Assembly: GCA_001899635.1 (NCBI GenBank) | Contig: MKVQ01000006.1 | Span: 217,835 to 281,834 of the forward strand | Source: Myxococcales bacterium 68-20 | Lineage (GTDB): Bacteria; Myxococcota_A; Polyangia; Polyangiales; Polyangiaceae | DNA: 64,000 nt | Reading direction: 5' to 3' | Shown here: positions 1-64,000 of the stretch, one piece after another | Layout of the letters: every line of letters starts with the position of its first letter | How positions within the stretch are numbered: the first letter of the stretch is position 1 | Notes under the pieces: generated by a model | What the model was told of the DNA's origin: nothing | What the model saw: the letters and a program-made list of their open reading frames with translations, nothing else | The model's database searches: none | Program-made: the position numbers and the translations under genes

Positions 1-296
1 ACCTTCCCGCGCATCGACGAGAGCTCGACATGCGTGTGCGCATTGACGAGCCCGGGGAAGACGACGCCGCGAACGCGCTCGACCGGCAGGCCGGCGTGCT
101 GCGGCAGCACCGACGTGGCCGGGCCGATCTCGACGACGGTGCCACGCCCATCGACGACGACCGCGCCGTCCGCGATGGACGGCACGTCGCCCGGGAGCAC
201 GTGATCGGCATGCAGGACCCGGACGGCCACGCCGACGTCCAGGCGCCCGTCGTGCGCACCGGAGACGCGAACGCCGTCCGAGCCCGCCGTGGTCAC
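1..296 (-). CDS. mqnX: Probable aminodeoxyfutalosine deaminase, N-terminal part (runs off left edge)
   Basis: Only the first 98 codons are in the window; the rest lies beyond base 1. The start is GTG at 296, which overlaps the TGA of the upstream mqnA-mqnC gene in a GTGA arrangement, so the two are likely translationally coupled. The segment has the usual N-terminal small beta-sandwich of amidohydrolases and reaches FPGLVNAHTHVE, whose H87 and H89 are the first two metal ligands of the superfamily. Deaminases of this family convert aminodeoxyfutalosine to futalosine in one branch of the futalosine menaquinone pathway. The family is read from sequence; the substrate is inferred from the operon. 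Another amidohydrolase, such as an adenosine or guanine deaminase-like enzyme, cannot be excluded from this fragment. Confidence 0.72.
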   Translation of the reverse strand, partial: MTTAGSDGVRVSGAHDGRLDVGVAVRVLHADHVLPGDVPSIADGAVVVDGRGTVVEIGPATSVLPQHAGLPVERVRGVVFPGLVNAHTHVELSSMRGK

Positions 297-2191
297 GACG
301 GCTCCGTCAGCCAGTCGTAGCGCACGTTGCGACGCGTCGCCTTGAAGCCGGCGTCGTTGATCCGCTTCTCGATCGCCTCGGCACCGATGCGGAACGTCGT
401 ACCTGCGCTCGACACGACGTTCTCCTCGAACATCACGCTGCCGAAGTCGTCCGCGCCGAAGCGAAGCGCGACCTGGCCCACCGCCGGGCCCTGCGTGACC
501 CACGAGGCACCGACGTGGTCGACGTTGTCGAGCATGAGCCGCGCGACCGCCTGCGTGCGCAGGTAGAGGTGCGTGCCGTTGTCCCCCGGCGCGATGTGCG
601 TTCCGCTCTCGTGCTGGAAGTCCCAGCAGAAGAAGGCAGTGAAGCCGCCGGTCTCGTCCTGGAGGTCGCGGATCTTCATCAGATGCTGGATGCGCTCCTC
701 CGGAGTGTCGACGGTCCCGTACATCATCGTGGCGCTCGAGCGCAGGCCCATGTGATGCGCGACGCGCATCACGTCGAGCCACTCCGCGCTCGTGCACTTC
801 GCCTTCGCGATCTTCCGGCGGACGCGATCGACGAGGATCTCCGCGCCGCCGCCCGGGACGGAGTCGAGGCCCGCAGCGTGGAGACGCTCGAGCACCCGAC
901 GCACGCTGATCTCCTCGAGCTGCGAGAGATGGATGATCTCCTCCGGCGAGAGCGCGTGGAGACCGAGGCCGTACGCCTTCTTCACCCAGCGGAAGAGGTC
1001 CTCGTACCACTCGATGCGAAGATCGGGGTTGAGCCCACCCTGGAGCAGGATCTGGACACCGCCGGCGTCCTTCACCTCCTGGAGCTTCTGACCGAGCACC
1101 TCGCGCGAGAGGACGTAGCCCTCGGGGTGTCCCACCGGGCGATAGAACGCGCAGAAGCGGCAGCTCGTCGTGCAGACGTTGGTGTAGTTGACGTTGCGAT
1201 CGACGATGTACGTGACGACGCCCTTCGGATGCTTGCGCCGGCGCACGGCGTCCGCCGCGAGGCCGAGCTCGAAGAAGCTGCCCTCACGGAGGAGACGCAC
1301 TCCGTCGGAGGCCGAGAGGCGCTCGCCGTCGGCGGCGCGCAAGAGGATCGAGTCGAGCGACGGACGCGACACCGAGGTGCGCGGCTCCTCGAAGGTCGGC
1401 GTCGCCGCGGGGAGGAGCCCCGCCTTCGCGCCCTCCGACCAGAAGCGCTGAAGCCCCGCGAGCTCCTCGTCTCCGAGGTCGTAGCGAATCGACTCGGTGA
1501 GGTACGAGCGGAGCGACTCCTCCGAGAGGCCGGAGCGCGCCGAGTGCTCGGCCGCGATCTGGTCGGTGCGGGCGAGGCCTTTCTGCTTCGCGATGCGGAA
1601 GAGGTCCTCCTGATCGCGCGAGACCGCGCCGGGGCGGGCGAACCACGCCGCGAAGACGAACGGCAGCCCCGTCCAGTCGAACCAGTCCTCGGCGAGATCG
1701 AGGCGGTAGGGATAGCGGTCCTCGAGATCGAGCGCCGGGTCGCCGATGATCAACGCGCCCGTCCGATCGCCGATCGATGCGATGGCCTGCGGAGGCAGCG
1801 CGCCGAACAGCTTCGGCGCCAGCTTGCGCCGCGCGAGGAGCAGCCGCGTGAGGACGACGCTCGTACGCGACGAGAGGTCGAGCGCGATCGAGTCGAGCTC
1901 GTGGATCGGACGCTCGGCGACGATCGCGACACTCCGCACCTTGCCGCGCGCGCCGATCGCCATGTTGCGAAGCAGGCGGAGCTCGCCCATCGCGGCGGCG
2001 GCAGCGACGGGCAACAGGCCGACGTCGGCCTCGTCCTCCGCCAGTGCTCGCGCGAGCTCGCTCGGAGGAGCGAGGCGCAGATCGACGATCCCCGCGCCCA
2101 GTCCGCGCTCGGCCGCCGCGTCGCCGCGGAAGGCCTCCCAGAGCGGACGCGCGTTGAGGTACTCGACCCCGATGACACGGAGCGTGCTCAC
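293..2191 (-). CDS. mqnA-mqnC: MqnA-MqnC fusion: chorismate dehydratase plus cyclic dehypoxanthine futalosine synthase
   Basis: This 632-aa protein joins two steps of the futalosine menaquinone pathway. Residues 1-265 match the MqnA/MqnD periplasmic-binding-like fold (start RVIGVEYLNARPL), which dehydrates chorismate to 3-enolpyruvylbenzoate. Residues about 275-632 match MqnC, a radical SAM enzyme that cyclises dehypoxanthine futalosine. The iron-sulfur cysteines are C340, C344 and C347 in the CTTSCRFC motif. Each half is about the size of the free-standing enzyme, so the fusion looks complete. The start is GTG at 2191, overlapping the mqnE stop (GTGA); the stop overlaps the next start in the same way. 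MqnA rather than MqnD is chosen because no other MqnA is present here, which is inference. Confidence 0.9.
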   Translation of the reverse strand: MSTLRVIGVEYLNARPLWEAFRGDAAAERGLGAGIVDLRLAPPSELARALAEDEADVGLLPVAAAAAMGELRLLRNMAIGARGKVRSVAIVAERPIHELDSIALDLSSRTSVVLTRLLLARRKLAPKLFGALPPQAIASIGDRTGALIIGDPALDLEDRYPYRLDLAEDWFDWTGLPFVFAAWFARPGAVSRDQEDLFRIAKQKGLARTDQIAAEHSARSGLSEESLRSYLTESIRYDLGDEELAGLQRFWSEGAKAGLLPAATPTFEEPRTSVSRPSLDSILLRAADGERLSASDGVRLLREGSFFELGLAADAVRRRKHPKGVVTYIVDRNVNYTNVCTTSCRFCAFYRPVGHPEGYVLSREVLGQKLQEVKDAGGVQILLQGGLNPDLRIEWYEDLFRWVKKAYGLGLHALSPEEIIHLSQLEEISVRRVLERLHAAGLDSVPGGGAEILVDRVRRKIAKAKCTSAEWLDVMRVAHHMGLRSSATMMYGTVDTPEERIQHLMKIRDLQDETGGFTAFFCWDFQHESGTHIAPGDNGTHLYLRTQAVARLMLDNVDHVGASWVTQGPAVGQVALRFGADDFGSVMFEENVVSSAGTTFRIGAEAIEKRINDAGFKATRRNVRYDWLTEPS

Positions 2192-3330
2192 GACACCACC
2201 TGCAGCGCGCGCTTGCGATCGCGGACCTTCATCGACGCCTCCGGGGCGGCAGCCTTCGGGTGCTCGCGCACCACGTTGTAGAGCGTGTCACGCTCGATCG
2301 GCGTCCGACCGGCTTCGCGGATGAGGCGCACGAGCTCGTCGTACCCGAGCGCGCCGGGCGATCGAGTGCCGGCTGCCTTGTAGATCGTCTCGTGCACGAT
2401 CGTTCCGTCGATGTCGTCCGCTCCGAAGCGGAGCGCGATCTGCGCGACGTCGGGGGTGAGACTGACCCAGTACGCCTTGATGTGCTCGACGTTGTCGAGC
2501 AAGAGGCGGCTCACCGCGAGCGTCCGGAGGTCGTCGACCGCCGTGGGCGCGGGGAGGTTCTTCATCCCGTTGCCGTCCGGGTGGAACGCGAGCGGGATGA
2601 AGGCCTGGAAGCCCTTCGTCTCGTCCTGCAGCGCGCGGACACGAAGGATGTGGTCGACGCGATGGGCGAACGTCTCGATGTGCCCATAGAGCATCGTCAC
2701 GTTCGAGCGCATCCCCATCGAGTGGGCGACGCGGTGGACCTCGAGGTACTCGTCGGCGTTCGCCTTGTCGTGCGAGATGCGCTTGCGGACGTCCTCATCG
2801 AAGATCTCGGCGCCGCCGCCGGGCAGGCTGTCGAGCCCCGCCGCTCGGAGGCGCTCGAGCACCTCGCGGACGGTCATCTTGTAGTGCTGCGCGAAGAAGT
2901 GGATCTCGACCCCGGTGAAGCACTTGAGGTGCACGTTCGAGTCGATCCGCTTGAAGCCCTTCAGCAGCTCCTCGTAGTACGAGAACGGAAGCCCCGGATG
3001 CAGGCCGTTGACGACGTGCACCTCGGTGGGCGGGTCGTCCTTGCGATCCTCGAGGTGCTTCCACGCCTCCTCGAGCGACATCGTGTGCGCGCCCGGCATG
3101 TGCGCCTCGAGCTTCGCGAAGGAGCAGAAGAGGCAGGACGCGACGCAGACGTTCGTGACCTCGACGCGCATGTTGCGGTTGAAGTACGTGCGGTCGCCAT
3201 GGCGCTTCTCGCGGACCTCGTTCGCGAGCTGCCCGACGGCGAGGAGGTCGGGCTCGTGGAAGAGCGCGAGGCCGTCGTCGAACGACAGGCGCTCGCCCTG
3301 GCGAACCTTCTGGCGAATCGAATCAAGCAT
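2188..3330 (-). CDS. mqnE: Aminofutalosine synthase MqnE (radical SAM)
   Basis: MqnE adds a SAM-derived adenosyl radical to 3-enolpyruvylbenzoate and forms aminofutalosine, the committed step of this menaquinone route. The 380-aa protein has the radical SAM cluster motif CVASCLFC (C62, C66, C69), the GLHPGLP and PGGGAEIF segments of the MqnE/MqnC/CofH group, and the C-terminal QIALRFGADDIDGT block. I chose ATG at 3330, which has GAGG six bases upstream; an in-frame GTG at 3348 would add six residues. The gene overlaps the 3' end of the barrel-less paralogue upstream and the GTG of mqnA-mqnC downstream, so it sits in the middle of a tightly coupled operon. Confidence 0.92.
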   Translation of the reverse strand: MLDSIRQKVRQGERLSFDDGLALFHEPDLLAVGQLANEVREKRHGDRTYFNRNMRVEVTNVCVASCLFCSFAKLEAHMPGAHTMSLEEAWKHLEDRKDDPPTEVHVVNGLHPGLPFSYYEELLKGFKRIDSNVHLKCFTGVEIHFFAQHYKMTVREVLERLRAAGLDSLPGGGAEIFDEDVRKRISHDKANADEYLEVHRVAHSMGMRSNVTMLYGHIETFAHRVDHILRVRALQDETKGFQAFIPLAFHPDGNGMKNLPAPTAVDDLRTLAVSRLLLDNVEHIKAYWVSLTPDVAQIALRFGADDIDGTIVHETIYKAAGTRSPGALGYDELVRLIREAGRTPIERDTLYNVVREHPKAAAPEASMKVRDRKRALQVVS

Positions 3331-3898
3331 GAACGGCCTCGGCTTCACTGGAAGAGATCGACGTGCCGGCGCCAGCCTCGTCGACGAACTCGCACGACCG
3401 CCCCGCGTTGCGGATCAGGGCGGCGATCTCGCGGCGCCTGAGCGCGCTCGCGGCGACCATCCCCTGCCCCTTCACCTTCTTCAGCTCGTCTTCGGAGATG
3501 AGGAGGCCGCTCTTGCGCGTGATCGGTCCGGTCAGATCGGTCGCTCCGAAGCCGAGCGCGACCTGCGCGAGCTCGAAGCCCTTCTCGCCCCAGTCGACGC
3601 CGATCCGGGCAGCGGTAGGTCCGGTGATGCGTGCGATGGCGACGGCGCGAAGGAGCTCGAGCTCGTTCACCGCATCGCGGACCCAGAGGACGTCGCTCGA
3701 TGCCGTGGGGTGCACCCGCACGACCTCGCCGCCCTCGCGCGTGCGGACCGCGTCGGCGACCGCACCGAGCGCGAGGAGGTCGATCTCCCCGAGGGACGCG
3801 ATGAGCGAGCGAACCGCGTCGAGGTCGCCGCGCTCTCGCGCAGGTAGGATCGGTGCGAGGCCGGCGCGTGCGATCGCCTGCTCGACGAAGCGTGTCAT
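3323..3898 (-). CDS. Small MqnE/MqnC-like protein lacking the radical SAM barrel
   Basis: This 191-aa protein has no CxxxCxxC motif and no TIM-barrel core, but both ends resemble its neighbour MqnE. Residues about 25-60 (DLLALGAVADAVR) align with the MqnE N-terminal helix region (DLLAVGQLANEVR). Residues about 80-180 (ELAQVALGFGATDLTGP, then EIAALIRNAGR) align with the MqnE C-terminal region (DVAQIALRFGADDIDGT, then ELVRLIREAGR). It reads like an MqnE from which the catalytic middle has been removed. The ATG at 3898 overlaps the ubiX stop (ATGA) and the 3' end overlaps mqnE, so it is made in step with the pathway. A role as assembly partner or substrate-binding subunit is inference only. The frame is intact, so it is not obviously a pseudogene. 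Confidence 0.75.
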   Translation of the reverse strand: MTRFVEQAIARAGLAPILPARERGDLDAVRSLIASLGEIDLLALGAVADAVRTREGGEVVRVHPTASSDVLWVRDAVNELELLRAVAIARITGPTAARIGVDWGEKGFELAQVALGFGATDLTGPITRKSGLLISEDELKKVKGQGMVAASALRRREIAALIRNAGRSCEFVDEAGAGTSISSSEAEAVHA

Positions 3899-4497
3899 GA
3901 TCGACCTTCCTTCTCGTTCTTCGTTCCCCATCGCGAGATCAGATCGTGCTCGAGCCCGAGATGATCGAGGACGCGCCCGACGACCGTGTCGAGCAGCCCG
4001 TCGACGCCCTCCGGCTTCCCGTAGAAGGACGGCATCGCCGGCATGATCGTCGCTCCGACGCGCGCGAGCGCGGTCAGGTTCTCGAGGTGGATCACCGACA
4101 GCGGCGTCTCGCGCGGCACGATGACGAGCGTACGGCGCTCCTTGATCATGACGTCCGCCGCGCGCGTGAGCAGGGTGTCCGAGATACCGTGAGCGACGCG
4201 AGCGCAGGTGCCCATCGAGCACGGGACGATCGCCATCGCATCCCAGCCGGCGCTGCCGCTGGCGAACGGCGCCTTGTAGTCACGCATCCCGTAGATCGGG
4301 AAGTCGATCGCCTCGCGGAGATCGCCGCCACACTCGAGCGCCCAGACCTCCGGTGCGGTGGCCGAAAGACAGACGCCGACCTCGACGTCCCCCACCGAGC
4401 GGACGCGGTCCGACAGGAAGGAGAGCAGCCGGCGCGCATAAGGAGCTCCGCTCGCGCCGGTGATCCCGACGACGATCTTTCGCTTCTTCCGGCTCAT
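3895..4497 (-). CDS. ubiX: UbiX-family flavin prenyltransferase
   Basis: UbiX prenylates FMN to make the cofactor used by UbiD-type decarboxylases. The 200-aa protein has the usual family length and starts with the flavin-binding GITGASGAPYA segment (residues 11-21). It also carries the PCSMGTCARVAHGISDTL region and RETPLSVIHLEN of the family. ATG at 4497 overlaps the stop of the UbiD-MenG gene (ATGA) and its own stop overlaps the next gene the same way. Its place directly behind the UbiD domain gene indicates that it supplies prenyl-FMN for decarboxylation of the prenylated dihydroxynaphthoate in menaquinone synthesis. Confidence 0.92.
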   Translation of the reverse strand: MSRKKRKIVVGITGASGAPYARRLLSFLSDRVRSVGDVEVGVCLSATAPEVWALECGGDLREAIDFPIYGMRDYKAPFASGSAGWDAMAIVPCSMGTCARVAHGISDTLLTRAADVMIKERRTLVIVPRETPLSVIHLENLTALARVGATIMPAMPSFYGKPEGVDGLLDTVVGRVLDHLGLEHDLISRWGTKNEKEGRS

Positions 4498-6725
4498 TGC
4501 GCGGCCTCCTCCCGTGCACCCGCGCCCCCGCGCACGATCGCCAACATGCCGAGCGTGAGGTCGACGGCGTCGACCGGGCCGAAGCCCTCCTCCTCGAGCA
4601 GGCGTTCGTACGCCTCGCGCGTGACGAAGCCCTCCATGCTCTCGGCGAGGTACTCGTACGCCTCGCGATCCTTCGCGATCGTCGCACCGAGGACCGGCAG
4701 CGCATAGCGAAGCCCTGCGCCGTGAACGAGGCGCGAGACGGCGCCGCGCGGGCGGAACAGCTCGAGGGTCGCGAACACCCCGCCCGGAGCGAGCACACGC
4801 CGCACCTCGCGCATGCCACGCCGGAGATCGGCGAGGTTGCGGACGCCGAACCCGCAGACGACCGCATCGAAGGAGCCGTCCTCGAACGGAAGCTCGAGCG
4901 CGTCGCCGACGACGCACTCGACGTTCCGCACCTTCGGGCGGCCGAGCGCGAGCATCTTCTCGGACGCATCGCACGCAATGATGTGCGCCTGGGGGAACGC
5001 CTCTTCGATGAGAGCGGCGAAGTCGAGGGTGCCGGCGCAGAGATCGAGCACACGCGGGCGCGAGCGCGACTCGAGCGTGGGCCGGATCATCTCGAGCGTA
5101 CGCGCGCGCCAGCGGCGATCGATCCCGAGCGACATCACTCGGTTCAGGCGATCGTAGTTCGGCGCGATCCGGTCGAACATCTCCCGGTTCCCGTCGGCGT
5201 GCTCGACGGGCGCGGCTGCGCGACGAGAGAGGTCGGCCTCCACTCGCGGCGTCTGCGCGCCGCTCGCCTGCCTGCCGAGCGGGATCCCGAGCTCAGACCA
5301 CATCGCGTCGACGCGTGCCTTGACGACCTCGCTCTGGACGCAGACGTCCGGCCAGTCACGCTTGTAGCCCTCCTCGGGCCACTTCTTCGTGCCGTCGATC
5401 GCCATCTTCCCGCCCCAGAGCGCCTGGCTCGCGCCGTGGTCGAGCTGATCGACGGGGCCGTCGACCATCGAGATGTCGCGCTTCGGATCGAGGTTGGCGA
5501 GGAGGCGCCAGGCGACCTCGCCCGTGTCCTGCACGTTGACGTCGTCATCGACGACGCAGATGACCTTCGTGAAGGACATCTGCCCCGCGCCCCAGAGGCC
5601 GTGGGCGATGCGCGTCGCGTGGTGCGGGTACTGCTTCTTGATCGAGATGATCGCGAGGTTGTGGAACGCGCCTTCGATCGGGAGGTTCATGTCCACGACC
5701 TCCGGGAACATCATCCGGAGGAGCGGAAGGAAGAGGCGCTCGGTGGCCTTGCCGAGCCACGCGTCCTCCATCGGCGGCGGGCCGACGAGGGTAGACGGGT
5801 AGACGGCGTTCTTCCGATGCGTGACGCACGTGACGTGGAAGCGCGGGAAGCCCTCGACCGGCGTGTAGTAGCCGGTGTGATCGCCGAACGGTCCCTCGTC
5901 GAAGAGGGGCTCGCTCGGATCGACGTAGCCCTCGAGCACGAAGTCCGCGCAGGCGGGCACCTCGAGGTCCACCGTCTTGCAGCGCACGTGCTCGACCGAT
6001 CGACCGCGGAGGAAGCCGGCGAACATCCACTCGTCGATCCCGTCGGGGAGCGGCGCGGTCGCGGCGTACGTCAGCGCGGGATCGCCGCCGAAGGCGACCG
6101 CGACCTCGAGGCGCTTGCCGAGCTCCTTCGCGCGACGGAAGTGACGCGCTCCGGTCTTGTGGATCTGCCAGTGCATCGCCGTCGTGCGCCGGTCGATGCG
6201 CTGCATGCGGTACATGCCGATGTTGCGCGCGCCGGTGTCCGGATCGCGCGTGATCACGTTCGGCAGCGTGAAGAAGGGGCCGCCGTCCTTCGGCCACGTC
6301 GTCATCACCGGAAGCGCATCGAGATCGACGGCGTCGCCCTCGAGCACGACCTCCTGACACGGCGCTCGCGAGGCCTTCCGCGGCACGGCGTGGCTCAACG
6401 CGGGGAGCTTCTTCGCCATCTCCGCGAGCTCGCGGGCGCTGCCGGGCGCCTTCGTGTGGACGAGCTCCGCGATCGCTCTCGCGTGCTCCTCGAGGTCCTT
6501 CACGCCGAGCGCGAGGGACATGCGCCTCCGCGACCCGTAGGCGTTGATGAGGAGCGGAAACCGCGACCCCTTCGGCCGCTCGAAGAGAAGGGCGGGCCCA
6601 CCGGCCTTCATCGTCCGGTCTGCGATTTCGGCGATCTCCAGATGGGGATCGACTTCTCTCTGGATCCGCACGAGCTCACCCTCGCGCTCGAGGGTGGCCA
6701 CGAAGGCGCTCAGGCCGTCGTACAT
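4494..6725 (-). CDS. ubiD-menG: UbiD-MenG fusion: menaquinone decarboxylase plus demethylmenaquinone methyltransferase
   Basis: The 743-aa protein carries two late steps of menaquinone synthesis in one chain. Residues 1-485 form a UbiD-type prenyl-FMN decarboxylase, with NIGMYRMQ, EGPFGDHTGYYTP and LPIEGAFHNLAIISI blocks. After a short linker (about 486-512), residues 513-743 are a UbiE/MenG methyltransferase with the family start REMFDRIAPNYDRLN, the SAM-binding segment VLDLCAGTLDFA (559-570) and GFGVRNLADL. The usual GTG of motif I reads GTL here. It is the first gene of the operon; AAGGA lies eight bases before ATG 6725. UbiX, encoded next, would supply its cofactor. Both halves are near full family length. 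Confidence 0.92.
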   Translation of the reverse strand: MYDGLSAFVATLEREGELVRIQREVDPHLEIAEIADRTMKAGGPALLFERPKGSRFPLLINAYGSRRRMSLALGVKDLEEHARAIAELVHTKAPGSARELAEMAKKLPALSHAVPRKASRAPCQEVVLEGDAVDLDALPVMTTWPKDGGPFFTLPNVITRDPDTGARNIGMYRMQRIDRRTTAMHWQIHKTGARHFRRAKELGKRLEVAVAFGGDPALTYAATAPLPDGIDEWMFAGFLRGRSVEHVRCKTVDLEVPACADFVLEGYVDPSEPLFDEGPFGDHTGYYTPVEGFPRFHVTCVTHRKNAVYPSTLVGPPPMEDAWLGKATERLFLPLLRMMFPEVVDMNLPIEGAFHNLAIISIKKQYPHHATRIAHGLWGAGQMSFTKVICVVDDDVNVQDTGEVAWRLLANLDPKRDISMVDGPVDQLDHGASQALWGGKMAIDGTKKWPEEGYKRDWPDVCVQSEVVKARVDAMWSELGIPLGRQASGAQTPRVEADLSRRAAAPVEHADGNREMFDRIAPNYDRLNRVMSLGIDRRWRARTLEMIRPTLESRSRPRVLDLCAGTLDFAALIEEAFPQAHIIACDASEKMLALGRPKVRNVECVVGDALELPFEDGSFDAVVCGFGVRNLADLRRGMREVRRVLAPGGVFATLELFRPRGAVSRLVHGAGLRYALPVLGATIAKDREAYEYLAESMEGFVTREAYERLLEEEGFGPVDAVDLTLGMLAIVRGGAGAREEAAQ

Positions 6726-6761
6726 GACGCTTTTCCTTGCGGTTCTTGGGGGCTCGGAAGT

Positions 6762-6777
6762 TTCAAAATCTTTTGAA
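6762..6777. promoter_or_regulatory. Inverted repeat at the predicted start of the menaquinone operon (candidate operator)
   Basis: TTCAAAA, two bases, then TTTTGAA gives perfect 7-bp arms. The repeat lies just downstream of the -10 element, so it would cover the predicted transcription start at about 6775. Its placement suits a repressor site, or a small hairpin at the mRNA 5' end. The binding protein is unknown. Confidence 0.5.
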
Positions 6778-6781
6778 GGCT

Positions 6782-6809
6782 CTTATAGGCCGCATCGACG
6801 AGGCGTCAA
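6782..6809 (-). promoter_or_regulatory. Sigma-70-like promoter of the menaquinone operon
   Basis: On the minus strand TTGACG (6809-6804) and TATAAG (6787-6782) are separated by 16 bases; each hexamer matches the consensus at five of six positions. The predicted transcription start is near 6775, about 50 bases before ATG 6725. The region is AT-richer than its surroundings. Confidence 0.65.
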
Positions 6810-6873
6810 GCGTCCGTGATTCCGCAGTGGATCCCGTGTCCTCGCCGCACCTCTCGCCTTACGTTGGTCGGAC

Positions 6874-7398
6874 ATGAAGCCCGGCGACCATCCCGAGTTC
6901 TTCCGCTTCCCTCCCCCCGAAGGACGCTCGCGGGAGAGCAAGATCCGCCTCGACAGCGAGGGCCGCTTCTTCGATCACGACTCGCCCGTCGAGCATCCGA
7001 AGCTCGCCGCCGCGCTCCACACGTGGATCTCGCGCCATCCCGACGACGGGCGCTACATCCTCACGAACGGCTACGACTGGACGTACTTCACCGTCGACGA
7101 CGTCCCCTTCTTCGTCCGCAGCATCAAGACCGAGCGCGAAGGCTGCGGAGGCGGGCCCGAGGCCTGCGATGCCATCCTGATCCTGAGCGACGGCACCGAA
7201 GAGCCGCTCGAGCCGAGCACCGTCCGGGTCGGCCCCCTGGGCGACCTCTACCTCGAGGTGAAGCACGAGACGAAGGACGGCCCCTTCGACGCGAAGATGA
7301 CCCGCTTCGCGCAGACCCAGCTCGGTCCCTTCCTCACCGAAGAGGAGGGCGCCGCGGTGCTCACGACGCGACGGGGTCGGGTACGCCTCCCGGCGTGA
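6874..7398 (+). CDS. DUF1285-like protein
   Basis: The 174-aa soluble protein has no signal peptide or membrane segment. It resembles DUF1285 proteins: an early block DSEGRFFDHDSPVEHPKL, then DGRYILTNGYDWTYFTVDDVPFFVRSI, followed by a beta-rich C-terminal half. The biochemical role of DUF1285 is not established. It is transcribed divergently from the menaquinone operon, with 148 bases between the two starts that must hold both promoters. The Shine-Dalgarno sequence before ATG 6874 is weak. No operon partner is evident, since the next gene starts 125 bases downstream after an AT-richer patch. Confidence 0.65.
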   Translation: MKPGDHPEFFRFPPPEGRSRESKIRLDSEGRFFDHDSPVEHPKLAAALHTWISRHPDDGRYILTNGYDWTYFTVDDVPFFVRSIKTEREGCGGGPEACDAILILSDGTEEPLEPSTVRVGPLGDLYLEVKHETKDGPFDAKMTRFAQTQLGPFLTEEEGAAVLTTRRGRVRLPA

Positions 7399-7522
7399 GC
7401 CGGCCGTGGCTCCGCGTGCCGAACCGGCCAAAAATCAGCGGCCGCGCGCCCCCTGGAATCGAGCGCCATATCAAGCGATTGACCTACTAAAATTCGTGTT
7501 TTCGGCTAGGATACGCGCCGAG

Positions 7523-8749
7523 ATGCGTGTCCTCGTTGCTGACAAGCTTCACCCTCGTGCAGTCGAAGAGCTGCGGACCCTTCCCGTCGACGTGCTCTAC
7601 GAGCCGGAGGTCACGAAGGAGACGCTCGAGTCGAAGATCCCCGGAGTCGGCATCCTCGTCGTCCGCTCCAAAGAGGTGACGCGCAAGGCCATCGAGAGCG
7701 CGCGCCAGCTCAACCTCATCGTCCGCGCGGGGGCCGAGACGCGCACCATCGACGTGAAGGCCGCCAGCGAGCGCGGCATCTACGTGGCGAACTGCCCAGG
7801 CAAGAACTCGTCGGCCGTGGCCGAGCTCGTGTTCGGCCTCATCCTCTCCCTCGACCGCCGGATTCCGGACGCCGTCGCCTCGCTCCGCAGCGGGAAGTGG
7901 GAGCGCCTCGAGTACGGCAAGGCCGAAGGCCTGCTCGGCAAGACGATCGGCATCGCCGGCCTCGGCGCGATCGGCCGTGACGTCGCCTCGCGTGCGAAGG
8001 CGTTCGGTCTCCAGCCGATCGCGTGGAGCAAGAACCTCACGCCGGCGCGCGCCGCGGAGCTGGGCGTCGGCTTCTGCAGCTCGCTCGAGGAGCTCGCGGC
8101 GAAGTCCGACATCCTCACGGTCCACCTCGCGCTGAACGATCGCACGCGCCAGTGCGTGAGCCGCAAGATCTTCGAGCTCATGCCGAAGCGCGCGATGTTC
8201 ATCAACTGCGCACGCCCTGATCTCGTCGACCACGAGGCGATGCAGGACGCGATCAAGAACCGTGGTCTGCGTGTCGGAATCGACGTGATCCCGAACGAGC
8301 CACGCGGCACGAAGGAGGTCGCCTCCGACCTCTTCACGCTCACGACTCCGAGCGCGACGGGCGGCTTCCTCTACGCGACGCCGCACATCGCGGCCTCAAC
8401 CGATCAGGCCCAGCTCGCGATCGCCGCCGAGACGGTGCGCGTCATCCGCTCGTTCCTGCTCGAAGGGACCGTGCCGAACGTGCAGAACGTGATGAACCTC
8501 TCGAACGCGCGGTTCCAGATGGTCATCCGCATGCTCGACAAGGTCGGCACCCTCGCGAACGTGCTCGCCGTCATCAAGCGTCACGGCATCAACGTCGAGG
8601 AAGTCACGAACACCGTGTTCGAGGGCGGCGGCGCTTCCTGCGCCAAGCTCCGCGTCGTCTCGCGTCCGAGCGAGGCGTGCTTCCACGAGATCCGGGCCTT
8701 CGAAGAGGTCCTCCACGTCGACATCGTCCCGCTGCCGAACCTGGCCTGA
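7523..8749 (+). CDS. serA: D-3-phosphoglycerate dehydrogenase-like 2-hydroxyacid dehydrogenase
   Basis: Enzymes of this family oxidise 3-phosphoglycerate with NAD in the first step of serine synthesis. The 408-aa protein has the substrate-binding lobe (RVLVADKLHP, then RAGAETRTID), a Rossmann motif GIAGLGAIG, the catalytic arginine in NCARPDLVD, the glutamate in IPNEP and the histidine in TPHIAAST. A C-terminal ACT-like domain (about 320-408) follows, as in regulated SerA proteins. The catalytic segment NCARPDLVDHEAM differs from the usual NxARGGLVDExAL, so activity on another 2-hydroxy acid is possible. ATG 7523 was preferred to an upstream in-frame ATG at 7406 because the homologous region begins there. 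An AT-rich patch at about 7477-7512 probably holds the promoter, but no clear -35/-10 pair is visible. Confidence 0.85.
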   Translation: MRVLVADKLHPRAVEELRTLPVDVLYEPEVTKETLESKIPGVGILVVRSKEVTRKAIESARQLNLIVRAGAETRTIDVKAASERGIYVANCPGKNSSAVAELVFGLILSLDRRIPDAVASLRSGKWERLEYGKAEGLLGKTIGIAGLGAIGRDVASRAKAFGLQPIAWSKNLTPARAAELGVGFCSSLEELAAKSDILTVHLALNDRTRQCVSRKIFELMPKRAMFINCARPDLVDHEAMQDAIKNRGLRVGIDVIPNEPRGTKEVASDLFTLTTPSATGGFLYATPHIAASTDQAQLAIAAETVRVIRSFLLEGTVPNVQNVMNLSNARFQMVIRMLDKVGTLANVLAVIKRHGINVEEVTNTVFEGGGASCAKLRVVSRPSEACFHEIRAFEEVLHVDIVPLPNLA

Positions 8750-8750
8750 A

Positions 8751-9362
8751 ATGTCGGTCGGCCAGCGCGTGGTGACGGCGTTCGCCGTCCTCCTCCTGGT
8801 GCTCGCCCCTGGGTGCTCCGAGAAGAAGAGCACCGCGATGACACCGGACGCCGCTGCCGTGCTCCAGAGCCCGCTCGACGCGAGCGACGGAGGCAATGCG
8901 CTGGCCGAAGAGGCCGACGCCGGCAGCGCCTACGAGGACACGGCGATGCCGGCCTCGAGCGGCGAGGACCTCCAGAACCGGATGCGTCACCTGCTCGAGG
9001 CGATCTCGCAGAACAACCCCGACCTCGCCAGCGACGCGCTCTTCCCGCGCGATGGATACGTTGCCGTCCGCGACTCCGCCGATCCGCAGAAGGCGTGGGA
9101 CAAGAAGGTCTCGGCCGGCTTCCGCCGCTCGGTCGAGCGGATGCACAAGCGGATCAAGGGCGCCGAGCGTGCGCGGTTCGTGTCCTTCGAGCTAGGCCAC
9201 TCGGTCGTGCAGATCACGCCGAAGAAGCGGGACTTCAAGAAGCCGCTCTGGCGCGTGAAGCACTCGAAGCTCACCTTCACGATCGACGGCAAGACGCGCC
9301 ACCTCGACATCGCCGAGATGACCGCCTGGCGCGGCGCCTGGTACGTCACGCGCCTGCGCTGA
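8751..9362 (+). CDS. Putative lipoprotein of unknown function
   Basis: The 203-aa product begins with a lipoprotein signal peptide (VVTAFAVLLLVLAPGC; lipid-modified cysteine C22), followed by an Asp/Ala/Ser-rich linker to about residue 70. A folded domain of about 130 residues follows, containing ALFPRDGYVAVRD and ITPKKRDFKKPLWRVK. I do not recognise the domain. One base separates it from the stop of the serA-like gene, so the two are co-transcribed, but nothing in the sequence links it to serine synthesis. It is probably anchored in the outer or inner membrane facing the periplasm. Confidence 0.75.
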   Translation: MSVGQRVVTAFAVLLLVLAPGCSEKKSTAMTPDAAAVLQSPLDASDGGNALAEEADAGSAYEDTAMPASSGEDLQNRMRHLLEAISQNNPDLASDALFPRDGYVAVRDSADPQKAWDKKVSAGFRRSVERMHKRIKGAERARFVSFELGHSVVQITPKKRDFKKPLWRVKHSKLTFTIDGKTRHLDIAEMTAWRGAWYVTRLR

Positions 9363-9520
9363 CCGACCGGCAACGAGCAGTCGCCGAAGGGCTCGCACCG
9401 CCGTCGCCACCAAGCGACGAACGTCGAGCCCGCCAAATGAAGACGCGGCGCCCGGCACTCCCCTCGGTGCCCAGGTCGCCGCTTCTCTCCCCCGACGGAT
9501 CGCTCGTCGCTAGGACGCGT

Positions 9521-9709
9521 TCAGAAGTCGTCCTCGACGATCGGCTGCGGGCCCGGGACGATGTGAGCGATGTCCGGATCGATCCCCCCCTCTGCTGCGG
9601 GGCGATCTGCCTTCTCCCTCGCGCGCTCCTGCCGTTTCGCGGCCTTCTCTCGCTGCTTCTCTTGGCGCTGTCGCTCCTTGAGACGCTTGTTCATGCTCGG
9701 GTTTGCCAT
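9521..9709 (-). CDS. Small highly charged protein
   Basis: The 62-aa product starts MANPSMNKRLKERQRQEKQ and is a Lys/Arg/Glu/Gln-rich single helix over residues 6-36. An acidic tail follows, ending PGPQPIVEDDF. AGGAG lies nine bases before ATG 9709, a good ribosome binding site. The composition suggests nucleic-acid or ribosome association, which is inference. It lies downstream of the lipoprotein gene in convergent orientation, and the helicase gene ends 68 bases upstream of it on the same strand. Confidence 0.6.
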   Translation of the reverse strand: MANPSMNKRLKERQRQEKQREKAAKRQERAREKADRPAAEGGIDPDIAHIVPGPQPIVEDDF

Positions 9710-9777
9710 GCGCTTCTCTCCTCTGAAGAAGGCGCGGCGTAGAAAGCCGCGCCGCGCGGTAGTCTAATCGCTGTTGG

Positions 9778-11364
9778 TCAGTAAAGGCGGGCCCCTCGAT
9801 AACGCCGGGACCGACGGCGACGCGTCGACTCACCTGGCATCGCTGCCGGTGCGGCGGGCCCTGCAGGTGCCTCCGGCTGGGGCCGCGCTGCCGCCGCCTG
9901 GGGCCGCGCTGCCGCCGCCTGGGGCCGCGCTGCCGGCTGGGGCCGTGCTGCCGCCTGGGGCCGTGCTGCCGGCTGGGGCCGTGCTGCCACCTGGGGCCGT
10001 GCTGCTGCCCTATCACCGCCCGTTGCCGCGGCGGCGCCATCGACAGTCGGCGCCGCGACCTGCGCCGCGATGTGACCGGCGACCGGGATCGGCTTCTTCA
10101 CGAAGCGCTCGATGTCCCGGAGAAGCGGGCGCTCCTCCGCATCGCAGAACGCAATCGCTCGTCCGCTCGCGCCTGCGCGGCCCGTTCGGCCGATGCGGTG
10201 CACGTAGCTCTCGGGGACGTTCGGCAGGTCGAAGTTGAAGACGTGAGAGACGCCGTCGACGTCGATGCCTCGCGCCGCGAGATCGGTGGCGACGAGGACG
10301 GCGACGGTGCCGACGCGGAAGCCCTCGAGCGCGCGCTCGCGTGCGCCCTGCGACTTGTTCCCGTGGATCGCTTCCGAACGAAGACCGCCACGAGAGAGTT
10401 GCTCGGCAAGACGATTGGCGCCGTGCTTCGTACGAGTGAAGACGATCGAGCGCTCCGCCTTCTCTTCGTGGAGGAGACGCTCGAGGAGGTGGCGCTTCTC
10501 GTTCTTCGACACGAAGTAGACGCACTGCGCGACGCGCTCGGCCGTCGTGACCTCGGGCGCGATGTCGACGCGCACCGGATCGGTGAGGACGCTCGAGATG
10601 AGCTTCGCGATCTCCGTCGGGACGGTCGCCGAGAAGAGGAGCGTCTGACGCTGCTTCGGGACGGCGGCGACGATGCGGCGCACGTCGTGGATGAAGCCCA
10701 TGTCGAGCATGCGATCCGCCTCGTCGAGGACGAGGATCTCGATGCCGTCGAGGTTCGCGAAGCCTTGCTCCATCAGATCGAGGAGCCGGCCGGGAGTCGC
10801 AACGACGATGTCGGGCCGACGGCGAAGCGCTTCTTCCTGCGCGCGCTGACCAACACCGCCGTAGATGACGGAGTGTCGGAGACCGATGTGGCGACCGTAT
10901 GCGGTGATGCGCTCGTCGATCTGCGCAGCGAGCTCGCGCGTCGGAGCGACGACGAGCGCGCGGATCTTTCCCGTGCGAGGTGAACGCGCGAGGCGCTGGA
11001 GGAGAGGGAGGACGAACGCGGCGGTCTTGCCGGTGCCCGTCTGCGCACAGCCGAGCAGATCGCGCCCAGCGAGGACAGGCGCAATGGCGCCTTCCTGGAT
11101 AGGCGTGGGCCGCGTGTAGCCTTCCTGCGCGACGGCCTGAACGAGCTCGCGCGTGAGCCCGAGCGCCGCGAACGCGTTGTGCGACACCGCGTTGCCGGCG
11201 TCCTGCTGCGCTCGAGGTGAAGACGGCGCAGGTCCCGGGCCCGGCTGGACTCCGTCCGCCGACCTCTGGGGTCGAGGCCCAACCGCCCGCGGCGGTGCGC
11301 CTTCGACGCGCGTCGTGTTTCGAGAGGGTCCGGCGGACGCCGAACCGCGTTGAAGCTGAGTCAC
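9778..11364 (-). CDS. DEAD-box ATP-dependent RNA helicase, RhlE-like, with repetitive basic tail
   Basis: The helicase core has a Q motif (AFAALGL...PTPIQ), motif I AQTGTGKT, Ia [13 protein letters not shown] box [11 protein letters not shown] (LLFSATVP), and motifs IV-VI ending [10 protein letters not shown]. It probably unwinds structured RNA during ribosome assembly or mRNA decay. The core is followed by about 60 residues of Ala-Arg-Pro-Gln repeats and an Arg-rich end ([11 protein letters not shown]), likely an RNA-binding disordered tail. The start is uncertain: GTG 11364 gives 528 aa with a Pro/Arg-rich N-terminus, while GTG 11187 just before the Q motif gives 469 aa. It lies downstream of rbfA after a 515-base gap, consistent with a ribosome-related role. 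Confidence 0.88.
9877..10008. repeat. Seven in-frame 18/21-bp tandem repeats in the helicase tail
   Basis: The plus-strand core CTGGGGCCGYGCTGCC starts at 9877, 9898, 9919, 9937, 9955, 9973 and 9991, giving spacings of 21, 21, 18, 18, 18 and 18 bases. All units are multiples of three and encode Ala-Ala-Arg-Pro-Gln-type repeats in the helicase C-terminus, so copy-number changes would keep the frame. Confidence 0.85.
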
Positions 11365-11879
11365 GTTGTCTCTGAGTTTTCCCGCGGCCCGGCCGGCACT
11401 CGTTCTCGAGAGTGCGGGTCCTGCCTGCTCTTCCCTTCGAGCCGCGTCGTACAGGGAGAGCGCGGCGCCGGTCGCGATATCGACCGCGCCACCGCGAGGC
11501 GCCGAGGAATTCCGCGGCCCTCGCCACGCCTTTCCCGGACGCGTTTCATTCGCGAGAGAAGTTCGTGAGCGCCCGAGATGTAACCCACGTGCGCTCCCGG
11601 CGCAAGCCGAGCCGTGATCCGATGCGCAGTGTCTCCGCACGTTCATGACCGTGTTCTCGACGCGCCTTCGCGGGGTTGGCGCTGCGTTCCGGCGTGTCTC
11701 GCTCGGGCGTGTTTCGGCGAGCTCCCGCAGCGCAGCGCCGAGGCCCGCCCATGCAACATCCGCGACGGCGCACGCCGGCACCACGAAGCACCAAGCACGT
11801 TCGAGACTCGAGACGAGCCCGCGACGCGTCGCCTCGTCGCGATCGTTCGACCGAGCGGCGGTCTACCGCCCGTCGAGCG
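11365..11879. other. 515-base gap between helicase start and rbfA end
   Basis: No convincing gene is visible. The helicase reading frame stays open upstream to 11784, but the encoded sequence is Arg/Ala-rich and looks non-coding. The stretch probably holds the promoter and 5' leader of the helicase gene. I see no clear hairpin terminator after rbfA. Confidence 0.4.
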
Positions 11880-12329
11880 TCACTCGGTGTCGTCGCTCTT
11901 CGACTCGCGCTTCACTTCGTCGAGGAGCTGGTCGATGCGGTCACGCGCATCCTGCCCCTCGTCGTAGACGAAGCGAAGCTCCGGGGCCACGCGCAGCCCG
12001 AGGCGCGCGGTGACTGCCTTGCGGAGGCGGCCGCTCGCGCGCTCGAGGGCCTTCTCGGCTTCCTTGCGTCGCGCATCCAGCTCCGCGCCTTCGGACGTCG
12101 TCGCAATGCGGAAGTACACCTTCGCGAGCCGAAGATCGGCGCTGAGCCACGCGCTGGCGACCACGAGCCCTTCGAGGCGCGGATCGGCGAGCTCACGACC
12201 GATCAGGCGCGCGACCTCCTGCCGGAGCTGCACGGCCACGCGGACGGGCCGGCTCGCTCCGTTCTTTGCGCCTTCGGTCATGCCGGAGAGCGGCTTACGA
12301 GCGAGGTTCTTCGAGGGGTCACGCTTCAT
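11880..12329 (-). CDS. rbfA: Ribosome-binding factor A
   Basis: RbfA binds the 30S subunit and helps mature the 5' end of 16S rRNA. The 149-aa protein shows the family pattern: RPVRVAVQLRQEVARLIGRELADPRL, then SADLRLAKVYF, LRKAVTARLGLRVAPELRF, and DRIDQLLDEV near the end. It overlaps the upstream DUF503 gene by 11 bases. ATG 12329 has GGAG six bases upstream, which is why it is preferred to ATG 12335. It ends the rimP-nusA-infB operon. An N-terminal extension of about 18 basic residues precedes the conserved domain. Confidence 0.92.
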   Translation of the reverse strand: MKRDPSKNLARKPLSGMTEGAKNGASRPVRVAVQLRQEVARLIGRELADPRLEGLVVASAWLSADLRLAKVYFRIATTSEGAELDARRKEAEKALERASGRLRKAVTARLGLRVAPELRFVYDEGQDARDRIDQLLDEVKRESKSDDTE

Positions 12330-12645
12330 CGTCATCTCCGTATAGCTCGTCTCCGATCGGAATGAGCTCCGTCGATCGATCTGCCAGGACGGCATCCTCC
12401 TGAAGCTCGGCCGCACGGGCGACCTGCTCGAGCACCGAATCGCAAACGCTCGCCTTGCTCGACACCACCGCGACGCCGAACACGGCCTTCTGGTGGAGGT
12501 CCTGGGCCGCGACCTCGGCGATCGACACGTCGAAGCGCGCCCGGATGCGGTCACGGAACTTCCGCACGACGCCACGCTTCTCCTTGAGCGAGCGAGCGTG
12601 AGGGATGTGAAATGTGAGCTTGAGGACTCCTACGATCATGGCCAT
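12319..12645 (-). CDS. ylxP: YlxP-like DUF503 protein
   Basis: The 108-aa protein begins MIVGVLKLTFHIPHARSLKEKR, the diagnostic start of DUF503/YlxP. These small proteins are commonly encoded between infB and rbfA and are thought to act in ribosome maturation; the molecular role is not settled. Two in-frame ATGs (12645 and 12639) are possible. The C-terminus runs into an acidic GDDDEA tail that overlaps the rbfA start, so translation is probably coupled. Here it is separated from infB by an outer-membrane barrel gene. Confidence 0.88.
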   Translation of the reverse strand: MAMIVGVLKLTFHIPHARSLKEKRGVVRKFRDRIRARFDVSIAEVAAQDLHQKAVFGVAVVSSKASVCDSVLEQVARAAELQEDAVLADRSTELIPIGDELYGDDDEA

Positions 12646-12690
12646 GGCGACCGTTCGCCCCGGGCGCTCGAGGAAACGAGCACCCGGCGC

Positions 12691-13560
12691 TCAGGGTAGC
12701 CGAACACCGACCGCGAAGAGGACGTCGATGCCGGCGAGGCTCCACGTATCGACGCTGCCTCGATCGAACGTGCGGGTTCGATCGCCCGACTCGAGCTTGT
12801 ACTCGTACTCACCGGCGGCCCAGCGAACGCGCGCCTCCCCGCCGATGAAAACGGGCCCGGCGACGAACAGGTTGAGGCCGCCGCCGAAGTTGACCCCGAT
12901 CGACGTGTCGGTGCCCACGTAGCGCGCCGCGCCGTTGTCGACCGAGAGCTGCGAACGCGCGAACACCGGCCCGACGCCGACGAAGGGATAGAAGTCGAGC
13001 TTCTGCTTCGAGCTGGGGAGGCTGATGTGATAGCTGGCGCGCGCCTGCGGCCAGATCTGGCGATGGGAGAACTCGAGCGGAGTAGCCGCGCTGAAGAACC
13101 AGCAGACGGACCCGCAGAAGTCGTATTCGAAGCCCGCGCCGACGGCGAACGTACCGGGGCCGACAGGGACGAGCCCGAGGTCGGCGCTCGCGCCGAGGCC
13201 GATGTACGCGAGGAGGACGTCTGCGTTGAGCGTCGCGCGAACGTCGAGCTGCATCGGCTTGAGCTCGTCCGTCGGCTTCTCCGGCGGCGGCTCCGAGGCT
13301 GCGCCGGCGGGGGAGGTCGGAGCGGTCGCCGCCCCACCAGGACCAGCAGTAGCAGCAGCAGCACTCGGCGCCTCGGCCGGTGGCGGGAGCGGCGGGGGAG
13401 CCTCGGCGGCTGCTCCAGACGCGGCCGGCTCAGCCGGTGCGAGCGGAGGAGGACTCACCTCCGTGGGCTGCTGCGCGCCCACAGGCGCGGCCAACGAGAG
13501 GATTGCGAAGAGGGACGCCGCGGCGGCGGCGATCGCCTTCTGGCGCACGCGAAGGGCCAT
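12691..13560 (-). CDS. Outer-membrane beta-barrel protein with Ala/Pro-rich linker, inserted in the infB operon
   Basis: The 289-aa precursor has a signal peptide (MALRVRQKAIAAAAASLFAILSLAAPVGA), then about 75 residues very rich in Ala, Pro and Glu. The C-terminal 180 residues show alternating hydrophobic strands with Gly and aromatics (FYPFVGVGPVF, GVNFGGGLNLFVAGPVFIGGEARVRW), as in small OmpA/OprF-type barrels. No OmpA peptidoglycan-binding domain is present. The linker could span periplasm or wall. ATG 13560 is chosen because it opens the signal peptide; upstream in-frame codons would mask it. It sits between infB and ylxP on the same strand, with 148 bases to infB, so it may have its own promoter. 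Confidence 0.75.
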   Translation of the reverse strand: MALRVRQKAIAAAAASLFAILSLAAPVGAQQPTEVSPPPLAPAEPAASGAAAEAPPPLPPPAEAPSAAAATAGPGGAATAPTSPAGAASEPPPEKPTDELKPMQLDVRATLNADVLLAYIGLGASADLGLVPVGPGTFAVGAGFEYDFCGSVCWFFSAATPLEFSHRQIWPQARASYHISLPSSKQKLDFYPFVGVGPVFARSQLSVDNGAARYVGTDTSIGVNFGGGLNLFVAGPVFIGGEARVRWAAGEYEYKLESGDRTRTFDRGSVDTWSLAGIDVLFAVGVRLP

Positions 13561-13708
13561 GCCCGCCGAGTAACGCGCCTCCTCGCGGAGAGGCAAGAAC
13601 CCTGCAGACACCGGGCGCGGCCCGACGAAGGATGAGCCGCGCCCTGACGCGCGAAAGCCGCCGAGCGTGAGCTCGACGGCTTCCGGCGTCACTCGAAGCG
13701 AGGGCAGA

Positions 13709-16684
13709 TCAGAGCTTCTGCTTGATCTCCTCGATCTCGAACGACTCGATGATGTCCTTGTCCTTGAGGTCGCTGTAGCCGTCGAGCGAGATACCGCACT
13801 CGAAGCCCTCGGCGACGTCCTTCACGTCGTCCTTGAAACGCTTGAGCGCGTCGAGCTTGCCTTCCCACACCATCGCGCCGTCGCGCATGAGGCGGGCGTG
13901 GTTGTTGCGGCCGATCTTGCCCTGGATGACGTAGCAGCCGGCGACGATGATGCCGCGGATCTTGAAGATCGCACGGACCTCCGCCTTGCCGGAGAGCTTC
14001 TCCACCTTCGTCGTCGGGAGCAGGCCTTCCATGGCGCGCTTCACGTCGTCGACGGCGTCGTAGATGATCGAGTAGGTGCGGATCTCGATCTTGTTCTCCT
14101 CAGCGTGAGCTGCAGCCTTGCCGGCGGGGCGCACGTTGAAGCCGATGAGGATCGCCTTCGCCGCGATGGCGAGGTTGACGTCGCCTTCGGTGATGGCGCC
14201 GACACCGGAGTGGACGATGCTCAGCTTCACCTTCTCGGTCGAGAGCTTGTTGAACGCGGAGTTGAGCGCCTCGCTCGAGCCGTGAACGTCGGCCTTCACG
14301 ATGACGCGCAGCTCCTGCTGATCGCCGGCCTGGAGCCGCTCCATGAGGCCCTGGAGCGAGATGCCCTTGTCGGTGCCCTGCTTGCTCTTGTCCTGCTTGG
14401 CCTTGCGGCTCTCGGCGATCTCGAGGGCCTTCTTCGGGTCCTTGACCGCGTGGAGCGGGTCGCCCGCGGAGGGCACGTCGGAGAGGCCGAGGATCTCGAC
14501 CGGGGTCGCCGGGCCGGCCTCGTGGACCTGCTTGCCGTGCTCGTTCGTCATCGCGCGGACCTTGCCGAAGCCCGGACCCGCGAGGACGAAGTCACCAACC
14601 TTGAGCGTGCCTTCCTGGACGAGGATGCGCGCCACCGGACCACGACCGCGATCGAGGAGGGCCTCGAGCACGACGCCGCTGGCGGGCTTCTTCGGATTGG
14701 CCTTGAGGTCGAGGACCTCGGCCTGGAGGGCGAGCATCTCGAGGAGACCCGGGATGCCGTCGCCGGTGAGCGCGGAGACGTTCGTGAAGATCGTGTCGCC
14801 GCCCCACTCCTCGGGCTGGAGCCCCTGCTCGACGAGCTCGCGCTTGACGCGCTCGGGATCGGCGGAGGGCTTGTCGATCTTGTTCACCGCGACGATGATC
14901 GGGACCTTCGCCGCCTTCGCGTGCGCGATCGCTTCCTTCGTCTGGGGCATCACGCCGTCGTCGGCAGCGACGACGAGGACGACGATGTCCGTCGCACTCG
15001 CGCCGCGTGCGCGCATGGCGGTGAAGGCCTCGTGGCCCGGCGTGTCGAGGAACACGATCGTGCCGGACTGGGTCTGCACCTTGTAGGCGCCGATGTGCTG
15101 CGTGATGCCGCCGGCCTCGCCGCTCGCGACATTGGCCTTGCGGATCCGGTCGAGGAGGCTCGTCTTGCCATGGTCGACGTGACCCATGACGGTGACGACC
15201 GGCGGACGGGGCTGGAGATCCGGGTCGACCTCACCGGTCGTCGTCTCCTCGCCACGCGCCTCGGCGATGTCCTCTTCCTCGGTCGTCGCGACGTTTTCGA
15301 CCTCCCAGCCGAACTCGCTGGCGAGGATCGCCGCGTCGTCCGCGTCGAGGGTCGTGTTGATGTGGATGCCCGTCTTGCCCATGGAGAGGAGCCTCATGAG
15401 GAGCTCCGTCGCCTTGAGGCTCATCTGCGCGGCCATCGCCGAGAGCGTGATGCTCTCCTCGATGCGGATGACCTTCTTGTGGGCCGACATCTCCTTCGTG
15501 GAGACGTTCACCGGGCCCTTGCGGACGTTCATCATGCCGGGGCGACCGAACCGGCCGCCCGGGCCGCCGCGTCCCATCATGCCGGGACGTCCCTGCTGCC
15601 CGGGGCGCATGCCGCCACGCTGCTGACCTGCGCCTGCGCGCGGGTCGAACTGGACGCGACGTGCATTCAGACCGGCGGCGCCACCGCCGATGCCGGTGCG
15701 CTGCGCGCCGATCGGCGTGGGCATCGGGACACCCGGGCGACCTGCCCAATATTCGACGCCGGTCTTCGGCGGCGACGCCACGCGCGGCGGCGGGGACGGC
15801 GGAGCCTGGGTCTGCGGGCGCGGAGCGGCGGCCGCCACTTCCGGTGCCGGCGTGGGCGCGCGCGGCGCCTCGGAGACCGGAACCGGAGCTTGCGGGGCCG
15901 GAGCGACCGAAGCGGGCGCCTCGGCGACGGGAGCCGGAGCCGACGCTGCCGCAACCGGAACGACCTCCTGCACCGGAACGGAAGCCGGCGCCGGGGGCAC
16001 CTCGGGCTGCGCCGCAGGGGCAACCGCGTGCGCCGAGGGCGGCGGCGTCGGGACCTGGGGGGTCACAGGAGTGAGGCTCGTCTGCGAGGGGGGCGCCGCG
16101 ATGGCCGGCTCCGACGTACGCGACTCGGGCGCAGGGGGAACGGCGGCGACGTCGGTGCGCGAGCTCGGACGAGCGGACGGCGGCGCGGGGGGCGCCGAGG
16201 GAACGGCGACCTCGCTCGCGCTGCGGCGATCCTCCGGCACCTCGCGGTAGGCGAGGATGCGCGTGCTCTCGTCCTTTGCGAGCACGTCCGTCGCCGAAGC
16301 GGCCTTCGCCACGGCGGTCTGCGAAGGCGGCGCCTCGATCGCGAGCTGCGAGATGTCGCGGCGCGAGGCGACGTCGTCGAGCACCGGCGAAGACGGCTGC
16401 GCCGCGCTCACCGGTTGGACGGACGCCGGCGTGGACTCCGCAGGAGCCTTGGCGACCGCGCGGCGCTTCAGCACCGTGCCGGCACCACGACGAATGCGCT
16501 CCTCGACGACGTCATGCGTCTTCTGCTTCTCGAGGTTTCGCTTCAGCCGCTCGACCGCCTCGGCTTCGACGGAGCTCATGTGATTGCGCACGTCCGTCAC
16601 GCCGATGGACTGAAAGAGCGTCACGACCTGCTTGGGGTCGAGATTGAGCTGTTTCGCGACTTCATAGACCCGAACCTTGCTCAT
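13709..16684 (-). CDS. infB: Translation initiation factor IF-2
   Basis: IF-2 is the GTPase that brings initiator tRNA to the 30S subunit and promotes subunit joining. The 991-aa protein starts with the IF2 N-terminal helix domain ([20 protein letters not shown]). A long disordered region rich in Pro, Ala and Val follows to about residue 330, then a Gly/Arg/Met-rich patch with [14 protein letters not shown] second IF2 N-like domain and the G domain come next (GHVDHGKT at 501-508, [13 protein letters not shown]). Domains II-IV complete the C-terminus. ATG 16684 overlaps the ylxR/ylxQ stop (ATGA). The linker makes it longer than the roughly 890 aa of the E. coli protein. Confidence 0.96.
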
Positions 16685-17403
16685 CGAACCTCCGACGACG
16701 ACCATGCTTCCTCACTCCTGACGTCTTGCGTCCCGGCCACCTCGAGAGGTGACCCTCCGTCGCCTGTCACACGGGCGACGGTCGGAGCAGCGCCGCCAAG
16801 CGCGCTCCGGAACGGTCCAGACATCCGATACGTTTGGGCGATCGCGGCCGCCACGCCCGGGTGGAGGATGGCGACTACCGCCACCTCGTCCCGAGCCATC
16901 AGCGAGCCCAGACGCTGCTTGTCAGCAAAAGCGAGCGCCTTGCCCGAGGCGATCGCTTTCTCCACTTCAGCGAGCTTCGCCGCCGCGGCGGCATCCCTTG
17001 CCACCATGACGAGCTCGGCTCGTTCTTCTCTCAGAGCCTCGACGACGACATCCGAGCCGACGGCGAGCTGACCTGCGCGACGAGCGCCGGTGAGCAGGCC
17101 CTCGATCCGGCGGTCGGCCGCCTTCACGATCTCGTCGCCGATCGCTTTCGCGTCGGCCACGACCTTCGACTTGAAGACACGCGCGAGGCCGCCCTTCAGC
17201 GACTTCGCCACGCAGTCCGGCGTGGGGTGGAAGTGAGCGCCGCGCCCGAACCCCGACCCGGCGAGGTCGACCGCGACGTCGCCGGAGCTCGGGTCGTGAA
17301 CGACGCGCACGAGCTCGTCCGCAGCGGTGTGCTTTCCGCACCCGGCGCACGTGCGCTCGGACCGCTTCCTCGCGGTCTTGGCGCTCTCGTCGCTGGTCGT
17401 CAT
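16681..17403 (-). CDS. YlxR (DUF448) fused to L7Ae-like YlxQ domain
   Basis: Residues about 12-85 are a YlxR/DUF448 domain: ERTCAGCGK, ELVRVV, then GSGFGRGAHFHPTPDCV with its GRGA loop. Residues about 95-190 look like an L7Ae/YlxQ RNA-binding domain (RRIEGLLTGARRAGQLAVGSDVV, ELVMVARDA). In many bacteria these are two neighbouring small genes between nusA and infB; here they form one 240-aa protein. The last 40 residues are not conserved in appearance. ATG 17403 has AAGG nine bases upstream and is preferred to ATG 17412. The stop overlaps infB. An RNA-binding role with NusA/IF-2 is inferred from domains and location. Confidence 0.85.
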   Translation of the reverse strand: MTTSDESAKTARKRSERTCAGCGKHTAADELVRVVHDPSSGDVAVDLAGSGFGRGAHFHPTPDCVAKSLKGGLARVFKSKVVADAKAIGDEIVKAADRRIEGLLTGARRAGQLAVGSDVVVEALREERAELVMVARDAAAAAKLAEVEKAIASGKALAFADKQRLGSLMARDEVAVVAILHPGVAAAIAQTYRMSGPFRSALGGAAPTVARVTGDGGSPLEVAGTQDVRSEEAWSSSEVR

Positions 17404-17449
17404 CGCGAACATCCTTCTTCTTCCCTCGTCTCTGCTCTGGTTCGTCCGA

Positions 17450-19093
17450 TCAGGCGTTCGCCTCGTCGGTCTTCTGGACGGCCGCGGCCTTGCGAGCCGC
17501 GTCGATCTGCTTCCACTCGTTGTTCAGGAACTGCTCGGCGCCCTGCTTGAGCGCGCGAGCCTTCTTGATGCCAAGCCCGGTCTTGATCGCGAGCTTGTCC
17601 TCGTCCTCGCGCATGATGTCCTCGACGCTGCGGTAGCCCGCGTCCTCGAGGAGCTGGACGGTGCGCTCGCCGACGCCGCGCACGAAGAGGAGCTTCTCCT
17701 TGTCGGTGAGCGCCTCGGTCTTGCTCGACGCGGTGGAGATGCGCTCCTGACGGAGGGTCTCCATCGTCTTCTCCGCGGCCTCGCGGATCTTCGCCGCGTT
17801 CTCGGCGCCCACGCCCTGGATGCCGCCGATCTCCTGCTCGGTCGCCTCGGCGACCTCCTCGAGAGCGCGGAAGCCCATGCGATACATGTTGCGAGCAACC
17901 GCCTCGCTCACGCCGTCGATACGGCCGAGCTGGGTGATCGCCTCCTCTTCCATCTGCTTGAACTTCGACTCGCTGATGATGTCGAGCTTCCAGCCGGTGA
18001 GGTGCCAGGCGAGGCGCACGTTCTGGCCCTTGCGACCGATCGCGAGCGACAGCTTCTCGTCCGGAACGACGAGCTCCATGCGCCCGTCCGCCTCGTTGAC
18101 GATGACCTTGTTGACCTCGGCGGGCTGGATCGCCGCGCAGACGAAGCGCGCCGGATCGCGATCCCACGGGACGATGTCGATCTTCTCGCCGCGGAGCTCC
18201 TGCACGACCGCCTGGACGCGCGAGCCTTTCATGCCGACGCACGCGCCGACCGGGTCGACGTCGGCGTCACGGCTCATGACGGCGATCTTGGAGCGCGCAC
18301 CCGGCTCACGGGCGCAGGCGACGATCTTGACGATGCCCTCGTAGATCTCGGGGACCTCGGACTCGAACAGCTTCTCGACGAGCTTGCCGTCGCCGCGCGA
18401 GAGGATGATCTGCGGGCCGCGGGCCTCGCGATCGATGTCCTTGAGGAGCGCGACGATGCGGTCGCCGGGGCGGTACGTCTCGCGCGGGGTCTGCTCGCGG
18501 AACGGCAGGATGCCTTCCGTGCGCCCGAGGTCGACGATGATGTTGTTGCCCTTCTCGAAGCGGCGAACGACGCCCTTGATGAGCTCGCCCTTCTTGTCCT
18601 TGAACTCCTGGAAGATGAGGTCGCGCTCCTCGTCGCGGACGCGCTGGATGAGCACCTGCTTCGCCGTCTGCGCCGCGATGCGGCCGAACTGCGAGCGCGC
18701 CTGCTTCACCATGAGGAGATCGCCGAACTCCTTGTCCTGCTCGGCGGCCTTCTTCGAATCCGTGGGGTGCCAGAAGATCTGGAAGCCGAGCTCTTCGCCG
18801 AGCTCCGCCTCGAGGCCCTTGGCCTCCGCGTCCTCGAGCGCAATCTCGCGCTCGTCGTCGGACACGTCGTCCACGACCGTCATGAACTGGAAGAGGTCGA
18901 CCTGACCGGTCTCCTCGTTGAAGGTCGCCTGGAGCTCGCGGTTCGGTCCGAACACGCTCTGGGCAGCCTTGAGGATCGCCTCCTCGATGGTCTTCACCAG
19001 GCGAGCGCGATCGATCCCCTTCTCCTTTGCGACCATGTCGATCGCCTGGAGGAGATTCGCGTCACTGGGGGCTGACTGCTGCTGAACGGCCAT
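17450..19093 (-). CDS. nusA: Transcription termination/antitermination factor NusA
   Basis: NusA binds RNA polymerase and nascent RNA and tunes pausing, termination and antitermination. The 547-aa protein has the N-terminal RNAP-binding domain (LLQAIDMVAKEKGIDRARLVKTIEEAI), an S1 domain (about 135-200, KGVVRRFEKGNNIIVDLGRTEGILP) and two KH domains (SRVQAVVQELRGEKIDIVPW; LSLAIGRKGQNVRLA). Two C-terminal helix-hairpin-helix regions follow (about 380-530). ATG 19093 has AGAGG six to seven bases upstream, so the upstream in-frame start at 19156 is not used. It lies between rimP and ylxR, the standard order. Confidence 0.96.
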   Translation of the reverse strand: MAVQQQSAPSDANLLQAIDMVAKEKGIDRARLVKTIEEAILKAAQSVFGPNRELQATFNEETGQVDLFQFMTVVDDVSDDEREIALEDAEAKGLEAELGEELGFQIFWHPTDSKKAAEQDKEFGDLLMVKQARSQFGRIAAQTAKQVLIQRVRDEERDLIFQEFKDKKGELIKGVVRRFEKGNNIIVDLGRTEGILPFREQTPRETYRPGDRIVALLKDIDREARGPQIILSRGDGKLVEKLFESEVPEIYEGIVKIVACAREPGARSKIAVMSRDADVDPVGACVGMKGSRVQAVVQELRGEKIDIVPWDRDPARFVCAAIQPAEVNKVIVNEADGRMELVVPDEKLSLAIGRKGQNVRLAWHLTGWKLDIISESKFKQMEEEAITQLGRIDGVSEAVARNMYRMGFRALEEVAEATEQEIGGIQGVGAENAAKIREAAEKTMETLRQERISTASSKTEALTDKEKLLFVRGVGERTVQLLEDAGYRSVEDIMREDEDKLAIKTGLGIKKARALKQGAEQFLNNEWKQIDAARKAAAVQKTDEANA

Positions 19094-19152
19094 GTTGTTC
19101 CTCTTCGAGCTCGGCCCACTGTCGGGGCGCTTCGACGATTCTGCGCTGAGGG

Positions 19153-19713
19153 TCACGACTTCCTCTTCTTCTTGCCGCCGGCAGAGTGCGGCTTGCTCGG
19201 CGGACCGAACTCGAAGACGAGCCGCGCTGAGAGCACGTCTTCGAGGGGGACGTTGTAAGTTCGTCCGCCGTCGACGACATCGAGGACGCCGTCATTGACG
19301 GAACCGAGCACGCCGACGAGGACCTTCTGACCCGCGATCGCGTTCTTGAGCTTCAGCTTCGCCTTTTCGCCCGCGAAGCGGACGAAGTCGGCCGGCTTCT
19401 TGAGCGGCCGCTCGACGCCAGGCGAGCTGACCTCGAGGTTGTAGCGATGGGGAATCGGGTCGGCGGCGTCGAGCGCGGGCGACAGGTCGCGCGCGATGTT
19501 GGAGCAGAGCTCGAGATTGACGGCGGCGTCCTTGGTGGAGAGCTTCTCTGCGCTCGCGCCCGCCTTCTCGACGAACACGCGGAGGATCCACCCGGCCTCG
19601 TTCTTCAGCTCGATGTCGACGAGCTCGGCCCCATGAACATGCACGACGGGCTCGATCACGGCGTTGAGCCGCTCGCGGTCGACCAATGTTGTGCTCTTCG
19701 AGGCCTCGTACAT
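19153..19713 (-). CDS. rimP: Ribosome maturation factor RimP
   Basis: RimP is needed for late 30S assembly. The 186-aa protein shows the family order: an N-terminal domain with GAELVDIELKNEAGWILRVFVE, the signature YNLEVSSPGVERPLKKP, and a C-terminal SH3-like barrel. It ends with an unusual basic KKKRKS tail. It is the first gene of the rimP-nusA-infB operon. Upstream (19714-19790) is an A/T-rich patch with runs of T on the coding strand that probably contains the promoter, but I cannot assign hexamers with confidence. Confidence 0.93.
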   Translation of the reverse strand: MYEASKSTTLVDRERLNAVIEPVVHVHGAELVDIELKNEAGWILRVFVEKAGASAEKLSTKDAAVNLELCSNIARDLSPALDAADPIPHRYNLEVSSPGVERPLKKPADFVRFAGEKAKLKLKNAIAGQKVLVGVLGSVNDGVLDVVDGGRTYNVPLEDVLSARLVFEFGPPSKPHSAGGKKKRKS

Positions 19714-20364
19714 CGTGATCTATCGAGCTTTTCCGGAGTTCGTTCTCGGCAAAAAGACAAAAAAATAGCGAACCGCAAGATTGGGGTCCGCAATGCGACA
19801 GCCACCAACTGGGGCGCGGACCATAGCGCGCAGCGCGAATGCGATCAACCCTCCTCGGATGTTGAGCGCACCTCATCCGCGTCCCCGGAAGGTCGCGAAA
19901 TATCAATGCGTTGTCGCGATGCCTTAGAAGTCCGCGGCCGCGGATGCAAGCGCCGCAGTGCCGCGGCCGAGCTCGGGAGTCAAGCCCCAAGCCGATCCGC
20001 CCCCTCCCGGATCGAGCTCTAGCGTGGTCGCCGGTCCTTCCGGAGACCGCAAGATCGCGACCATTGTCGGACGTCGGCCACGAGAACGCAGCCACGCGAT
20101 CGCCATGAGCGTGCTGACCTCCGCTGTCCGTGGCGCGGCGCGCGCGCTGTCGAGCTCGTCTCGTCTCCCGCGTCGAGCTCGAGTGAGCATGCGTGACGCG
20201 CTCCTCTCGAGCATGCGACGCGCGAGAGCGAGACCGTGAAGCTCGGCGCTCGCCGGAGAGCCACGAGCACCGACCGACAACCTTCGTTCACGTTCGGCGT
20301 AGATCGCGTTCCTAACGGCGCGGCACGTTCGGTGCGCCCCGCAGCAAGGCGAGCGAGGTGAAGG
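19714..20364. other. 651-base divergent region upstream of rimP
   Basis: It holds the upstream region of the rimP operon on the minus strand and of the MqsA-like gene on the plus strand. The A/T-rich patch at about 19750-19775 is the likeliest promoter site for rimP. One possible small reading frame (19924-20214, minus) is listed separately. No repeat or hairpin stands out. Confidence 0.4.
19924..20214 (-). CDS. Possible small protein (weak)
   Basis: A 96-codon frame encodes a basic first half and a Gly-rich second half (TTLELDPGGGGSAWGL). No family is recognised and codon use is only moderately like the neighbouring genes. There is no strong ribosome binding site. It is listed because it lies in a long gap and has a plausible C-terminal composition; it may be non-coding. 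Confidence 0.22.
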   Translation of the reverse strand: MLERSASRMLTRARRGRRDELDSARAAPRTAEVSTLMAIAWLRSRGRRPTMVAILRSPEGPATTLELDPGGGGSAWGLTPELGRGTAALASAAADF

Positions 20365-21171
20365 ATGACGTGCAGGTGCGGTGAGTCGCAGAGAGCACAG
20401 GCGATCCACGCGTTTCGTCGAACCGTCGCGAACACGGCGTTCACGGCGGAAGTCACCGTCGACGCGTGCGCGCGCTGCGGGGAGCCAAACGTTCCGGCAG
20501 CGCTCGTGATCGCGTTCGAGCGCGCCCTCGCGGCGGAGCTCGCGCGTCGCGGCCCGATCTCAGGCGAGACGTTCCGCTGGATCCGCAAGGCTGCATCGAT
20601 CGAGCGGATGGATCTCGCACACCTCATCGGGGTCCCGGTCGAGACGATCGCGTCCTGGGAAGAGGAACGGCGCGCTCCGGACCCCGCCGCATGGACCGTC
20701 GTGGCCGCGATTGCCCTCGATGCGGTCGAGGGGCCGCGACCGATGCGCACGCGTCTGTCGGCGCGACGTCGCGGAGGTCCGACTCCGCAGACCGTTCGTC
20801 TCGAGCTCAGCGGCGCGCCCGCAGGGACGCTTGCGCGGGTCCTCGAGATCCTCTCCGGCGCGATGGCATTCACCGACGCCGACATCGCGGATGCCCTCGA
20901 CGTCGACTGCGCCACGCTCAAGGCGAGGCTCCGTCACCTCGCCGGCCTCGGCCTGGTTCACGGCCCTCAGACCAACGGCAGCGCCGGAACCGACGACGAG
21001 GCTGCGCGCTGGGAGCCCGCCTCACGCGACCGGAGCGCGCTCTTCCGCGCGGCCACCGATGCCGGCGTCGATCTCGACGCGCTCCTTCCGCGCGCGAAGC
21101 GCACGGACGGCAAGACGTCGTCCTCGCGCGAGCGCACGGCGCCGCCGAACTGGCGAGCATCGTCGTCCTGA
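20365..21171 (+). CDS. MqsA-like zinc-ribbon and helix-turn-helix regulator
   Basis: The 268-aa protein has an N-terminal Cys pair set (C3, C5 and C35, C38) like the zinc-binding half of MqsA antitoxins. An XRE-type helix-turn-helix follows at about 70-110 (IRKAASIERMDLAHLIGVPVETIASWE). A second winged-helix-like segment (about 155-195, LARVLEILSGAMAFTDADIADALDVD) and a polar tail come after. MqsA-type proteins repress their own operon and often neutralise an adjacent toxin. No toxin gene is visible on either side, so this is better called a stand-alone regulator. ATG 20365 fits the Cys motif at the extreme N-terminus. Confidence 0.7.
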   Translation: MTCRCGESQRAQAIHAFRRTVANTAFTAEVTVDACARCGEPNVPAALVIAFERALAAELARRGPISGETFRWIRKAASIERMDLAHLIGVPVETIASWEEERRAPDPAAWTVVAAIALDAVEGPRPMRTRLSARRRGGPTPQTVRLELSGAPAGTLARVLEILSGAMAFTDADIADALDVDCATLKARLRHLAGLGLVHGPQTNGSAGTDDEAARWEPASRDRSALFRAATDAGVDLDALLPRAKRTDGKTSSSRERTAPPNWRASSS

Positions 21172-21230
21172 GCGAGCACGAACACCTCACGATCGCTCGA
21201 GACACACCCTGACACCGGAAGCCTGAAGCC

Positions 21231-21270
21231 ACGATCGCGTCACCCCAACGGGAGAGGGCGACGCGATCGT
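21231..21270. terminator. Perfect 11-bp inverted repeat between convergent genes (candidate bidirectional terminator)
   Basis: ACGATCGCGTC at 21231-21241 pairs with GACGCGATCGT at 21260-21270 across an 18-base loop. It lies between the convergent ends of the MqsA-like gene (21171) and the FAD oxidoreductase (stop 21270-21272). There is no T run, so termination is inferred from position and stem strength. Confidence 0.45.
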
Positions 21271-22637
21271 CAGAGCCCGCGCGCCGCGCGGCACGTCTTC
21301 GTATAGAGATCGCGGAGGATGTTCTTCCGGTCGGTGATCGCCTTCACGGCGTCGTAGCTCGACTTGTTCCAGATCGACCAGAACGTCTCCTCGTCGTAGA
21401 AGTTGTGCGAGATGAGCGTCTTGATCCCCTTCACCTTCGGGAGCTCGTCCTCGATCTCCTTGTAGTAGTTCCGCCCTCGAGGCTGCCGGAGACCGTAGAT
21501 CGCCAGGTCCACGAAGAGCTCGTCGTCTACGCCATCGAAGTAGCCGGGCGCGATCCACTCGTAGTAGCGGACGCGCCTGTACGGGACGCACCAGAGCGGA
21601 AAGTAGTCGATCGCGCCGCGGTACCACTGCATGAAGTCCTGCAGCTTCGCGATCGGCAGGAACAAGTCGACCGTGACGTTGGGACGCTCGGCGGGGAGGA
21701 ATCGGTGGAGCACCTCCGCGAGGCGAAGGAGCGTCGTCGAGCTCACTAGCTTCCCGAACAAGAGCCGTCCGACGAAGGACCTCGGATGCACGTTGGTGAC
21801 GCCGCGGTCGTAGCGAAAGAAGTAGTCGGGGGTCCGGAGGTAGTCCTCGATGCGGGCCCCGGTGCTCCGCCAGTAGACCCGGACCCAGTCGTAGCGGTGC
21901 GTGTAGGGCGCCTCGTCGACGAACTTGCCCAGGCAGAGCACGTACTTGTTCGGAGCGTGGATGATCCCGTCCATGAAGTCGACGTCGGCCGCCGTCGCAT
22001 GCTTCCGGATGGCTGCCTCGTACTCCTGGAGCGTCGGGAACGTGTCGTAGGTCAGCTTGACGTAGGGCTTGGCGGGGACGAGGCGGAACTTGAGCTTCGA
22101 CAGGACGCCCAGCGTCCCGAAGGAGCCGTGCATCATCTGGAACACGAGCTTGTGCTCGTTGTCCGGAGTGCAGCGGAGCACCTCGCCGTCGGTCGTGATG
22201 ACCTCGTATTCGAGACAGGTGTCGTGGAAGCCGCCGTAGCGGAAGGACATCGACTCGATCGAGCAGCCGGAGACGGCCCCTCCCACCGTGATCGTCTTGA
22301 GCTCCGGGACGACGATGGGCACCAGGCCGTACTCCAGCGTGGCATCGACGAGGTCGACGAACGTGACGCCGGGCTCGGCCGTGCACGTCCGCGTGATCGG
22401 ATCGATGCGGAGGATCTGGTCGAGATCGCTGATGTCGACCTTCGCATCGTGACGCCGCTTGTCCCCTTTCTTGGGGACCTGATGCGAGACGGCCCTCTTC
22501 TTCAGCGACACGAACGCCCCTCCCCCGTCGTGCCGCGCGAGCGCGCGCGCGATTCGCTGGACCTTCGCGGTGTGGCGGAGGCCTCGATCGTCCGGCGCGG
22601 TGAGCCGCAGGAGTGTCCTCGGAAGGGTGAGATTCAT
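21270..22637 (-). CDS. FAD-linked oxidoreductase resembling DHCR24 (delta24-sterol reductase)
   Basis: The 455-aa protein is a PCMH-type FAD enzyme. The region VVPELKTITVGGAVSGCSIESMSFRYGGFHDTCLEYEV, with the nearby EVLRCTPDNE, closely follows the layout of eukaryotic 24-dehydrocholesterol reductase and plant DWARF1. The C-terminal half (YYEWIAPGYFDG, then KTLISHNFYDEETFW) has the catalytic-domain features of that group. DHCR24 reduces the C24 double bond of sterol side chains; here the substrate is unknown, and no sterol or other pathway gene is adjacent. ATG 22637 and GTG 22640 are adjacent possible starts. No transmembrane anchor is seen, unlike eukaryotic DHCR24. Confidence 0.75.
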   Translation of the reverse strand: MNLTLPRTLLRLTAPDDRGLRHTAKVQRIARALARHDGGGAFVSLKKRAVSHQVPKKGDKRRHDAKVDISDLDQILRIDPITRTCTAEPGVTFVDLVDATLEYGLVPIVVPELKTITVGGAVSGCSIESMSFRYGGFHDTCLEYEVITTDGEVLRCTPDNEHKLVFQMMHGSFGTLGVLSKLKFRLVPAKPYVKLTYDTFPTLQEYEAAIRKHATAADVDFMDGIIHAPNKYVLCLGKFVDEAPYTHRYDWVRVYWRSTGARIEDYLRTPDYFFRYDRGVTNVHPRSFVGRLLFGKLVSSTTLLRLAEVLHRFLPAERPNVTVDLFLPIAKLQDFMQWYRGAIDYFPLWCVPYRRVRYYEWIAPGYFDGVDDELFVDLAIYGLRQPRGRNYYKEIEDELPKVKGIKTLISHNFYDEETFWSIWNKSSYDAVKAITDRKNILRDLYTKTCRAARGL

Positions 22638-22785
22638 CACCGGCCGACCTGCAAGCCATGCTCCCCCTTCAGGCTCGCTAGGCGAGGCGCGACCGTCGAT
22701 CGTGCTCTACGACGGAGACCTCGTGCCGAGTCGCAGTTCGACATTGCCGCTGCGTGATTCAGCAGCGAACGATCGGCTCAGCGCA

Positions 22786-23850
22786 CTACAGCGACGCTCG
22801 CTCGACCCTGGCGAGGTCGGCCACGATGCGCTCGAGGGCGACGCTCGTCTCGCCGAGGCGGTCGTAGTCGAGTCGGTCGGCGGTGTCCGTTGCGCGGTGG
22901 TAGTCGATCGACCGCAGCGGTGCCGTGTCCGTCACCATGAACGCCGGGATCCCCTCGCGGGCAAACGCGAGGTGCGACTGCGCCCGGAGCGTCGTGAAGA
23001 GGAGCGGATGCGTCACGATCGCGCTCGTGAGGTCCCCCTCTGCCGAGTCGAACGCTCGCTTTGCTCGCTCGAGCAGCCAGCGCGTCTTTCCGTCACCGAC
23101 GATCGCCAGGTCCGACTTCAGCAAGCGGACGAGCCGGAACGGCCATCGATGCTCTCTCACGTGTACGCCCACGCCCTCGATGCTCATCATCGCCGCCACC
23201 CGCGGGCCTTCGCGGCGGAGGTCGCGGAGGTAGCGCCTGCTCCCGGCCAGCTCGGTCCCTCCGCGTGGAGGCTCTTCGGCCGCGAATGCGACGAGCCTCA
23301 CCGTACGCTCGAGACGAAGCGCCTGGAGCGAGTGCGCAAGGGCGAGCAGCATCGCAACCCCGCTCGCGTTGTCGTCGGCGCCGGGCGACCCGCGAGGCGT
23401 GTCGTAGTGAGCTCCCACGACGACGGTCTCGCTCGCGAGGCGTGCGCCACGTAGCACGGCCTCGACGTTGCAGGCCCCTTCGTCGACCGGCCGGCGCCTC
23501 ACGGGGACGCCAGCGTCACGGAGTCGATCCGTGATCGCGTCCGCGGCCCGCGCAAGGTTCTCGACCCCGCGGGACGAGCGATCGTTGCGCTCACCGATCA
23601 CCTCGCTGAGCAGCCGCACGTCGTCGCGGATCCGCTGCACGACGTCGTGAAACATCTCCGGTTGCCGGCGAACGGGAATGGGGGTCCCGACGTGGGTCGC
23701 GGACCAGCACGGCGGATCGCTCGCGGGAAACGAGTCTTGCCCAGCGGTATCGACGGTCTCCTCCAGGCCGAGGAGGTGGTTCTTCTCCCGCGTGCGCTTC
23801 GCGTCCTCGCTGCGCCGGCGGGCTTCCTTCTCGCGCTCTGCGGCTTTCAT
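22786..23850 (-). CDS. M28-family metallopeptidase with N-terminal SFPASDPP motif
   Basis: The catalytic part (about 90-354) has M28 zinc-aminopeptidase features: AHYDTPRGSPGADDNASG with H148, D150 and D159/D160, AFAAEEPP with E192/E193, SIEGVG, and HRATDTADRLDY with a late histidine. Such enzymes use two zinc ions to release N-terminal amino acids. The first 60 residues are unusual: a charged helix, then DTAGQDSFPASDPPCWS, a motif otherwise typical of very small stand-alone bacterial proteins. There is no signal peptide, so it is probably cytoplasmic. The gene stands alone, with short gaps to same-strand neighbours on both sides. Confidence 0.8.
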   Translation of the reverse strand: MKAAEREKEARRRSEDAKRTREKNHLLGLEETVDTAGQDSFPASDPPCWSATHVGTPIPVRRQPEMFHDVVQRIRDDVRLLSEVIGERNDRSSRGVENLARAADAITDRLRDAGVPVRRRPVDEGACNVEAVLRGARLASETVVVGAHYDTPRGSPGADDNASGVAMLLALAHSLQALRLERTVRLVAFAAEEPPRGGTELAGSRRYLRDLRREGPRVAAMMSIEGVGVHVREHRWPFRLVRLLKSDLAIVGDGKTRWLLERAKRAFDSAEGDLTSAIVTHPLLFTTLRAQSHLAFAREGIPAFMVTDTAPLRSIDYHRATDTADRLDYDRLGETSVALERIVADLARVERASL

Positions 23851-24046
23851 TCCTGGGTCGCTCCGGTTGCGATGTCGATGAGTGTGGTGCCCTGCACACG
23901 GCCGGTCGCGCTCCCTGCGCCCTCCCGCGCGAGGGACGCTCCGCCGCTCATGCCCCTCCGGAGGTGCACGACGGATGCCCGGCGTCCGAGATGCCGCGGC
24001 GAGCGCCAGCGGATGTGCGGATACGAGGCGGGCGCGAGGCCCGACC

Positions 24047-25846
24047 TCAGTGGTGGCGGAGACGGGCTGCTTCGTGCACCGCCTCGACGAGCTCGGCAGC
24101 GTCGATCGGCTTGCCGACGTGCACGTCGAACCCAGCCGCGAGCGCGCGGTCCGTGTCGCGGTCGGCGGTGAACCCGCTCACGGCGAGCGCAGCGATCGAG
24201 GAATCCCGTGCGCGGATCTCGCTGACGAGCTCGCATCCGTCGCCGCCCGGCATCGCCAGGTCGCTCACGACGACATCGGGCGTCCACCGACCGAACAGCT
24301 CGAGCGCGGCACGACTGCCGGAAGCGCACGCCACATCCGCCCCGGCGCGACGGAGGATCGTCGCCATGAGCTCGCGTGAGTCTTCCTCGTCGTCGACGAC
24401 CAGGACGCGTAGGTCGCGCAGGCTGTGACCGGGCTCTACCACGTGCTCGCTCGGCGCCACGACGAGCTCATCGCGGAGCGGGAGGAGGACGGTGAATGTC
24501 GCGCCCTGCCCCTCGCCCTCGCTGTCCACCGTGACCTTCCCGTCCTGGAGCTCGACGAGCTGCTTCACGATGTAGAGCCCGAGCCCGAGCCCGCTGCGCG
24601 CCGAGGCGTAGTTGCGCTCCTGCGTGTACATCTCGAACACGTGCCCGATGAGGTCCGGCGCGATCCCCTTTCCGGTGTCGCGGACGCGAAGCCGCACGTG
24701 AGCGGCGTCCCGCTTCGCCTCGACGACGATGCTGCCGCCGGTGGGCGTGTACTTCAGCGCGTTCGACAGGAGGTTCATGAGCACCTGCTCGAGACGCTGG
24801 CGATCGGCGATGACGATCAGATCGGGCTCGACGGAGAACGACAGCTCGAGACCGCCCTCGCTCGCGCGCGGCACCGCGCCTTCGACCACGCGCTGCGCGA
24901 GCGCGCCGATGTCCACCGGCGCGAGCGCGAGCTGGATTCGATCGGCGGCCATGCGCGAGATGTCGAGGAGCTCCTCGATGAGGTTCGCTTGCGTCCTCGC
25001 GTTGCGCTCGATCGTCTCGAACGCGCGGTTGCGCGCCGCCTGATCGAGCACCTCGCGGCGCAGGAGCTGCGTCCAACCGAGGATCGCGTTCAGCGGCGCG
25101 CGGAGGTCGTGCGAGAGGACGGCGATGAAGCGATCCTTGGCGCGGTTCGCCCGCTCCAGCTCCTCGCGCGTCCGTCGCTCGCGGGTGAGTAGCTCCTCCT
25201 TGTCGCGGAGCGCGCGCGCGAGGTCCTGCGTCCCCTCGCCATTCGTGGACGGCGCGGCCCTGATCGCGGGGCGCAAGGTCCAGAGGAGGCGCTGCCCGCG
25301 CGACGTCAACGACACGTGCGCGACGACATGAATCTCTCCGCCGCCGCGTGGACGAAGCGCGAGCTCGAGGAGACGCGTCGTCCCGCGCTCGAGAGCGTCG
25401 AGCGCATCGTTCATCACGCGGACCTCCTCCGGATCGATGAACGCCGAGATCGGCTTCCCGCGAAGGAAGCGCATCTCCAGGCAGAAGAGCTGCACCGCGG
25501 CCGCATTCGCGTCCCGCACGACGCCGAAGCGATCGGTGACGAGGTAGGCGTCCGGCGCTCGCTCGAAGAGGTCCGCGTACCGTTCGCGCTCCGCCTCGAG
25601 GCGGAGCCCCATGCGCCCCAGCTCGTCGAGCTGCGCGCGGAGCTCCTCCTCCGCGACGAGCAGCTCTTCGTGCTGGAGGCGCAGCGTATCGAGCGCCTCG
25701 CGAAGGATGGCAGGGTCCTGCTCGAGCCCGGACTTGGGCCCGAGGAGCTTCGCCGCGCGAGCCTCACCCGTCCTCATCGAAAGCGCGAACGACTCGACGC
25801 GATCGACAAAGGCATCCGCTCCACGACGACGGATTCGCAGAGACAT
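24047..25846 (-). CDS. PAS hybrid histidine kinase with C-terminal receiver
   Basis: The 599-aa protein has an N-terminal coiled segment, a PAS domain (about 85-190), a second coil, and a HisKA domain with the phospho-accepting H246 in LSHDLRAPLNAILGWTQLL. A HATPase domain follows (NLLSNALKYTPTGG, DTGKGI, GLGLGLYIV), and then a receiver domain with the acceptor Asp in VVSDLAMPGGDG. It has no membrane segment, so it senses a cytoplasmic signal. ATG 25846 shares one base with the stop of the CheR gene (TGATG) and has GGAGG eight bases upstream, so the pair is co-translated and probably works as one signalling unit. No DNA-binding partner is adjacent. Confidence 0.9.
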   Translation of the reverse strand: MSLRIRRRGADAFVDRVESFALSMRTGEARAAKLLGPKSGLEQDPAILREALDTLRLQHEELLVAEEELRAQLDELGRMGLRLEAERERYADLFERAPDAYLVTDRFGVVRDANAAAVQLFCLEMRFLRGKPISAFIDPEEVRVMNDALDALERGTTRLLELALRPRGGGEIHVVAHVSLTSRGQRLLWTLRPAIRAAPSTNGEGTQDLARALRDKEELLTRERRTREELERANRAKDRFIAVLSHDLRAPLNAILGWTQLLRREVLDQAARNRAFETIERNARTQANLIEELLDISRMAADRIQLALAPVDIGALAQRVVEGAVPRASEGGLELSFSVEPDLIVIADRQRLEQVLMNLLSNALKYTPTGGSIVVEAKRDAAHVRLRVRDTGKGIAPDLIGHVFEMYTQERNYASARSGLGLGLYIVKQLVELQDGKVTVDSEGEGQGATFTVLLPLRDELVVAPSEHVVEPGHSLRDLRVLVVDDEEDSRELMATILRRAGADVACASGSRAALELFGRWTPDVVVSDLAMPGGDGCELVSEIRARDSSIAALAVSGFTADRDTDRALAAGFDVHVGKPIDAAELVEAVHEAARLRHH

Positions 25847-27738
25847 CACCCCACCTCCTCGACGAGCACGACCACCCCCCGTATGCGCTCGCCACGAAGC
25901 GGAGACACACGGACCCTGAAGTTCTTGGTGTCGCCGTGCGGGCTCTTGCCGTCAATAGTGCGCTCGATGACATCCTTCTCTTCGAGCGCAGCGCGGAGCG
26001 ATGCCGCGATCTCGCGAACCGGCAGGCCGATGTCGAGGCTCGCGAAGAGCTTCCCCTCTGCGTCCCGAGGGCGAACGCCGAAGATCTCGACCATCCGCGC
26101 GCTCCACGCGAAGACACGGAGCTCGCGGTCGAGAACGGCGATCCCGACGGGAAGGCTCCCCAGCACCGCGCCGAAGAGCGCATGCGTCTCGTTCAGCTCG
26201 GTGCCGCGCTGCCGGAGCTCCGCGTTGATCGTCTGGAGCTCCTCGTTCGTGGACTGGAGCTCCTCGTTCATGGCCTCGAGCTCCTCGTTTGTCGCTCGCA
26301 GCTCCTCGTTCGTCGTCTCGAGCTCCTCGTTCGTCGCCTGCAGCTCCTCGTTCATGCTCTGCACCTCGCGGCGCGTCGCCCGCAGCTGCTCGTGCGTGGC
26401 CTCGAGCTCGAGGTTCGCCCTGCGAAGCTCGACGCGGAGCCGGCACGTGTACGTCACGTCCACGAACGTCATCACCGCGCCGACGAAGGCGCCGGCCTCC
26501 GAGAGCAGCGGCGTGACGTCGAGGTCGAGGAACGACTTCTCGCCGTTTGCGTGGACGCGCTCCAGCTCCTTGCGCTGGACGGCGCGGAGCTCGCCCCTCG
26601 CGCGCTCGATGCACGCCGCGAGCTCGCCTTCACGAGGAACGAGCGCGAGCTCCTGGACCGACCGACCGACGTCACGCAGCGAAATGGAGAAGAGCCGCGC
26701 CGCCCTCTCGTTCGCCGACACGAGGTCGCCGGCCGCGTCCACGACGATCTGCGCGATGGGGCCGGCCCCCGACGACGTCAGGCGCAACTTCGCGTGCGCG
26801 GCCTCGTTCGCATCACGCTGGCTCGGCGTGTCCGCGGGCGCCGTCGTCGATGCAGCAGGGGGCGGACGCCGCGGCGCGCGGGTGGCCGTCCTCGGCGCGC
26901 GGGCAAACAGCCGGAGCTTCAGATCGACGGGCGCGAATAGATTCGAGTGCGAGAGCAGCATCTCCGCCTTCCCGAGGAACAGCACTCCGCTGGGGTTGAG
27001 CGCGAAGTGCAGACGACCAAGGAGCCGCTCCTGCGTCTCCGCGTTGAAGTACATCAGCGCGTTCCTGCAAGAGAGCACGTCGATGTGCGGGATCGGCGCG
27101 TCCTGGAGGAGGTCGTGACGTCCGAACACGATCTCGCGACGAAGCTCCTTCTTGAAGGTGAGCTCGTCGCCGGACGGAGTGAAGTACTTCTCGATCAGCA
27201 GCTCGGGGACAGCCTCGAGCGCCGCGCGCGGGTACGTCGCCAGCCGGGCGACGGAGAGCGCTTCGTCGTCGATGTCCGTTGCGTAGATCTTCACGCGACG
27301 CGCGAAGGCCTCCTCTCCGAGCGTCTCGCAGAGCACCATCGCGAGCGTGTACGGCTCCTCGCCCGACGAGCATCCTGCGCTCCACACCCGGATGGGGGTG
27401 TCCGCGCGCGGATCGACGATCGACGGAAGCCGGGCGGCGAGCGCATGCCATGCCGGCGGATCCCGGAAGAAGGCGGTCACGTTGATGAGCAGCAGGTCGA
27501 AGAGCTGCGTCAGCTCGTCAGGGTTCTGCTGGAGGTAGGCGAGGTACTCCGGGAGCGAGTCGATCCCCACCACGCTCATCCTTCGACGAACGCGTCGCGT
27601 GAGGCCCGGTCGCTTGTGGCCGGAGAAGTCGAAGCCCCGATCGCGATGGAGAAAGGCGAGCAGAGCGTCCAGCTCGTGGTCGTCCCTCCCCTCGGCGGGG
27701 GTACTGGGCTCGTCGATGCTTTCCTGTCCGTAGGTCAT
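25846..27738 (-). CDS. CheR-type methyltransferase with PAS domains and a heptad-repeat coiled coil
   Basis: Residues about 22-285 form a CheR methyltransferase (LLINVTAFFRDPPAW, SAM site VWSAGCSSGEEPYTLAM at 118-134, LSCRNALMYF). These enzymes methylate glutamates on chemoreceptor-type proteins. A PAS domain follows (about 325-440), then a strictly periodic coiled coil (about 450-515) built from NEEL-containing heptads, and a second PAS domain (about 520-630). This is the layout of CheB-CheR-PAS sensory proteins but without the CheB part. It overlaps the downstream histidine kinase gene by one base. No chemoreceptor or CheA gene is in the window, so a role in chemotaxis proper is doubtful. 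Confidence 0.88.
   Translation of the reverse strand: MTYGQESIDEPSTPAEGRDDHELDALLAFLHRDRGFDFSGHKRPGLTRRVRRRMSVVGIDSLPEYLAYLQQNPDELTQLFDLLLINVTAFFRDPPAWHALAARLPSIVDPRADTPIRVWSAGCSSGEEPYTLAMVLCETLGEEAFARRVKIYATDIDDEALSVARLATYPRAALEAVPELLIEKYFTPSGDELTFKKELRREIVFGRHDLLQDAPIPHIDVLSCRNALMYFNAETQERLLGRLHFALNPSGVLFLGKAEMLLSHSNLFAPVDLKLRLFARAPRTATRAPRRPPPAASTTAPADTPSQRDANEAAHAKLRLTSSGAGPIAQIVVDAAGDLVSANERAARLFSISLRDVGRSVQELALVPREGELAACIERARGELRAVQRKELERVHANGEKSFLDLDVTPLLSEAGAFVGAVMTFVDVTYTCRLRVELRRANLELEATHEQLRATRREVQSMNEELQATNEELETTNEELRATNEELEAMNEELQSTNEELQTINAELRQRGTELNETHALFGAVLGSLPVGIAVLDRELRVFAWSARMVEIFGVRPRDAEGKLFASLDIGLPVREIAASLRAALEEKDVIERTIDGKSPHGDTKNFRVRVSPLRGERIRGVVVLVEEVG
26231..26357. 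repeat. 21-bp tandem repeat coding the NEEL coiled coil
   Basis: AGCTCCTCGTT recurs on the plus strand at 26237, 26258, 26279, 26300, 26321 and 26342, exactly every 21 bases. Each unit encodes one seven-residue turn of the form (A/T/S)NEEL on the minus strand, so protein and DNA periodicity coincide. Confidence 0.85.
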
Positions 27739-27893
27739 GGGCCGGCTTCGGCGGATGGCTGCCCACGCACGAACGGCGATCGATCGCGGATCCTCGAGGC
27801 GCTGCCGTCCGCGCGATGTTCACGCGGGGGCTGCGCGGCGTAGGCAACACCACGAGGTCGAGAGCGTCGTCGTTCGGCCGGGTGCCGGTCCGA

Positions 27894-28835
27894 TCACCCC
27901 TGCTGGAGCAACCGATCGACGTCAGGCCTGAGCCGGAAGAGCGAGACCTTCTCGCGCGCGACCGGCGCGAGCCGGCCCAGCGTGAAGCTCACCTTGCGGC
28001 GCGTCTGGGCGAGGCCGAAGTAGTCCGCGTACAGCGGGCTCATCAGCGAGAGGAACGAGAGCGCGTCCGCGTCGTCGAGGACGAGCGCGTCCGACTCCGA
28101 GCACACGCGACCCGCGACGAGATCGGAGGCGCGAGCGGCGTCCTCCTCCTCCACGCCGACGCCACGGAGGATCGCGAGCGCACGCTCGCCCCCGCGCTTG
28201 GCCTGCGGATCGTCGAGCACGCGATGCGCACGGTGCTCGATCCGCTCTTGCGGCTCGCCATCGAGGCGATCGATGTCGTGGAACAGCGCGGCGATCTGCG
28301 GGGCGAGGCCGATGTTCGGCGCGATACGAAGCATCCACTGCCAGGTGTCGAGCGCGTGCTCGAGATCGGCGCGCAGGAGCGGCGACGACGGATCGAATAG
28401 CGCGGCGTGCGCCTCGAGGATCGCGTCGAACAACGGGGTCGACGAGGCCTCGTTGCGACGCACGACGAGCCGCTGATAGCGGGCCATCACCTCGATCGCG
28501 ACGCCGACCGCGTCACTTCCCCGAACGACGACGAGCGAGAGCGGACGCGCATTCTCCACCGCCTCGTCGAAGCGGCGGAAGTCGAATGCGCCTCGCCAGG
28601 CGAAGTCATCGATGATCAGGTCGTCCGCTGCGCACCGCTCCGCTCGTTCCACGATGAGCGACGGGAACTCCCGCGTGAGCGTGGACGTATCGAGCTCCTC
28701 GTCCTCATCGGCGACGAGGCTGAGCCGAACGATCTCGGGTCTCTGCGAAGCCGCCTTGCGGCGGCCCTTGTGCGAGAGCGTGCCGGCCGAGCCAGCACCG
28801 ACTTGCCCGCGGTCACTGCTGACGACCGCATTCAT
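27894..28835 (-). CDS. HD-like protein of unknown function, copy A
   Basis: The 313-aa protein has a paralogue at 32191-33096. A basic N-terminus is followed by a domain of about 110 residues (REFPSLIVERAERCAADDLIIDDFAWRGAFDF) that I do not recognise. A helical domain from about 155 carries H160, an HD pair (H186-D187 in IAALFHDIDRL), IEHRAH, and a late Asp in LDDADALSFLSL, which is the spacing of an HD-superfamily phosphohydrolase. The function is unknown; hydrolysis of a phosphorylated nucleotide or sugar is a guess from the HD pattern. ATG 28835 overlaps the stop of the epimerase gene (ATGA), so it is coupled to it. Confidence 0.7.
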   Translation of the reverse strand: MNAVVSSDRGQVGAGSAGTLSHKGRRKAASQRPEIVRLSLVADEDEELDTSTLTREFPSLIVERAERCAADDLIIDDFAWRGAFDFRRFDEAVENARPLSLVVVRGSDAVGVAIEVMARYQRLVVRRNEASSTPLFDAILEAHAALFDPSSPLLRADLEHALDTWQWMLRIAPNIGLAPQIAALFHDIDRLDGEPQERIEHRAHRVLDDPQAKRGGERALAILRGVGVEEEDAARASDLVAGRVCSESDALVLDDADALSFLSLMSPLYADYFGLAQTRRKVSFTLGRLAPVAREKVSLFRLRPDVDRLLQQG

Positions 28836-29944
28836 GATGCAAGCCCCAGCTCGAGCTGGACGAGCATCGGGAACGTCTTCTTGACCGTCGTGTGCGTCTG
28901 CTGCGCGACCCAATCGAGGAGCTCGAGGAGCCCGGCATCGAGGTGCCCCTGGGCCTGATGACCGAGCGCCTGCTTTGCGCGACCGACGTCGGCGAAGCAA
29001 TGCCGGACATCACCGATCTGGTACTTGCCCGTGACCTCGGGCGCCAGGTTCGAGCTCCCGGCGACGCCGGCCATCCGGCGCGCGACCTCGGACAGCGACG
29101 TGGCGCGCCCGCTTCCGACGTTGATCACCGCGTGACGCGTGTCGGCGGACATCGCGAGACGGCAAGCCGTGGCGACCTCACGCACGTCGATGAAGTCGCG
29201 GAGCTGCTCGCCATCCTCCGCGAGCAGCGGACGGCGGCCGGCGAGCAACCGCGACGCGAACCGCGCGAGGTCACCCGTGTACGGGTTCGAGAGGGACTGC
29301 CTCGTTCCGAAGACGTTGAAGAAGCGGAGCGCCGTCGTCGGAATGCCGAAGGCCCGACCGAACCGCAGGCACATGCGCTCCTGGTCGTACTTGGATGCTG
29401 CGTATACGGAACCCTCGAGCGACGGGGTCTTCGACTCCGGCGTCGCGATCGGCGAGAGAGGCTCTCCGTTGCTCGTCGGCTCCCACTCTCCACGACGAAG
29501 CTGCTCGGGGCGCCGTCGCAGGATCTCGGTCGGCGTTCCGGACGAGTCACGGTAGAGGCCCTCGCCGTAGACACACATGCTCGAGCCGAGGATGAGGCGC
29601 TCGACCGAAGAGCGCACGAGACGATCCATCAGCACCGCGGTGCCGACGTTGTTGGCCGACATGCACCGATCGACCTCGAAGACACTCTCCCCTGCGCCGA
29701 CGGCAGCAGCGAAATGAAAGACGACGTCCACTCCCTCGAGCGCGGTCTCCACCAGCGCGCCATCGCGCACGTCACCAACGATCAGCTCCACCTGCGGATC
29801 GAGATACGAGGGACGCCCGCCCTCGTGGTGCACGCGCGGCGTGAGGTTGTCGAGCGCTCGAACCGTATGACCATGGGCGAGCAGCTCGTCGGCGAGGTGC
29901 GAGCCGATGAACCCGGCACCTCCCGTGATCAGGACCTTCTTCAT
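28832..29944 (-). CDS. NAD-dependent epimerase/dehydratase, copy A
   Basis: The 370-aa extended short-chain dehydrogenase begins with the NAD-binding motif GGAGFIGSHLA. It has the catalytic serine region GSSMCVYGEG, the YAASK motif (Tyr and Lys of the active site), and RFFNVFGTRQSLSNPYTGDLARF typical of nucleotide-sugar epimerases and dehydratases. Which sugar it acts on cannot be told. It is closely related to the epimerase at 37754-38959. ATG 29944 has GGAG about eight bases upstream; longer upstream frames are rejected because the Rossmann fold must start at the N-terminus. It heads a two-gene operon with the HD-like protein. Confidence 0.88.
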   Translation of the reverse strand: MKKVLITGGAGFIGSHLADELLAHGHTVRALDNLTPRVHHEGGRPSYLDPQVELIVGDVRDGALVETALEGVDVVFHFAAAVGAGESVFEVDRCMSANNVGTAVLMDRLVRSSVERLILGSSMCVYGEGLYRDSSGTPTEILRRRPEQLRRGEWEPTSNGEPLSPIATPESKTPSLEGSVYAASKYDQERMCLRFGRAFGIPTTALRFFNVFGTRQSLSNPYTGDLARFASRLLAGRRPLLAEDGEQLRDFIDVREVATACRLAMSADTRHAVINVGSGRATSLSEVARRMAGVAGSSNLAPEVTGKYQIGDVRHCFADVGRAKQALGHQAQGHLDAGLLELLDWVAQQTHTTVKKTFPMLVQLELGLAS

Positions 29945-30414
29945 TGTGAGCTTCTCCGTTCGAATGGACGACTGCGTCCTGTTCGCGCCGCCGAGAGGCG
30001 GCTGCGAACAACTTGTGGACAATTCCCCCCCGCATCGCTCGTACGGAGCTCCGCGGAACAGCTCAGTATCGTGCACTACGCATGCCGCTAAGCGTCGCGG
30101 CGTGTCATGAACGCTCGCCATGCGTCGAAGCTCGGTGTGAACGTGTGTACCGAGACGTAGGCTGTCCTATTTCGACACGCCTGGTGCGTTCTCGCAGACC
30201 GAAATCTCGGTGAAATCGGCCGCGAGAACTCGATGTTCACCCAAATCTCAGTACGACTGCGCTGCCGCACCCCTGTCCACAGGCTCGCAAATCGTGCGCT
30301 GTGGCGGGAGGCGCGCTGAGTCAACGGAGCGCCGACGATTCTTCGACGTGCAGTGTTTGCGCCAAGACCTCGGGTTTCGAGCCCGGGACCATCGCATGCA
30401 CGACGGCTTGGGCC
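29945..30414. other. 470-base divergent region upstream of epimerase A and the PRTase-kinase gene
   Basis: It must contain promoters for both directions. It holds the 15-bp motif shared with the other epimerase operon (30035-30049). The plus-strand gene could start as early as GTG 30301, which would shorten the gap. No other repeat was found. Confidence 0.45.
30035..30049. promoter_or_regulatory. 15-bp motif shared upstream of both epimerase operons, copy 1
   Basis: TCGCTCGTACGGAGC occurs here, 91 bases upstream of epimerase A ATG 29944, and again at 39042-39056, 83 bases upstream of epimerase B ATG 38959, in the same orientation. It contains GCTC and GAGC arms around a 5-base centre, as expected for a small dimeric operator. 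Flanking sequence is not conserved. Confidence 0.45.
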
Positions 30415-32100
30415 ATGTCGCCGCTCGATGCCTGGGTTTACCGCGACAGCAAGCAGCTCGCGCACGGTGGGTCGCTCCTCCGTGCGCTCGAGCGATCCAT
30501 CAACGAGATCCGCCGAATACGCGCGTCCCAAGGGAGACGGCGGGCCGCGACCGAGACCCTCGTCATGGCGGGCGAGCTCGAGGCCGCGCTCGCAGACGCC
30601 GCGGATCCGCTCGAGGCGCGCGTCGCCCAGGCCACCGATGCTCTGGCCGCCACCACTCTGGGGTCGACCCCGGATCTGGCGATCTGCGCCGAGGCGCTGG
30701 CCCACATCCGTGCGCCGCGGAGCCTCGCCATCCGGCCTCCCGAGGGCTTCGCCTATTACGCGCTCCATCCACAGGCCTATGCCTGCGCGAGCGAGCTCGT
30801 GAACGCCCCCGAGGCGCTCGTCATCGGCGTCCGCTCGATCGGAACGACGCTCTCCGCCATCACCGCTGCGGCGCTGCGAGGGCGTGGCGTGACGGCGAGG
30901 CGGATCACGGTGCGGCCCGACGGCCCCGCCTCCGACCGGCGTCTCGTGCTCAACGCAGACGCCCTTCAGGCGATCGCCCGCGCGCGCGCCGCCGAGGCGG
31001 CGATCGTGATCGTGGACGAAGGGCCTGGGCCGACCGGCTCGAGCTTCCTCGCGACCGGCGAGGCGGTCGTCGCCGCGGGGGGACCGCGCGAGCGCATCGT
31101 GTTCCTCGGAAGCCGGCCCGTCGATCCCAATCGCCTCCGAGCGCCGGCCGCAGCGAAGCGATGGCGCGCGTTCCGGACGGCATTCGCCCCGTCGGACGTG
31201 TTCGGCCCCGCACGGTCCGGGACATGGGGCGCCGCGCTCGACATCTCGGGCGGCGCGTGGCGCCCATTGCACTATACATGCGACGAGCACTGGCCGGCGG
31301 TCGTCGAGGCGATGGAGCGCCGCAAGCTCGTCGCTGGAGGACGGCTCTTCAAGTTCGAGGGCCTCGGCTCGAGCGGGCTCGCGGCACGCCACCGGGCCTC
31401 CGCCCTCGCCGCCGAGGGGATCGCGCTCGACCCATGCGACGAAGGAGACGGATGGACGTCCTACCCATGGGGTGGACGCCCGCTGCAGCCGAGCGATCTC
31501 GACGCAGCGCTGATCGAGCACATCGCGAAGTACTGTGCTCGCAGACCCACGCTGTGCCCGCTCGTCTCGGCGGAGAACGAGCTCGAGCCCGTGGTCGCGA
31601 CGAACCTCGCCGTACTCCTCGGCGGTGCTTCGATCGCCGGTACCCCGCTGGCCGCACTCACGGCGGACGGCTCGCTCGAGCTCGTACGCGTCGCGACGAC
31701 GGACAGCCGCCTCGCCCCCCACGAGTGGCTCCGCATGCCGGACGGGAGCGTGCGCAAGACCGATGCGATCGCGCACGGCGACGATCACCTCTTCCCCGGG
31801 CCGACCGACATCGCATGGGACCTCGCCGGGGCGATCATCGAATGGGAGATGGACAGAGGCGCGCGCGAGCACTTCCTCGCCGCATACCGGCGCGCCTCGG
31901 GCGACAACGCGTCGAAGCGAATCGACGCGTGGCTGCTCGCCTATGCCGCCATCCGCGGAGCGTTCAATCTCTTCGCCCTCGAGACCTGCAGCCCGGGCGA
32001 GGCCAACCGACTCGTTCGCGAGGTTGCACGTTACCGCGCCGTCGTCGGCTCCTTCCTCCCGACGAGCGAGCCGCGGGCATCCACCACGCCGGATGGCTGA
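30415..32100 (+). CDS. Phosphoribosyltransferase-like and APH-like kinase fusion protein
   Basis: The 561-aa product is cytoplasmic. Residues about 100-235 resemble a type I phosphoribosyltransferase: GFAYYALHPQAY, GVRSIGTTLSAI, and a PRPP-loop-like VDEGPGPTGSS at 200-210. Residues about 305-490 resemble an aminoglycoside-phosphotransferase/choline-kinase fold: GRLFKFEGLGSSG, then HGDDHLF (454-460) and DIAWDLAG (465-472) in the positions of the metal-binding loop. ATG 30415 is preferred to GTG 30301 because the added residues look unstructured; this is uncertain. It lies between the two epimerase/HD operons, divergent from one and convergent with the other. It may make or salvage a phosphorylated nucleoside or sugar for the locus; that role is inference. 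Confidence 0.65.
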   Translation: MSPLDAWVYRDSKQLAHGGSLLRALERSINEIRRIRASQGRRRAATETLVMAGELEAALADAADPLEARVAQATDALAATTLGSTPDLAICAEALAHIRAPRSLAIRPPEGFAYYALHPQAYACASELVNAPEALVIGVRSIGTTLSAITAAALRGRGVTARRITVRPDGPASDRRLVLNADALQAIARARAAEAAIVIVDEGPGPTGSSFLATGEAVVAAGGPRERIVFLGSRPVDPNRLRAPAAAKRWRAFRTAFAPSDVFGPARSGTWGAALDISGGAWRPLHYTCDEHWPAVVEAMERRKLVAGGRLFKFEGLGSSGLAARHRASALAAEGIALDPCDEGDGWTSYPWGGRPLQPSDLDAALIEHIAKYCARRPTLCPLVSAENELEPVVATNLAVLLGGASIAGTPLAALTADGSLELVRVATTDSRLAPHEWLRMPDGSVRKTDAIAHGDDHLFPGPTDIAWDLAGAIIEWEMDRGAREHFLAAYRRASGDNASKRIDAWLLAYAAIRGAFNLFALETCSPGEANRLVREVARYRAVVGSFLPTSEPRASTTPDG

Positions 32101-32130
32101 GGAGGGCGCAGCGCCTTCGCGCGCCACGGT

Positions 32131-32200
32131 CACCGAGAGCCGAGCTCGAGGAGGCTCACGCCGCTCACCGAGAGCCGAGCTCGACGAGGCTCACGCCGCT
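32131..32200. repeat. 35-bp tandem duplication between convergent genes
   Basis: Two adjacent 35-base copies (32131-32165 and 32166-32200) differ at one position (G versus C at the twentieth base). Each contains GAGCC and GGCTC arms that could form a hairpin. The second copy covers the stop codon and last codons of HD-like copy B. The location between convergent gene ends fits a transcription end point. Confidence 0.7.
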
Positions 32201-33096
32201 ACCTCGCGGAGCAGCCGCTCGACGTCAGGTCGCAGACGGACGTGCTCGAGCTTCTCCCGCGCCGGAGGCCCCAGGCGCGCGAGGGTGTACGCGACCTTGC
32301 GACGCGTCTGCGCGACGCCGAAGTAGTCGATGTACCCGGAGCTGTTGAGCGAGAGGAACGACAGCGCATCGGCGTCGTCGAGCAGCACGACGTCGGGGTC
32401 GCCGGCGCGGCGGTCGGAGCAGACGACGAGGTCGCGTACCCGTGCGCAGTCCTCGGCGCTCAAGCCGAGCCCGTCGAGGAGCGCGAAGGCGCGCGTCAGC
32501 GTCTTCTGGGAGCGCAGGTCCTTGGCGGACTGATGTTCGGGCGCCCGATGCTCGATGCGCTCGCGCGGCTCGCTCTCGAGCCGTTCGATGTCGTGAAAGA
32601 GCGCGGCGATCTGCACCGGAAGGCCGGCCTCCGGTTCGAGCCGCAAGATCCACTGCCACGTGTCGACGGCGTGCTCGAGGTCCGCCTTCGCGAGTGGGAC
32701 CGTGACGTCGTAGAGCCCGGCATGCGCGCGAAGCACGCCGTCGAAGAGCGCCGTCGCCGACGCGCGATTCCGACGGCCGAGAAGTCGTTGGTACCGAGTC
32801 ATGACCTCGCAAGCGAGCCCTGTGACGTCGTGCCCACGCACCGCGATCGAGGCAGTCGGCCCCGCATGCTCGATCTTCTCGTCGAGGCTGCCGAGGTCGA
32901 ACGCGCCCCGCCACACGTAGTCGTCGACGACGATGTCGGACGCGCCGGACGTCAGCGCTCGTTCGACCCGTACGGTCGGAAACTCGCGCTGGACGAGAGT
33001 GGTGTCGACGTCGTCTTCGCCCACGAGGCGTAGCCGCAGAAGCTCGAATCGCTTTGTCATGGCAACCTCCGGTCCGTTCCAAGCGTCGACGTTCAT
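32191..33096 (-). CDS. HD-like protein of unknown function, copy B
   Basis: This 301-aa protein is a paralogue of the one at 27894-28835 over its whole length. It shares REFPTVRVERA, VVDDYVWRGAFDLGSLDE, H142 in EHAVDTWQW, the HD pair H168-D169 in IAALFHDIER, IEHRAP, and LDDADALSFLSLNSSGYIDYFG. The acidic-to-hydrophobic core is better conserved than the basic N-terminal extension, which is shorter here. ATG 33096 has AAGGAG seven bases upstream; ATG 33060 also has GGAGG, so two start sites are possible. It is the last gene of the epimerase-glycosyltransferase operon read from 38959, 51 bases after the preceding gene. The activity is unknown. Confidence 0.7.
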   Translation of the reverse strand: MNVDAWNGPEVAMTKRFELLRLRLVGEDDVDTTLVQREFPTVRVERALTSGASDIVVDDYVWRGAFDLGSLDEKIEHAGPTASIAVRGHDVTGLACEVMTRYQRLLGRRNRASATALFDGVLRAHAGLYDVTVPLAKADLEHAVDTWQWILRLEPEAGLPVQIAALFHDIERLESEPRERIEHRAPEHQSAKDLRSQKTLTRAFALLDGLGLSAEDCARVRDLVVCSDRRAGDPDVVLLDDADALSFLSLNSSGYIDYFGVAQTRRKVAYTLARLGPPAREKLEHVRLRPDVERLLREVAA

Positions 33097-33147
33097 CGAG
33101 CCTCTCCTTTGCGGCTGCGCTCTTGGCTCATCTCCCCCCTCCCCGAC

Positions 33148-34275
33148 TCACGCCTCGCCTCCGGGGTCGACCGTCCCCGAGACGACGACGCGCGTCCGGC
33201 GTGCGCGTCGCTCGAGGAGCTCGCGCGTGTAGCGCTCGAGGGTCTCCGCACGATGCTGCGACGTGTGCTCCGCGAGGATGCGGCGCCTTGCAGCTTCGCC
33301 GACCTTGATTCTGTGCGCCTCCGGAAGCTCGCGGAGGAGCCGCAGCGCCTCGACGGCGGTGCGCACGACGAGGATCTCCGAGCCTGGCGCGAGGAGCTCG
33401 TCGAGCCCCGGCCACGGATCGGTGACGATCGGCGTAGCGCACGCGGCAGCTTCGAAGAGGCGGACACTAGGCGACCAGCCTGCGACCGCCATCGCCTTAC
33501 GCGTGACGTTCAACGTGAACCGCTGGGAGCCATAGAAGCGGCGATGCTCCGAAGGACCGATATGGTCCTTGCGTTCGACGTTCGCCGGCCAGTCGAGGTC
33601 GGTGGGATACGCCGCACTGGCGACGACGAAGCGCCCCTCGGGCCAGAGCCGAGCAGGCTCGTGGAGGAGACGTTCGAGCCCGAGCCGGCGATCGTCGCTG
33701 TAGGTGCCGAGATAGCCGAGGTCCCAGCGAGCCTCCTCCGGCTCCGGGAAATGGGCAGCCACGTCCACGGAGCAGTAGAGCGGACGTACCCACTGCGCGC
33801 CGTACGTGCGGCGGACCACGTCGAGGGTCGGACCGCCCGTGCACGAGAGGTGGAGCGCGTAGCGAGCAACGAGCTCCGGCGAGAGATAGCTGCACGTCCC
33901 GTCGACCAGGCCGCCGAGCGTGATGGGCGTGTCGATGTCATAGAAGGCGGTTCGTCCTGGCGCCAGATCCAAGGCCCAGCGCCCCACGGCGATGCCGTCG
34001 GGGATGCACGATCCGACGACGACGAGGTCGGCATCGTGGACGATGGGGGAGAATCGATCGTGCAGCTCTGCGAGCGACTCGTACACGTGGGACTGCGCCC
34101 ACGGCACATCGTCGAGGTCCCGGTTCTCCGCATACGATGGCTGATCGCGCTCGAGAAAGGTGACCTCGTGACCACGCTGCGCCAGCGAATGGAGGAGCGA
34201 CCGATAGGTGCTCGCGTGGCCGTTGCCCCACGAAGATCGCAGCGAGAGGCCGAGGAACACGTAGCGAAAGCTCAT
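33148..34275 (-). CDS. CgeB-like glycosyltransferase 1
   Basis: The 375-aa protein has the two-lobed GT-B layout. Its N-terminal lobe opens with FLGLSLRSSWGNGHASTYRSLLHSLAQRGHEVTFLERD. The C-terminal lobe has RFYGSQRFTLNVTRKAMAVAGWSPSVRLFEAAACATPIVTD, the Glyco_trans_1_2/CgeB signature for nucleotide-sugar binding. No membrane segment is seen. It is paralogous to the next gene upstream. ATG 34275 overlaps that gene's stop (ATGA). It would add a sugar in a cytoplasmic step of the pathway encoded by the operon; donor and acceptor are unknown. Confidence 0.82.
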   Translation of the reverse strand: MSFRYVFLGLSLRSSWGNGHASTYRSLLHSLAQRGHEVTFLERDQPSYAENRDLDDVPWAQSHVYESLAELHDRFSPIVHDADLVVVGSCIPDGIAVGRWALDLAPGRTAFYDIDTPITLGGLVDGTCSYLSPELVARYALHLSCTGGPTLDVVRRTYGAQWVRPLYCSVDVAAHFPEPEEARWDLGYLGTYSDDRRLGLERLLHEPARLWPEGRFVVASAAYPTDLDWPANVERKDHIGPSEHRRFYGSQRFTLNVTRKAMAVAGWSPSVRLFEAAACATPIVTDPWPGLDELLAPGSEILVVRTAVEALRLLRELPEAHRIKVGEAARRRILAEHTSQHRAETLERYTRELLERRARRTRVVVSGTVDPGGEA

Positions 34276-35405
34276 GGCGCCACCTCCATCGCGGGAGCGT
34301 TCGTCACGAGGATCGAATCGACGAGCTTCGCGCGTTGGGCATAGGTGTGATGCGTGAGAACGCGCGTCCGCGCAGCCGCGCCGATCTCGCGAGCATGGAT
34401 GGGATCGAGATCGCGCAGGAGGCGCGCGACCTCCTCGCCGTCCTTTGCCACGAGGATCTCGCGACCGGGCTCGAGGAAGACGTCGACGCCCTCCCAGTCG
34501 TCCGTGATCAGACACGCACCGGCCCCGGCGGCCTCGAAGACGCGCGCCGGCGGCGACCATCCGTTCGCCGCCATGCTGTCGCGCGTGATGCTGAGGACGC
34601 ATCGAGAGCTCGCGTTGAACGCGTTGTGATCGCTGGTGTAGACGTGGCCGATCGCGCGGACGTTTGGAGGAGCCCCACCGCCGGGGCGCTCCGCGCCCGC
34701 GAAGCCCTGGGGTCCCCACCCGCTACCGCCGAGGAGGAACGTCTTCTGGGGGAGGAGTCCCGCAGCACGAAACAAGAGCTCGCGCACGCGCGCTTCGTTG
34801 TCCGGCAGCCGGTTCGCGAGCAGCGAGAGGTCCGCGAACCATCGAGGATCCGCCGGCACGGGGAAGTGCGTGGTGGGGTCGAGCCCGTTGTAGACCGGGA
34901 CGCACAGACGCGCGCCGACCTCCACGTAGCCGCGCACCACCGGCGGCCCGCCGCCGTAGGTGAAGACGAGATCGTAGCGAGGGATCGTCGCCCGGAAAGG
35001 ATCGTCCGGGTTCGCTCGGAGGCGTTCGAGCGTAGCAGCGGCGTCGACGTCCCAGAAGATCGAGAGTGCGCCCGGTTTGACCGCCCGCGGGACCTCGTCC
35101 TCGAGGAGGGCGTCGAAGGCCCCGATCCCGCTCGCCTTGATGATGACGTCCGCGCGGCGTGCTCGCTCGAGCATGCGATAGGCGTCGTCGCGGTCCGTCC
35201 CCGAATAGACGACGACCTCGGCCCAGGGTGGGTCGGCCATGTCGCGATGCTTCTGGCGATCGAGGATGTCCGGCTCGAAGAACGTGATTCGATGACCACG
35301 CGCCGCAAGGGCTCGAACGATCCCTCGATAGTACGTCGCCGTCCCGTTCCAGTACGCAGAGACGAGGCTCGAACCGAAGAACGCGATCTCGAGCGAGAGC
35401 TTCAT
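34272..35405 (-). CDS. CgeB-like glycosyltransferase 2
   Basis: The 377-aa GT-B protein is a close relative of its downstream neighbour. It starts IAFFGSSLVSAYWNGTATYYRGIVRALAARGHRITFFEPD and ends with RDSMAANGWSPPARVFEAAGAGACLITDDWEGVDVFLEPG, the donor-binding CgeB region. The short segment TYGGGPPVV lies in the interlobe area. ATG 35405 overlaps the stop of glycosyltransferase 3 (ATGA), and its own stop overlaps glycosyltransferase 1, so the three are translated as a coupled block. Confidence 0.82.
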   Translation of the reverse strand: MKLSLEIAFFGSSLVSAYWNGTATYYRGIVRALAARGHRITFFEPDILDRQKHRDMADPPWAEVVVYSGTDRDDAYRMLERARRADVIIKASGIGAFDALLEDEVPRAVKPGALSIFWDVDAAATLERLRANPDDPFRATIPRYDLVFTYGGGPPVVRGYVEVGARLCVPVYNGLDPTTHFPVPADPRWFADLSLLANRLPDNEARVRELLFRAAGLLPQKTFLLGGSGWGPQGFAGAERPGGGAPPNVRAIGHVYTSDHNAFNASSRCVLSITRDSMAANGWSPPARVFEAAGAGACLITDDWEGVDVFLEPGREILVAKDGEEVARLLRDLDPIHAREIGAAARTRVLTHHTYAQRAKLVDSILVTNAPAMEVAP

Positions 35406-36586
35406 AGGAACACTCCAAGTGAGACGTTTGGTCTCGAGCCAGGCGACCGTTCGCCGGCAAACGACTCGAGGATCGCGAGGAGCTCGTCCACGCGATGCGC
35501 GCAGGTGTGCCGGCCGAGGATCGACTCGCGACCGCGGTCCGCCAGCTCGCGGCGGGCGTCCGGATCGGAGAGCAACGTTCGCATGTGCTGTTGCATCGAG
35601 GCGCCGTCGTCCGCGATCAGGTAGTCGGTGCCGGCGCGGAAGAGTCCTTCGGAGTCGTGCCAGTGACAGCTCACCAGCGGGACGCCGCACGCAAGCGCCT
35701 CGAAGACGCGGATCGCGGGGTCGGCCAGCGCCTTGGCCTCGGACCGCCGCGGTACGTGCACCGTCATCTTGAAGGCGGCGAACGCTCGCGGCACGTGGAA
35801 GTTCGGAAGCCACCCGCCGTACGCCACGCCGCGAGCCGCGAGATCGGCACGCGCGGCGTCGGGATAGCGAACGCCGAAGACCTTCGCCGAGAGCCGGAGC
35901 TCGCGCACCGGATCGAGGAAGCACTCGCGGAGGTCGTTCGCTCGCGATTCGTCGCTCCAGTTGCCGATCCAGACCACGTCTCGACGAGCAGCGACACGCT
36001 TCGAATCCGGCTCGCTCCCGGGCTCGAACTCGGTGAGGGCGAGCGGGCTCGGCTTGAAGATCCGGACGTCGGCCGCCTCGCGCCACACCCAGGCGCGAGG
36101 CCCCCACCCCATGCGGTCGTGCGCTTCCTTCACTGCGCCGCAGAATGCGAGAACGCCGTCGAAGCCCGACAGGTCGTAGCCCTCCATCTCGGCGGGCGCC
36201 GTGACGGCGCGATGATGGGTGTCGTGGAAGAGCAGCGCGTAGCGCGACCGAGAGCGCTTTCGATGGGCACCGATCCGGCGCACGAGATCGTGGGAGCTCC
36301 ACTCGTGGACGATGACGGCGTCGGCGCCGTCGAGCACCTCGTCGAGATCGAGCGTCGCCCGGTCGTAGCGACGCGACTGGAGCGCTGGGAAGTGCTCGGT
36401 GGTGAGGGCAAGCGCCTCCTCGCCGTGTTCATGGACGAGGTTCTGCACGCTCCACGCATCCGCGGGCTCGCACACCGAGACGCGATGCCCTCGCTCGACG
36501 AGCTCGGAGACGACACCACGGAGGAAGTGCGCGCTGCGGTGGCACCAGTCCGACAGCAACGAGTGACTGAAGAACACCAAGCGCAT
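35402..36586 (-). CDS. CgeB-like glycosyltransferase 3
   Basis: The 394-aa GT-B protein begins RLVFFSHSLLSDWCHRSAHFLRGVVSELVERGHRVSVCEPADAW. The donor-binding region is DPAIRVFEALACGVPLVSCHWHDSEGLFRAG. It belongs to the same CgeB-like group as the two downstream genes but is more distant. ATG 36586 is used because GGAG lies eight bases upstream; it shares one base with the stop of the preceding gene (TGATG). GTG 36589 is an alternative start. Confidence 0.82.
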   Translation of the reverse strand: MRLVFFSHSLLSDWCHRSAHFLRGVVSELVERGHRVSVCEPADAWSVQNLVHEHGEEALALTTEHFPALQSRRYDRATLDLDEVLDGADAVIVHEWSSHDLVRRIGAHRKRSRSRYALLFHDTHHRAVTAPAEMEGYDLSGFDGVLAFCGAVKEAHDRMGWGPRAWVWREAADVRIFKPSPLALTEFEPGSEPDSKRVAARRDVVWIGNWSDESRANDLRECFLDPVRELRLSAKVFGVRYPDAARADLAARGVAYGGWLPNFHVPRAFAAFKMTVHVPRRSEAKALADPAIRVFEALACGVPLVSCHWHDSEGLFRAGTDYLIADDGASMQQHMRTLLSDPDARRELADRGRESILGRHTCAHRVDELLAILESFAGERSPGSRPNVSLGVFL

Positions 36587-37764
36587 CACACACTCCGCGT
36601 CTCCCGTCCTTCCATCCGCAGCGCAGGAACCCGTCGCGCATGGAGGATCGCCTCGTAGAGATCGCGCATCGCGCGACCATTGCGGGCCGGAGTGTAGAGA
36701 CGCGCACGGAGCTGCGCGGCGTCGGCGAGCTCGGCTCGACGCACGTCATCGTTCACGAGCCCGTTGATCGCGGAGATCAAGCCGGCCTCGTCATCGGGTC
36801 GGACGTAGACGGCGGCGTTGCCCCAGACCTCGCGCAGGCTCGGGATGTCTCCGAGCACGAGCGCACAGCCGCGAAGCGCCGCCTCGAGCGCCGAGAGGCC
36901 AAAGGGCTCGTACTTCGCCGGCAGCGCGAAGATCGTCGCACGGTCCATCAGCGCGCCGAGCTCACTGGGCGGAAGCCAGCCCAACGACTCGACGTTCGAG
37001 TAGGTGCCGGGGTCCGGGCTCGGTCCGTTGACGTGACCGGCATGCCCGCGAGGCGGCGCGCTTCCGCCTGCGATCTTCACGGGCCAGGGCAGCTTCCCGG
37101 CGATACGTCCGAGCATCTCGACGTTCTTCGCGCGATCCCAGACGCGTCCCGCAGCGAGGATGAGATGCTCCTTGCTCTGGCGCGACGGCTCCGCCGCGAG
37201 GCCGTTGGGAATGACGGCCGTGCGCGGAAGCGGACCGTAGTGGCGCTCGAGGCTCGCGCGCATCGACTGCGACGCTGCGATCACCGCATCGGCCGCATGG
37301 AGCCCTCGCCTCACCGCTTGCTTGTAGGTCGCGTAGCGCTCCGGCACGCTGGTGCCCTCCACGGCCTCCCACCAGGAGAGGACGCAGGAGTGCGCGACGA
37401 GGAGGACCGGCGCGGTGAAGCCCGCAGCGCCGTGGCAGTAGTGGTTGAGGTGGATGATGTCGGGCCGGATCCCCTTCTCGAGGTCCTTCAGCCAGTCGGT
37501 CGCGCGCGCGATGTCGGCCCAGGGATCGTCCATCCACTCGAGGGCGTGGGTGCTCTCGTGAAGCACGAGCCCAGGAACCGCCCGCGCCACGGCTTCCTGC
37601 TCGGGCCTCAACTTCGGGCCCATCAGCGCGAGGTGGGTCTTCGATCCCGTCTTCGCGAGCTCGGAGGCGAGCGTGAGCGCGTAGGTCAGCACGCCCCCGA
37701 CCGCGTCGGCGGTCATCATAACGGTCCTCGCGAGCACGGGCAGAACGGCGGTGTCATTGAACAT
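36586..37764 (-). CDS. GT4-family glycosyltransferase
   Basis: The 392-aa protein has the retaining GT4 pattern: N-terminal TADAVGGVLTYALTLASELAKTGSKTHLAL, central VIAASQSMRASLERHYG and VIPNGLA, then AAGRVWDRAKNVEMLGRI, and the donor site LPAKYEPFGLSALEAALRGCALVLGDIPSLREVW with the family Glu residues. It differs from the three CgeB-like enzymes of the operon and probably makes a different linkage. ATG 37764 has GAGGG five bases upstream and overlaps the epimerase gene by 11 bases. Confidence 0.86.
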   Translation of the reverse strand: MFNDTAVLPVLARTVMMTADAVGGVLTYALTLASELAKTGSKTHLALMGPKLRPEQEAVARAVPGLVLHESTHALEWMDDPWADIARATDWLKDLEKGIRPDIIHLNHYCHGAAGFTAPVLLVAHSCVLSWWEAVEGTSVPERYATYKQAVRRGLHAADAVIAASQSMRASLERHYGPLPRTAVIPNGLAAEPSRQSKEHLILAAGRVWDRAKNVEMLGRIAGKLPWPVKIAGGSAPPRGHAGHVNGPSPDPGTYSNVESLGWLPPSELGALMDRATIFALPAKYEPFGLSALEAALRGCALVLGDIPSLREVWGNAAVYVRPDDEAGLISAINGLVNDDVRRAELADAAQLRARLYTPARNGRAMRDLYEAILHARRVPALRMEGRETRSV

Positions 37765-38959
37765 GGGGTCCCTCGTGCGGTGGCGGCTGTGACGGGTGGG
37801 CTCCGCTCGCGATGACGACGGCGCCGGTGTCGGGCTCGAGCTCGCGAGTGCTGTCTTCGAGCCAGGCTCCTGCGTCGATGTTGCGCTCGCTCGTCGTTGC
37901 CGCTCGACCGTCGACCCATCGCGCAAGCTCCACGAGCCCGCTGTCGAGGTCGACCGCCGCGCGGTAGCCCAGAACGGTCTCGGCCCGGCGTACGTCGGCG
38001 TAGCAGTGCCTCACGTCGCCCACTCGGTACTCGCTGGTGATCTCGGGCACGAGATGCGCCCGTCCGAGGAGCCGCGCCATCTTCTGCGCGACGTGCGCGA
38101 AGGTCCACGACTCGCCGCTCCCGATGTTGAGCACGGCGCCCGGCGCGGCTTGCGACTCGAGCGCGAGACAGCACGCGCGCGCGACGTCGTGCACGTTCAC
38201 GAAGTCGCGTCGCTGCTCGCCGTCCTCCAGGACGCGCGGCTGCTTTCCGGCGAGCAGCCGCGTCACGAAGCGCGAGAGGTCACCGGTATACTGATTCGAG
38301 GGCGACTGGCGCGCGCCGTAGACGTTGAAGAGGCGGAGCGCGACGGTCGGTATCCCGTGGGCGCGCCCGAGCACGAGACACATCCGCTCCTGATCGAACT
38401 TGGAGAGCGCGTAGCGGGCCTCGAGTCGCACGCACATCGTCTCGGGTGTGGGCGCCGGCACGAGCAGCTGACCGCCCACGCAGAGGTCCCACTCGGCGCG
38501 CCAGAGCTGCTCGAGGGATCGAGCCGACACCTCCCGCTTCGCCCCGCTCGCATCGCGATAGAGGCCCTCGCCGTACACGCTCATGCTCGAGGCGACGACG
38601 AGCCGATCGATCGGCCTGCGAACGAGTCGGTCCATGAGGACGGCCGTGCCCAGATCGTTGACCGACGTGTAGCGCTCGACCTCGTACACGCTCTGGCCGG
38701 TGCCGGTGGCCGCGGCGAAGTGAAAGACCGCGTCGATTCCGTCGAGCGCATGCTCCACGGCGGCACCGTCCCGAACGTCACCCACGATCAGCTCCACCCT
38801 CGGGTCGAGATGCGACGGGCGCTTCGCGTCCTTCCCGTGGACATGCGGCGTCAGGTTGTCGAGCGCGCGAACGGAGTGGCCGCGCGCGAGGAGCGCGTCG
38901 GCGAGATGCGAACCGACGAAGCCCGCGCCACCCGTGATGAGGATGCTCTTCGTCGACAT
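37754..38959 (-). CDS. NAD-dependent epimerase/dehydratase, copy B
   Basis: The 401-aa extended short-chain dehydrogenase is a paralogue of the one at 28832-29944, sharing GGAGFVGSHLADALLARGHSVRALDNLTP, FHFAAATGTGQSVYEVERY, the serine region ASSMSVYGEGLYRD, the YALSK active-site motif and RLFNVYGARQSPSNQYTGDLSRF. It has an extra C-terminal tail of about 45 residues (after VDGRAATTS) absent from copy A. It heads the operon that continues with four glycosyltransferases and HD-like copy B. The sugar nucleotide it modifies is unknown; it presumably supplies the donor for the glycosyltransferases. Confidence 0.88.
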   Translation of the reverse strand: MSTKSILITGGAGFVGSHLADALLARGHSVRALDNLTPHVHGKDAKRPSHLDPRVELIVGDVRDGAAVEHALDGIDAVFHFAAATGTGQSVYEVERYTSVNDLGTAVLMDRLVRRPIDRLVVASSMSVYGEGLYRDASGAKREVSARSLEQLWRAEWDLCVGGQLLVPAPTPETMCVRLEARYALSKFDQERMCLVLGRAHGIPTVALRLFNVYGARQSPSNQYTGDLSRFVTRLLAGKQPRVLEDGEQRRDFVNVHDVARACCLALESQAAPGAVLNIGSGESWTFAHVAQKMARLLGRAHLVPEITSEYRVGDVRHCYADVRRAETVLGYRAAVDLDSGLVELARWVDGRAATTSERNIDAGAWLEDSTRELEPDTGAVVIASGAHPSQPPPHEGPHVQ

Positions 38960-39028
38960 GAACCGCCCCCGATGGATGGAGTTGCCTCGCGAGCGAAGAC
39001 ACGCGCGAAAGACCGCCGCGAGGCAGCC

Positions 39029-39080
39029 GCGCGGTCGCGATTCGCTCGTACGGAGCGGCGTCGCGCGGTCGCGATTCGCT
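39029..39080. repeat. 18-bp direct repeat upstream of epimerase B
   Basis: GCGCGGTCGCGATTCGCT occurs at 39029-39046 and again at 39063-39080, 34 bases apart. The shared 15-bp motif lies partly in and just after the first copy. The 34-base spacing is about three helical turns. Confidence 0.7.
39042..39056. promoter_or_regulatory. 15-bp motif shared upstream of both epimerase operons, copy 2
   Basis: This is an exact copy of TCGCTCGTACGGAGC found at 30035-30049. Here it lies 83 bases before ATG 38959 of epimerase B. It contains GCTC and GAGC arms around a 5-base centre. Confidence 0.45.
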
Positions 39081-39376
39081 CTGCAGCGCTCGTGCCGGCA
39101 GAAGCGGTCGAAACGCGCGGGTAGTGGCGGCGGACTTACGTCGAGGTGTGAACGTTCCGAGGCCGGCGCAAGCGGTCGCGAATCGTCACGGTCGATGCGT
39201 CGGGGACACGTCGCAGATTCAATGCGGTTCTCGGTTCATCGAGCGCGCGCTCGGGCGTGGGCGCGCGCCGCGACGACACGTGCCGCGCGATCTCGAGCGG
39301 GCAGACCCGCGTGTCGCGCTGCTCGAGGCGCGCCTCGTCGTCCGGCGCGCCTTCGAGCACGTGAGGCCCCGCAGCC

Positions 39377-41650
39377 TCAGGGCAGGATGATCGGATTCGT
39401 CGGAGCTGCAGGCTTCGCGCCGGAACCGGCGCCGGCAGCGGGGTTCACCGCGGGCGGCGAGTCCTGCTCGGTGATGATGAACTGGACGCGTCGGTTCCGC
39501 TGCTTGTTCAGCTCGGTGACGTTCGGAACGAGGGGCTTCGAGTCGCCGAAGCCCTTGGCCGACAGCCGCTCCGATGCGACGCCATGCGCGGTCAGCCATG
39601 CGACGACCGCGGACGCGCGATCCTCGCTCAACCTCTGATTGTGCGCCGGCGCGCCGGATGCGTCGGTGTGGCCCTGCACCTCGACCCGACGGATCCGCGG
39701 GTTCTTGAGGAGGACGTCCGCGATCTCGGTGAGCAGGCCCGTCGACGCAGGGAGGATCACCGCGGAGTCGACCCCGAACTGGACCTGCTGCTTGATGATG
39801 ATCTCCTTCTGCTGGATGGCGACGAGCGGGTTCTTCGGCTTCTTCTTCACCGAGAGCTCGATCGGGTTGTCCTGACGGACCTTCACCTCGAGCTTCTCGG
39901 AGGAGACGAGGTAGCCGTCCGCGTCGACCGTGATCGTTGCTTCGCCCGGCGTGAGGAGCTCGAAGCGGAACCCACCTTGCGCGTCGGTCGAGCCGCTCAG
40001 CTCTTTCTTCGCGACGTCGACCACGTTGATCGCGGCCCCGCTGACGAAGAGCCCCGTGTCGAGGTCCTTCACCTTACCGACGACGTTCCCGACACGGGGG
40101 AGCGCCGAGAGGACGCAGTCGAGCTGCACGTCTCCGCCGGCCTGCGCCGGGAGCTGGTTCGGTGCCGTGCCGGCAGGCGGCGAGCTCGCGCCCACGCCCG
40201 CGATCGTCGTGCTGCACTGCCCCGGCTTGTAGCCGTCCGCGTTGACGGTGAAGACGTAGGAGCCCGCGGGCAGCTCGTGCGTCGTGAAGCGACCGTCCGT
40301 CCCGGTGGCGAGCGAGGTGAGCTCGGGATGGTTCTCCCACGAGACGATCGCACCGCCGATCCCTTCGGCCTTCCCCTCCTCGTGGACGAAGCCGCGGATG
40401 CGGCGGCCGGCAGGCTTCGCGTGCTCGACGACGACGCGCTCGCGGATCACGGGCGGCCTGTCCTGCGTATCGAACGCCCAGCCGGCGCCGAGGTAGAGCA
40501 TCCACGGCGGTGTCGGGCGCATCTCCTCGATGAAGAAGCCGACGCCCGAGATGCCGATGTCGAGGGCGGCCGTGAGGTTGAAGCCCTTCTTCCACGGATA
40601 GAACCGGCTCCCGAGCGTGAGCGTCGACGGCGCGAACGGATCCGTCGCCAGACACTTGTCGGCGCTCGAGTTGTTCGGCCGGCAGCGGTAGTCCTGCCGG
40701 TTGACCGGAACGAGGACGTGATACTCGAGGAACGGGCGCACCTTCTCCTGCGCTGCGAAGAGCTCCGCGCCGAGGTGGATGTCGAAGTGATCGACGCGGT
40801 TGATGTTGAGGCCGAAACGCTCGATGCGTGTGACCGGCGCGCCGCGCGCCCTCTCGGTCGCAGCGACGACCTCGCCGGAATTGTCGAGGACGTAGGTGAG
40901 GTTCGTGCTGAACCGGAGCGGGATGCGCTTCTCGGCGCCGCGGAGATCGGCGGTCGCGAGCCCGCGGAACTTCGCGCTGGTGCCGGAGCCGTCGAGGCCC
41001 ACCGCCCCGGTGCCGTTCACGAGCCACATCTCGAACGCGCCGCCGACGTGGAAGATGTTCGAGAGCTGGCCGTGCGCCTTCGCGCCGAGGGTGCTGTCGC
41101 CGAGCACCTGGAGGAGCGAGGGGCGGTTCGCCGGGTTCGAGTTCGCGAGGGCGCTCGTCCCGAGGTACGCGTCGAGCCACTTCGCGACCTGCATCGAGAG
41201 CCGGAGGCGGCCGCCGATGTGATCGGCGCTGTCGCTCTGCACGCGGTTGTTCGGGTTGCGCGGATCGGCGCACGGGAACTCGCGGGTGCACAGGAAGCCC
41301 GCCGAGAAGAACTCCGTCGTGAAGTCGACGCGGAACTGGCCGGGCGCCCCGCCTTGGGCGTGCTGTGTATGCATGAGGCCGACGCCACCGGTGAGCGTCG
41401 ACGCCTCGTTCAGCTTCGCCTCGCGCTCGGCCCACGCCTTCTCCGCGTCGTGCTGGTCCGAAGGCGCGCTCTCGCCGCGGGGCTCGCGCTCGGTCGAGGG
41501 AGCCGTCGCAGCGGTAGCGCTCGCGCCAGCAGTGCCGTTCTGGGTGGAGGCTCCACCGCCGAAGGTGACCGTACCGTTCCCTTGCGCCGCGGCGGTTTTC
41601 GCCGCGCCGGCCAGGAGGAGGAAAGAAACGAAGAGGCCGGAGGTCTTCAT
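39377..41650 (-). CDS. OmpA-family outer-membrane protein with carboxypeptidase-regulatory-like domains
   Basis: The 757-aa precursor begins with a signal peptide (MKTSGLFVSFLLLAGAAKTAAA). About 400 residues of beta-rich sequence, probably a membrane barrel, follow, with conserved Cys pairs (LCTREFPCADP). Two carboxypeptidase-regulatory-like beta-sandwich domains come next (about 430-495, GFVHEEGKAEGIGGAIVSW; about 525-605, GKVKDLDTGLFVSGAAINVV). A C-terminal OmpA peptidoglycan-binding domain (about 635-735) has VEVQGHTDASG, NQRLSEDRA and NKQRNRRVQF. It likely ties the outer membrane to the cell wall. It is divergent from the sigma-54 response regulator gene, with 141 bases between them. TraB-type outer-membrane-exchange proteins have comparable domains; I cannot assign it to that group. 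Confidence 0.82.
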   Translation of the reverse strand: MKTSGLFVSFLLLAGAAKTAAAQGNGTVTFGGGASTQNGTAGASATAATAPSTEREPRGESAPSDQHDAEKAWAEREAKLNEASTLTGGVGLMHTQHAQGGAPGQFRVDFTTEFFSAGFLCTREFPCADPRNPNNRVQSDSADHIGGRLRLSMQVAKWLDAYLGTSALANSNPANRPSLLQVLGDSTLGAKAHGQLSNIFHVGGAFEMWLVNGTGAVGLDGSGTSAKFRGLATADLRGAEKRIPLRFSTNLTYVLDNSGEVVAATERARGAPVTRIERFGLNINRVDHFDIHLGAELFAAQEKVRPFLEYHVLVPVNRQDYRCRPNNSSADKCLATDPFAPSTLTLGSRFYPWKKGFNLTAALDIGISGVGFFIEEMRPTPPWMLYLGAGWAFDTQDRPPVIRERVVVEHAKPAGRRIRGFVHEEGKAEGIGGAIVSWENHPELTSLATGTDGRFTTHELPAGSYVFTVNADGYKPGQCSTTIAGVGASSPPAGTAPNQLPAQAGGDVQLDCVLSALPRVGNVVGKVKDLDTGLFVSGAAINVVDVAKKELSGSTDAQGGFRFELLTPGEATITVDADGYLVSSEKLEVKVRQDNPIELSVKKKPKNPLVAIQQKEIIIKQQVQFGVDSAVILPASTGLLTEIADVLLKNPRIRRVEVQGHTDASGAPAHNQRLSEDRASAVVAWLTAHGVASERLSAKGFGDSKPLVPNVTELNKQRNRRVQFIITEQDSPPAVNPAAGAGSGAKPAAPTNPIILP

Positions 41651-41791
41651 AGGCGCCGCTGCGGTTGTAACACCTGGTTGAGGTTGATGTCATCTCGAGG
41701 GCGTGCCGGGCCCCCGACCGCCGCGCCCCCTCCCGAGCGCTTCCCAACGGTGCCCCAAAACCCACCGACAACGGCTAGGATGGGGCCCGCC

Positions 41792-43234
41792 ATGGCAGCG
41801 GCGTCGTCCGACAGAGCCGAGGGGCTCGGAGAACGTGTCTCCGGACGTCCGCGCGGCCGCATCCTCGTCGTCGACGACGAGGCGAACGCGCGCGCCGCGC
41901 TCAGCGAGATCCTCAGGGACGAAGGCTACGCGACCGAAACGGCGGCAGACGGCTTCAAGGCCCTCGGAAAGCTCGAGGAATTCGCGCCCGACGTCGTGTT
42001 GACCGATCTCAAGATGCCGGGGCTCGACGGGATCGCGTTCATGGAGAAGGCGAAGAGCGCCTCGCCCCAGACCGTGTTCGTCGTCATGACCGCGTTCGGG
42101 ACGATCACGAGCGCGGTCTCGGCCATCAAGAAGGGCGCGGACAACTACCTCACGAAGCCCCTCGATTACGAGGCCCTGTCGGCGGTCGTCGACCGGGCGA
42201 TGGAAAAGGCCAAGCTCCTCCAGGAGGCGCAGGCGCTCCGCGAACGCCTACGCGAGCGCAACGCGTTCGGTCACATCGTCACCGAGGATCCGAAGATGCG
42301 CGCCGTCCTCGACCTCGTCGCACAGGTCGGGCCGAGCAAGGCGAGCATCCTCATCACCGGTGAGAGCGGGACCGGCAAGGAGCTCATTGCCGAGGCGCTC
42401 TCCGCCGCAAGCCCGCGCGCCGGCGGCCCGTTCGTACGGCTCCACTGCGCAGCGCTCGCGGAGTCGCTCCTCGAGAGCGAGCTCTTCGGCCATGAAAAGG
42501 GCGCATTCACCGGCGCCGTGGCGCGACGAGAAGGACGCTTCAAGCAGGCCGACGGCGGCACGCTCTTCCTCGACGAGATCGGCGAGATCCCTCAGGGGAC
42601 ACAGGTGAAGCTCCTCCGCTTCCTCCAAGAGAAGACGTTCGAGCGCGTGGGCGGGAACGAGACCCAGAAGGTCGACGTCCGGCTCATCGCCGCGACGAAC
42701 CGTGACCTGAAGGCCGAGATCAAGAAGGGCGCGTTCCGCGAGGATCTCTACTACCGCCTCAACGTCATCGCGATCGAGCTGCCGCCGCTGCGCGATCGCC
42801 GTGCGGACGTCGGCCCGCTCGCGTCCTTCTTCCTGGCTCGCTACGCGAAGGAGAACGGCCGCAACATCGACGGCATCACGGAGCAGGCGCTCAAGGTGCT
42901 CTCCGGCTACGACTGGCCGGGGAACGTACGCGAGCTCGAGAACGTGATCGAGCGCGCGGTCGTGCTCTGCGACGCGCCTCGCATCGACGTCCGCCACCTC
43001 CCGCCGGCGCTCGCTCCCAAGCAGGCCGAGGGCCCTCCGCCGATCCCCGGCTCCACCATCCAGGACCTCGAGCGCTACGCGATCCTCCGCACCCTCGAGG
43101 CGTGCAGCGGCTCGACATCGAAGGCGGCCAGCATCCTCGGCGTCTCGCCGCGCAAGATCCAGTACAAGCTCCACGAGTATTCGAGCAGCCCCATCAACTT
43201 CCGCTCGAACATCTCGTCGAAAGAGGATGACTGA
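41792..43234 (+). CDS. NtrC-family sigma-54 response regulator
   Basis: The 480-aa activator has a receiver domain with acceptor D72 (VVLTDLKMPG). The AAA+ sigma-54 domain has Walker A GESGTGKE (190-197), the GAFTGA loop at 237-242 and Walker B LFLDEIGE. A Fis-type helix-turn-helix near the C-terminus reads SKAASILGVSPRKIQYKL. When phosphorylated it should remodel sigma-54 RNA polymerase. ATG 41792 is used; ATG 41780 would add four residues. No cognate histidine kinase is adjacent. The ABC ATPase gene begins three bases after its stop, so the two are co-transcribed. Confidence 0.92.
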   Translation: MAAASSDRAEGLGERVSGRPRGRILVVDDEANARAALSEILRDEGYATETAADGFKALGKLEEFAPDVVLTDLKMPGLDGIAFMEKAKSASPQTVFVVMTAFGTITSAVSAIKKGADNYLTKPLDYEALSAVVDRAMEKAKLLQEAQALRERLRERNAFGHIVTEDPKMRAVLDLVAQVGPSKASILITGESGTGKELIAEALSAASPRAGGPFVRLHCAALAESLLESELFGHEKGAFTGAVARREGRFKQADGGTLFLDEIGEIPQGTQVKLLRFLQEKTFERVGGNETQKVDVRLIAATNRDLKAEIKKGAFREDLYYRLNVIAIELPPLRDRRADVGPLASFFLARYAKENGRNIDGITEQALKVLSGYDWPGNVRELENVIERAVVLCDAPRIDVRHLPPALAPKQAEGPPPIPGSTIQDLERYAILRTLEACSGSTSKAASILGVSPRKIQYKLHEYSSSPINFRSNISSKEDD

Positions 43235-43237
43235 CGG

Positions 43238-44164
43238 ATGACGTCTTCTGTCGTGCTCGAGGTCGACCGCCTCGCCAAGACCTTCCGCAAGCCCTTCTCC
43301 GGAAAGAAAGTCGAGGCCGTCCGCGGGATCTCGCTGAAGGTGACGCGAGGTCAGATCTTCGGCTTCCTCGGGCCGAACGGCGCCGGCAAGACGACGACGA
43401 TCAAGATGCTCACGGGGCTGATCGCGCCGACGTCGGGTCGCGCGACCATCCTCGGCAAGGACGTCCCCTCCCCCGAGGCGATGGGCAGCGTGGGCTTCCT
43501 CCCCGAGAACCCCTACGTCTATCCCTACCTCACGCCGCGCGAGTTCGTTTCCCTGTGCGGCCGCCTGAACGGGATGGGCGGGTCGGGGTTGAAGAAGGCC
43601 GTCGAGGCGGTGATCGAGCGTGTCGGGATCGCCTACGCGATCGATCGCCCGGTGCGGAACCTCTCGAAGGGAATGCTCCAGCGCACTGGCCTCGCGGCCG
43701 CGCTCGTCCACGATCCCGAGCTCCTCATCCTGGACGAGCCGATGAGCGGCCTCGATCCCGTTGGCCGCAAGGAGGTCCGCGACCTCATCGTCGAGGAGGC
43801 CAACGCGAAGAAGACGGTCTTCTTCTCGAGCCACATCCTGAGCGACGTGGAGATGCTCTGCGACGCCGTCTGCATCCTCCGCAAGGGCGAGGTCGTCGTC
43901 TCGGGGACGATCAGCGAGCTCGTCGACAAGGGCGTCCGGCGGAGCGAGATCACCCTCAGCGCTCCGCCCGAGGATCTGGCCGCCGAGATCGAGAAGGTCG
44001 CCGAGCGGACCCAGCGCGTCGGCAAGGCACTCGTGGTCGAGGTCCAAGGCGACGACGTGATCAAACGAGTGCTCGAGCGCGCCCTCGCGGCAGGCGTGCG
44101 CATCGAGGCCGTCACGCCGAAGCGTGAGACCCTCGAGGACATCTTCGTCCGCAAGGCACTCTGA
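43238..44164 (+). CDS. ABC transporter ATP-binding protein
   Basis: The 308-aa ATPase has Walker A GPNGAGKT, a Q-loop-equivalent FLPENPYVYP, signature LSKGMLQR, Walker B LLILDEP and the H-loop SSHIL. A C-terminal extension of about 80 residues is typical of drug/lipid/Na-type exporters (CcmA/DrrA group). Such ATPases pair with a separate membrane protein, but no permease gene follows; the next gene is convergent. It is likely co-transcribed with the sigma-54 regulator upstream. The substrate cannot be inferred. Confidence 0.9.
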   Translation: MTSSVVLEVDRLAKTFRKPFSGKKVEAVRGISLKVTRGQIFGFLGPNGAGKTTTIKMLTGLIAPTSGRATILGKDVPSPEAMGSVGFLPENPYVYPYLTPREFVSLCGRLNGMGGSGLKKAVEAVIERVGIAYAIDRPVRNLSKGMLQRTGLAAALVHDPELLILDEPMSGLDPVGRKEVRDLIVEEANAKKTVFFSSHILSDVEMLCDAVCILRKGEVVVSGTISELVDKGVRRSEITLSAPPEDLAAEIEKVAERTQRVGKALVVEVQGDDVIKRVLERALAAGVRIEAVTPKRETLEDIFVRKAL

Positions 44165-44299
44165 CTCGTCATCCGCCCCGGTGGAGCGAAGGGCTCGTGG
44201 GTTCAGGGCTCAGGCTTCACGCGGTCGTGCCCCGACCGGATGCCGCCTCGATGGCCGTAGCCTGACGGCTGCAGCCGCCTGAACGACAGGCACGGTCGC

Positions 44300-44323
44300 G
44301 AGGCGGACCGAAAGGCCCGCCTC
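44300..44323. terminator. Inverted repeat in convergent gap (candidate terminator)
   Basis: GAGGCGG (44300-44306) and CCGCCTC (44317-44323) can form a 7-bp stem with a 10-base loop. It lies between the ABC ATPase end (44164) and the end of the convergent lipoprotein gene (44357). No T run follows. Confidence 0.35.
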
Positions 44324-44356
44324 GGCGGTGGTCGGGCCGCGAGCCCAGAGCTCGCG

Positions 44357-44908
44357 TCACCTCTGCGGGGGTGGACGTTCACCCGGCAGCGGGCGAGACG
44401 GCGCGCATCCGAGGCGTGTCTCGTTCATCGTCGGCGGCGCCGCCCGGCAGGTCCCCTCGATCGTGTGGTCGCCGAGCGTGACCGAACACGCCGCGTCGGC
44501 GGCCTTGCCATCGCACGCCGCGAAGACCTCCTCGGGCGGCGGCCCATGCGGGCGACCGCCAGGACCGTGCTCGGGCATCTTGTCGGGACGGCACACGACG
44601 GGCGCGCTCGCACCGTCTGGCGCGCCGGACGGTGGAGCAGGCGGCGTCACGCACTCTCCTGCCAGCGATTCCTTCCCGAGCGTGACCGTGCACGCGTCCC
44701 CGACCGCTTTCGAGCGACATGCCTCGAGCGCCTCCGGCGGCGGGCCGTGGTGGTGGCGCGGCGGAGGATGCTTGCCCTCGCCTTCCGCGGGCATCGCCGA
44801 CTGTGCCTGCGTCTGAGTTTGCGGGTCGCTCGTCGCAGTCGCGCCCGTGCATGCTGCAAGGCCGATCGCGGCGACCGCTCCGATCGAGCCCCTCATCGCG
44901 TTCCTCAT
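44357..44908 (-). CDS. Cys-rich lipoprotein with internal duplication
   Basis: The 183-aa product has a lipoprotein signal (GAVAAIGLAAC) and a His/Pro-rich stretch PPPRHHHGPPPE. Two related repeats of about 40 residues follow (EALEACRSKAVGDACTVTLGKESLAGEC and EEVFAACDGKAADAACSVTLGDHTIEGTC), each with four cysteines, probably two disulfides. The last residues are Pro-rich. ATG 44908 has GGAGG seven bases upstream; ATG 44896 also has an AGGA, so the start is uncertain by four residues. It lies 90 bases after the histidine kinase gene on the same strand, so it may be an accessory or target of that two-component system. The His and Cys content suggests metal binding; that is inference. Confidence 0.72.
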   Translation of the reverse strand: MRNAMRGSIGAVAAIGLAACTGATATSDPQTQTQAQSAMPAEGEGKHPPPRHHHGPPPEALEACRSKAVGDACTVTLGKESLAGECVTPPAPPSGAPDGASAPVVCRPDKMPEHGPGGRPHGPPPEEVFAACDGKAADAACSVTLGDHTIEGTCRAAPPTMNETRLGCAPSRPLPGERPPPQR

Positions 44909-44998
44909 CTCATGACCTCCGACGAGGAGGATGGTGCGAGCCTGTTGAGCGAGGCTTGCGTGACTGTGTCGGTTTGTTGCGAAGGCCGGTAACGCGGC

Positions 44999-46549
44999 TC
45001 AGCCGACGGCGGGCAAGCGAACACGAGCACGTGTTCCCTTGCCGAGCTGGCTCTCGATGGTGAGCGTGCCGCCGTGTGCCTCGGCGACGCGACGCGCAAG
45101 CACGAGCCCGAGCCCGAGCCCGCCGGTCGCACGCGTCCGGCTCCGGTCCACGCGGAAGAAGGGCTCGAATAGGCGCGCCTGGTCCTCGGCGCTGATGCCG
45201 ATGCCTTCGTCTTCCACCTCGACCACGAGCGCGTCTTCCCCACCCTTCGTCTCCCCGCGCGCTCGGAGCACGATCGACGCGTCCTGCCGGTCGGTGTACT
45301 TGTGAGCGTTGTCGAGGAGGTTGTCGACGGCCCGACGCACGAGCACCGGGTCGGCCTCGATCGCCGGAAGCGTGTCCGATAGCTCGACGCGGAGGATCCG
45401 TTCGGGATGCGCCGTGTGGAAGCGACCGACGGAGCGATCGAGGAGCGCGCGCGTGTCGACGCGCTCGGCTCGCACCGGAAGCGTGGTCGCGCCTCCGGAG
45501 CGCGGCCCGGCGTCGAGGGCCAGGCGAGCCGATGCGAGGACATCGTCGACGATGCGCTCGAGCTCGGCGAGGTCCTGCGCGATCTCGGCGAAGGACTCGA
45601 CGGCCGTGCGGGGATCGGCCTCGCTCGCGAGATCGAGCGCGACGCGGATGCGCGCCAGCGGCGTGCGGAGCTCGTGCGAGACGTTCGCGAGGAGCTCACG
45701 CTCGGCCAAGAGCAACGTCGCGATACGATCGGCCATGTCGTCGAACGCCTGCGCGACCTCGCCGATCTCGTCGACACGCGACATCTTCGCGCGGGCGTCG
45801 AGCTCGCCCTTGCCGAACGCACGCGTCGCCGCGGCGAGCGACGAGAGCGGACGCGCGAACGATCTGGCCGTCAGCCACGAGCTCACGCCCACGACGACCA
45901 GGATGACCGCGACCGCGAGCGCGAAGGGCGGACTGGGCGGAGGGCCGGGACGCGCTGGGGGCGGGCCTGGCGCGCCTCCACGACCGCGAGCGAACGAAGG
46001 AGCACCAGGAGCAGGAGGCCCGTCGCCGTTCATCGGCGGAGGACCTCCGAAGGACACGTTGGGCCTCGGTGCCCCGTCGAACGGCGGCGGTCCTTCGGGT
46101 CCACGCCCGCGCGGCGTGTACTCGAGCCGCGCCTCGCGACCGTCGCGCATCCGGATCGGCAAGGTCGAGGGCTTCGCTCTCGGTGGTCCGTGCGGTCCGC
46201 TGGTCTCCGGTGAGGTGGCGCGGGCGAGGACACGCCCGTTCGGGTCCGTGACCTCGACGGACCAGTGGAAGGCCTCCGCGATCCGGTCGACCTCTCTCTG
46301 GAGCTCGGGCGGATCGTCGATCACCCTCGCGAGGCCCTCGGCGACGAAGCGCCCGTGCCCTTCCCATGGCGGCGATGGGCGCCGCTGCTCGGCGAGCGCT
46401 GCGCGCTGCTCCGCGCGACGCGCAGACTCACGCGCCTGGTGGTCGACCTCCATCACGACGGCCACGATCACGAACTGGACGAGGCCAATCGCGTAGATCC
46501 TGAGCGCCATCCGCGACGGCCGCCGAACGATGCGCCGGAGCCAGCTCAC
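44999..46549 (-). CDS. Membrane sensor histidine kinase with Pro-rich periplasmic domain
   Basis: The 516-aa kinase has TM1 (about 17-34) and a periplasmic sensor of about 170 residues whose last 60 are extremely Pro/Gly-rich. TM2 (about 209-226), a HAMP domain (228-280), the phospho-accepting H292 in NVSHELRTP, and HATPase motifs (DNLLDNAHKY, DEGIGI, GLGLGLVLA) follow. The arrangement resembles CpxA-type envelope sensors. The start is uncertain: GTG 46549 lies one base after the response regulator stop, and GTG 46558 would overlap it. It forms an operon with the OmpR-type regulator and probably the downstream lipoprotein. Confidence 0.9.
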   Translation of the reverse strand: MSWLRRIVRRPSRMALRIYAIGLVQFVIVAVVMEVDHQARESARRAEQRAALAEQRRPSPPWEGHGRFVAEGLARVIDDPPELQREVDRIAEAFHWSVEVTDPNGRVLARATSPETSGPHGPPRAKPSTLPIRMRDGREARLEYTPRGRGPEGPPPFDGAPRPNVSFGGPPPMNGDGPPAPGAPSFARGRGGAPGPPPARPGPPPSPPFALAVAVILVVVGVSSWLTARSFARPLSSLAAATRAFGKGELDARAKMSRVDEIGEVAQAFDDMADRIATLLLAERELLANVSHELRTPLARIRVALDLASEADPRTAVESFAEIAQDLAELERIVDDVLASARLALDAGPRSGGATTLPVRAERVDTRALLDRSVGRFHTAHPERILRVELSDTLPAIEADPVLVRRAVDNLLDNAHKYTDRQDASIVLRARGETKGGEDALVVEVEDEGIGISAEDQARLFEPFFRVDRSRTRATGGLGLGLVLARRVAEAHGGTLTIESQLGKGTRARVRLPAVG

Positions 46550-46550
46550 G

Positions 46551-47261
46551 TCAGCCACGCTCGAGGGCCAGCATGTAGCCGACGCCTCGGACGGTTTTGA
46601 TGATGCGAGGGTTGCGCGGGTCGTCGCCGAGCTTTCCTCGGAGATGCGAGACGTGCACATCGACGGATCGATCGAACGCTTCTTCCGCGCTGCCGCGCAC
46701 GATGTCGACGAGCTGCTCGCGCGTCAGGACGCGGCCCGCCCGCTCGGCGAGCGCGCGGAGCAGCATGAACTCGTACGTCGTGAGTGCAAGCGGCGCATCG
46801 TCGAGCGTCACCTGCATCGCGTCGACGTCGATCGCGATCCGCCCGATCCGGATCGTCTTCTTCGCCGGTCCGGCGTTGCCGCGAGCACGCCGTGCGTGGG
46901 CGCGAACGCGTGCGAGCAGCTCGCGCGACGAGAACGGCTTGGCGATGTAGTCGTCGGCGCCGCCCTCGAGCCCGACGACACGATCAGCCTCTTCACCCCG
47001 CGCGGTCACCATCAGGATCGGGACGTCGGTCCGCGAGCGGAGCTCCCGGCAGACGTCGAGACCACTCATTCCGGGGAGCATGAGGTCGAGCAGCACCACA
47101 TCGGGCCGCGCCTTGACGACGTGCCCGACGGCGTCGCGACCGTCCCCCACGATCGTCACCGTCACACCGTGAGACTCGAGGTAGCGCGCCGTGAGCTTTG
47201 CGAGCCGTTCGTCGTCCTCGACCAGGACAACGGAGATGGGTAGCTCGGTCGTCGTCGTCAT
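46551..47261 (-). CDS. OmpR-family response regulator
   Basis: The 236-aa regulator has a receiver domain (VVLVEDDERLAKLTARYL; acceptor D59 in VVLLDLMLPG; conserved lysine in AKPFSSRELLARV). A winged-helix DNA-binding domain follows (LTTYEFMLLRALAERAGRVLTREQL, VDVHVSHLRGKLGDD, IKTVRGVGYML). ATG 47261 is favoured; ATG 47279 would add six residues. It is the first gene of the regulator-kinase-lipoprotein operon and most likely regulates envelope genes in response to the kinase. Confidence 0.93.
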   Translation of the reverse strand: MTTTTELPISVVLVEDDERLAKLTARYLESHGVTVTIVGDGRDAVGHVVKARPDVVLLDLMLPGMSGLDVCRELRSRTDVPILMVTARGEEADRVVGLEGGADDYIAKPFSSRELLARVRAHARRARGNAGPAKKTIRIGRIAIDVDAMQVTLDDAPLALTTYEFMLLRALAERAGRVLTREQLVDIVRGSAEEAFDRSVDVHVSHLRGKLGDDPRNPRIIKTVRGVGYMLALERG

Positions 47262-47448
47262 GCGGGTCACTTCGAGCATCTCCAGCCTACCGCGGGAGTG
47301 CCGGACCGTCCCTCTGCGCGAACGCGAACGAGAACGCGAGCGCGACCTCGACCGATGACCGGCACCTCTCGATCTCAGGCTGGCTCGCGCACGTTGCGCC
47401 CGTGCAGCGGAATCGTGAACGAATGTTGAGCCGAGGCGGGCGGGCTCA

Positions 47449-48144
47449 TCAGAAGAGGAAGCCGAGCCGGAGCAGATCGACCGTGGCGGTGGTGCTGTTC
47501 CCGAGCCCGTTGGCTGCCGCCAGGAGCGCGCCGTCGATGTCGAGCTGCGAGGCAATCCCGGCTCGCGTGGCAGCGCCGCTCCGATCCAGGGTCGGGCGGA
47601 TCGGGACCTGCACTCCGGCGTCGATGCCGACCGTGATCCCGCTCTCGAAGGTATAGAGGAACCCCAGGCGCGGGTTCACGAACCACGTCGACGCCGACAT
47701 CGCCTCGCTGAACGAGCCGAGCTGCCCGGCCGAGAGCGTGGCCTTCGCGTCGAGCCACTGCCGGCCCCCGCGCACGCCGATGAAGAACGCACCCCGGAAG
47801 GGAAAGAGGCGCAGGTCCGCCGCCAGCGCAGCAAAGCTCGCCTCGACGTTCATCACGTTCATCCGAGGCAGGAAGCTGTATTCGACGCCGACGCCGACCA
47901 GCCGTTCGATCTTCGCGAAGCCCTCGACCGCAAACGGCCTCGGAAAGCCGATACCGACGAGCGGGCCGATGCGAAAATGATCGGTGCGCGCACTGCCTGG
48001 CCGCGCTCCTGCGGGATGGTCGCTCTTCTTCAGCCGCGCCTCCTCGCCCCGCGCCGACGACGGCTCGGCGGCGTGAGCGCCGGACGACGCTAGGGTGACC
48101 ATCGCCGCAGACGCGATGGCGCTGAACGCCCCTCGAAGGTTCAC
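47449..48144 (-). CDS. Putative outer-membrane beta-barrel protein
   Basis: The precursor of about 231 aa has a signal peptide (NLRGAFSAIASAAMVTLASSGAHA). A short polar segment is followed by a beta-rich body with alternating hydrophobics (FRIGPLVGIGF, YSFLPRMNVMNVEASFAALAADLRLFPF, GAFFIGVRGGRQW), and the protein ends in Phe (LLRLGFLF), as barrel proteins often do. The family is not recognised. GTG 48144 has GAGG about ten bases upstream; ATG 48165 is an alternative start. It stands 187 bases upstream of the OmpR-type regulator gene on the same strand, so it is probably not in that operon. Confidence 0.65.
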   Translation of the reverse strand: MNLRGAFSAIASAAMVTLASSGAHAAEPSSARGEEARLKKSDHPAGARPGSARTDHFRIGPLVGIGFPRPFAVEGFAKIERLVGVGVEYSFLPRMNVMNVEASFAALAADLRLFPFRGAFFIGVRGGRQWLDAKATLSAGQLGSFSEAMSASTWFVNPRLGFLYTFESGITVGIDAGVQVPIRPTLDRSGAATRAGIASQLDIDGALLAAANGLGNSTTATVDLLRLGFLF

Positions 48145-48364
48145 GTGTGAAGTACCTCGCCTCATGCAGTACGGCCGCCGCAAAGAAGCGATCAGCCCTG
48201 TGCACGACGAAGCAGGAGGTGGACCGAGCGCGAAGATGCGCTCGATCCGCGCGCGGCTCGAACGCGCCCAGCTCGCTCGCGCGCGGAGGCTGTCGCTAGA
48301 GCGCCCGGGCGGCGACCTTCGAGCCACACGGTTGAGCTGTGCGCCCGGGCGAGCTCGAGCGGAA

Positions 48365-49381
48365 CTAGAACGCGAGGCCGCTGACGCCGAGGAACACACC
48401 GTTCGGTGTGCCGTCCGTGCCGGTCAGCGGAGACACGATCGGGGAGATCCCGGACAGCGGCAGCGCAGTTCTGGCCGTCTCCCGGCTCGAGCTCGGCCGT
48501 AGACCGAGCGGCGGCAGCTCGCGCTTCTTCTTCTCGGCCGTCTCGGGCACGAAGGCGAGGTGCGCCTGGACGACCCCGATCGCCGCGATCGCGACGAACG
48601 CGCCTGCGAACCCGAGGTTCACGATCCGTAGGTCCTCCGCCCGCTGGTGGTACTGCGAGACGAGCCGGTTCACATCGCCCCCGGGGCGTCGCAGCTCTTC
48701 GTTCTCGCGGCTCCGCGCGTAGAGGTACATGCCGTAGGTAACGGCGGTCCCGGCGACCGCCGCGACCTCGGTGCCGAGGAAGACCCAGCCGAGCGCCGGC
48801 TGACCGTTCTGGAACTGCCCAGCGCCGAACGGGAGGCTCGCCACGACACGGTTGTGACGGACCGTGATCTTCTCCTCCGAGGCTTGCGCCTTCACCTTCT
48901 CGAGCCACACGCGCTGCGCCTCGCGCTCGGCGGCTTCGCGGGCCTTCTTCTCCGCAGCGAGCCGCGCCGCGGTCTGCTGCGCATTGCGGATCTGCTCGAG
49001 GAGCGACGAGCGCACGTCGATGAACGTGTTGATCGCCTCGCTCGGGAAGCTGAGAGGATCGGGCTCGAAGGTCGGGTCGTCGAGGACGAGCTTCTCGAAG
49101 ACGTCCGTCGCGTCGTCCTTCTTGCCCTGGAGGAGGAGCGACGCGCCCAGGTACATCCGCGCCTGGGAGATGAGCGATCGCTCTTTCAGGCCGCTCTTCG
49201 GATCGAGGATGACCCGGAGCCGCTCCTCGGCATCGGCCCAGTTGCGCGCGAGGAAGGAGGCACGCGCCTTCTCGAGCTCGGCGCGAGCGTCCGCGCGCGC
49301 GGGGCTCCCGACCAGCAGCGCCATCGCGACGACCCCCAGCGCGACGAGCCGCGCGGGGGAACGGCCTCCAAGAAGACCCAC
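48365..49381 (-). CDS. Secreted TPR-like protein with membrane segments
   Basis: The 338-aa product starts with a signal peptide (ARLVALGVVAMALLVGSPARA). A TPR-like repeat region (about 32-110, AELEKARASFLARNWADAEERL, MYLGASLLLQGKKDDATDVFEKLV), an Ala/Arg/Glu coiled segment and two hydrophobic segments (about 205-225 and 262-280) follow. The last 60 residues are Ser/Pro/Thr-rich. The function is unknown; proteins like this often sit in envelope complexes. It lies downstream of the Ser/Thr kinase gene on the same strand, with a hairpin repeat between them. Confidence 0.7.
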   Translation of the reverse strand: MGLLGGRSPARLVALGVVAMALLVGSPARADARAELEKARASFLARNWADAEERLRVILDPKSGLKERSLISQARMYLGASLLLQGKKDDATDVFEKLVLDDPTFEPDPLSFPSEAINTFIDVRSSLLEQIRNAQQTAARLAAEKKAREAAEREAQRVWLEKVKAQASEEKITVRHNRVVASLPFGAGQFQNGQPALGWVFLGTEVAAVAGTAVTYGMYLYARSRENEELRRPGGDVNRLVSQYHQRAEDLRIVNLGFAGAFVAIAAIGVVQAHLAFVPETAEKKKRELPPLGLRPSSSRETARTALPLSGISPIVSPLTGTDGTPNGVFLGVSGLAF

Positions 49382-49422
49382 GCGGCCATACTAGTTCGGC
49401 GGAGGTCGTTCGGGGCCGCCCA

Positions 49423-49525
49423 TTTCAACGCGGGCCGAAGGCCACCACTGCGGGTGGTTGGGCGAACCTCTGCGGGTCGTCGGGGCAACCACTGCAGTGG
49501 GTCGTTGGGGCGCAAACCCCAAGGT
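49423..49525. repeat. Intergenic hairpin repeat, copy 1
   Basis: The element begins TTCAACGCGGGCCGAAGGCC and continues with three diverged units of about 22 bases (starting 49443, 49465 and 49487) of the type ACCACTGCGGGTGGTTGGGG. It ends TTGGGGCGCAAACCCCAAG, itself a hairpin. It lies just downstream of the kinase gene (stop at 49565, minus strand). Confidence 0.65.
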
Positions 49526-49564
49526 CTCGACACGTGGACGGGCGAGCGGCCTCGACGGCCCAGC

Positions 49565-51508
49565 TCAGCGCTTGAAGGAGATCGTGACCCGCTTTCCGGC
49601 CGTGAGGGTGATCGCCTGCGGCTGGCTCGAGGGCTCGTTCCGATCGAAGACGTGCACCTCTCGCCACCCCGCCCTCATCGGGATCTCGATCTCGCCTCCT
49701 CCGGCGACGTACAGCGTGGGGATCTCCACGATCCCGTACGCGTGGGACGGGTCCCCTTCGACGACGAGCTTCGCGTTGGCGATCGCGAGCACCACGTCGA
49801 GCTCGACATTGTTGTCACCGGCCGGCACTTGGACCGTCTTCGGTGTGCAGAGGTCCCCCTTGCAGGTGAAGACGAGCGTGTGAGCCTTGTCGTCGAGCGT
49901 GAAGGACTTCGTCGGATCGGGCTCGGCGGCCGGCGTCCCGTCGATCGTCAACTGCACGCCGAAGCCCGGGCTGAGCCTCGTGAAGGTGACGATGCGCGGA
50001 GTGCCCGCCTTCGGGCTGGGCGCGATGACCGGCGTCGCGATCGTCCGCGTCGTCGTGACGTTCGGCACTCCGGTCGGCGTCGTCCCCGCTCGTTCGCTCG
50101 ACTTCGCCGCGCTCGCCGAGGGTTTCGACACCGACGTCGAGCCGGCTGCGACGACTCCGCTCCGCTGCGCGGACGGAGTCGAGGGCGCCGTCGGATCGAG
50201 GGGCGGCGGGCCCTTGAACGCCTTCGCCACGGAATAGGCGCCCGAGCCGAGCACGACGGCACCGAGCACGAGCGGAGCTACGCGGCGAACCAGACGCGCG
50301 CGCGCCTCGGAGCGCTGCATGCTCGCGACGACCTTGAGCAACGAGGGATCGTTCGGGGCATACGCGAGCGCGCGGTTGTAGTCCGCCGCCGCTGCCACGG
50401 CTTCACCACGCTTCCGTGACGCGGCACCGAGCTGGCAGAGCCGATCGATCAGCTGCTTGTCGTGGTCCGCGGTCCACCCTTCGGGGTCGTCGAGCCAGGC
50501 CTCGATCTCCACCTTCGGCGTGCCCATCCCGAGACGCCCGAGCTCGGCGGCGATCGCGTCGCGCATCGCCTGCGCGTCAGGGAAGCGAGCCTCGGGCTTC
50601 CGCGCGAGCGCGCGGTCGAGGATCTGGCTCCACACCTTCCCGACGATCGGACGCTCACGCTCCGCCGACGCATACACGCCATCGAGGACGCGGCGCAGCA
50701 CCTGCGCGGGATTGTTCCCGATGAACGGCAGGTGACCGACGAGGCACTCGTACATGAGGACGCCGATGCCGAAGACGTCCGCGCGGCCGTCCACGTCCCC
50801 GCCCTCGATCTGCTCGGGCGCCATGTGGGCGGGGCTCCCGAGCACCTGCCCGGTCGACGTCACCCCTTGAGCATCGAGGAGCTTCGCAATGCCGAAGTCG
50901 GTGAGCTTCACCGCGACGCGCTCGCCTTCGTTCTTCGGCGAGGGGGTCTTCCGCTCCCCGTTCGACGAAGACTGCGAACGAGGCTGCGGGGAAACGGAAG
51001 GAACCGGCGTCGGTGTCAGCCCGTCCCGCAGCGAGGAGGTACCCGCCGGCCGGTGCTCGACGAGCACGTTCTCCGGCTTCACGTCCCGATGCACGACACC
51101 GGACGCATGAGCGTGGGCGATCCCGGAGAGAAGCTCCATGACGAAGGCTGCGCCGATCTCCGGCGGGAGCGCCCCATGGTTCTGCAGGATCTTCCGCAGC
51201 GTCGGCCCGCGAACGAGCTCGACGACGAGGTACTGCTCCGTCTCGTCCTCAGACGAGACGTCGAACACCTCCACGATGTTCGGGTGCCGCAGCTTCGCCA
51301 CCGCCTTCGCCTCGACGGAGAAGCGGTGCGCGATCTCGCGACTCTCGCGCAGGTGCGGGTGGAGCACCTTGATCGCGACATCGCGGAGCAGACGCTTGTC
51401 GTGCGCGCGATAGACCGTCGCCATGCCGCCATGCCCGAGCTCGTCGAGCATGTCGTACTTGGCGAGGACGGGCGCGCGGCCCGACCTGCTGCCCGCGCTG
51501 GCCACCAT
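49565..51508 (-). CDS. Ser/Thr protein kinase with PEGA-like extracellular domain
   Basis: The 647-aa kinase has an N-terminal catalytic domain: glycine loop ELGHGGMATVY, lysine K47 in DVAIKVL, catalytic HRDVKPEN (D142), DFGIAK and SPAHMAPEQ. About 45 Ser/Pro-rich residues are inserted between HRDVKPEN and DFG, which is unusual. After a TPR-like linker comes one membrane segment (about 410-428, APLVLGAVVLGSGAYSV). A Ser/Thr/Pro-rich stalk and beta-sandwich C-terminus resembling PEGA-type domains follow. It should phosphorylate cytoplasmic targets under control of its outer domain. ATG 51508 is chosen over a TTG at 51517. Confidence 0.88.
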   Translation of the reverse strand: MVASAGSRSGRAPVLAKYDMLDELGHGGMATVYRAHDKRLLRDVAIKVLHPHLRESREIAHRFSVEAKAVAKLRHPNIVEVFDVSSEDETEQYLVVELVRGPTLRKILQNHGALPPEIGAAFVMELLSGIAHAHASGVVHRDVKPENVLVEHRPAGTSSLRDGLTPTPVPSVSPQPRSQSSSNGERKTPSPKNEGERVAVKLTDFGIAKLLDAQGVTSTGQVLGSPAHMAPEQIEGGDVDGRADVFGIGVLMYECLVGHLPFIGNNPAQVLRRVLDGVYASAERERPIVGKVWSQILDRALARKPEARFPDAQAMRDAIAAELGRLGMGTPKVEIEAWLDDPEGWTADHDKQLIDRLCQLGAASRKRGEAVAAAADYNRALAYAPNDPSLLKVVASMQRSEARARLVRRVAPLVLGAVVLGSGAYSVAKAFKGPPPLDPTAPSTPSAQRSGVVAAGSTSVSKPSASAAKSSERAGTTPTGVPNVTTTRTIATPVIAPSPKAGTPRIVTFTRLSPGFGVQLTIDGTPAAEPDPTKSFTLDDKAHTLVFTCKGDLCTPKTVQVPAGDNNVELDVVLAIANAKLVVEGDPSHAYGIVEIPTLYVAGGGEIEIPMRAGWREVHVFDRNEPSSQPQAITLTAGKRVTISFKR

Positions 51509-51578
51509 CGCGACCAAGCATAGCCATGTCGGTCCCGCCCCGGCGAGCCTGGCAGCACTTCGGCGAGAAAGACGCGCA

Positions 51579-51654
51579 TTTGAAGGCGGGCCGAAGGCCC
51601 ACCACTGCGGGTGGTTGGGGCAACCACTGCGGGTGGTTGGGGCGCAGCCCCAAG
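51579..51654. repeat. Intergenic hairpin repeat, copy 2
   Basis: TTTGAAGGCGGGCCGAAGGCCC is followed by two near-identical 22-base units (51601-51622 and 51623-51644), each with CCAC and GTGG arms, and then TTGGGGC-GCA-GCCCCAA, a perfect 7-bp stem with a 3-base loop. The element starts directly after the stop of the sigma-54 regulator gene (51655, minus strand) and probably also ends its transcript. Confidence 0.7.
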
Positions 51655-53379
51655 TTATCCCTTCAAACCGAGGCGCTTCATGCGGGACCGGAAGGTGCTC
51701 TCGCTCATTCCGAGCGACCGCGCCGCACGGGACTGGTTGTTGTCCGCGCGGGCGAGTACCTGCACGAGGATCTCACGCTCGAGCTCGTCGAACGTGGTCC
51801 CCCCCTCCGGCAGATCGAGCGACAGCGACCCGGGGGCGATGGCATCGATGTCCATCCGAGGACGCGACATCGGCGGCGCTTCGATGTCGTAGTGGCCGCT
51901 GCTCGACGGCGCGACGTCGATGCTCGTGCTCGAAGGCCGCCCGTGGTCACGCCCCCACGACGGAGACGGCGGCCCGGACCGCGGGTCCCAGGGCTCGACC
52001 GGGGTCGGGGCGCTCAGGCGCGCACGCGGCAGCTCGTTCGCCATCGGATAGCCCGACGCCGGGTTCGGCGAAGACGGTGGAGGACCGCCGGGCGCGTACG
52101 GAAAGAGGCTCGTACGGATCGACTGCGGCAACCCGAGGTCCTGCGCATCGACGTCTCGACCCGCGTGATAGATGACGAGGCGCTCCATCACGTTGCCGAG
52201 CTCGCGGACGTTGCCGGGCCAAGGATGCGCTTCGAGCGCACGCCACGCGTGCTCCGTGATGCGCGGCTGCTCGCGGTTCATGCGCCGCGCCGCGGCCTCG
52301 AGCAGCGGAACGCCGATGCCGCGCACGTCTTCTGGGCGCGCGCGAAGCGGCGGCACCTCGATCGGGCAGACGGCGAGGCGGTAGTAGAGATCGAGCCGGA
52401 AGAGCTGCTGGTGCGCATCCGCAAGCAAATCGCGATTGGTGGCCGCGACGATGCGAACGTCGACCTGCCGCGGCTCGCTCGCGCCGACGGGCCAGAACTC
52501 GTGAGACTCGAGCGCGCGCAGGAGCAGCGCCTGGAGCGACATCGGCGCCTCGCCGATCTCGTCGAGGAAGAGCGTCCCACCGTCGGCGAGCTCGAAGAGG
52601 CCGCGACGTGCTTGCTGCGCCCCCGTGAACGCGCCCTTCACGTGCCCGAACAGCTCGCTCGTCATCAGCTCCGGCGGCAGCGCCGCGAGGTTCTGCGCGA
52701 CGAACCTCGCTCGACGGCGACCGCTTCGCTCGTGGATCTCGGCGGCGATGAGCTCCTTGCCCGTGCCCGTCTCACCGTGGAGCAGGACGCTCGCGTCAGT
52801 CCCCGCGACGGCGACGACCTGCGCCATCACCTTCTGCATCGCCGGCGACATCGCGAGGAGGCGAGGACGCGCGGCCGACGCCGTACGCGACACCGCCTCG
52901 ACGTCGTCCCGAAGCTTCACGTTCGACACGCGGAGCTCGGTCGTCAGGCGGCGGTTCTCCAGCTCGAGCGCACGCAGCTTCGCCGCGCGCTGGATCACGA
53001 GGCGGAGCTGCGCGTTGTCCCACGGCTTGAGGACGTACGCGAAGACGTGACCGTGGTTGACCGCATCCGCGAGGTCGTCGTGATCGCTGAAGCCAGTGAG
53101 GAGGATGCGCTGCGTATCCGGGAACGACTCGTACGCGCGGGCGAGCAGCTCCGAGCCCTTCATGGGGCGCATTCGCATGTCGCTGACGAGCACGTCGAAC
53201 TCGCGCGATGCGAGAGTTGCGAGCGCTTCGCGTCCGGTGCCGACGCACGTCACGTCGAAGTGCTCCGCGAAGACCGCAGCGAAGACCTCGCGCACGTCCT
53301 CTTCGTCGTCCGCGTAGAGCACGCGCGGCTTTTTTGCCGGGGGTACCGGCGGCCGCTCGCTCACAGCGTACGGAGGCAT
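51655..53379 (-). CDS. Sigma-54 response regulator with long Pro/Ser-rich linker
   Basis: The 574-aa activator has a receiver with acceptor D67 (VLVSDMRMRPMKG) and the output-coupling KPWDN lysine. A coiled linker and the AAA+ sigma-54 domain follow (GETGTGKE, GAFTGA, LFLDEIGE, HPWPGNVRELGNV). A disordered Pro/Ser segment of about 110 residues then precedes the Fis-type helix-turn-helix (NNQSRAARSLGMSESTFRSRMKRL). The receiver type (KPWDN) is that of HupR/RpfG-like regulators. ATG 53379 is preferred over GTG 53385. No partner kinase is adjacent. Its 3' end abuts the hairpin repeat. Confidence 0.9.
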   Translation of the reverse strand: MPPYAVSERPPVPPAKKPRVLYADDEEDVREVFAAVFAEHFDVTCVGTGREALATLASREFDVLVSDMRMRPMKGSELLARAYESFPDTQRILLTGFSDHDDLADAVNHGHVFAYVLKPWDNAQLRLVIQRAAKLRALELENRRLTTELRVSNVKLRDDVEAVSRTASAARPRLLAMSPAMQKVMAQVVAVAGTDASVLLHGETGTGKELIAAEIHERSGRRRARFVAQNLAALPPELMTSELFGHVKGAFTGAQQARRGLFELADGGTLFLDEIGEAPMSLQALLLRALESHEFWPVGASEPRQVDVRIVAATNRDLLADAHQQLFRLDLYYRLAVCPIEVPPLRARPEDVRGIGVPLLEAAARRMNREQPRITEHAWRALEAHPWPGNVRELGNVMERLVIYHAGRDVDAQDLGLPQSIRTSLFPYAPGGPPPSSPNPASGYPMANELPRARLSAPTPVEPWDPRSGPPSPSWGRDHGRPSSTSIDVAPSSSGHYDIEAPPMSRPRMDIDAIAPGSLSLDLPEGGTTFDELEREILVQVLARADNNQSRAARSLGMSESTFRSRMKRLGLKG

Positions 53380-53498
53380 CGCCACATGCTGACCTTACTC
53401 GTCAAGCGGCTGAATACACAAGGGAAGCGGCTCACTGTCCCCAGGAACCATCGCACCCTACCCGCCGCCCTACTCACCCTACCCGCCCGCCCCACCCG

Positions 53499-53521
53499 AC
53501 CGCCCGACGCACTCGGGCGGT
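53499..53521. terminator. 8-bp hairpin downstream of the membrane TPR-like gene (candidate terminator)
   Basis: ACCGCCCG (53499-53506) and CGGGCGGT (53514-53521) form a perfect stem with a 7-base loop, 17 bases beyond the stop of the gene at 53538-54302 (minus strand). No T tract follows. A C-rich stretch with repeated CCTACCCGCC-like pieces lies next to it. Confidence 0.4.
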
Positions 53522-53537
53522 ACGCAGGCGGGGACGC

Positions 53538-54302
53538 TCAGCTCGCGAGCTGCGCGGTGAGCTCGTCGTGGAACGAGCGGAACGCGCTCTCCTCCGGCCA
53601 GACGGGCGCATCCGCGAGCAGCGTCCGCGCTTCGCCTTGCCGTCCCGCATCCACGAGGAAAACCGCGCGGGCATACCGCATCGCCCAGTGCACGAGCGGA
53701 GACGAGCGGGCCACCTCGCGAAGGACAGCCTCGTCCTCGGAACGACTCGAATGCGCAAAAGCTCGCGCAAGCGCGCCGACGCCACGGCGGAGCAGGCTGA
53801 TCTTCCTCCGCATCCAGAACCCCACGTTCGGCAGCGGGAGGTTCTCGAGCTCCTCGGCCTTCGAGAGCGCGCGCGAACGTTCACCCACGTAGACGTCCAG
53901 GAGGGCCTCGATGAAGAGGCGTTGCTCGACCGCGGCCTCCCACGCCGGCCCCTTCGCGGCACGCGAGAGCGCGTCGTGAGCGCGATCGATGAAGCCGTAG
54001 GCGGCGTACGCCGTCGCGGTGACCAGCGGAGCCATCGTCTCGGGATGGGTGACCTTCCGGAACGAGCTCTGCCACGTGCCGACGATGCGGCTGATGTCCC
54101 CCGAGAGGAGAAGCTGCCGCATCCGCCGGCGAGCGAGCCACGCGGGCACCACGAACGCGACCGCAACGACGAGCACCACGGCGACGAAACGCACGTCACG
54201 TGCGATCAAGCGCGCCGACACGAAGGCGAGCAGCGCGAGTGAAGCGATGGACAGTGCGCGGGGGAGGAAGCGATTCACGATGTGAACCAGAACATGCGAC
54301 AC
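53538..54302 (-). CDS. Membrane protein with TPR-like cytoplasmic region
   Basis: The 254-aa protein has two N-terminal membrane segments (about 14-33 and 38-56) separated by a short loop. A helical region of about 190 residues follows, with TPR-like spacing (AAYGFIDRAHDALSRAAKG, VEQRLFIEALLDVYVGERSRALSKAEEL, VHWAMRYARAVFLVDAGRQGEARTLL). It has no recognised family. It lies between two sigma-54 activator genes on the same strand. A scaffold or assembly role is possible, but nothing specific supports it. Confidence 0.6.
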   Translation of the reverse strand: MSHVLVHIVNRFLPRALSIASLALLAFVSARLIARDVRFVAVVLVVAVAFVVPAWLARRRMRQLLLSGDISRIVGTWQSSFRKVTHPETMAPLVTATAYAAYGFIDRAHDALSRAAKGPAWEAAVEQRLFIEALLDVYVGERSRALSKAEELENLPLPNVGFWMRRKISLLRRGVGALARAFAHSSRSEDEAVLREVARSSPLVHWAMRYARAVFLVDAGRQGEARTLLADAPVWPEESAFRSFHDELTAQLAS

Positions 54303-54416
54303 GGATCGCCGTGACGCAATGGTGGTACTTCCCCCCGAGCTCCGGTGGAGCGGGATGCGTCGCTCGACGCGTCGAGCGAGAGACCGTCGGTGTGAGCCGA
54401 CGGCCTTTCGCGTGAC

Positions 54417-55778
54417 TCAGTCGCTCGACTTCTTCGGATCGCCGATGCCGTGGCGGCGGAGGTAGCCGCGCACGTGCGCACGCTCCATCGCGGCGCGGCG
54501 GCCGATCTCGCTGACGTTGCCCGAGCACTCCGCGTAGAGCGCGGTGAAGTACTCACGCTCGAAGCGAGCGAGGACCTCGCGCTTCGCGTCCTGGAACGTA
54601 CGGCCGCGCGTCGGCGTCGACTCGCTCGCAGCAACGAGCGGGGCGAGGTGCTGCGCGAGATCAATCGGCCCGTCCTTGCCGAAGGCGAGCGCGACGGCGA
54701 TGACGTTGCGAAGCTCGCGGACGTTGCCCGGCCAGTCGTGGCGCATCAGGCGCTCGAGCGAGTCGTTCGTGATGCGGTTGTACGCGGTCGGATCGCCGAG
54801 GTCGCTGATCATCTTGCGCACGAGCGCGGGGATGTCTTCGAGGCGATCGCGGAGCGACGGCAGCTCGATGCGAAGCTGCGCGACGCGGAAGTACAAGTCG
54901 CTCCGGAACGTACCCGCGTTGACCTCGCGGACGAGATCACGGCGGGTCGCCGCGATGACGCGGACATTGACGGGGCGGTAGTTGTTCGAGCCGACCGGCT
55001 TGATGCGCTGCTCGGCGAGCGCGCGTAGGAGCTTCGGCTGGACGTCGATCGGAAGCTCACCGAGCTCGTCGAGGAAGATCGTCCCGCCATCGGCTTCGAC
55101 GAAGGGGGAGACGCGCTTGTCGACAGCGCCGGTGAACGAGCCACGCTCGTGACCGAAGAGCGCCGACTCCGCGAGGCTCGGCGGGATGGCTCCGCAGTCG
55201 ACGACGACGAACGGCTTGTTCGCGCGCGAGCTGGCGCCGTGGATGGCCGCAGCGACGAGCTCCTTGCCGCAGCCGGTCTCGCCGAGGATCAGCACCGTGA
55301 GGTCGGTCGGCGCGGCCTTGCGGCAACGCTCGAACACACCGCGCATGCTCTGGCTCACTCCGACGAGCGGTCCGAACTGCGCGACCTCCGGGATGTCGAC
55401 CTGCTCGGGCTGCGTCGGATTGAACTCCAACGTCGAATCACCGACCGTCAGCACCGTGTGCTTGGTGAGGTAGACCTCGCCCACACGCGTATCGCCGATG
55501 AACGTCCCGTTACGAGACCCGAGGTCGCGAACGCGCACCCCTCGCTCGGTCGCTACGAGCTCGGCGTGAACCGCGCTGACCTTGCGGTCGTCGAGAACGA
55601 GATCGCAGGCCTCGTTGCGGCCGACCACCTGCGTCTCAGGTCCGATGTCCAGGGAAGGCTTGTTTGCCTGCCCGCGGTTCACCTTCAGCGAACCGCCTCG
55701 GACCTCGAGCCGACCCTTGGCTACGACGGTAGCATCCACGGATTTGCGTTGTATCACGCCTCGGTCCGCATCCGGCAA
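54417..55778 (-). CDS. FHA-domain sigma-54 activator
   Basis: The 453-aa protein replaces the usual receiver by an FHA phosphothreonine-binding domain (about 45-120) with the conserved G53-R54, S68, H71 and N90-G91. The AAA+ domain has GETGCGKE (about 166-173), the sigma-54 contact loop as GSFTGA (213-218) and LFLDELGE-like Walker B. A helix-turn-helix ends the protein (VSEIGRRAAMERAHVRGYLRRH). Such activators are switched by Ser/Thr phosphorylation, so one of the two Ser/Thr kinases encoded nearby (49.6-51.5 and 56.8-57.8 kb) could be its input; this is inference. The Ser in GSFTGA is a mild variation. Confidence 0.92.
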   Translation of the reverse strand: MPDADRGVIQRKSVDATVVAKGRLEVRGGSLKVNRGQANKPSLDIGPETQVVGRNEACDLVLDDRKVSAVHAELVATERGVRVRDLGSRNGTFIGDTRVGEVYLTKHTVLTVGDSTLEFNPTQPEQVDIPEVAQFGPLVGVSQSMRGVFERCRKAAPTDLTVLILGETGCGKELVAAAIHGASSRANKPFVVVDCGAIPPSLAESALFGHERGSFTGAVDKRVSPFVEADGGTIFLDELGELPIDVQPKLLRALAEQRIKPVGSNNYRPVNVRVIAATRRDLVREVNAGTFRSDLYFRVAQLRIELPSLRDRLEDIPALVRKMISDLGDPTAYNRITNDSLERLMRHDWPGNVRELRNVIAVALAFGKDGPIDLAQHLAPLVAASESTPTRGRTFQDAKREVLARFEREYFTALYAECSGNVSEIGRRAAMERAHVRGYLRRHGIGDPKKSSD

Positions 55779-56049
55779 GAGGAATACTCAGCCGCAGCGG
55801 TTCGAGGGCCCCCGGAGCAGGGCGATCCTCTCCGCCACTCCGCTTTTTTCGGTCGCTCCGCCCGATCCCTTGCCTCCCCCTCGCGGCGCGTCTCCCCGTG
55901 CATTTTCCCGAGCAACGGGCATGCGGCGCGGAGCGTCAAAGGTGGTGACCGTGGCCTCGAATGGCCAGAACCGCTACGGTTCGATTAGCTTCCTCGGCTC
56001 TCGTCCCGCCCTTAGATCTTTCCGCCCTTCGATGGGCGTGCCGCTTCCG

Positions 56050-56769
56050 ATGTCCCGCTTTACCCCTCTTGCAGTCGCTTCCCTCGGGGCTTTCCTCGGG
56101 ATGTCCATGGTCTTCGGCGCATCGACGGCTGGTTGCAGCTCGGACGAAGAGGCAGGCCTGGCGAGCGCCGCCGACGCAGGCACGCTCCGCCGCGACGCGT
56201 CTCCCGTGGACCCGAGGGAAGCTGGCCCCGCGCTCGACGCCAGCCCGGGCCCGGTCCCGAGCTGTGAGAAGTACTGCGACCTCGTCATGCACAACTGCAC
56301 CGGCGATGACGCGCAGTACGACTCGATCGAGGACTGCCGCGCCTTCTGCGCCCACCTCCCGCTCGCCCAGCCGACGCGCGAAGCCGAGGAAAAAGCCGCC
56401 GCGTCCGTCGCCTGCCGCCAGTACTGGGCGGACGGCCCCGCACGCACGAGCCCGAAGGCCTACTGCCTCGCGGCAGGACCGTTCGGCGGCAACACCTGCG
56501 GCGACCGTTGCACCGCGTTCTGCAACGTCGTCCTCTCGGCCTGCTCCCCCGATGGCGGCGTGACCGCCTACGCGAGCCAGCCCGAGTGCGCGACGGCCTG
56601 CGCCGATTTCACCTACCGCGACCGCGGCGCGGACGGCGGCGGCGAAGGCCCGAACGGCCCGAGCGACGGCGACTCGCTCAACTGCCGTCTCTATTGGCTG
56701 CGCGAAGCGACGAAGGATGCGGAGAAGTGCACGTCGCTCAATCCGCAGAGCGACGTCTGCAAGGACTGA
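56050..56769 (+). CDS. Cys-rich lipoprotein
   Basis: The 239-aa product has a lipoprotein signal (FLGMSMVFGASTAGC), an Asp/Ala/Pro-rich spacer, and a C-terminal region with many cysteines (CEKYCDLVMHNC, CRAFCAHLP, CGDRCTAFCNVVLSAC, CATACADF, CRLYWL). Its CxxxC-type spacing suggests several disulfides. Similar Cys-rich lipoproteins of unknown role are frequent in myxobacteria. ATG 56050 opens the signal peptide; ATG 56032 would add six residues. It is divergent from the FHA activator gene, with 271 bases between them. Confidence 0.72.
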   Translation: MSRFTPLAVASLGAFLGMSMVFGASTAGCSSDEEAGLASAADAGTLRRDASPVDPREAGPALDASPGPVPSCEKYCDLVMHNCTGDDAQYDSIEDCRAFCAHLPLAQPTREAEEKAAASVACRQYWADGPARTSPKAYCLAAGPFGGNTCGDRCTAFCNVVLSACSPDGGVTAYASQPECATACADFTYRDRGADGGGEGPNGPSDGDSLNCRLYWLREATKDAEKCTSLNPQSDVCKD

Positions 56770-56811
56770 GCGAGGCCGTTCACGCCGCACGCCGCTCGGC
56801 GGTGAGCGCCT

Positions 56812-57849
56812 TCAGCGACGACGCGTCGAAGGGCTCCCGAGCGAGCCGAGGTCGTTGAACGATCCCGCCGTCACCTCGGTACGATCGTCGCGCATCGAGA
56901 GCGCGGGCGCAGGCGCCGGAGCGGCCGCGCGGCGTCGCGAGTTGCCCATCACGCGGCAGACCTTTCGCCAGCCATCGAGCGCTTCCATCGCGCTGCCGAA
57001 GCGACGCTCGCGCTCGCGCGCCATGATCTTGGCGAGGTACCGCTCGATCGCGGCCGGCCAGGTGTCGCCCGTCGTCTGGGCGAGGGTCGGGGGATCCCGA
57101 TCGAGCTTCAGCGCGATGAGCGTGAGCGCGTTCGAGCCCTCGAACGGAAGACGTCCGGTGAGGGCTCGGAAGGCAACCGCCCCGAGCGCGTAGAGATCGG
57201 CGCGCTCGTCGACGCGGGCGGAGCCGCGCACCTGCTCCGGCGCCATGTACGCGAAGCTCCCGAGCGTCGCGTCGAACGCCGTGAGCGACGGCTCGCTCCT
57301 CCGAGCAGCGCTCGACTTCATCTTGGAAACGCCGAAGTCGAGGATGCGCGTCCGCTCCTCGGCGTCCCCGTGCTGGATCTCTTCCGGCGTGAGCTTTCGC
57401 TTCTCGATGAAGAGGTTCGCCGGCTTGATGTCGCGGTGAACGACGTGCGCGCTGTGGGCGGCGTTGAGCCCCTGGAGCGAGTCCTCGATGATCGGTGCGA
57501 CCTCGGCGAACGAGAGGTACTGCTCGCGCCGGAGACGCTCGTCGAGCCCCTCACCGACGAGCCGCTCGAACGCGATCCAGAGTCGGCCGTCCTTCTCCTT
57601 GCCGGAGCCGAGGATGGCGGCGACGTAGGGCGAGGCAATCTTCTTGGCGATGTCCGCCTCCCGATTGAACCGGGCGACGAGGTCGGGGTCCTGAGCGGCG
57701 CGCTCGTGCAGGACTTTGAGCGCAACCTTCTCTCCGCTACGCGCTTCCGCGGCGTAGACCTCCCCCATGCCTCCCTGACCGATCAGCCGGCGGATCTTGT
57801 AAATTCCGCCGATTATCGATCCCGGCACAAGGCCAGGCTCAGATGCCAT
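56812..57849 (-). CDS. Ser/Thr protein kinase, soluble
   Basis: The 345-aa kinase has the glycine loop LIGQGGMGEVY, lysine K45 in VALKVL, catalytic HRDIKPAN (D140), DFGVSK (D171) and GSFAYMAPEQ. The lobe from about 195 to 300 completes the fold. A 20-residue charged insert precedes DFG. The C-terminus is Ala/Pro- and Ser-rich with no membrane segment, so the protein is cytoplasmic. ATG 57849 is preferred to an in-frame upstream start at 57867. It is convergent with the Cys-rich lipoprotein gene. Candidate substrates include the FHA activator encoded 1 kb away. Confidence 0.9.
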   Translation of the reverse strand: MASEPGLVPGSIIGGIYKIRRLIGQGGMGEVYAAEARSGEKVALKVLHERAAQDPDLVARFNREADIAKKIASPYVAAILGSGKEKDGRLWIAFERLVGEGLDERLRREQYLSFAEVAPIIEDSLQGLNAAHSAHVVHRDIKPANLFIEKRKLTPEEIQHGDAEERTRILDFGVSKMKSSAARRSEPSLTAFDATLGSFAYMAPEQVRGSARVDERADLYALGAVAFRALTGRLPFEGSNALTLIALKLDRDPPTLAQTTGDTWPAAIERYLAKIMARERERRFGSAMEALDGWRKVCRVMGNSRRRAAAPAPAPALSMRDDRTEVTAGSFNDLGSLGSPSTRRR

Positions 57850-58214
57850 CCCGCGAGAGTGTAGCACGGACCTCTGCCTCCTGGATCACCTGAATCGAGG
57901 CCCCTTTCGAGCGCGCAGGCTAGCTGGCCCGGTCGGACAGCAGCTTCCGGAAACCGCCCAACGAAACGCGACGAAGTCCACCGAGGTCCACGCGGATACG
58001 GCGCATGCCGAACCGCATTGAAGGCGGCCAGAAGGCCCTCTACCCTCGCTCGGCGTCACATCGACGCGCCACCTGGCGGCACGCGCCGGGGGCGAGACGT
58101 GGCAGACGATGACGAGAGACGATGGGCGGCCGCGATCGCGTGGTTAGGATGGACGCGCGGAGCTCCGTTCATGGGGTTCGGCGCCTCTTTTGACGGGAGA
58201 TTCGGACGACAGCC
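57850..58214. other. 365-base divergent gap upstream of kinase and YbjN-like gene
   Basis: It should contain both promoters. Around 58013-58040 lies a fragment of the intergenic hairpin repeat. A 69-codon frame (58018-58227, plus) has no family resemblance and is not called. No other structure was seen. Confidence 0.4.
58013..58040. repeat. Intergenic hairpin repeat, partial copy 3
   Basis: CATTGAAGGCGGCCAGAAGGCCC matches the left end of copies 1 and 2 (TTGAAGGCGGGCCGAAGGCCC) with small changes, and lacks the 22-base CCACTGCGGGTGG units. Confidence 0.45.
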
Positions 58215-58643
58215 ATGCGAAGCGTGAATGACGTCGAGGCCTACCTCGGCAAGATGAACCGCGAGTACTCCCCGGTGGAAGACCAACCCGGAACGTTCCT
58301 CGTGCGCGGCGGAACAAACATGCCGCCCACCGCGTTGCGCGTCGACCCCCCGCTGGTGGTCCTCCGGGTCCACGTCGGCGACGTCGAAGGCGGCGACGCC
58401 GCCAACGGCGAGCTCTTCAAGAAGCTCCTCACGTTGAACGCCAAGTCCCTCGTGCACACCAGCTTCGGCCTCGAGGACTCCCGGATCGTCCTCGTGAGCG
58501 CGCTGGAGCTCGAGAACCTCGACTACAACGAGCTCGCGGCCACGCTCGACGAGATCGACGTGACGCTCGCGCAGCAGGTCGCTTCGCTCGCCGAGCTCTC
58601 CAAGGCCGCATCCGTCCAGCCGGGCGTGAAAGGGAACGCCTGA
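58215..58643 (+). CDS. YbjN/CesT-like small protein paired with PspA
   Basis: The 142-aa protein has the alpha/beta layout of YbjN or type III secretion chaperone-like folds: an N-terminal helix (VNDVEAYLGKM), strands around PPLVVLRVHVGDVEG, and C-terminal helices LFKKLLTLNAKSLVHTSFGLED and LDYNELAATLDEIDVTLAQQV. These folds bind partner proteins rather than catalyse. Two bases separate its stop from the pspA start, so it probably acts with PspA at the membrane. A secretion chaperone role is unlikely because no secretion genes are near. Confidence 0.72.
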   Translation: MRSVNDVEAYLGKMNREYSPVEDQPGTFLVRGGTNMPPTALRVDPPLVVLRVHVGDVEGGDAANGELFKKLLTLNAKSLVHTSFGLEDSRIVLVSALELENLDYNELAATLDEIDVTLAQQVASLAELSKAASVQPGVKGNA

Positions 58644-58645
58644 TC

Positions 58646-59476
58646 ATGGGCATCTTCAGCAGGCTCGCTCAGCTCATCAAGTCCAACCTCAACGACCTCA
58701 TCAGCAAGTCCGAAGATCCGGAGAAGATGCTGAATCAGGTCGTCCTCGACATGAACAACCAGCTCGTCGAGGCGAAAAAGCAGGTGGCTGCTTCGATCGC
58801 CGACGAGAAGCGCCTGGCCAAGCAGTTCGAGCAGGAGACGGCACACGCGACCGAGTGGGAGCGCCGCGCGATGATGGCCCTCCGCGCGGGGAACGAGGAG
58901 CTCGCGAAGGAGGCGCTGGCGCGCAAGAAGGAGCACGACCAGCTCGCCGAGACCTTCAAGGATCAGTGGAGCAAGCAGAAGAACGCCGTCGATCAGCTGA
59001 AGAAGGCGCTTCGGCTGCTCAACGACAAGATCGAGGAAGCCAAGCGGAAGAAGAACGTCCTCATCGCCCGGAAGAAGCGCGCCGAGGCGCAGAAGGCCAT
59101 CCAGGAGACCATGCATGGCCTCCGCGATCAGAGCGCCTTCGAGACGTTCGAACGCATGGCCGGCAAGATCGACCAGATCGAAGCCGAAGCCGAAGCCGCG
59201 AGCGAAATCCAGGAGGAGTACACGGGCGACCTCCTCGCCTCGAAGTTCTCCTCGCTCGAGCGTACGGCAGGAGCCGAGGACGATCTCGCAGCACTGAAGC
59301 GCAAGATGGGCATGCTCCCTCCGGAGGAAGCGCCGGCGGTGCGCGCGGAGACGCCGAAACGCGTCGTCGAAGCGCCGGTGGTGGCCGGACCGTCCGAGCA
59401 GGACGAGCTCGCCGCAGCGCTGGAGGAGCTCGAAGCCGAGCAGCAGCAGCAGGAGCAGCGCAAGGCCGGCCGCTGA
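58646..59476 (+). CDS. pspA: PspA/IM30-family membrane stress protein
   Basis: PspA proteins are ESCRT-III-like coiled-coil proteins that coat and repair stressed inner membranes. The 276-aa protein starts MGIFSRLAQLIKSNLNDLISKSEDPEKMLNQ, the family amphipathic helix and alpha-1 start. It continues with a long coiled coil (QLVEAKKQVAASIADEKRLAKQFE, KKALRLLNDKIEEAKRKKNVLIARKKRAEAQ). The last 40 residues are Glu/Gln-rich and not conserved. It forms an operon with the YbjN/CesT-like gene. No PspF or PspBC genes are in the window, so the regulation differs from the enterobacterial system. Confidence 0.92.
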   Translation: MGIFSRLAQLIKSNLNDLISKSEDPEKMLNQVVLDMNNQLVEAKKQVAASIADEKRLAKQFEQETAHATEWERRAMMALRAGNEELAKEALARKKEHDQLAETFKDQWSKQKNAVDQLKKALRLLNDKIEEAKRKKNVLIARKKRAEAQKAIQETMHGLRDQSAFETFERMAGKIDQIEAEAEAASEIQEEYTGDLLASKFSSLERTAGAEDDLAALKRKMGMLPPEEAPAVRAETPKRVVEAPVVAGPSEQDELAAALEELEAEQQQQEQRKAGR

Positions 59477-59757
59477 CGGGCTCGCACGGCCCGAAGCCGA
59501 GCGGCCCGGCGAGGCCGCTCGGCGCGGGCGTCGACACCGGCATGCGCGTGCAGTCGTCCGCGCGGTGCGGATACGGGCTCATGGAGCTTCAAGCGGCCGG
59601 GGGCCGGCGTCCTTCGCCGGGTGCCGCGCGTGAGTCACGAGCCGACTGCGCAACTGAAGCCTGAAAGCGACCGCCCCGAGCCGCGTCCGCCAGGGGGCGC
59701 GGCGGACCAAGCGCATCCTCGCCCGTTTTCCGTGCGGCGTAGTAAGCTGCCCCGCCA

Positions 59758-62643
59758 TTGAGTACCGAAGCGGCGCCCCTCTCAGCTCGTCCGAAGAGTG
59801 ACGCGTCGGCACCCGACGTCGCGCGCGCGTCACTTCATCACAACTGCGCGGTCGAGGATCTCTACGCGCGGCTCGAAGCCGATCCGGTGCGCGGCCTCGG
59901 CGAGAAGGACGCCGAGGCGCGGCTGGCCAAGCACGGCCCGAACGAGCTGCCGTCGGCACCGCCGCCGAGCGCGCTCAAGCGCGTCATCGCGCAGTTCGCC
60001 AACCCGATCGTGCTCACGCTCGTCGGCGCCGCCGTCATCGCGACCGTCAACGGCGCAAGCGCAAAGGCGGAAGAGAGCTTCCTGGCCCGCTTCGGTGACG
60101 CGATCGCGATCGGGCTGATCGTCGTCCTGAACGCCGTGCTCGGCTACTACCAGGAGCGGCGAGCCGAGCAGGCGCTCGATGCGCTCAAGAAGATGCAAAC
60201 GCCGAACGCGCGCGTGCGTCGCGGCGATGTCGTGCAGATCGTCCCCGCGCGCACCCTCGTCCCCGGCGACGTGCTGGAGCTCGAGGCCGGCGACGCAGTT
60301 CCGGCCGATGCGCGCCTCCTCCAGACGATCAACCTCGCGACGCAGGAGGCCGCGCTCACCGGCGAGTCGCTGCCGATCGCAAAGGACGCCCGCGCGGAGC
60401 TCCCGAACGACGCCCCGATCGGCGACCGCACCACGATGCTCTTCACCGGGACGTCGATCGTGCGCGGAAAAGGACGCGCGCTCGTCGTCGCCACCGGCAA
60501 GGACACCGAGCTCGGCAAGCTCTCGACGATGCTGTCGGAGTCGAAGGAGCAGAAGACGCCGCTCGAGGAGCGCCTCGATCACTTCGGCAAACGCATCCTC
60601 ATCGCGTGCATCGCGATCAGCGGCGTCATGTTCGCCTGGGGCATGTACCGCGGCGACACCACGTGGCAGGAGCTCTTGCTCGCGGCCGTCAGCCTCGCGG
60701 TCGCCGCGATCCCCGAAGGCCTGCCGGCCATCACGACGATCACGCTCGCACTCGGCATGCAGCGCATGGCGAAGAAGGGCGCCATCGTCCGCAAGCTCGC
60801 GGCCGTCGAGACGCTCGGCGCCGCCACCGTGATCTGCACCGACAAGACCGGCACGCTCACGCAGAACGAGATGACGGTCCGCGAGATCTACGCGGGCGCC
60901 TGCTCGTACAGCGTCACCGGCACCGGCTACGATCCGGTCGGCGAGATCTGCGACCTCGACGGAAAGGCCGTCGTGTGCAGCGAGCGTGCGGCGCTGACGG
61001 AGCTGCTCGCGACCATCTCGCTCGCGAACACCGCCTCGCTCGAGCTGAAAGACGGGTTGTGGCGCGTCGTCGGTGATCCGACCGAGGGCGCACTGCTCAC
61101 GCTATCGGCCAAGGGAGGGCTCCCGAAGGAGTCCGTCGCACCGTCGCACCAGATCCTGAAGGAGATCCCGTTCGACAGCGACCGCAAGCGCATGACGGTC
61201 GTGACGCTCGACGAGACGGGCAAGGAGATCGCGCACACCAAGGGCAGCGCCGACGTCCTCATCCCGCTCTGCGTCCACCAGCTGACGCCGGACGGCCTCG
61301 AGACGCTCGACGACGCGAAGCGCGAGGAGATCCTCGCCGAGGCCGAGCGCATGAGTCGGCTGTCGCTTCGCGTCCTCGCCGTCGCGCGGCGCGAGCTCAC
61401 GGTATCGACCGACGGCGAATCACCGTCGTCCGACCCGCCCTTGGACGCCGACCAGCGCCCGAGCGCCGAGCACATCGAGCAGCGTTTCACGTTCCTCGGC
61501 CTGGTCGGGATGATCGACCCTCCACGCAAGGGCGTGAAGGAGGCGGTCCGCGCGTGCACCGAAGCGCAGGTCCGCGCCGTGATGATCACGGGCGATCACA
61601 AGCTGACCGCCGTCGCGATCGCAAAGGAGCTCGACCTCTGGGACGAGGGCGCACTCGCGCTGACCGGCTCCGAGCTCGAGAAGCTCTCCGACGGCGACCT
61701 CGAGCGGCGCGTCGATCACGTGCGCGTGTTCGCGCGTGTGACCGCAGAGCAGAAGCTCAGGATCGTCAAGGCGTTCAAGGCCCGCGGTCACGTCGTCGCG
61801 ATGACCGGCGACGGCGTCAACGACGCCCCTGCGCTGAAGGAAGCGCACATCGGCATCGCGATGGGCAGGGACGGGACCGACGTCGCACGAGAGGCGGCGG
61901 ACATGGTCCTCGCTGACGACAACTTCGCCACCATCGTCGACGCCGTCCGCGAAGGACGCGCGATCTGGCGCAACATCCAGAAGTTCATCTTCTTCCTCCT
62001 CTCCTCGAACGCGGGCCTCATCGTCACGGTCTTCGTCGCCAGCGTGCTGCCGGGGATGAAGGAGCTCCGTCCGTTGATGATCCTCTGGATCAACCTCGTG
62101 ACGAATGGCCTCCCTGCCCTCGCGCTCGGCATTGATCCGCCCGACCCGACGCAGATGATGGAGCCGCCGCGCAAGGCGACGAGCGGTCTGCTCGGCGCCC
62201 GCGAGTATCTCGGCATCGGCGTCGTCGGCCTCCTCATGGGTGGGCTCGCGATCATCTGCTACCGGTGGCCGTGGGAGGTCGACGCAGAGGAGCTGCCCTC
62301 CTATGCGCGCGCGGTCGCGTTCTCCCTCCTCGCGCTCTCGCCGCTCTTCCACGCCCTCAACTGCCGCTCGCCTACGGCGTCGATGTTCACGATGCGGCCG
62401 TTCTTGCCGCTGCCGCTCGTGCTCGCCATCGCCATCAGCGCGCTCATCCATCTCGTCGCGATCCTGGTGCCCTCACTGCGCGAGGTCTTCCAGACGTTCG
62501 CGCTCGGCTCCTACGAGTGGATGATCCTCCTGTTGCTCTCGGCGTCGATCATCCCGATCATCGAGTTGCTCAAGGCGCTCCAACGCGTCGGCATCGTCGG
62601 CAAGAACCTCGGCCCGATGTCGCGCCGCGCCTCGGATCAGTAG
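59758..62643 (+). CDS. P2-type cation-transporting ATPase
   Basis: The 961-aa pump has the full P-type layout: an actuator domain with TGES, M4 with PEGLPA (E320), phosphorylation motif DKTGTLT (D362), a nucleotide domain ending GDGVNDAPALKEA, and about ten membrane helices. It belongs to the SERCA/PMR1/Na,K-ATPase-like P2 group. At SERCA ion sites the residues are N751 (N768), L754 (E771), N779 (N796), T782 (T799) and N783 (D800). Two acidic ligands are therefore missing and the transported ion is uncertain. The start is TTG 59758, the only early in-frame start. No partner gene is adjacent. Confidence 0.9.
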   Translation: MSTEAAPLSARPKSDASAPDVARASLHHNCAVEDLYARLEADPVRGLGEKDAEARLAKHGPNELPSAPPPSALKRVIAQFANPIVLTLVGAAVIATVNGASAKAEESFLARFGDAIAIGLIVVLNAVLGYYQERRAEQALDALKKMQTPNARVRRGDVVQIVPARTLVPGDVLELEAGDAVPADARLLQTINLATQEAALTGESLPIAKDARAELPNDAPIGDRTTMLFTGTSIVRGKGRALVVATGKDTELGKLSTMLSESKEQKTPLEERLDHFGKRILIACIAISGVMFAWGMYRGDTTWQELLLAAVSLAVAAIPEGLPAITTITLALGMQRMAKKGAIVRKLAAVETLGAATVICTDKTGTLTQNEMTVREIYAGACSYSVTGTGYDPVGEICDLDGKAVVCSERAALTELLATISLANTASLELKDGLWRVVGDPTEGALLTLSAKGGLPKESVAPSHQILKEIPFDSDRKRMTVVTLDETGKEIAHTKGSADVLIPLCVHQLTPDGLETLDDAKREEILAEAERMSRLSLRVLAVARRELTVSTDGESPSSDPPLDADQRPSAEHIEQRFTFLGLVGMIDPPRKGVKEAVRACTEAQVRAVMITGDHKLTAVAIAKELDLWDEGALALTGSELEKLSDGDLERRVDHVRVFARVTAEQKLRIVKAFKARGHVVAMTGDGVNDAPALKEAHIGIAMGRDGTDVAREAADMVLADDNFATIVDAVREGRAIWRNIQKFIFFLLSSNAGLIVTVFVASVLPGMKELRPLMILWINLVTNGLPALALGIDPPDPTQMMEPPRKATSGLLGAREYLGIGVVGLLMGGLAIICYRWPWEVDAEELPSYARAVAFSLLALSPLFHALNCRSPTASMFTMRPFLPLPLVLAIAISALIHLVAILVPSLREVFQTFALGSYEWMILLLLSASIIPIIELLKALQRVGIVGKNLGPMSRRASDQ

Positions 62644-62692
62644 CATCGAAGCTCTTCCGAGCCGGCGCGGACGAGCGTATTTTGGGGGTTCG

Positions 62693-64000
62693 ATGACACG
62701 CGCCCGCCTGCTCCGCATTCTCGCGTCGACCACACTCGTCACGACCGCTGCAGGGTGCGGCGGAGGCGCCGGCAAGGGCGACGCGAAGTCCGCACACTCG
62801 GGCGCGACGTCGGAGAAGCACGAGTCGATCGGCGACCTCGCTGCCGCGCAAGGCGGGCTCGCCGCGCTCGGCGGCGCGGGCGACCGCGAACCGGGCACCG
62901 GCACCGAGGTCTCCTTCGCGGGCCCGCTCCGCGCCGAGAGCGTCTCGAAGAAGGCCGTCCCGAAGCTCGACGGCGTGGTGAAGGAATGGCATGCGCGCTC
63001 TCCCGCAAAGGAGACGATCTCGGGGACGACGACCGGCATCGGCCTCGACGTCGCCGTGCAGTCGGGAGAGGACACGCTCTGGATCGCCGCCGAGATCGCC
63101 GATGCGAAGCTCACTCGCTCGGCGAAGCACGGCACGAGCGAGGACCACGTCACGCTCACCATCGCCTTCCCTTCCGCTCGCGGCGAGCTGAAGGCGTACG
63201 AGATCGGCTTCTGGCCCGGAACGCCCGGGAGCGCCTCCGGAGCGGTGAAGTGGACCGCCGGTCCGAAGGCCGGTCAGAAGGTCGCCGGCGCGAAGCTCGT
63301 CGAGAACGACGTGAAGGGCGGCGTCACGTTCGAAGCAGCGATCCCGTGGAGCTCGTTCCCCGAAGCGCAGACCGTCCGCGTCGGAATGCGCGCGGCGTTC
63401 CGCTACCACAACGGAGACGGCTCGAACGTCACGGGCGTGCTCGCCACCGGCCCTGGGAGCGTCGACAAGCCCGCCGATCTTCCCGCGCTCCCCATCGCCG
63501 CCGAGCACGCGGTGCTCGAAGGGCTCCTCGAGCAGAAGGGCCTCTCGGGGACGAAGCCGAAGATCGACGTCTACGCGAACATCGCCGGGGATGAGCGCAA
63601 GGAGCGGATCAGCGTCTTCGGGCGCTTCTTCACGATCTGCGGCCCCGGCTATCGCAAGGGCGAGCAGTTCTTCTGGCGCGAGGTCGCAGGCGACATCGTC
63701 TCGCTCGAGCCGGCATCCGTCACCGGCCGTGGCAAGGAAGACCTCGTCGTCCGGCGTCGAGTGACGCAGGCCGCGTCCACGCACGAGATCCTCGAGGTGT
63801 GGTCGATCCCGACCGGTGAAGAGCCGACGACGATCTTCGCGCAGCAGATCGCGGTCGCGTCCAGCGACGGCAAGAAGCGCGTCTCGAATGCCGCGCGCCT
63901 CTCTCCCTCGGAGATCGAGGTCAGCACCGAGCCCGCCGTGGGCTGGGACGCGGGCAACTTCAACGAGACGATGGCAGGGGACATCGAGCCCCTCCTCCTG
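62693..64000 (+). CDS. Putative lipoprotein with CBM9-like sugar-binding domain (runs off right edge)
   Basis: The frame is open from ATG 62693 to the end of the window (436 codons). It starts with a lipoprotein signal (LRILASTTLVTTAAGC) and a Gly/Ser/Ala-rich linker. A beta-rich region follows, with KLDGVVKEWH, DTLWIAAEIADAK, TIAFPS and TFEAAIPWSSFP, a pattern like family 9 carbohydrate-binding modules. Later residues (VFGRFFTICGPGYRKGEQFFWREVAGD) are not recognised. The TTTTGGGG just before the start is not a clear ribosome binding site. The protein probably sits at the outer membrane; the ligand is unknown. Confidence 0.7.
   Translation, partial: MTRARLLRILASTTLVTTAAGCGGGAGKGDAKSAHSGATSEKHESIGDLAAAQGGLAALGGAGDREPGTGTEVSFAGPLRAESVSKKAVPKLDGVVKEWHARSPAKETISGTTTGIGLDVAVQSGEDTLWIAAEIADAKLTRSAKHGTSEDHVTLTIAFPSARGELKAYEIGFWPGTPGSASGAVKWTAGPKAGQKVAGAKLVENDVKGGVTFEAAIPWSSFPEAQTVRVGMRAAFRYHNGDGSNVTGVLATGPGSVDKPADLPALPIAAEHAVLEGLLEQKGLSGTKPKIDVYANIAGDERKERISVFGRFFTICGPGYRKGEQFFWREVAGDIVSLEPASVTGRGKEDLVVRRRVTQAASTHEILEVWSIPTGEEPTTIFAQQIAVASSDGKKRVSNAARLSPSEIEVSTEPAVGWDAGNFNETMAGDIEPLLL

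Follow-up and report, generated by a model that had tools for sequence, protein, structure and literature searches.

The locus raises a simple question: why would a futalosine menaquinone operon that encodes an intact MqnE also carry, directly beside it, a short gene that looks like the two ends of the same enzyme joined together? The gene, here called X, is a 191-aa open reading frame (3323..3898, minus strand) in the window, by which we mean the whole 64,000-nucleotide stretch of DNA analysed. Our preferred answer is that X may be an eroded, ancient tandem duplicate of mqnE, prozyme-like in character and most plausibly contacting MqnE itself, and we assign this reading as a whole a probability of roughly 45%.

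X belongs to a set of genes on the minus strand within the first 6.7 kb of the window, in the order ubiD-ubiE, ubiX, X, mqnE, mqnA-mqnC. The gene farthest upstream in this coupled set is a single open frame of 743 aa (4494..6725, minus strand), whose two parts we take, from sequence and position, to be UbiD and UbiE domains; next comes a frame (3895..4497, minus strand) that is presumably ubiX, a name given by sequence and position rather than by family scan. Downstream of X lie mqnE (2188..3348, minus strand), an intact radical SAM enzyme with the CX3CX2C motif that scores 482.5 bits against TIGR03700, above the cut-off, and a fusion of mqnA and mqnC in one frame of 632 aa (293..2191, minus strand) with matches to PF02621 and TIGR03699. 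The preliminary description of this locus had treated X as an intact frame that overlaps both neighbours in a coupled operon, and so it is: X starts with ATG, has no internal stop, and overlaps the upstream ubiX by 4 nt and mqnE by either 26 nt, counted from a GTG (3348), or 8 nt, counted from an ATG (3330), in a ubiX-X-mqnE order that is conserved. The ATG is likely the true start of mqnE, because five relatives (L002-L004, L008 and L016) share an ATG at the -8 offset and none of the five has a start at -26. The 4-nt overlap between ubiX and X recurs in 17 of 22 loci, a count for which X starts were chosen near the ubiX stop.

Two features of the other pathway genes deserve mention. MqnA and MqnC matches also fall within one frame, judging by equal open-frame lengths, in G104, G030, G044, G008, G282, G220, G185 and G021, and in G282 the fused frame and the mqnE locus are about 0.5 Mb apart. 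Away from the mqnE operon, a PNP-family gene adjoins a second PF02621 gene in G300 (contig C29), G282 (C1), G185 (C151) and G220 (C137); we take the former to be a probable futalosine hydrolase of the MqnB type and the latter to be a probable mqnD.

Single-sequence scans of X detect its C-terminal part only. Against NCBIfam, the best match is the MqnE family TIGR03700 (E 6.6e-10, residues 78-168 only), ahead of MqnC (1.7e-7) and CofH (5.2e-3), at 38.4 bits and thus below the curated cut-off of 434.55 bits. MqnE likewise outscores MqnC and CofH in all 8 relatives that have a CofH-family match among the 10 scanned with NCBIfam, the other two (L138 and L099) having none. The Pfam domain CofH_C (PF19288) matches residues 71-123 at 21.4 bits, under its gathering threshold of 27, and Radical_SAM (PF04055), present in both the MqnE and the MqnC of the window, has no match in X at E values up to 10. 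With the X sequence alone, phmmer returned chance matches only from the PDB, and a 22-row X profile searched against the PDB sequences found MqnE (6xi9) as its best match, with E 1.5e-5, in two collinear stretches: profile positions 76-135 on chain residues 297-356 (20.3 bits), and positions 12-60 on residues 40-88 (5.4 bits, by itself not significant).

Profile-profile alignment (hhalign) to 87 MqnE rows resolves both ends. Residues 62-171 of X align to MqnE 255-352 with E 2.4e-12, and the N-terminal 68 residues, aligned alone, place X 13-62 on MqnE 7-56 with E 8.9e-7 and a score of 43.8, the best of 60 column-shuffled decoys reaching 19.7. Because both matches are significant, both ends of X are genuinely derived from MqnE, as the preliminary description had proposed, and the roughly 200 residues between them are gone. 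X can accordingly be divided into an N-terminal segment (residues 13-62; 3713..3862, minus strand) that corresponds to the region preceding the cluster motif, a variable linker (residues 63-75; 3674..3712, minus strand) that replaces about 200 MqnE residues including CX3CX2C, and a C-terminal segment (residues 76-171; 3386..3673, minus strand; PF19288 E 2.3e-4) that comprises the last barrel strands and the CofH_C region, aligned up to MqnE 352. The same description had called X barrel-less and devoid of cluster cysteines. It was right that some 200 residues and the catalytic core are lost, but a wedge of the barrel persists, and because the C-terminal segment includes the last barrel strands we prefer the term barrel-reduced. 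As to the cysteines, the motif CX3CX2C is found in 0 of 51 X proteins against 92 of 92 MqnE rows, and the window's X does have a single cysteine outside any such motif, at residue 169, conserved in its closest relatives only. Without a cluster, aminofutalosine synthase activity is not expected of X.

That X arose as a duplicate of mqnE is the part of our reading we hold to be nearly certain. In a tree of the C-terminal region the X proteins (46 rows) fall on one side of a branch with support 100/98, recovered in 200 of 200 bootstrap trees, although this tree was built from only 125 usable columns and carries a long-branch warning. MqnC and CofH form clades of their own in it; descent of X from either is not favoured, given also the higher MqnE scores.

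The predicted structure agrees with this origin. AlphaFold2, run on the window's X with 20 relatives, gives a model with mean pLDDT 88.3 and pTM 0.82, in which values below 50 are confined to residues 175-191. The four best PDB chains for this model in Foldseek are all MqnE, with probability 1.00 and E values of 3e-3 to 7e-3, none at E 0.001 or below (TM-score 0.33-0.34 by query length, rmsd 5.1-5.9). VIA-align also ranks MqnE first (6xig_A, Z 10.8, rmsd 4.5, 165 aligned residues), in a match that covers nearly the whole X chain from its first to its last residues. The first 18 rows of that search are all radical SAM enzymes (Z 6.8-10.8), and ethanolamine ammonia-lyase follows in row 19 with Z 5.4; values of this order carry weight chiefly because unrelated structures score so much lower. 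The model of the relative L101, which shares about 35% identity with X, has pLDDT 89.7 and behaves in the same way, with MqnE at Z 12.2 (rmsd 2.9, 159 aligned), radical SAM enzymes in rows 1-20 (Z 7.7-12.2) and row 21 at Z 5.8. The retained part of X is thus predicted to have a fold of the radical SAM barrel type, and an unrelated fold, which would have spoken against the relationship to MqnE first proposed, was not what the prediction returned.

X is widespread among relatives of the window. It was found in 22 of 58 relatives at E <= 1e-3, including all 12 genomes of the genus, and lies between ubiX and mqnE in every one of those 22 loci. Within the order, 47 of 183 genomes have an MqnE above the cut-off and 44 of these have X, the remainder being G044, G104 and G055; long X-profile matches occur in 46 genomes of the order, two of which (G129 and G136) have no MqnE above the cut-off. 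Of 289 genomes sampled from the class, 87 encode an MqnE above the cut-off, and 83 of these have, directly upstream of mqnE, a frame that matches the class-wide X profile; the count is partly circular, since 46 of the proteins counted went into building that profile, A3. An order-only profile, A1, is the more independent check: it gives at least 30 bits to most X frames of other families, with weaker scores of about 25 bits at L137 and L178 and of 15 bits at L120 and L138. X matches are also present in L167 and L181. One of the 83 genomes, G112, is counted through a contig-end piece only (25 bits); its X matches stand at the ends of contigs C147 and C743, so X and mqnE are split there by an assembly break. 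Of the four remaining genomes, three (G044, G104 and G300) have no X at this place and one (G055) cannot be judged, since its locus ends at a contig edge. Orthologues next to mqnE, whose absence was to have counted against the first proposal of a function, are therefore the rule in the class. Records with names, from 20 loci and a scan with one short motif, are Labilithrix (Myxococcota, Polyangia), Polyangiaceae and other Myxococcota or Deltaproteobacteria MAGs, from which we infer that the class carrying X is of the Polyangia type. In one genus of family f18 X is enlarged: L140 (G282) encodes 273 aa, a Gly-, Ala-, Asn- and Ser-rich insert of low complexity accounting for the extra length, and the frame at L168 (G292) is 340 aa long.

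Outside the class the place of X is closed in every locus that could be judged. In a phylum sample of 329 genomes, with the best nine candidates taken per genome, the X-profile matches examined among those listed were MqnE or its relatives. Twenty outside-class loci were compared, chosen non-randomly and mostly from the stronger matches; in all 16 that could be judged ubiX abuts mqnE, and because the gap is only about 12-114 nt there is no room for X. The other four have no ubiX within the stretch examined.

The three genomes of the class in which X is absent bound what it can be doing. In G044, G104 and G300 ubiX runs directly into mqnE, and among 150 candidates scored in each genome no X was found elsewhere besides the places of MqnE, MqnC and CofH. 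G300 belongs to f18, and G104 and G044 to f10, so that at least two lineages are concerned. The C-terminal tree pairs G044 with G104 (93/78), and the MqnE proteins of X-less genomes are unremarkable, with branches that are not long. Within the genus of G104 (L134, no X), G103 (L130) has X between ubiX and mqnE. The MqnE of G103 is also the nearest full-length MqnE to those of both G104 and G044 (82.2% and 80.5%), which tells against one common loss in these two genomes and makes two or three losses of X possible. PF02621 genes (MqnA and MqnD type) and PNP-type nucleosidases (PF01048) are present in 10 of 10 genomes checked, the three without X among them. Because the pathway is otherwise present, X is unlikely to fill a missing step, and we set aside the idea that it substitutes for one; because the X-less genomes keep the rest of the pathway, X is not strictly needed everywhere.

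The extent of the reduction differs across the class. In f15, a profile of five members (245-262 aa) aligns to MqnE 164-355 without a long break (E 2.4e-16) and also to MqnE 27-65 (E 6e-4), so these relatives retain a contiguous half-barrel. The 11 proteins of f18 clearly match MqnE 267-356 (E 2e-11), their N-terminal match being insignificant (E 0.017), and the three proteins of f29 and f32 match MqnE 267-353 (E 9e-8) with no N-terminal match seen. We read this as one tandem duplication of mqnE in the ancestor of the class, followed by partly independent erosion. What was kept and what was given up also differ by position. Residues L274, R275, A278, R281, A302, Q303, F308, G309 and G315 (MqnE numbers) are conserved in X and MqnE alike, whereas K291, Y293 and D314, each present in at least 97% of the 87 MqnE rows, occur in none of the 46 X rows. 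The equivalent of H289 is absent from all 23 rows belonging to the order of the window but present in 8 of 9 rows of f15; that of E320 is found in 7 of 9 rows of f15, and Glu or Asp is common there in f18. Going by the layout of the radical SAM barrel, positions of this kind would face the active site. This pattern suggests that the window's X kept the frame of the fold and gave up the pocket, and that f15 gave up less; because the H289 and E320 equivalents are kept there, some pocket function is possible in f15. Across the 46 class-wide X rows one column is invariant, and none of the polar residues is.

Why, then, was the gene retained? The catalytic core is lost yet evolution has kept the gene, and for that reason X probably assists one of the pathway's working enzymes rather than carrying out chemistry of its own. 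That X is a functional protein we regard as very likely, and that it serves the futalosine menaquinone pathway as a non-catalytic accessory, as probable. The mechanism that we propose begins with a tandem duplication of mqnE in the ancestor of the class, after which one copy would have shed the [4Fe-4S]/SAM half of the barrel but survived as an accessory protein that catalyses nothing itself. The open barrel wedge might then pack against a pathway enzyme, most plausibly the coupled MqnE, as a prozyme, and X could stabilise or tune its partner or hold it beside other enzymes of the operon. The choice of MqnE as the partner is a proposal that we consider plausible but hold with slightly less than even confidence; an alternative partner named in the preliminary description, MqnC, is without specific support, and sequence, tree and position point to MqnE. 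Bolder, and to our minds rather doubtful, is the idea that the aminofutalosine synthase of the Polyangia type might be a two-component enzyme, made up of MqnE and, as a subunit that takes no part in catalysis, its own atrophied copy, with erosion intermediates surviving in various families of the class.

At the opposite extreme, X could be a slowly decaying pseudogene or an open frame kept just as a spacer for the translational coupling of mqnE. It does diverge faster than MqnE and UbiX, it has been reduced in size repeatedly and it is missing from three genomes. However, dN/dS values (NG86, eight pairs) are 0.15-0.54 for X, compared with 0.01-0.19 for MqnE, 0.13-0.27 for UbiX and 0.12-0.38 for UbiE; X is under purifying selection, less constrained than MqnE and UbiX, and the high nonsynonymous rate that was to have betrayed decay is not what we find. 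None of the 22 orthologues has an internal stop, their motifs are conserved at 29-81% identity to X, and confident folds are predicted. In-frame stops do lie inside 11 of 47 X profile matches; in the ten checked, that is, all but the contig-end piece of G112, the stop is X's own end, because the profile match overruns X by a few codons. A spacer, for its part, is hard to reconcile with the loci outside the class, where ubiX and mqnE abut without one. With intact orthologues under purifying selection, we reject decay as the main reading and consider either version very improbable. A small-molecule binder, in which X would use a residual barrel pocket to carry or sense a nucleoside or an intermediate of the pathway, or to exert feedback in response to it, has more to recommend it: the ancestral enzyme binds nucleoside-type ligands, a lysine-rich KVKGQG loop is kept in close relatives of X, and f15 keeps the H289 and E320 equivalents (8/9 and 7/9). 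But K291, Y293 and D314 are gone from all 46 rows and H289 from all 23 of the window's order, the KVKGQG loop is missing from the other families compared, and no polar residue is invariant class-wide, so that we consider ligand binding improbable.

The remaining rivals concern the partner. X could be an accessory protein of UbiX, of the UbiD-UbiE fusion or of MqnA-MqnC, or a scaffold for several of them. Its start-stop coupling to ubiX is as tight as that to mqnE, and the ubiX-X-mqnE order is conserved. Moreover, the covariation of its evolutionary rate over 36 genomes is no stronger with MqnE (partial r 0.335) than with UbiX (0.382) or UbiE (0.390), so MqnE is not singled out. Yet the ubiX-mqnE order works without X outside the class, a protein that keeps the MqnE frame has no evident reason to bind UbiX or UbiD, and mqnA does not follow mqnE everywhere in the class (none was seen at L122 and L140); we judge a partner other than MqnE unlikely. 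Finally, X might form homodimers or act alone in an unrelated role and merely travel with the operon. An open barrel wedge would be expected to need a covering surface, and PMC8250049 mentions homodimerisation as a way in which atrophied barrels might be rescued. Against this, X stands next to mqnE in 83 of 87 genomes spanning a whole class, which a gene with no part in the pathway would hardly be expected to do, and we find such independence quite improbable.

X adds to the futalosine menaquinone operon a gene conserved across a class. Within the open-licence literature, judged by title or the start of the abstract, no description of the X gene was found. A 2026 survey of quinone pathways maps the Men and futalosine routes over bacteria (PMC13386864), and neither 'mqnE' nor 'hypothetical protein' occurs as a term in its main text. 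The X proteins also form a graded natural set, the catalytic half of a radical SAM barrel having been lost to a varying extent and the remainder staying under selection, and because a 191-aa X and its intact parent share one operon, the role of a non-catalytic barrel part becomes testable. If the bolder two-component reading is correct, a canonical radical SAM enzyme would here be working with a prozyme.

Among known proteins X is closest to MqnE itself (TIGR03700; PDB 6xi9 and 6xig), with which it shares the N-terminal region, the C-terminal strands with CofH_C, the operon and the best fold match; it differs in that some 200 residues are missing, that it has neither CX3CX2C nor a Radical_SAM Pfam domain, and that it scores 38 bits where the family cut-off is 434.55. 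MqnC and CofH, of the same radical SAM subfamily, have the CofH_C C-terminal region in common with X, but score below MqnE against it and stand as separate clades in the C-terminal tree. Beyond this subfamily, the nearest parallel in kind is the PRMT1 of Trypanosoma brucei, in which, according to PMC10908127, an inactive paralogue, PRMT1 PRO, is required by its active partner, PRMT1 ENZ. Like PRO, X is a paralogue of an active enzyme and is kept beside it. X has no catalytic apparatus, and it is maintained by purifying selection in genomes that also encode the active MqnE; unlike PRO, it has lost half of its domain, it belongs to another enzyme family, and its effect on MqnE is putative. The loss itself resembles the TIM-barrel domain atrophy of Prakash and Bateman, in which, as PMC8250049 summarises it, secondary-structure elements of the core disappear and contacts with protein may compensate. 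In X, too, core barrel elements are lost and the loss is fixed in evolution, about 200 residues being gone relative to a full barrel where the f15 relatives align contiguously to MqnE 164-355. What sets X apart from the cases summarised there is that a paralogue has been reduced to varying degrees across a class while keeping a fixed place in the operon, beside its intact parent.
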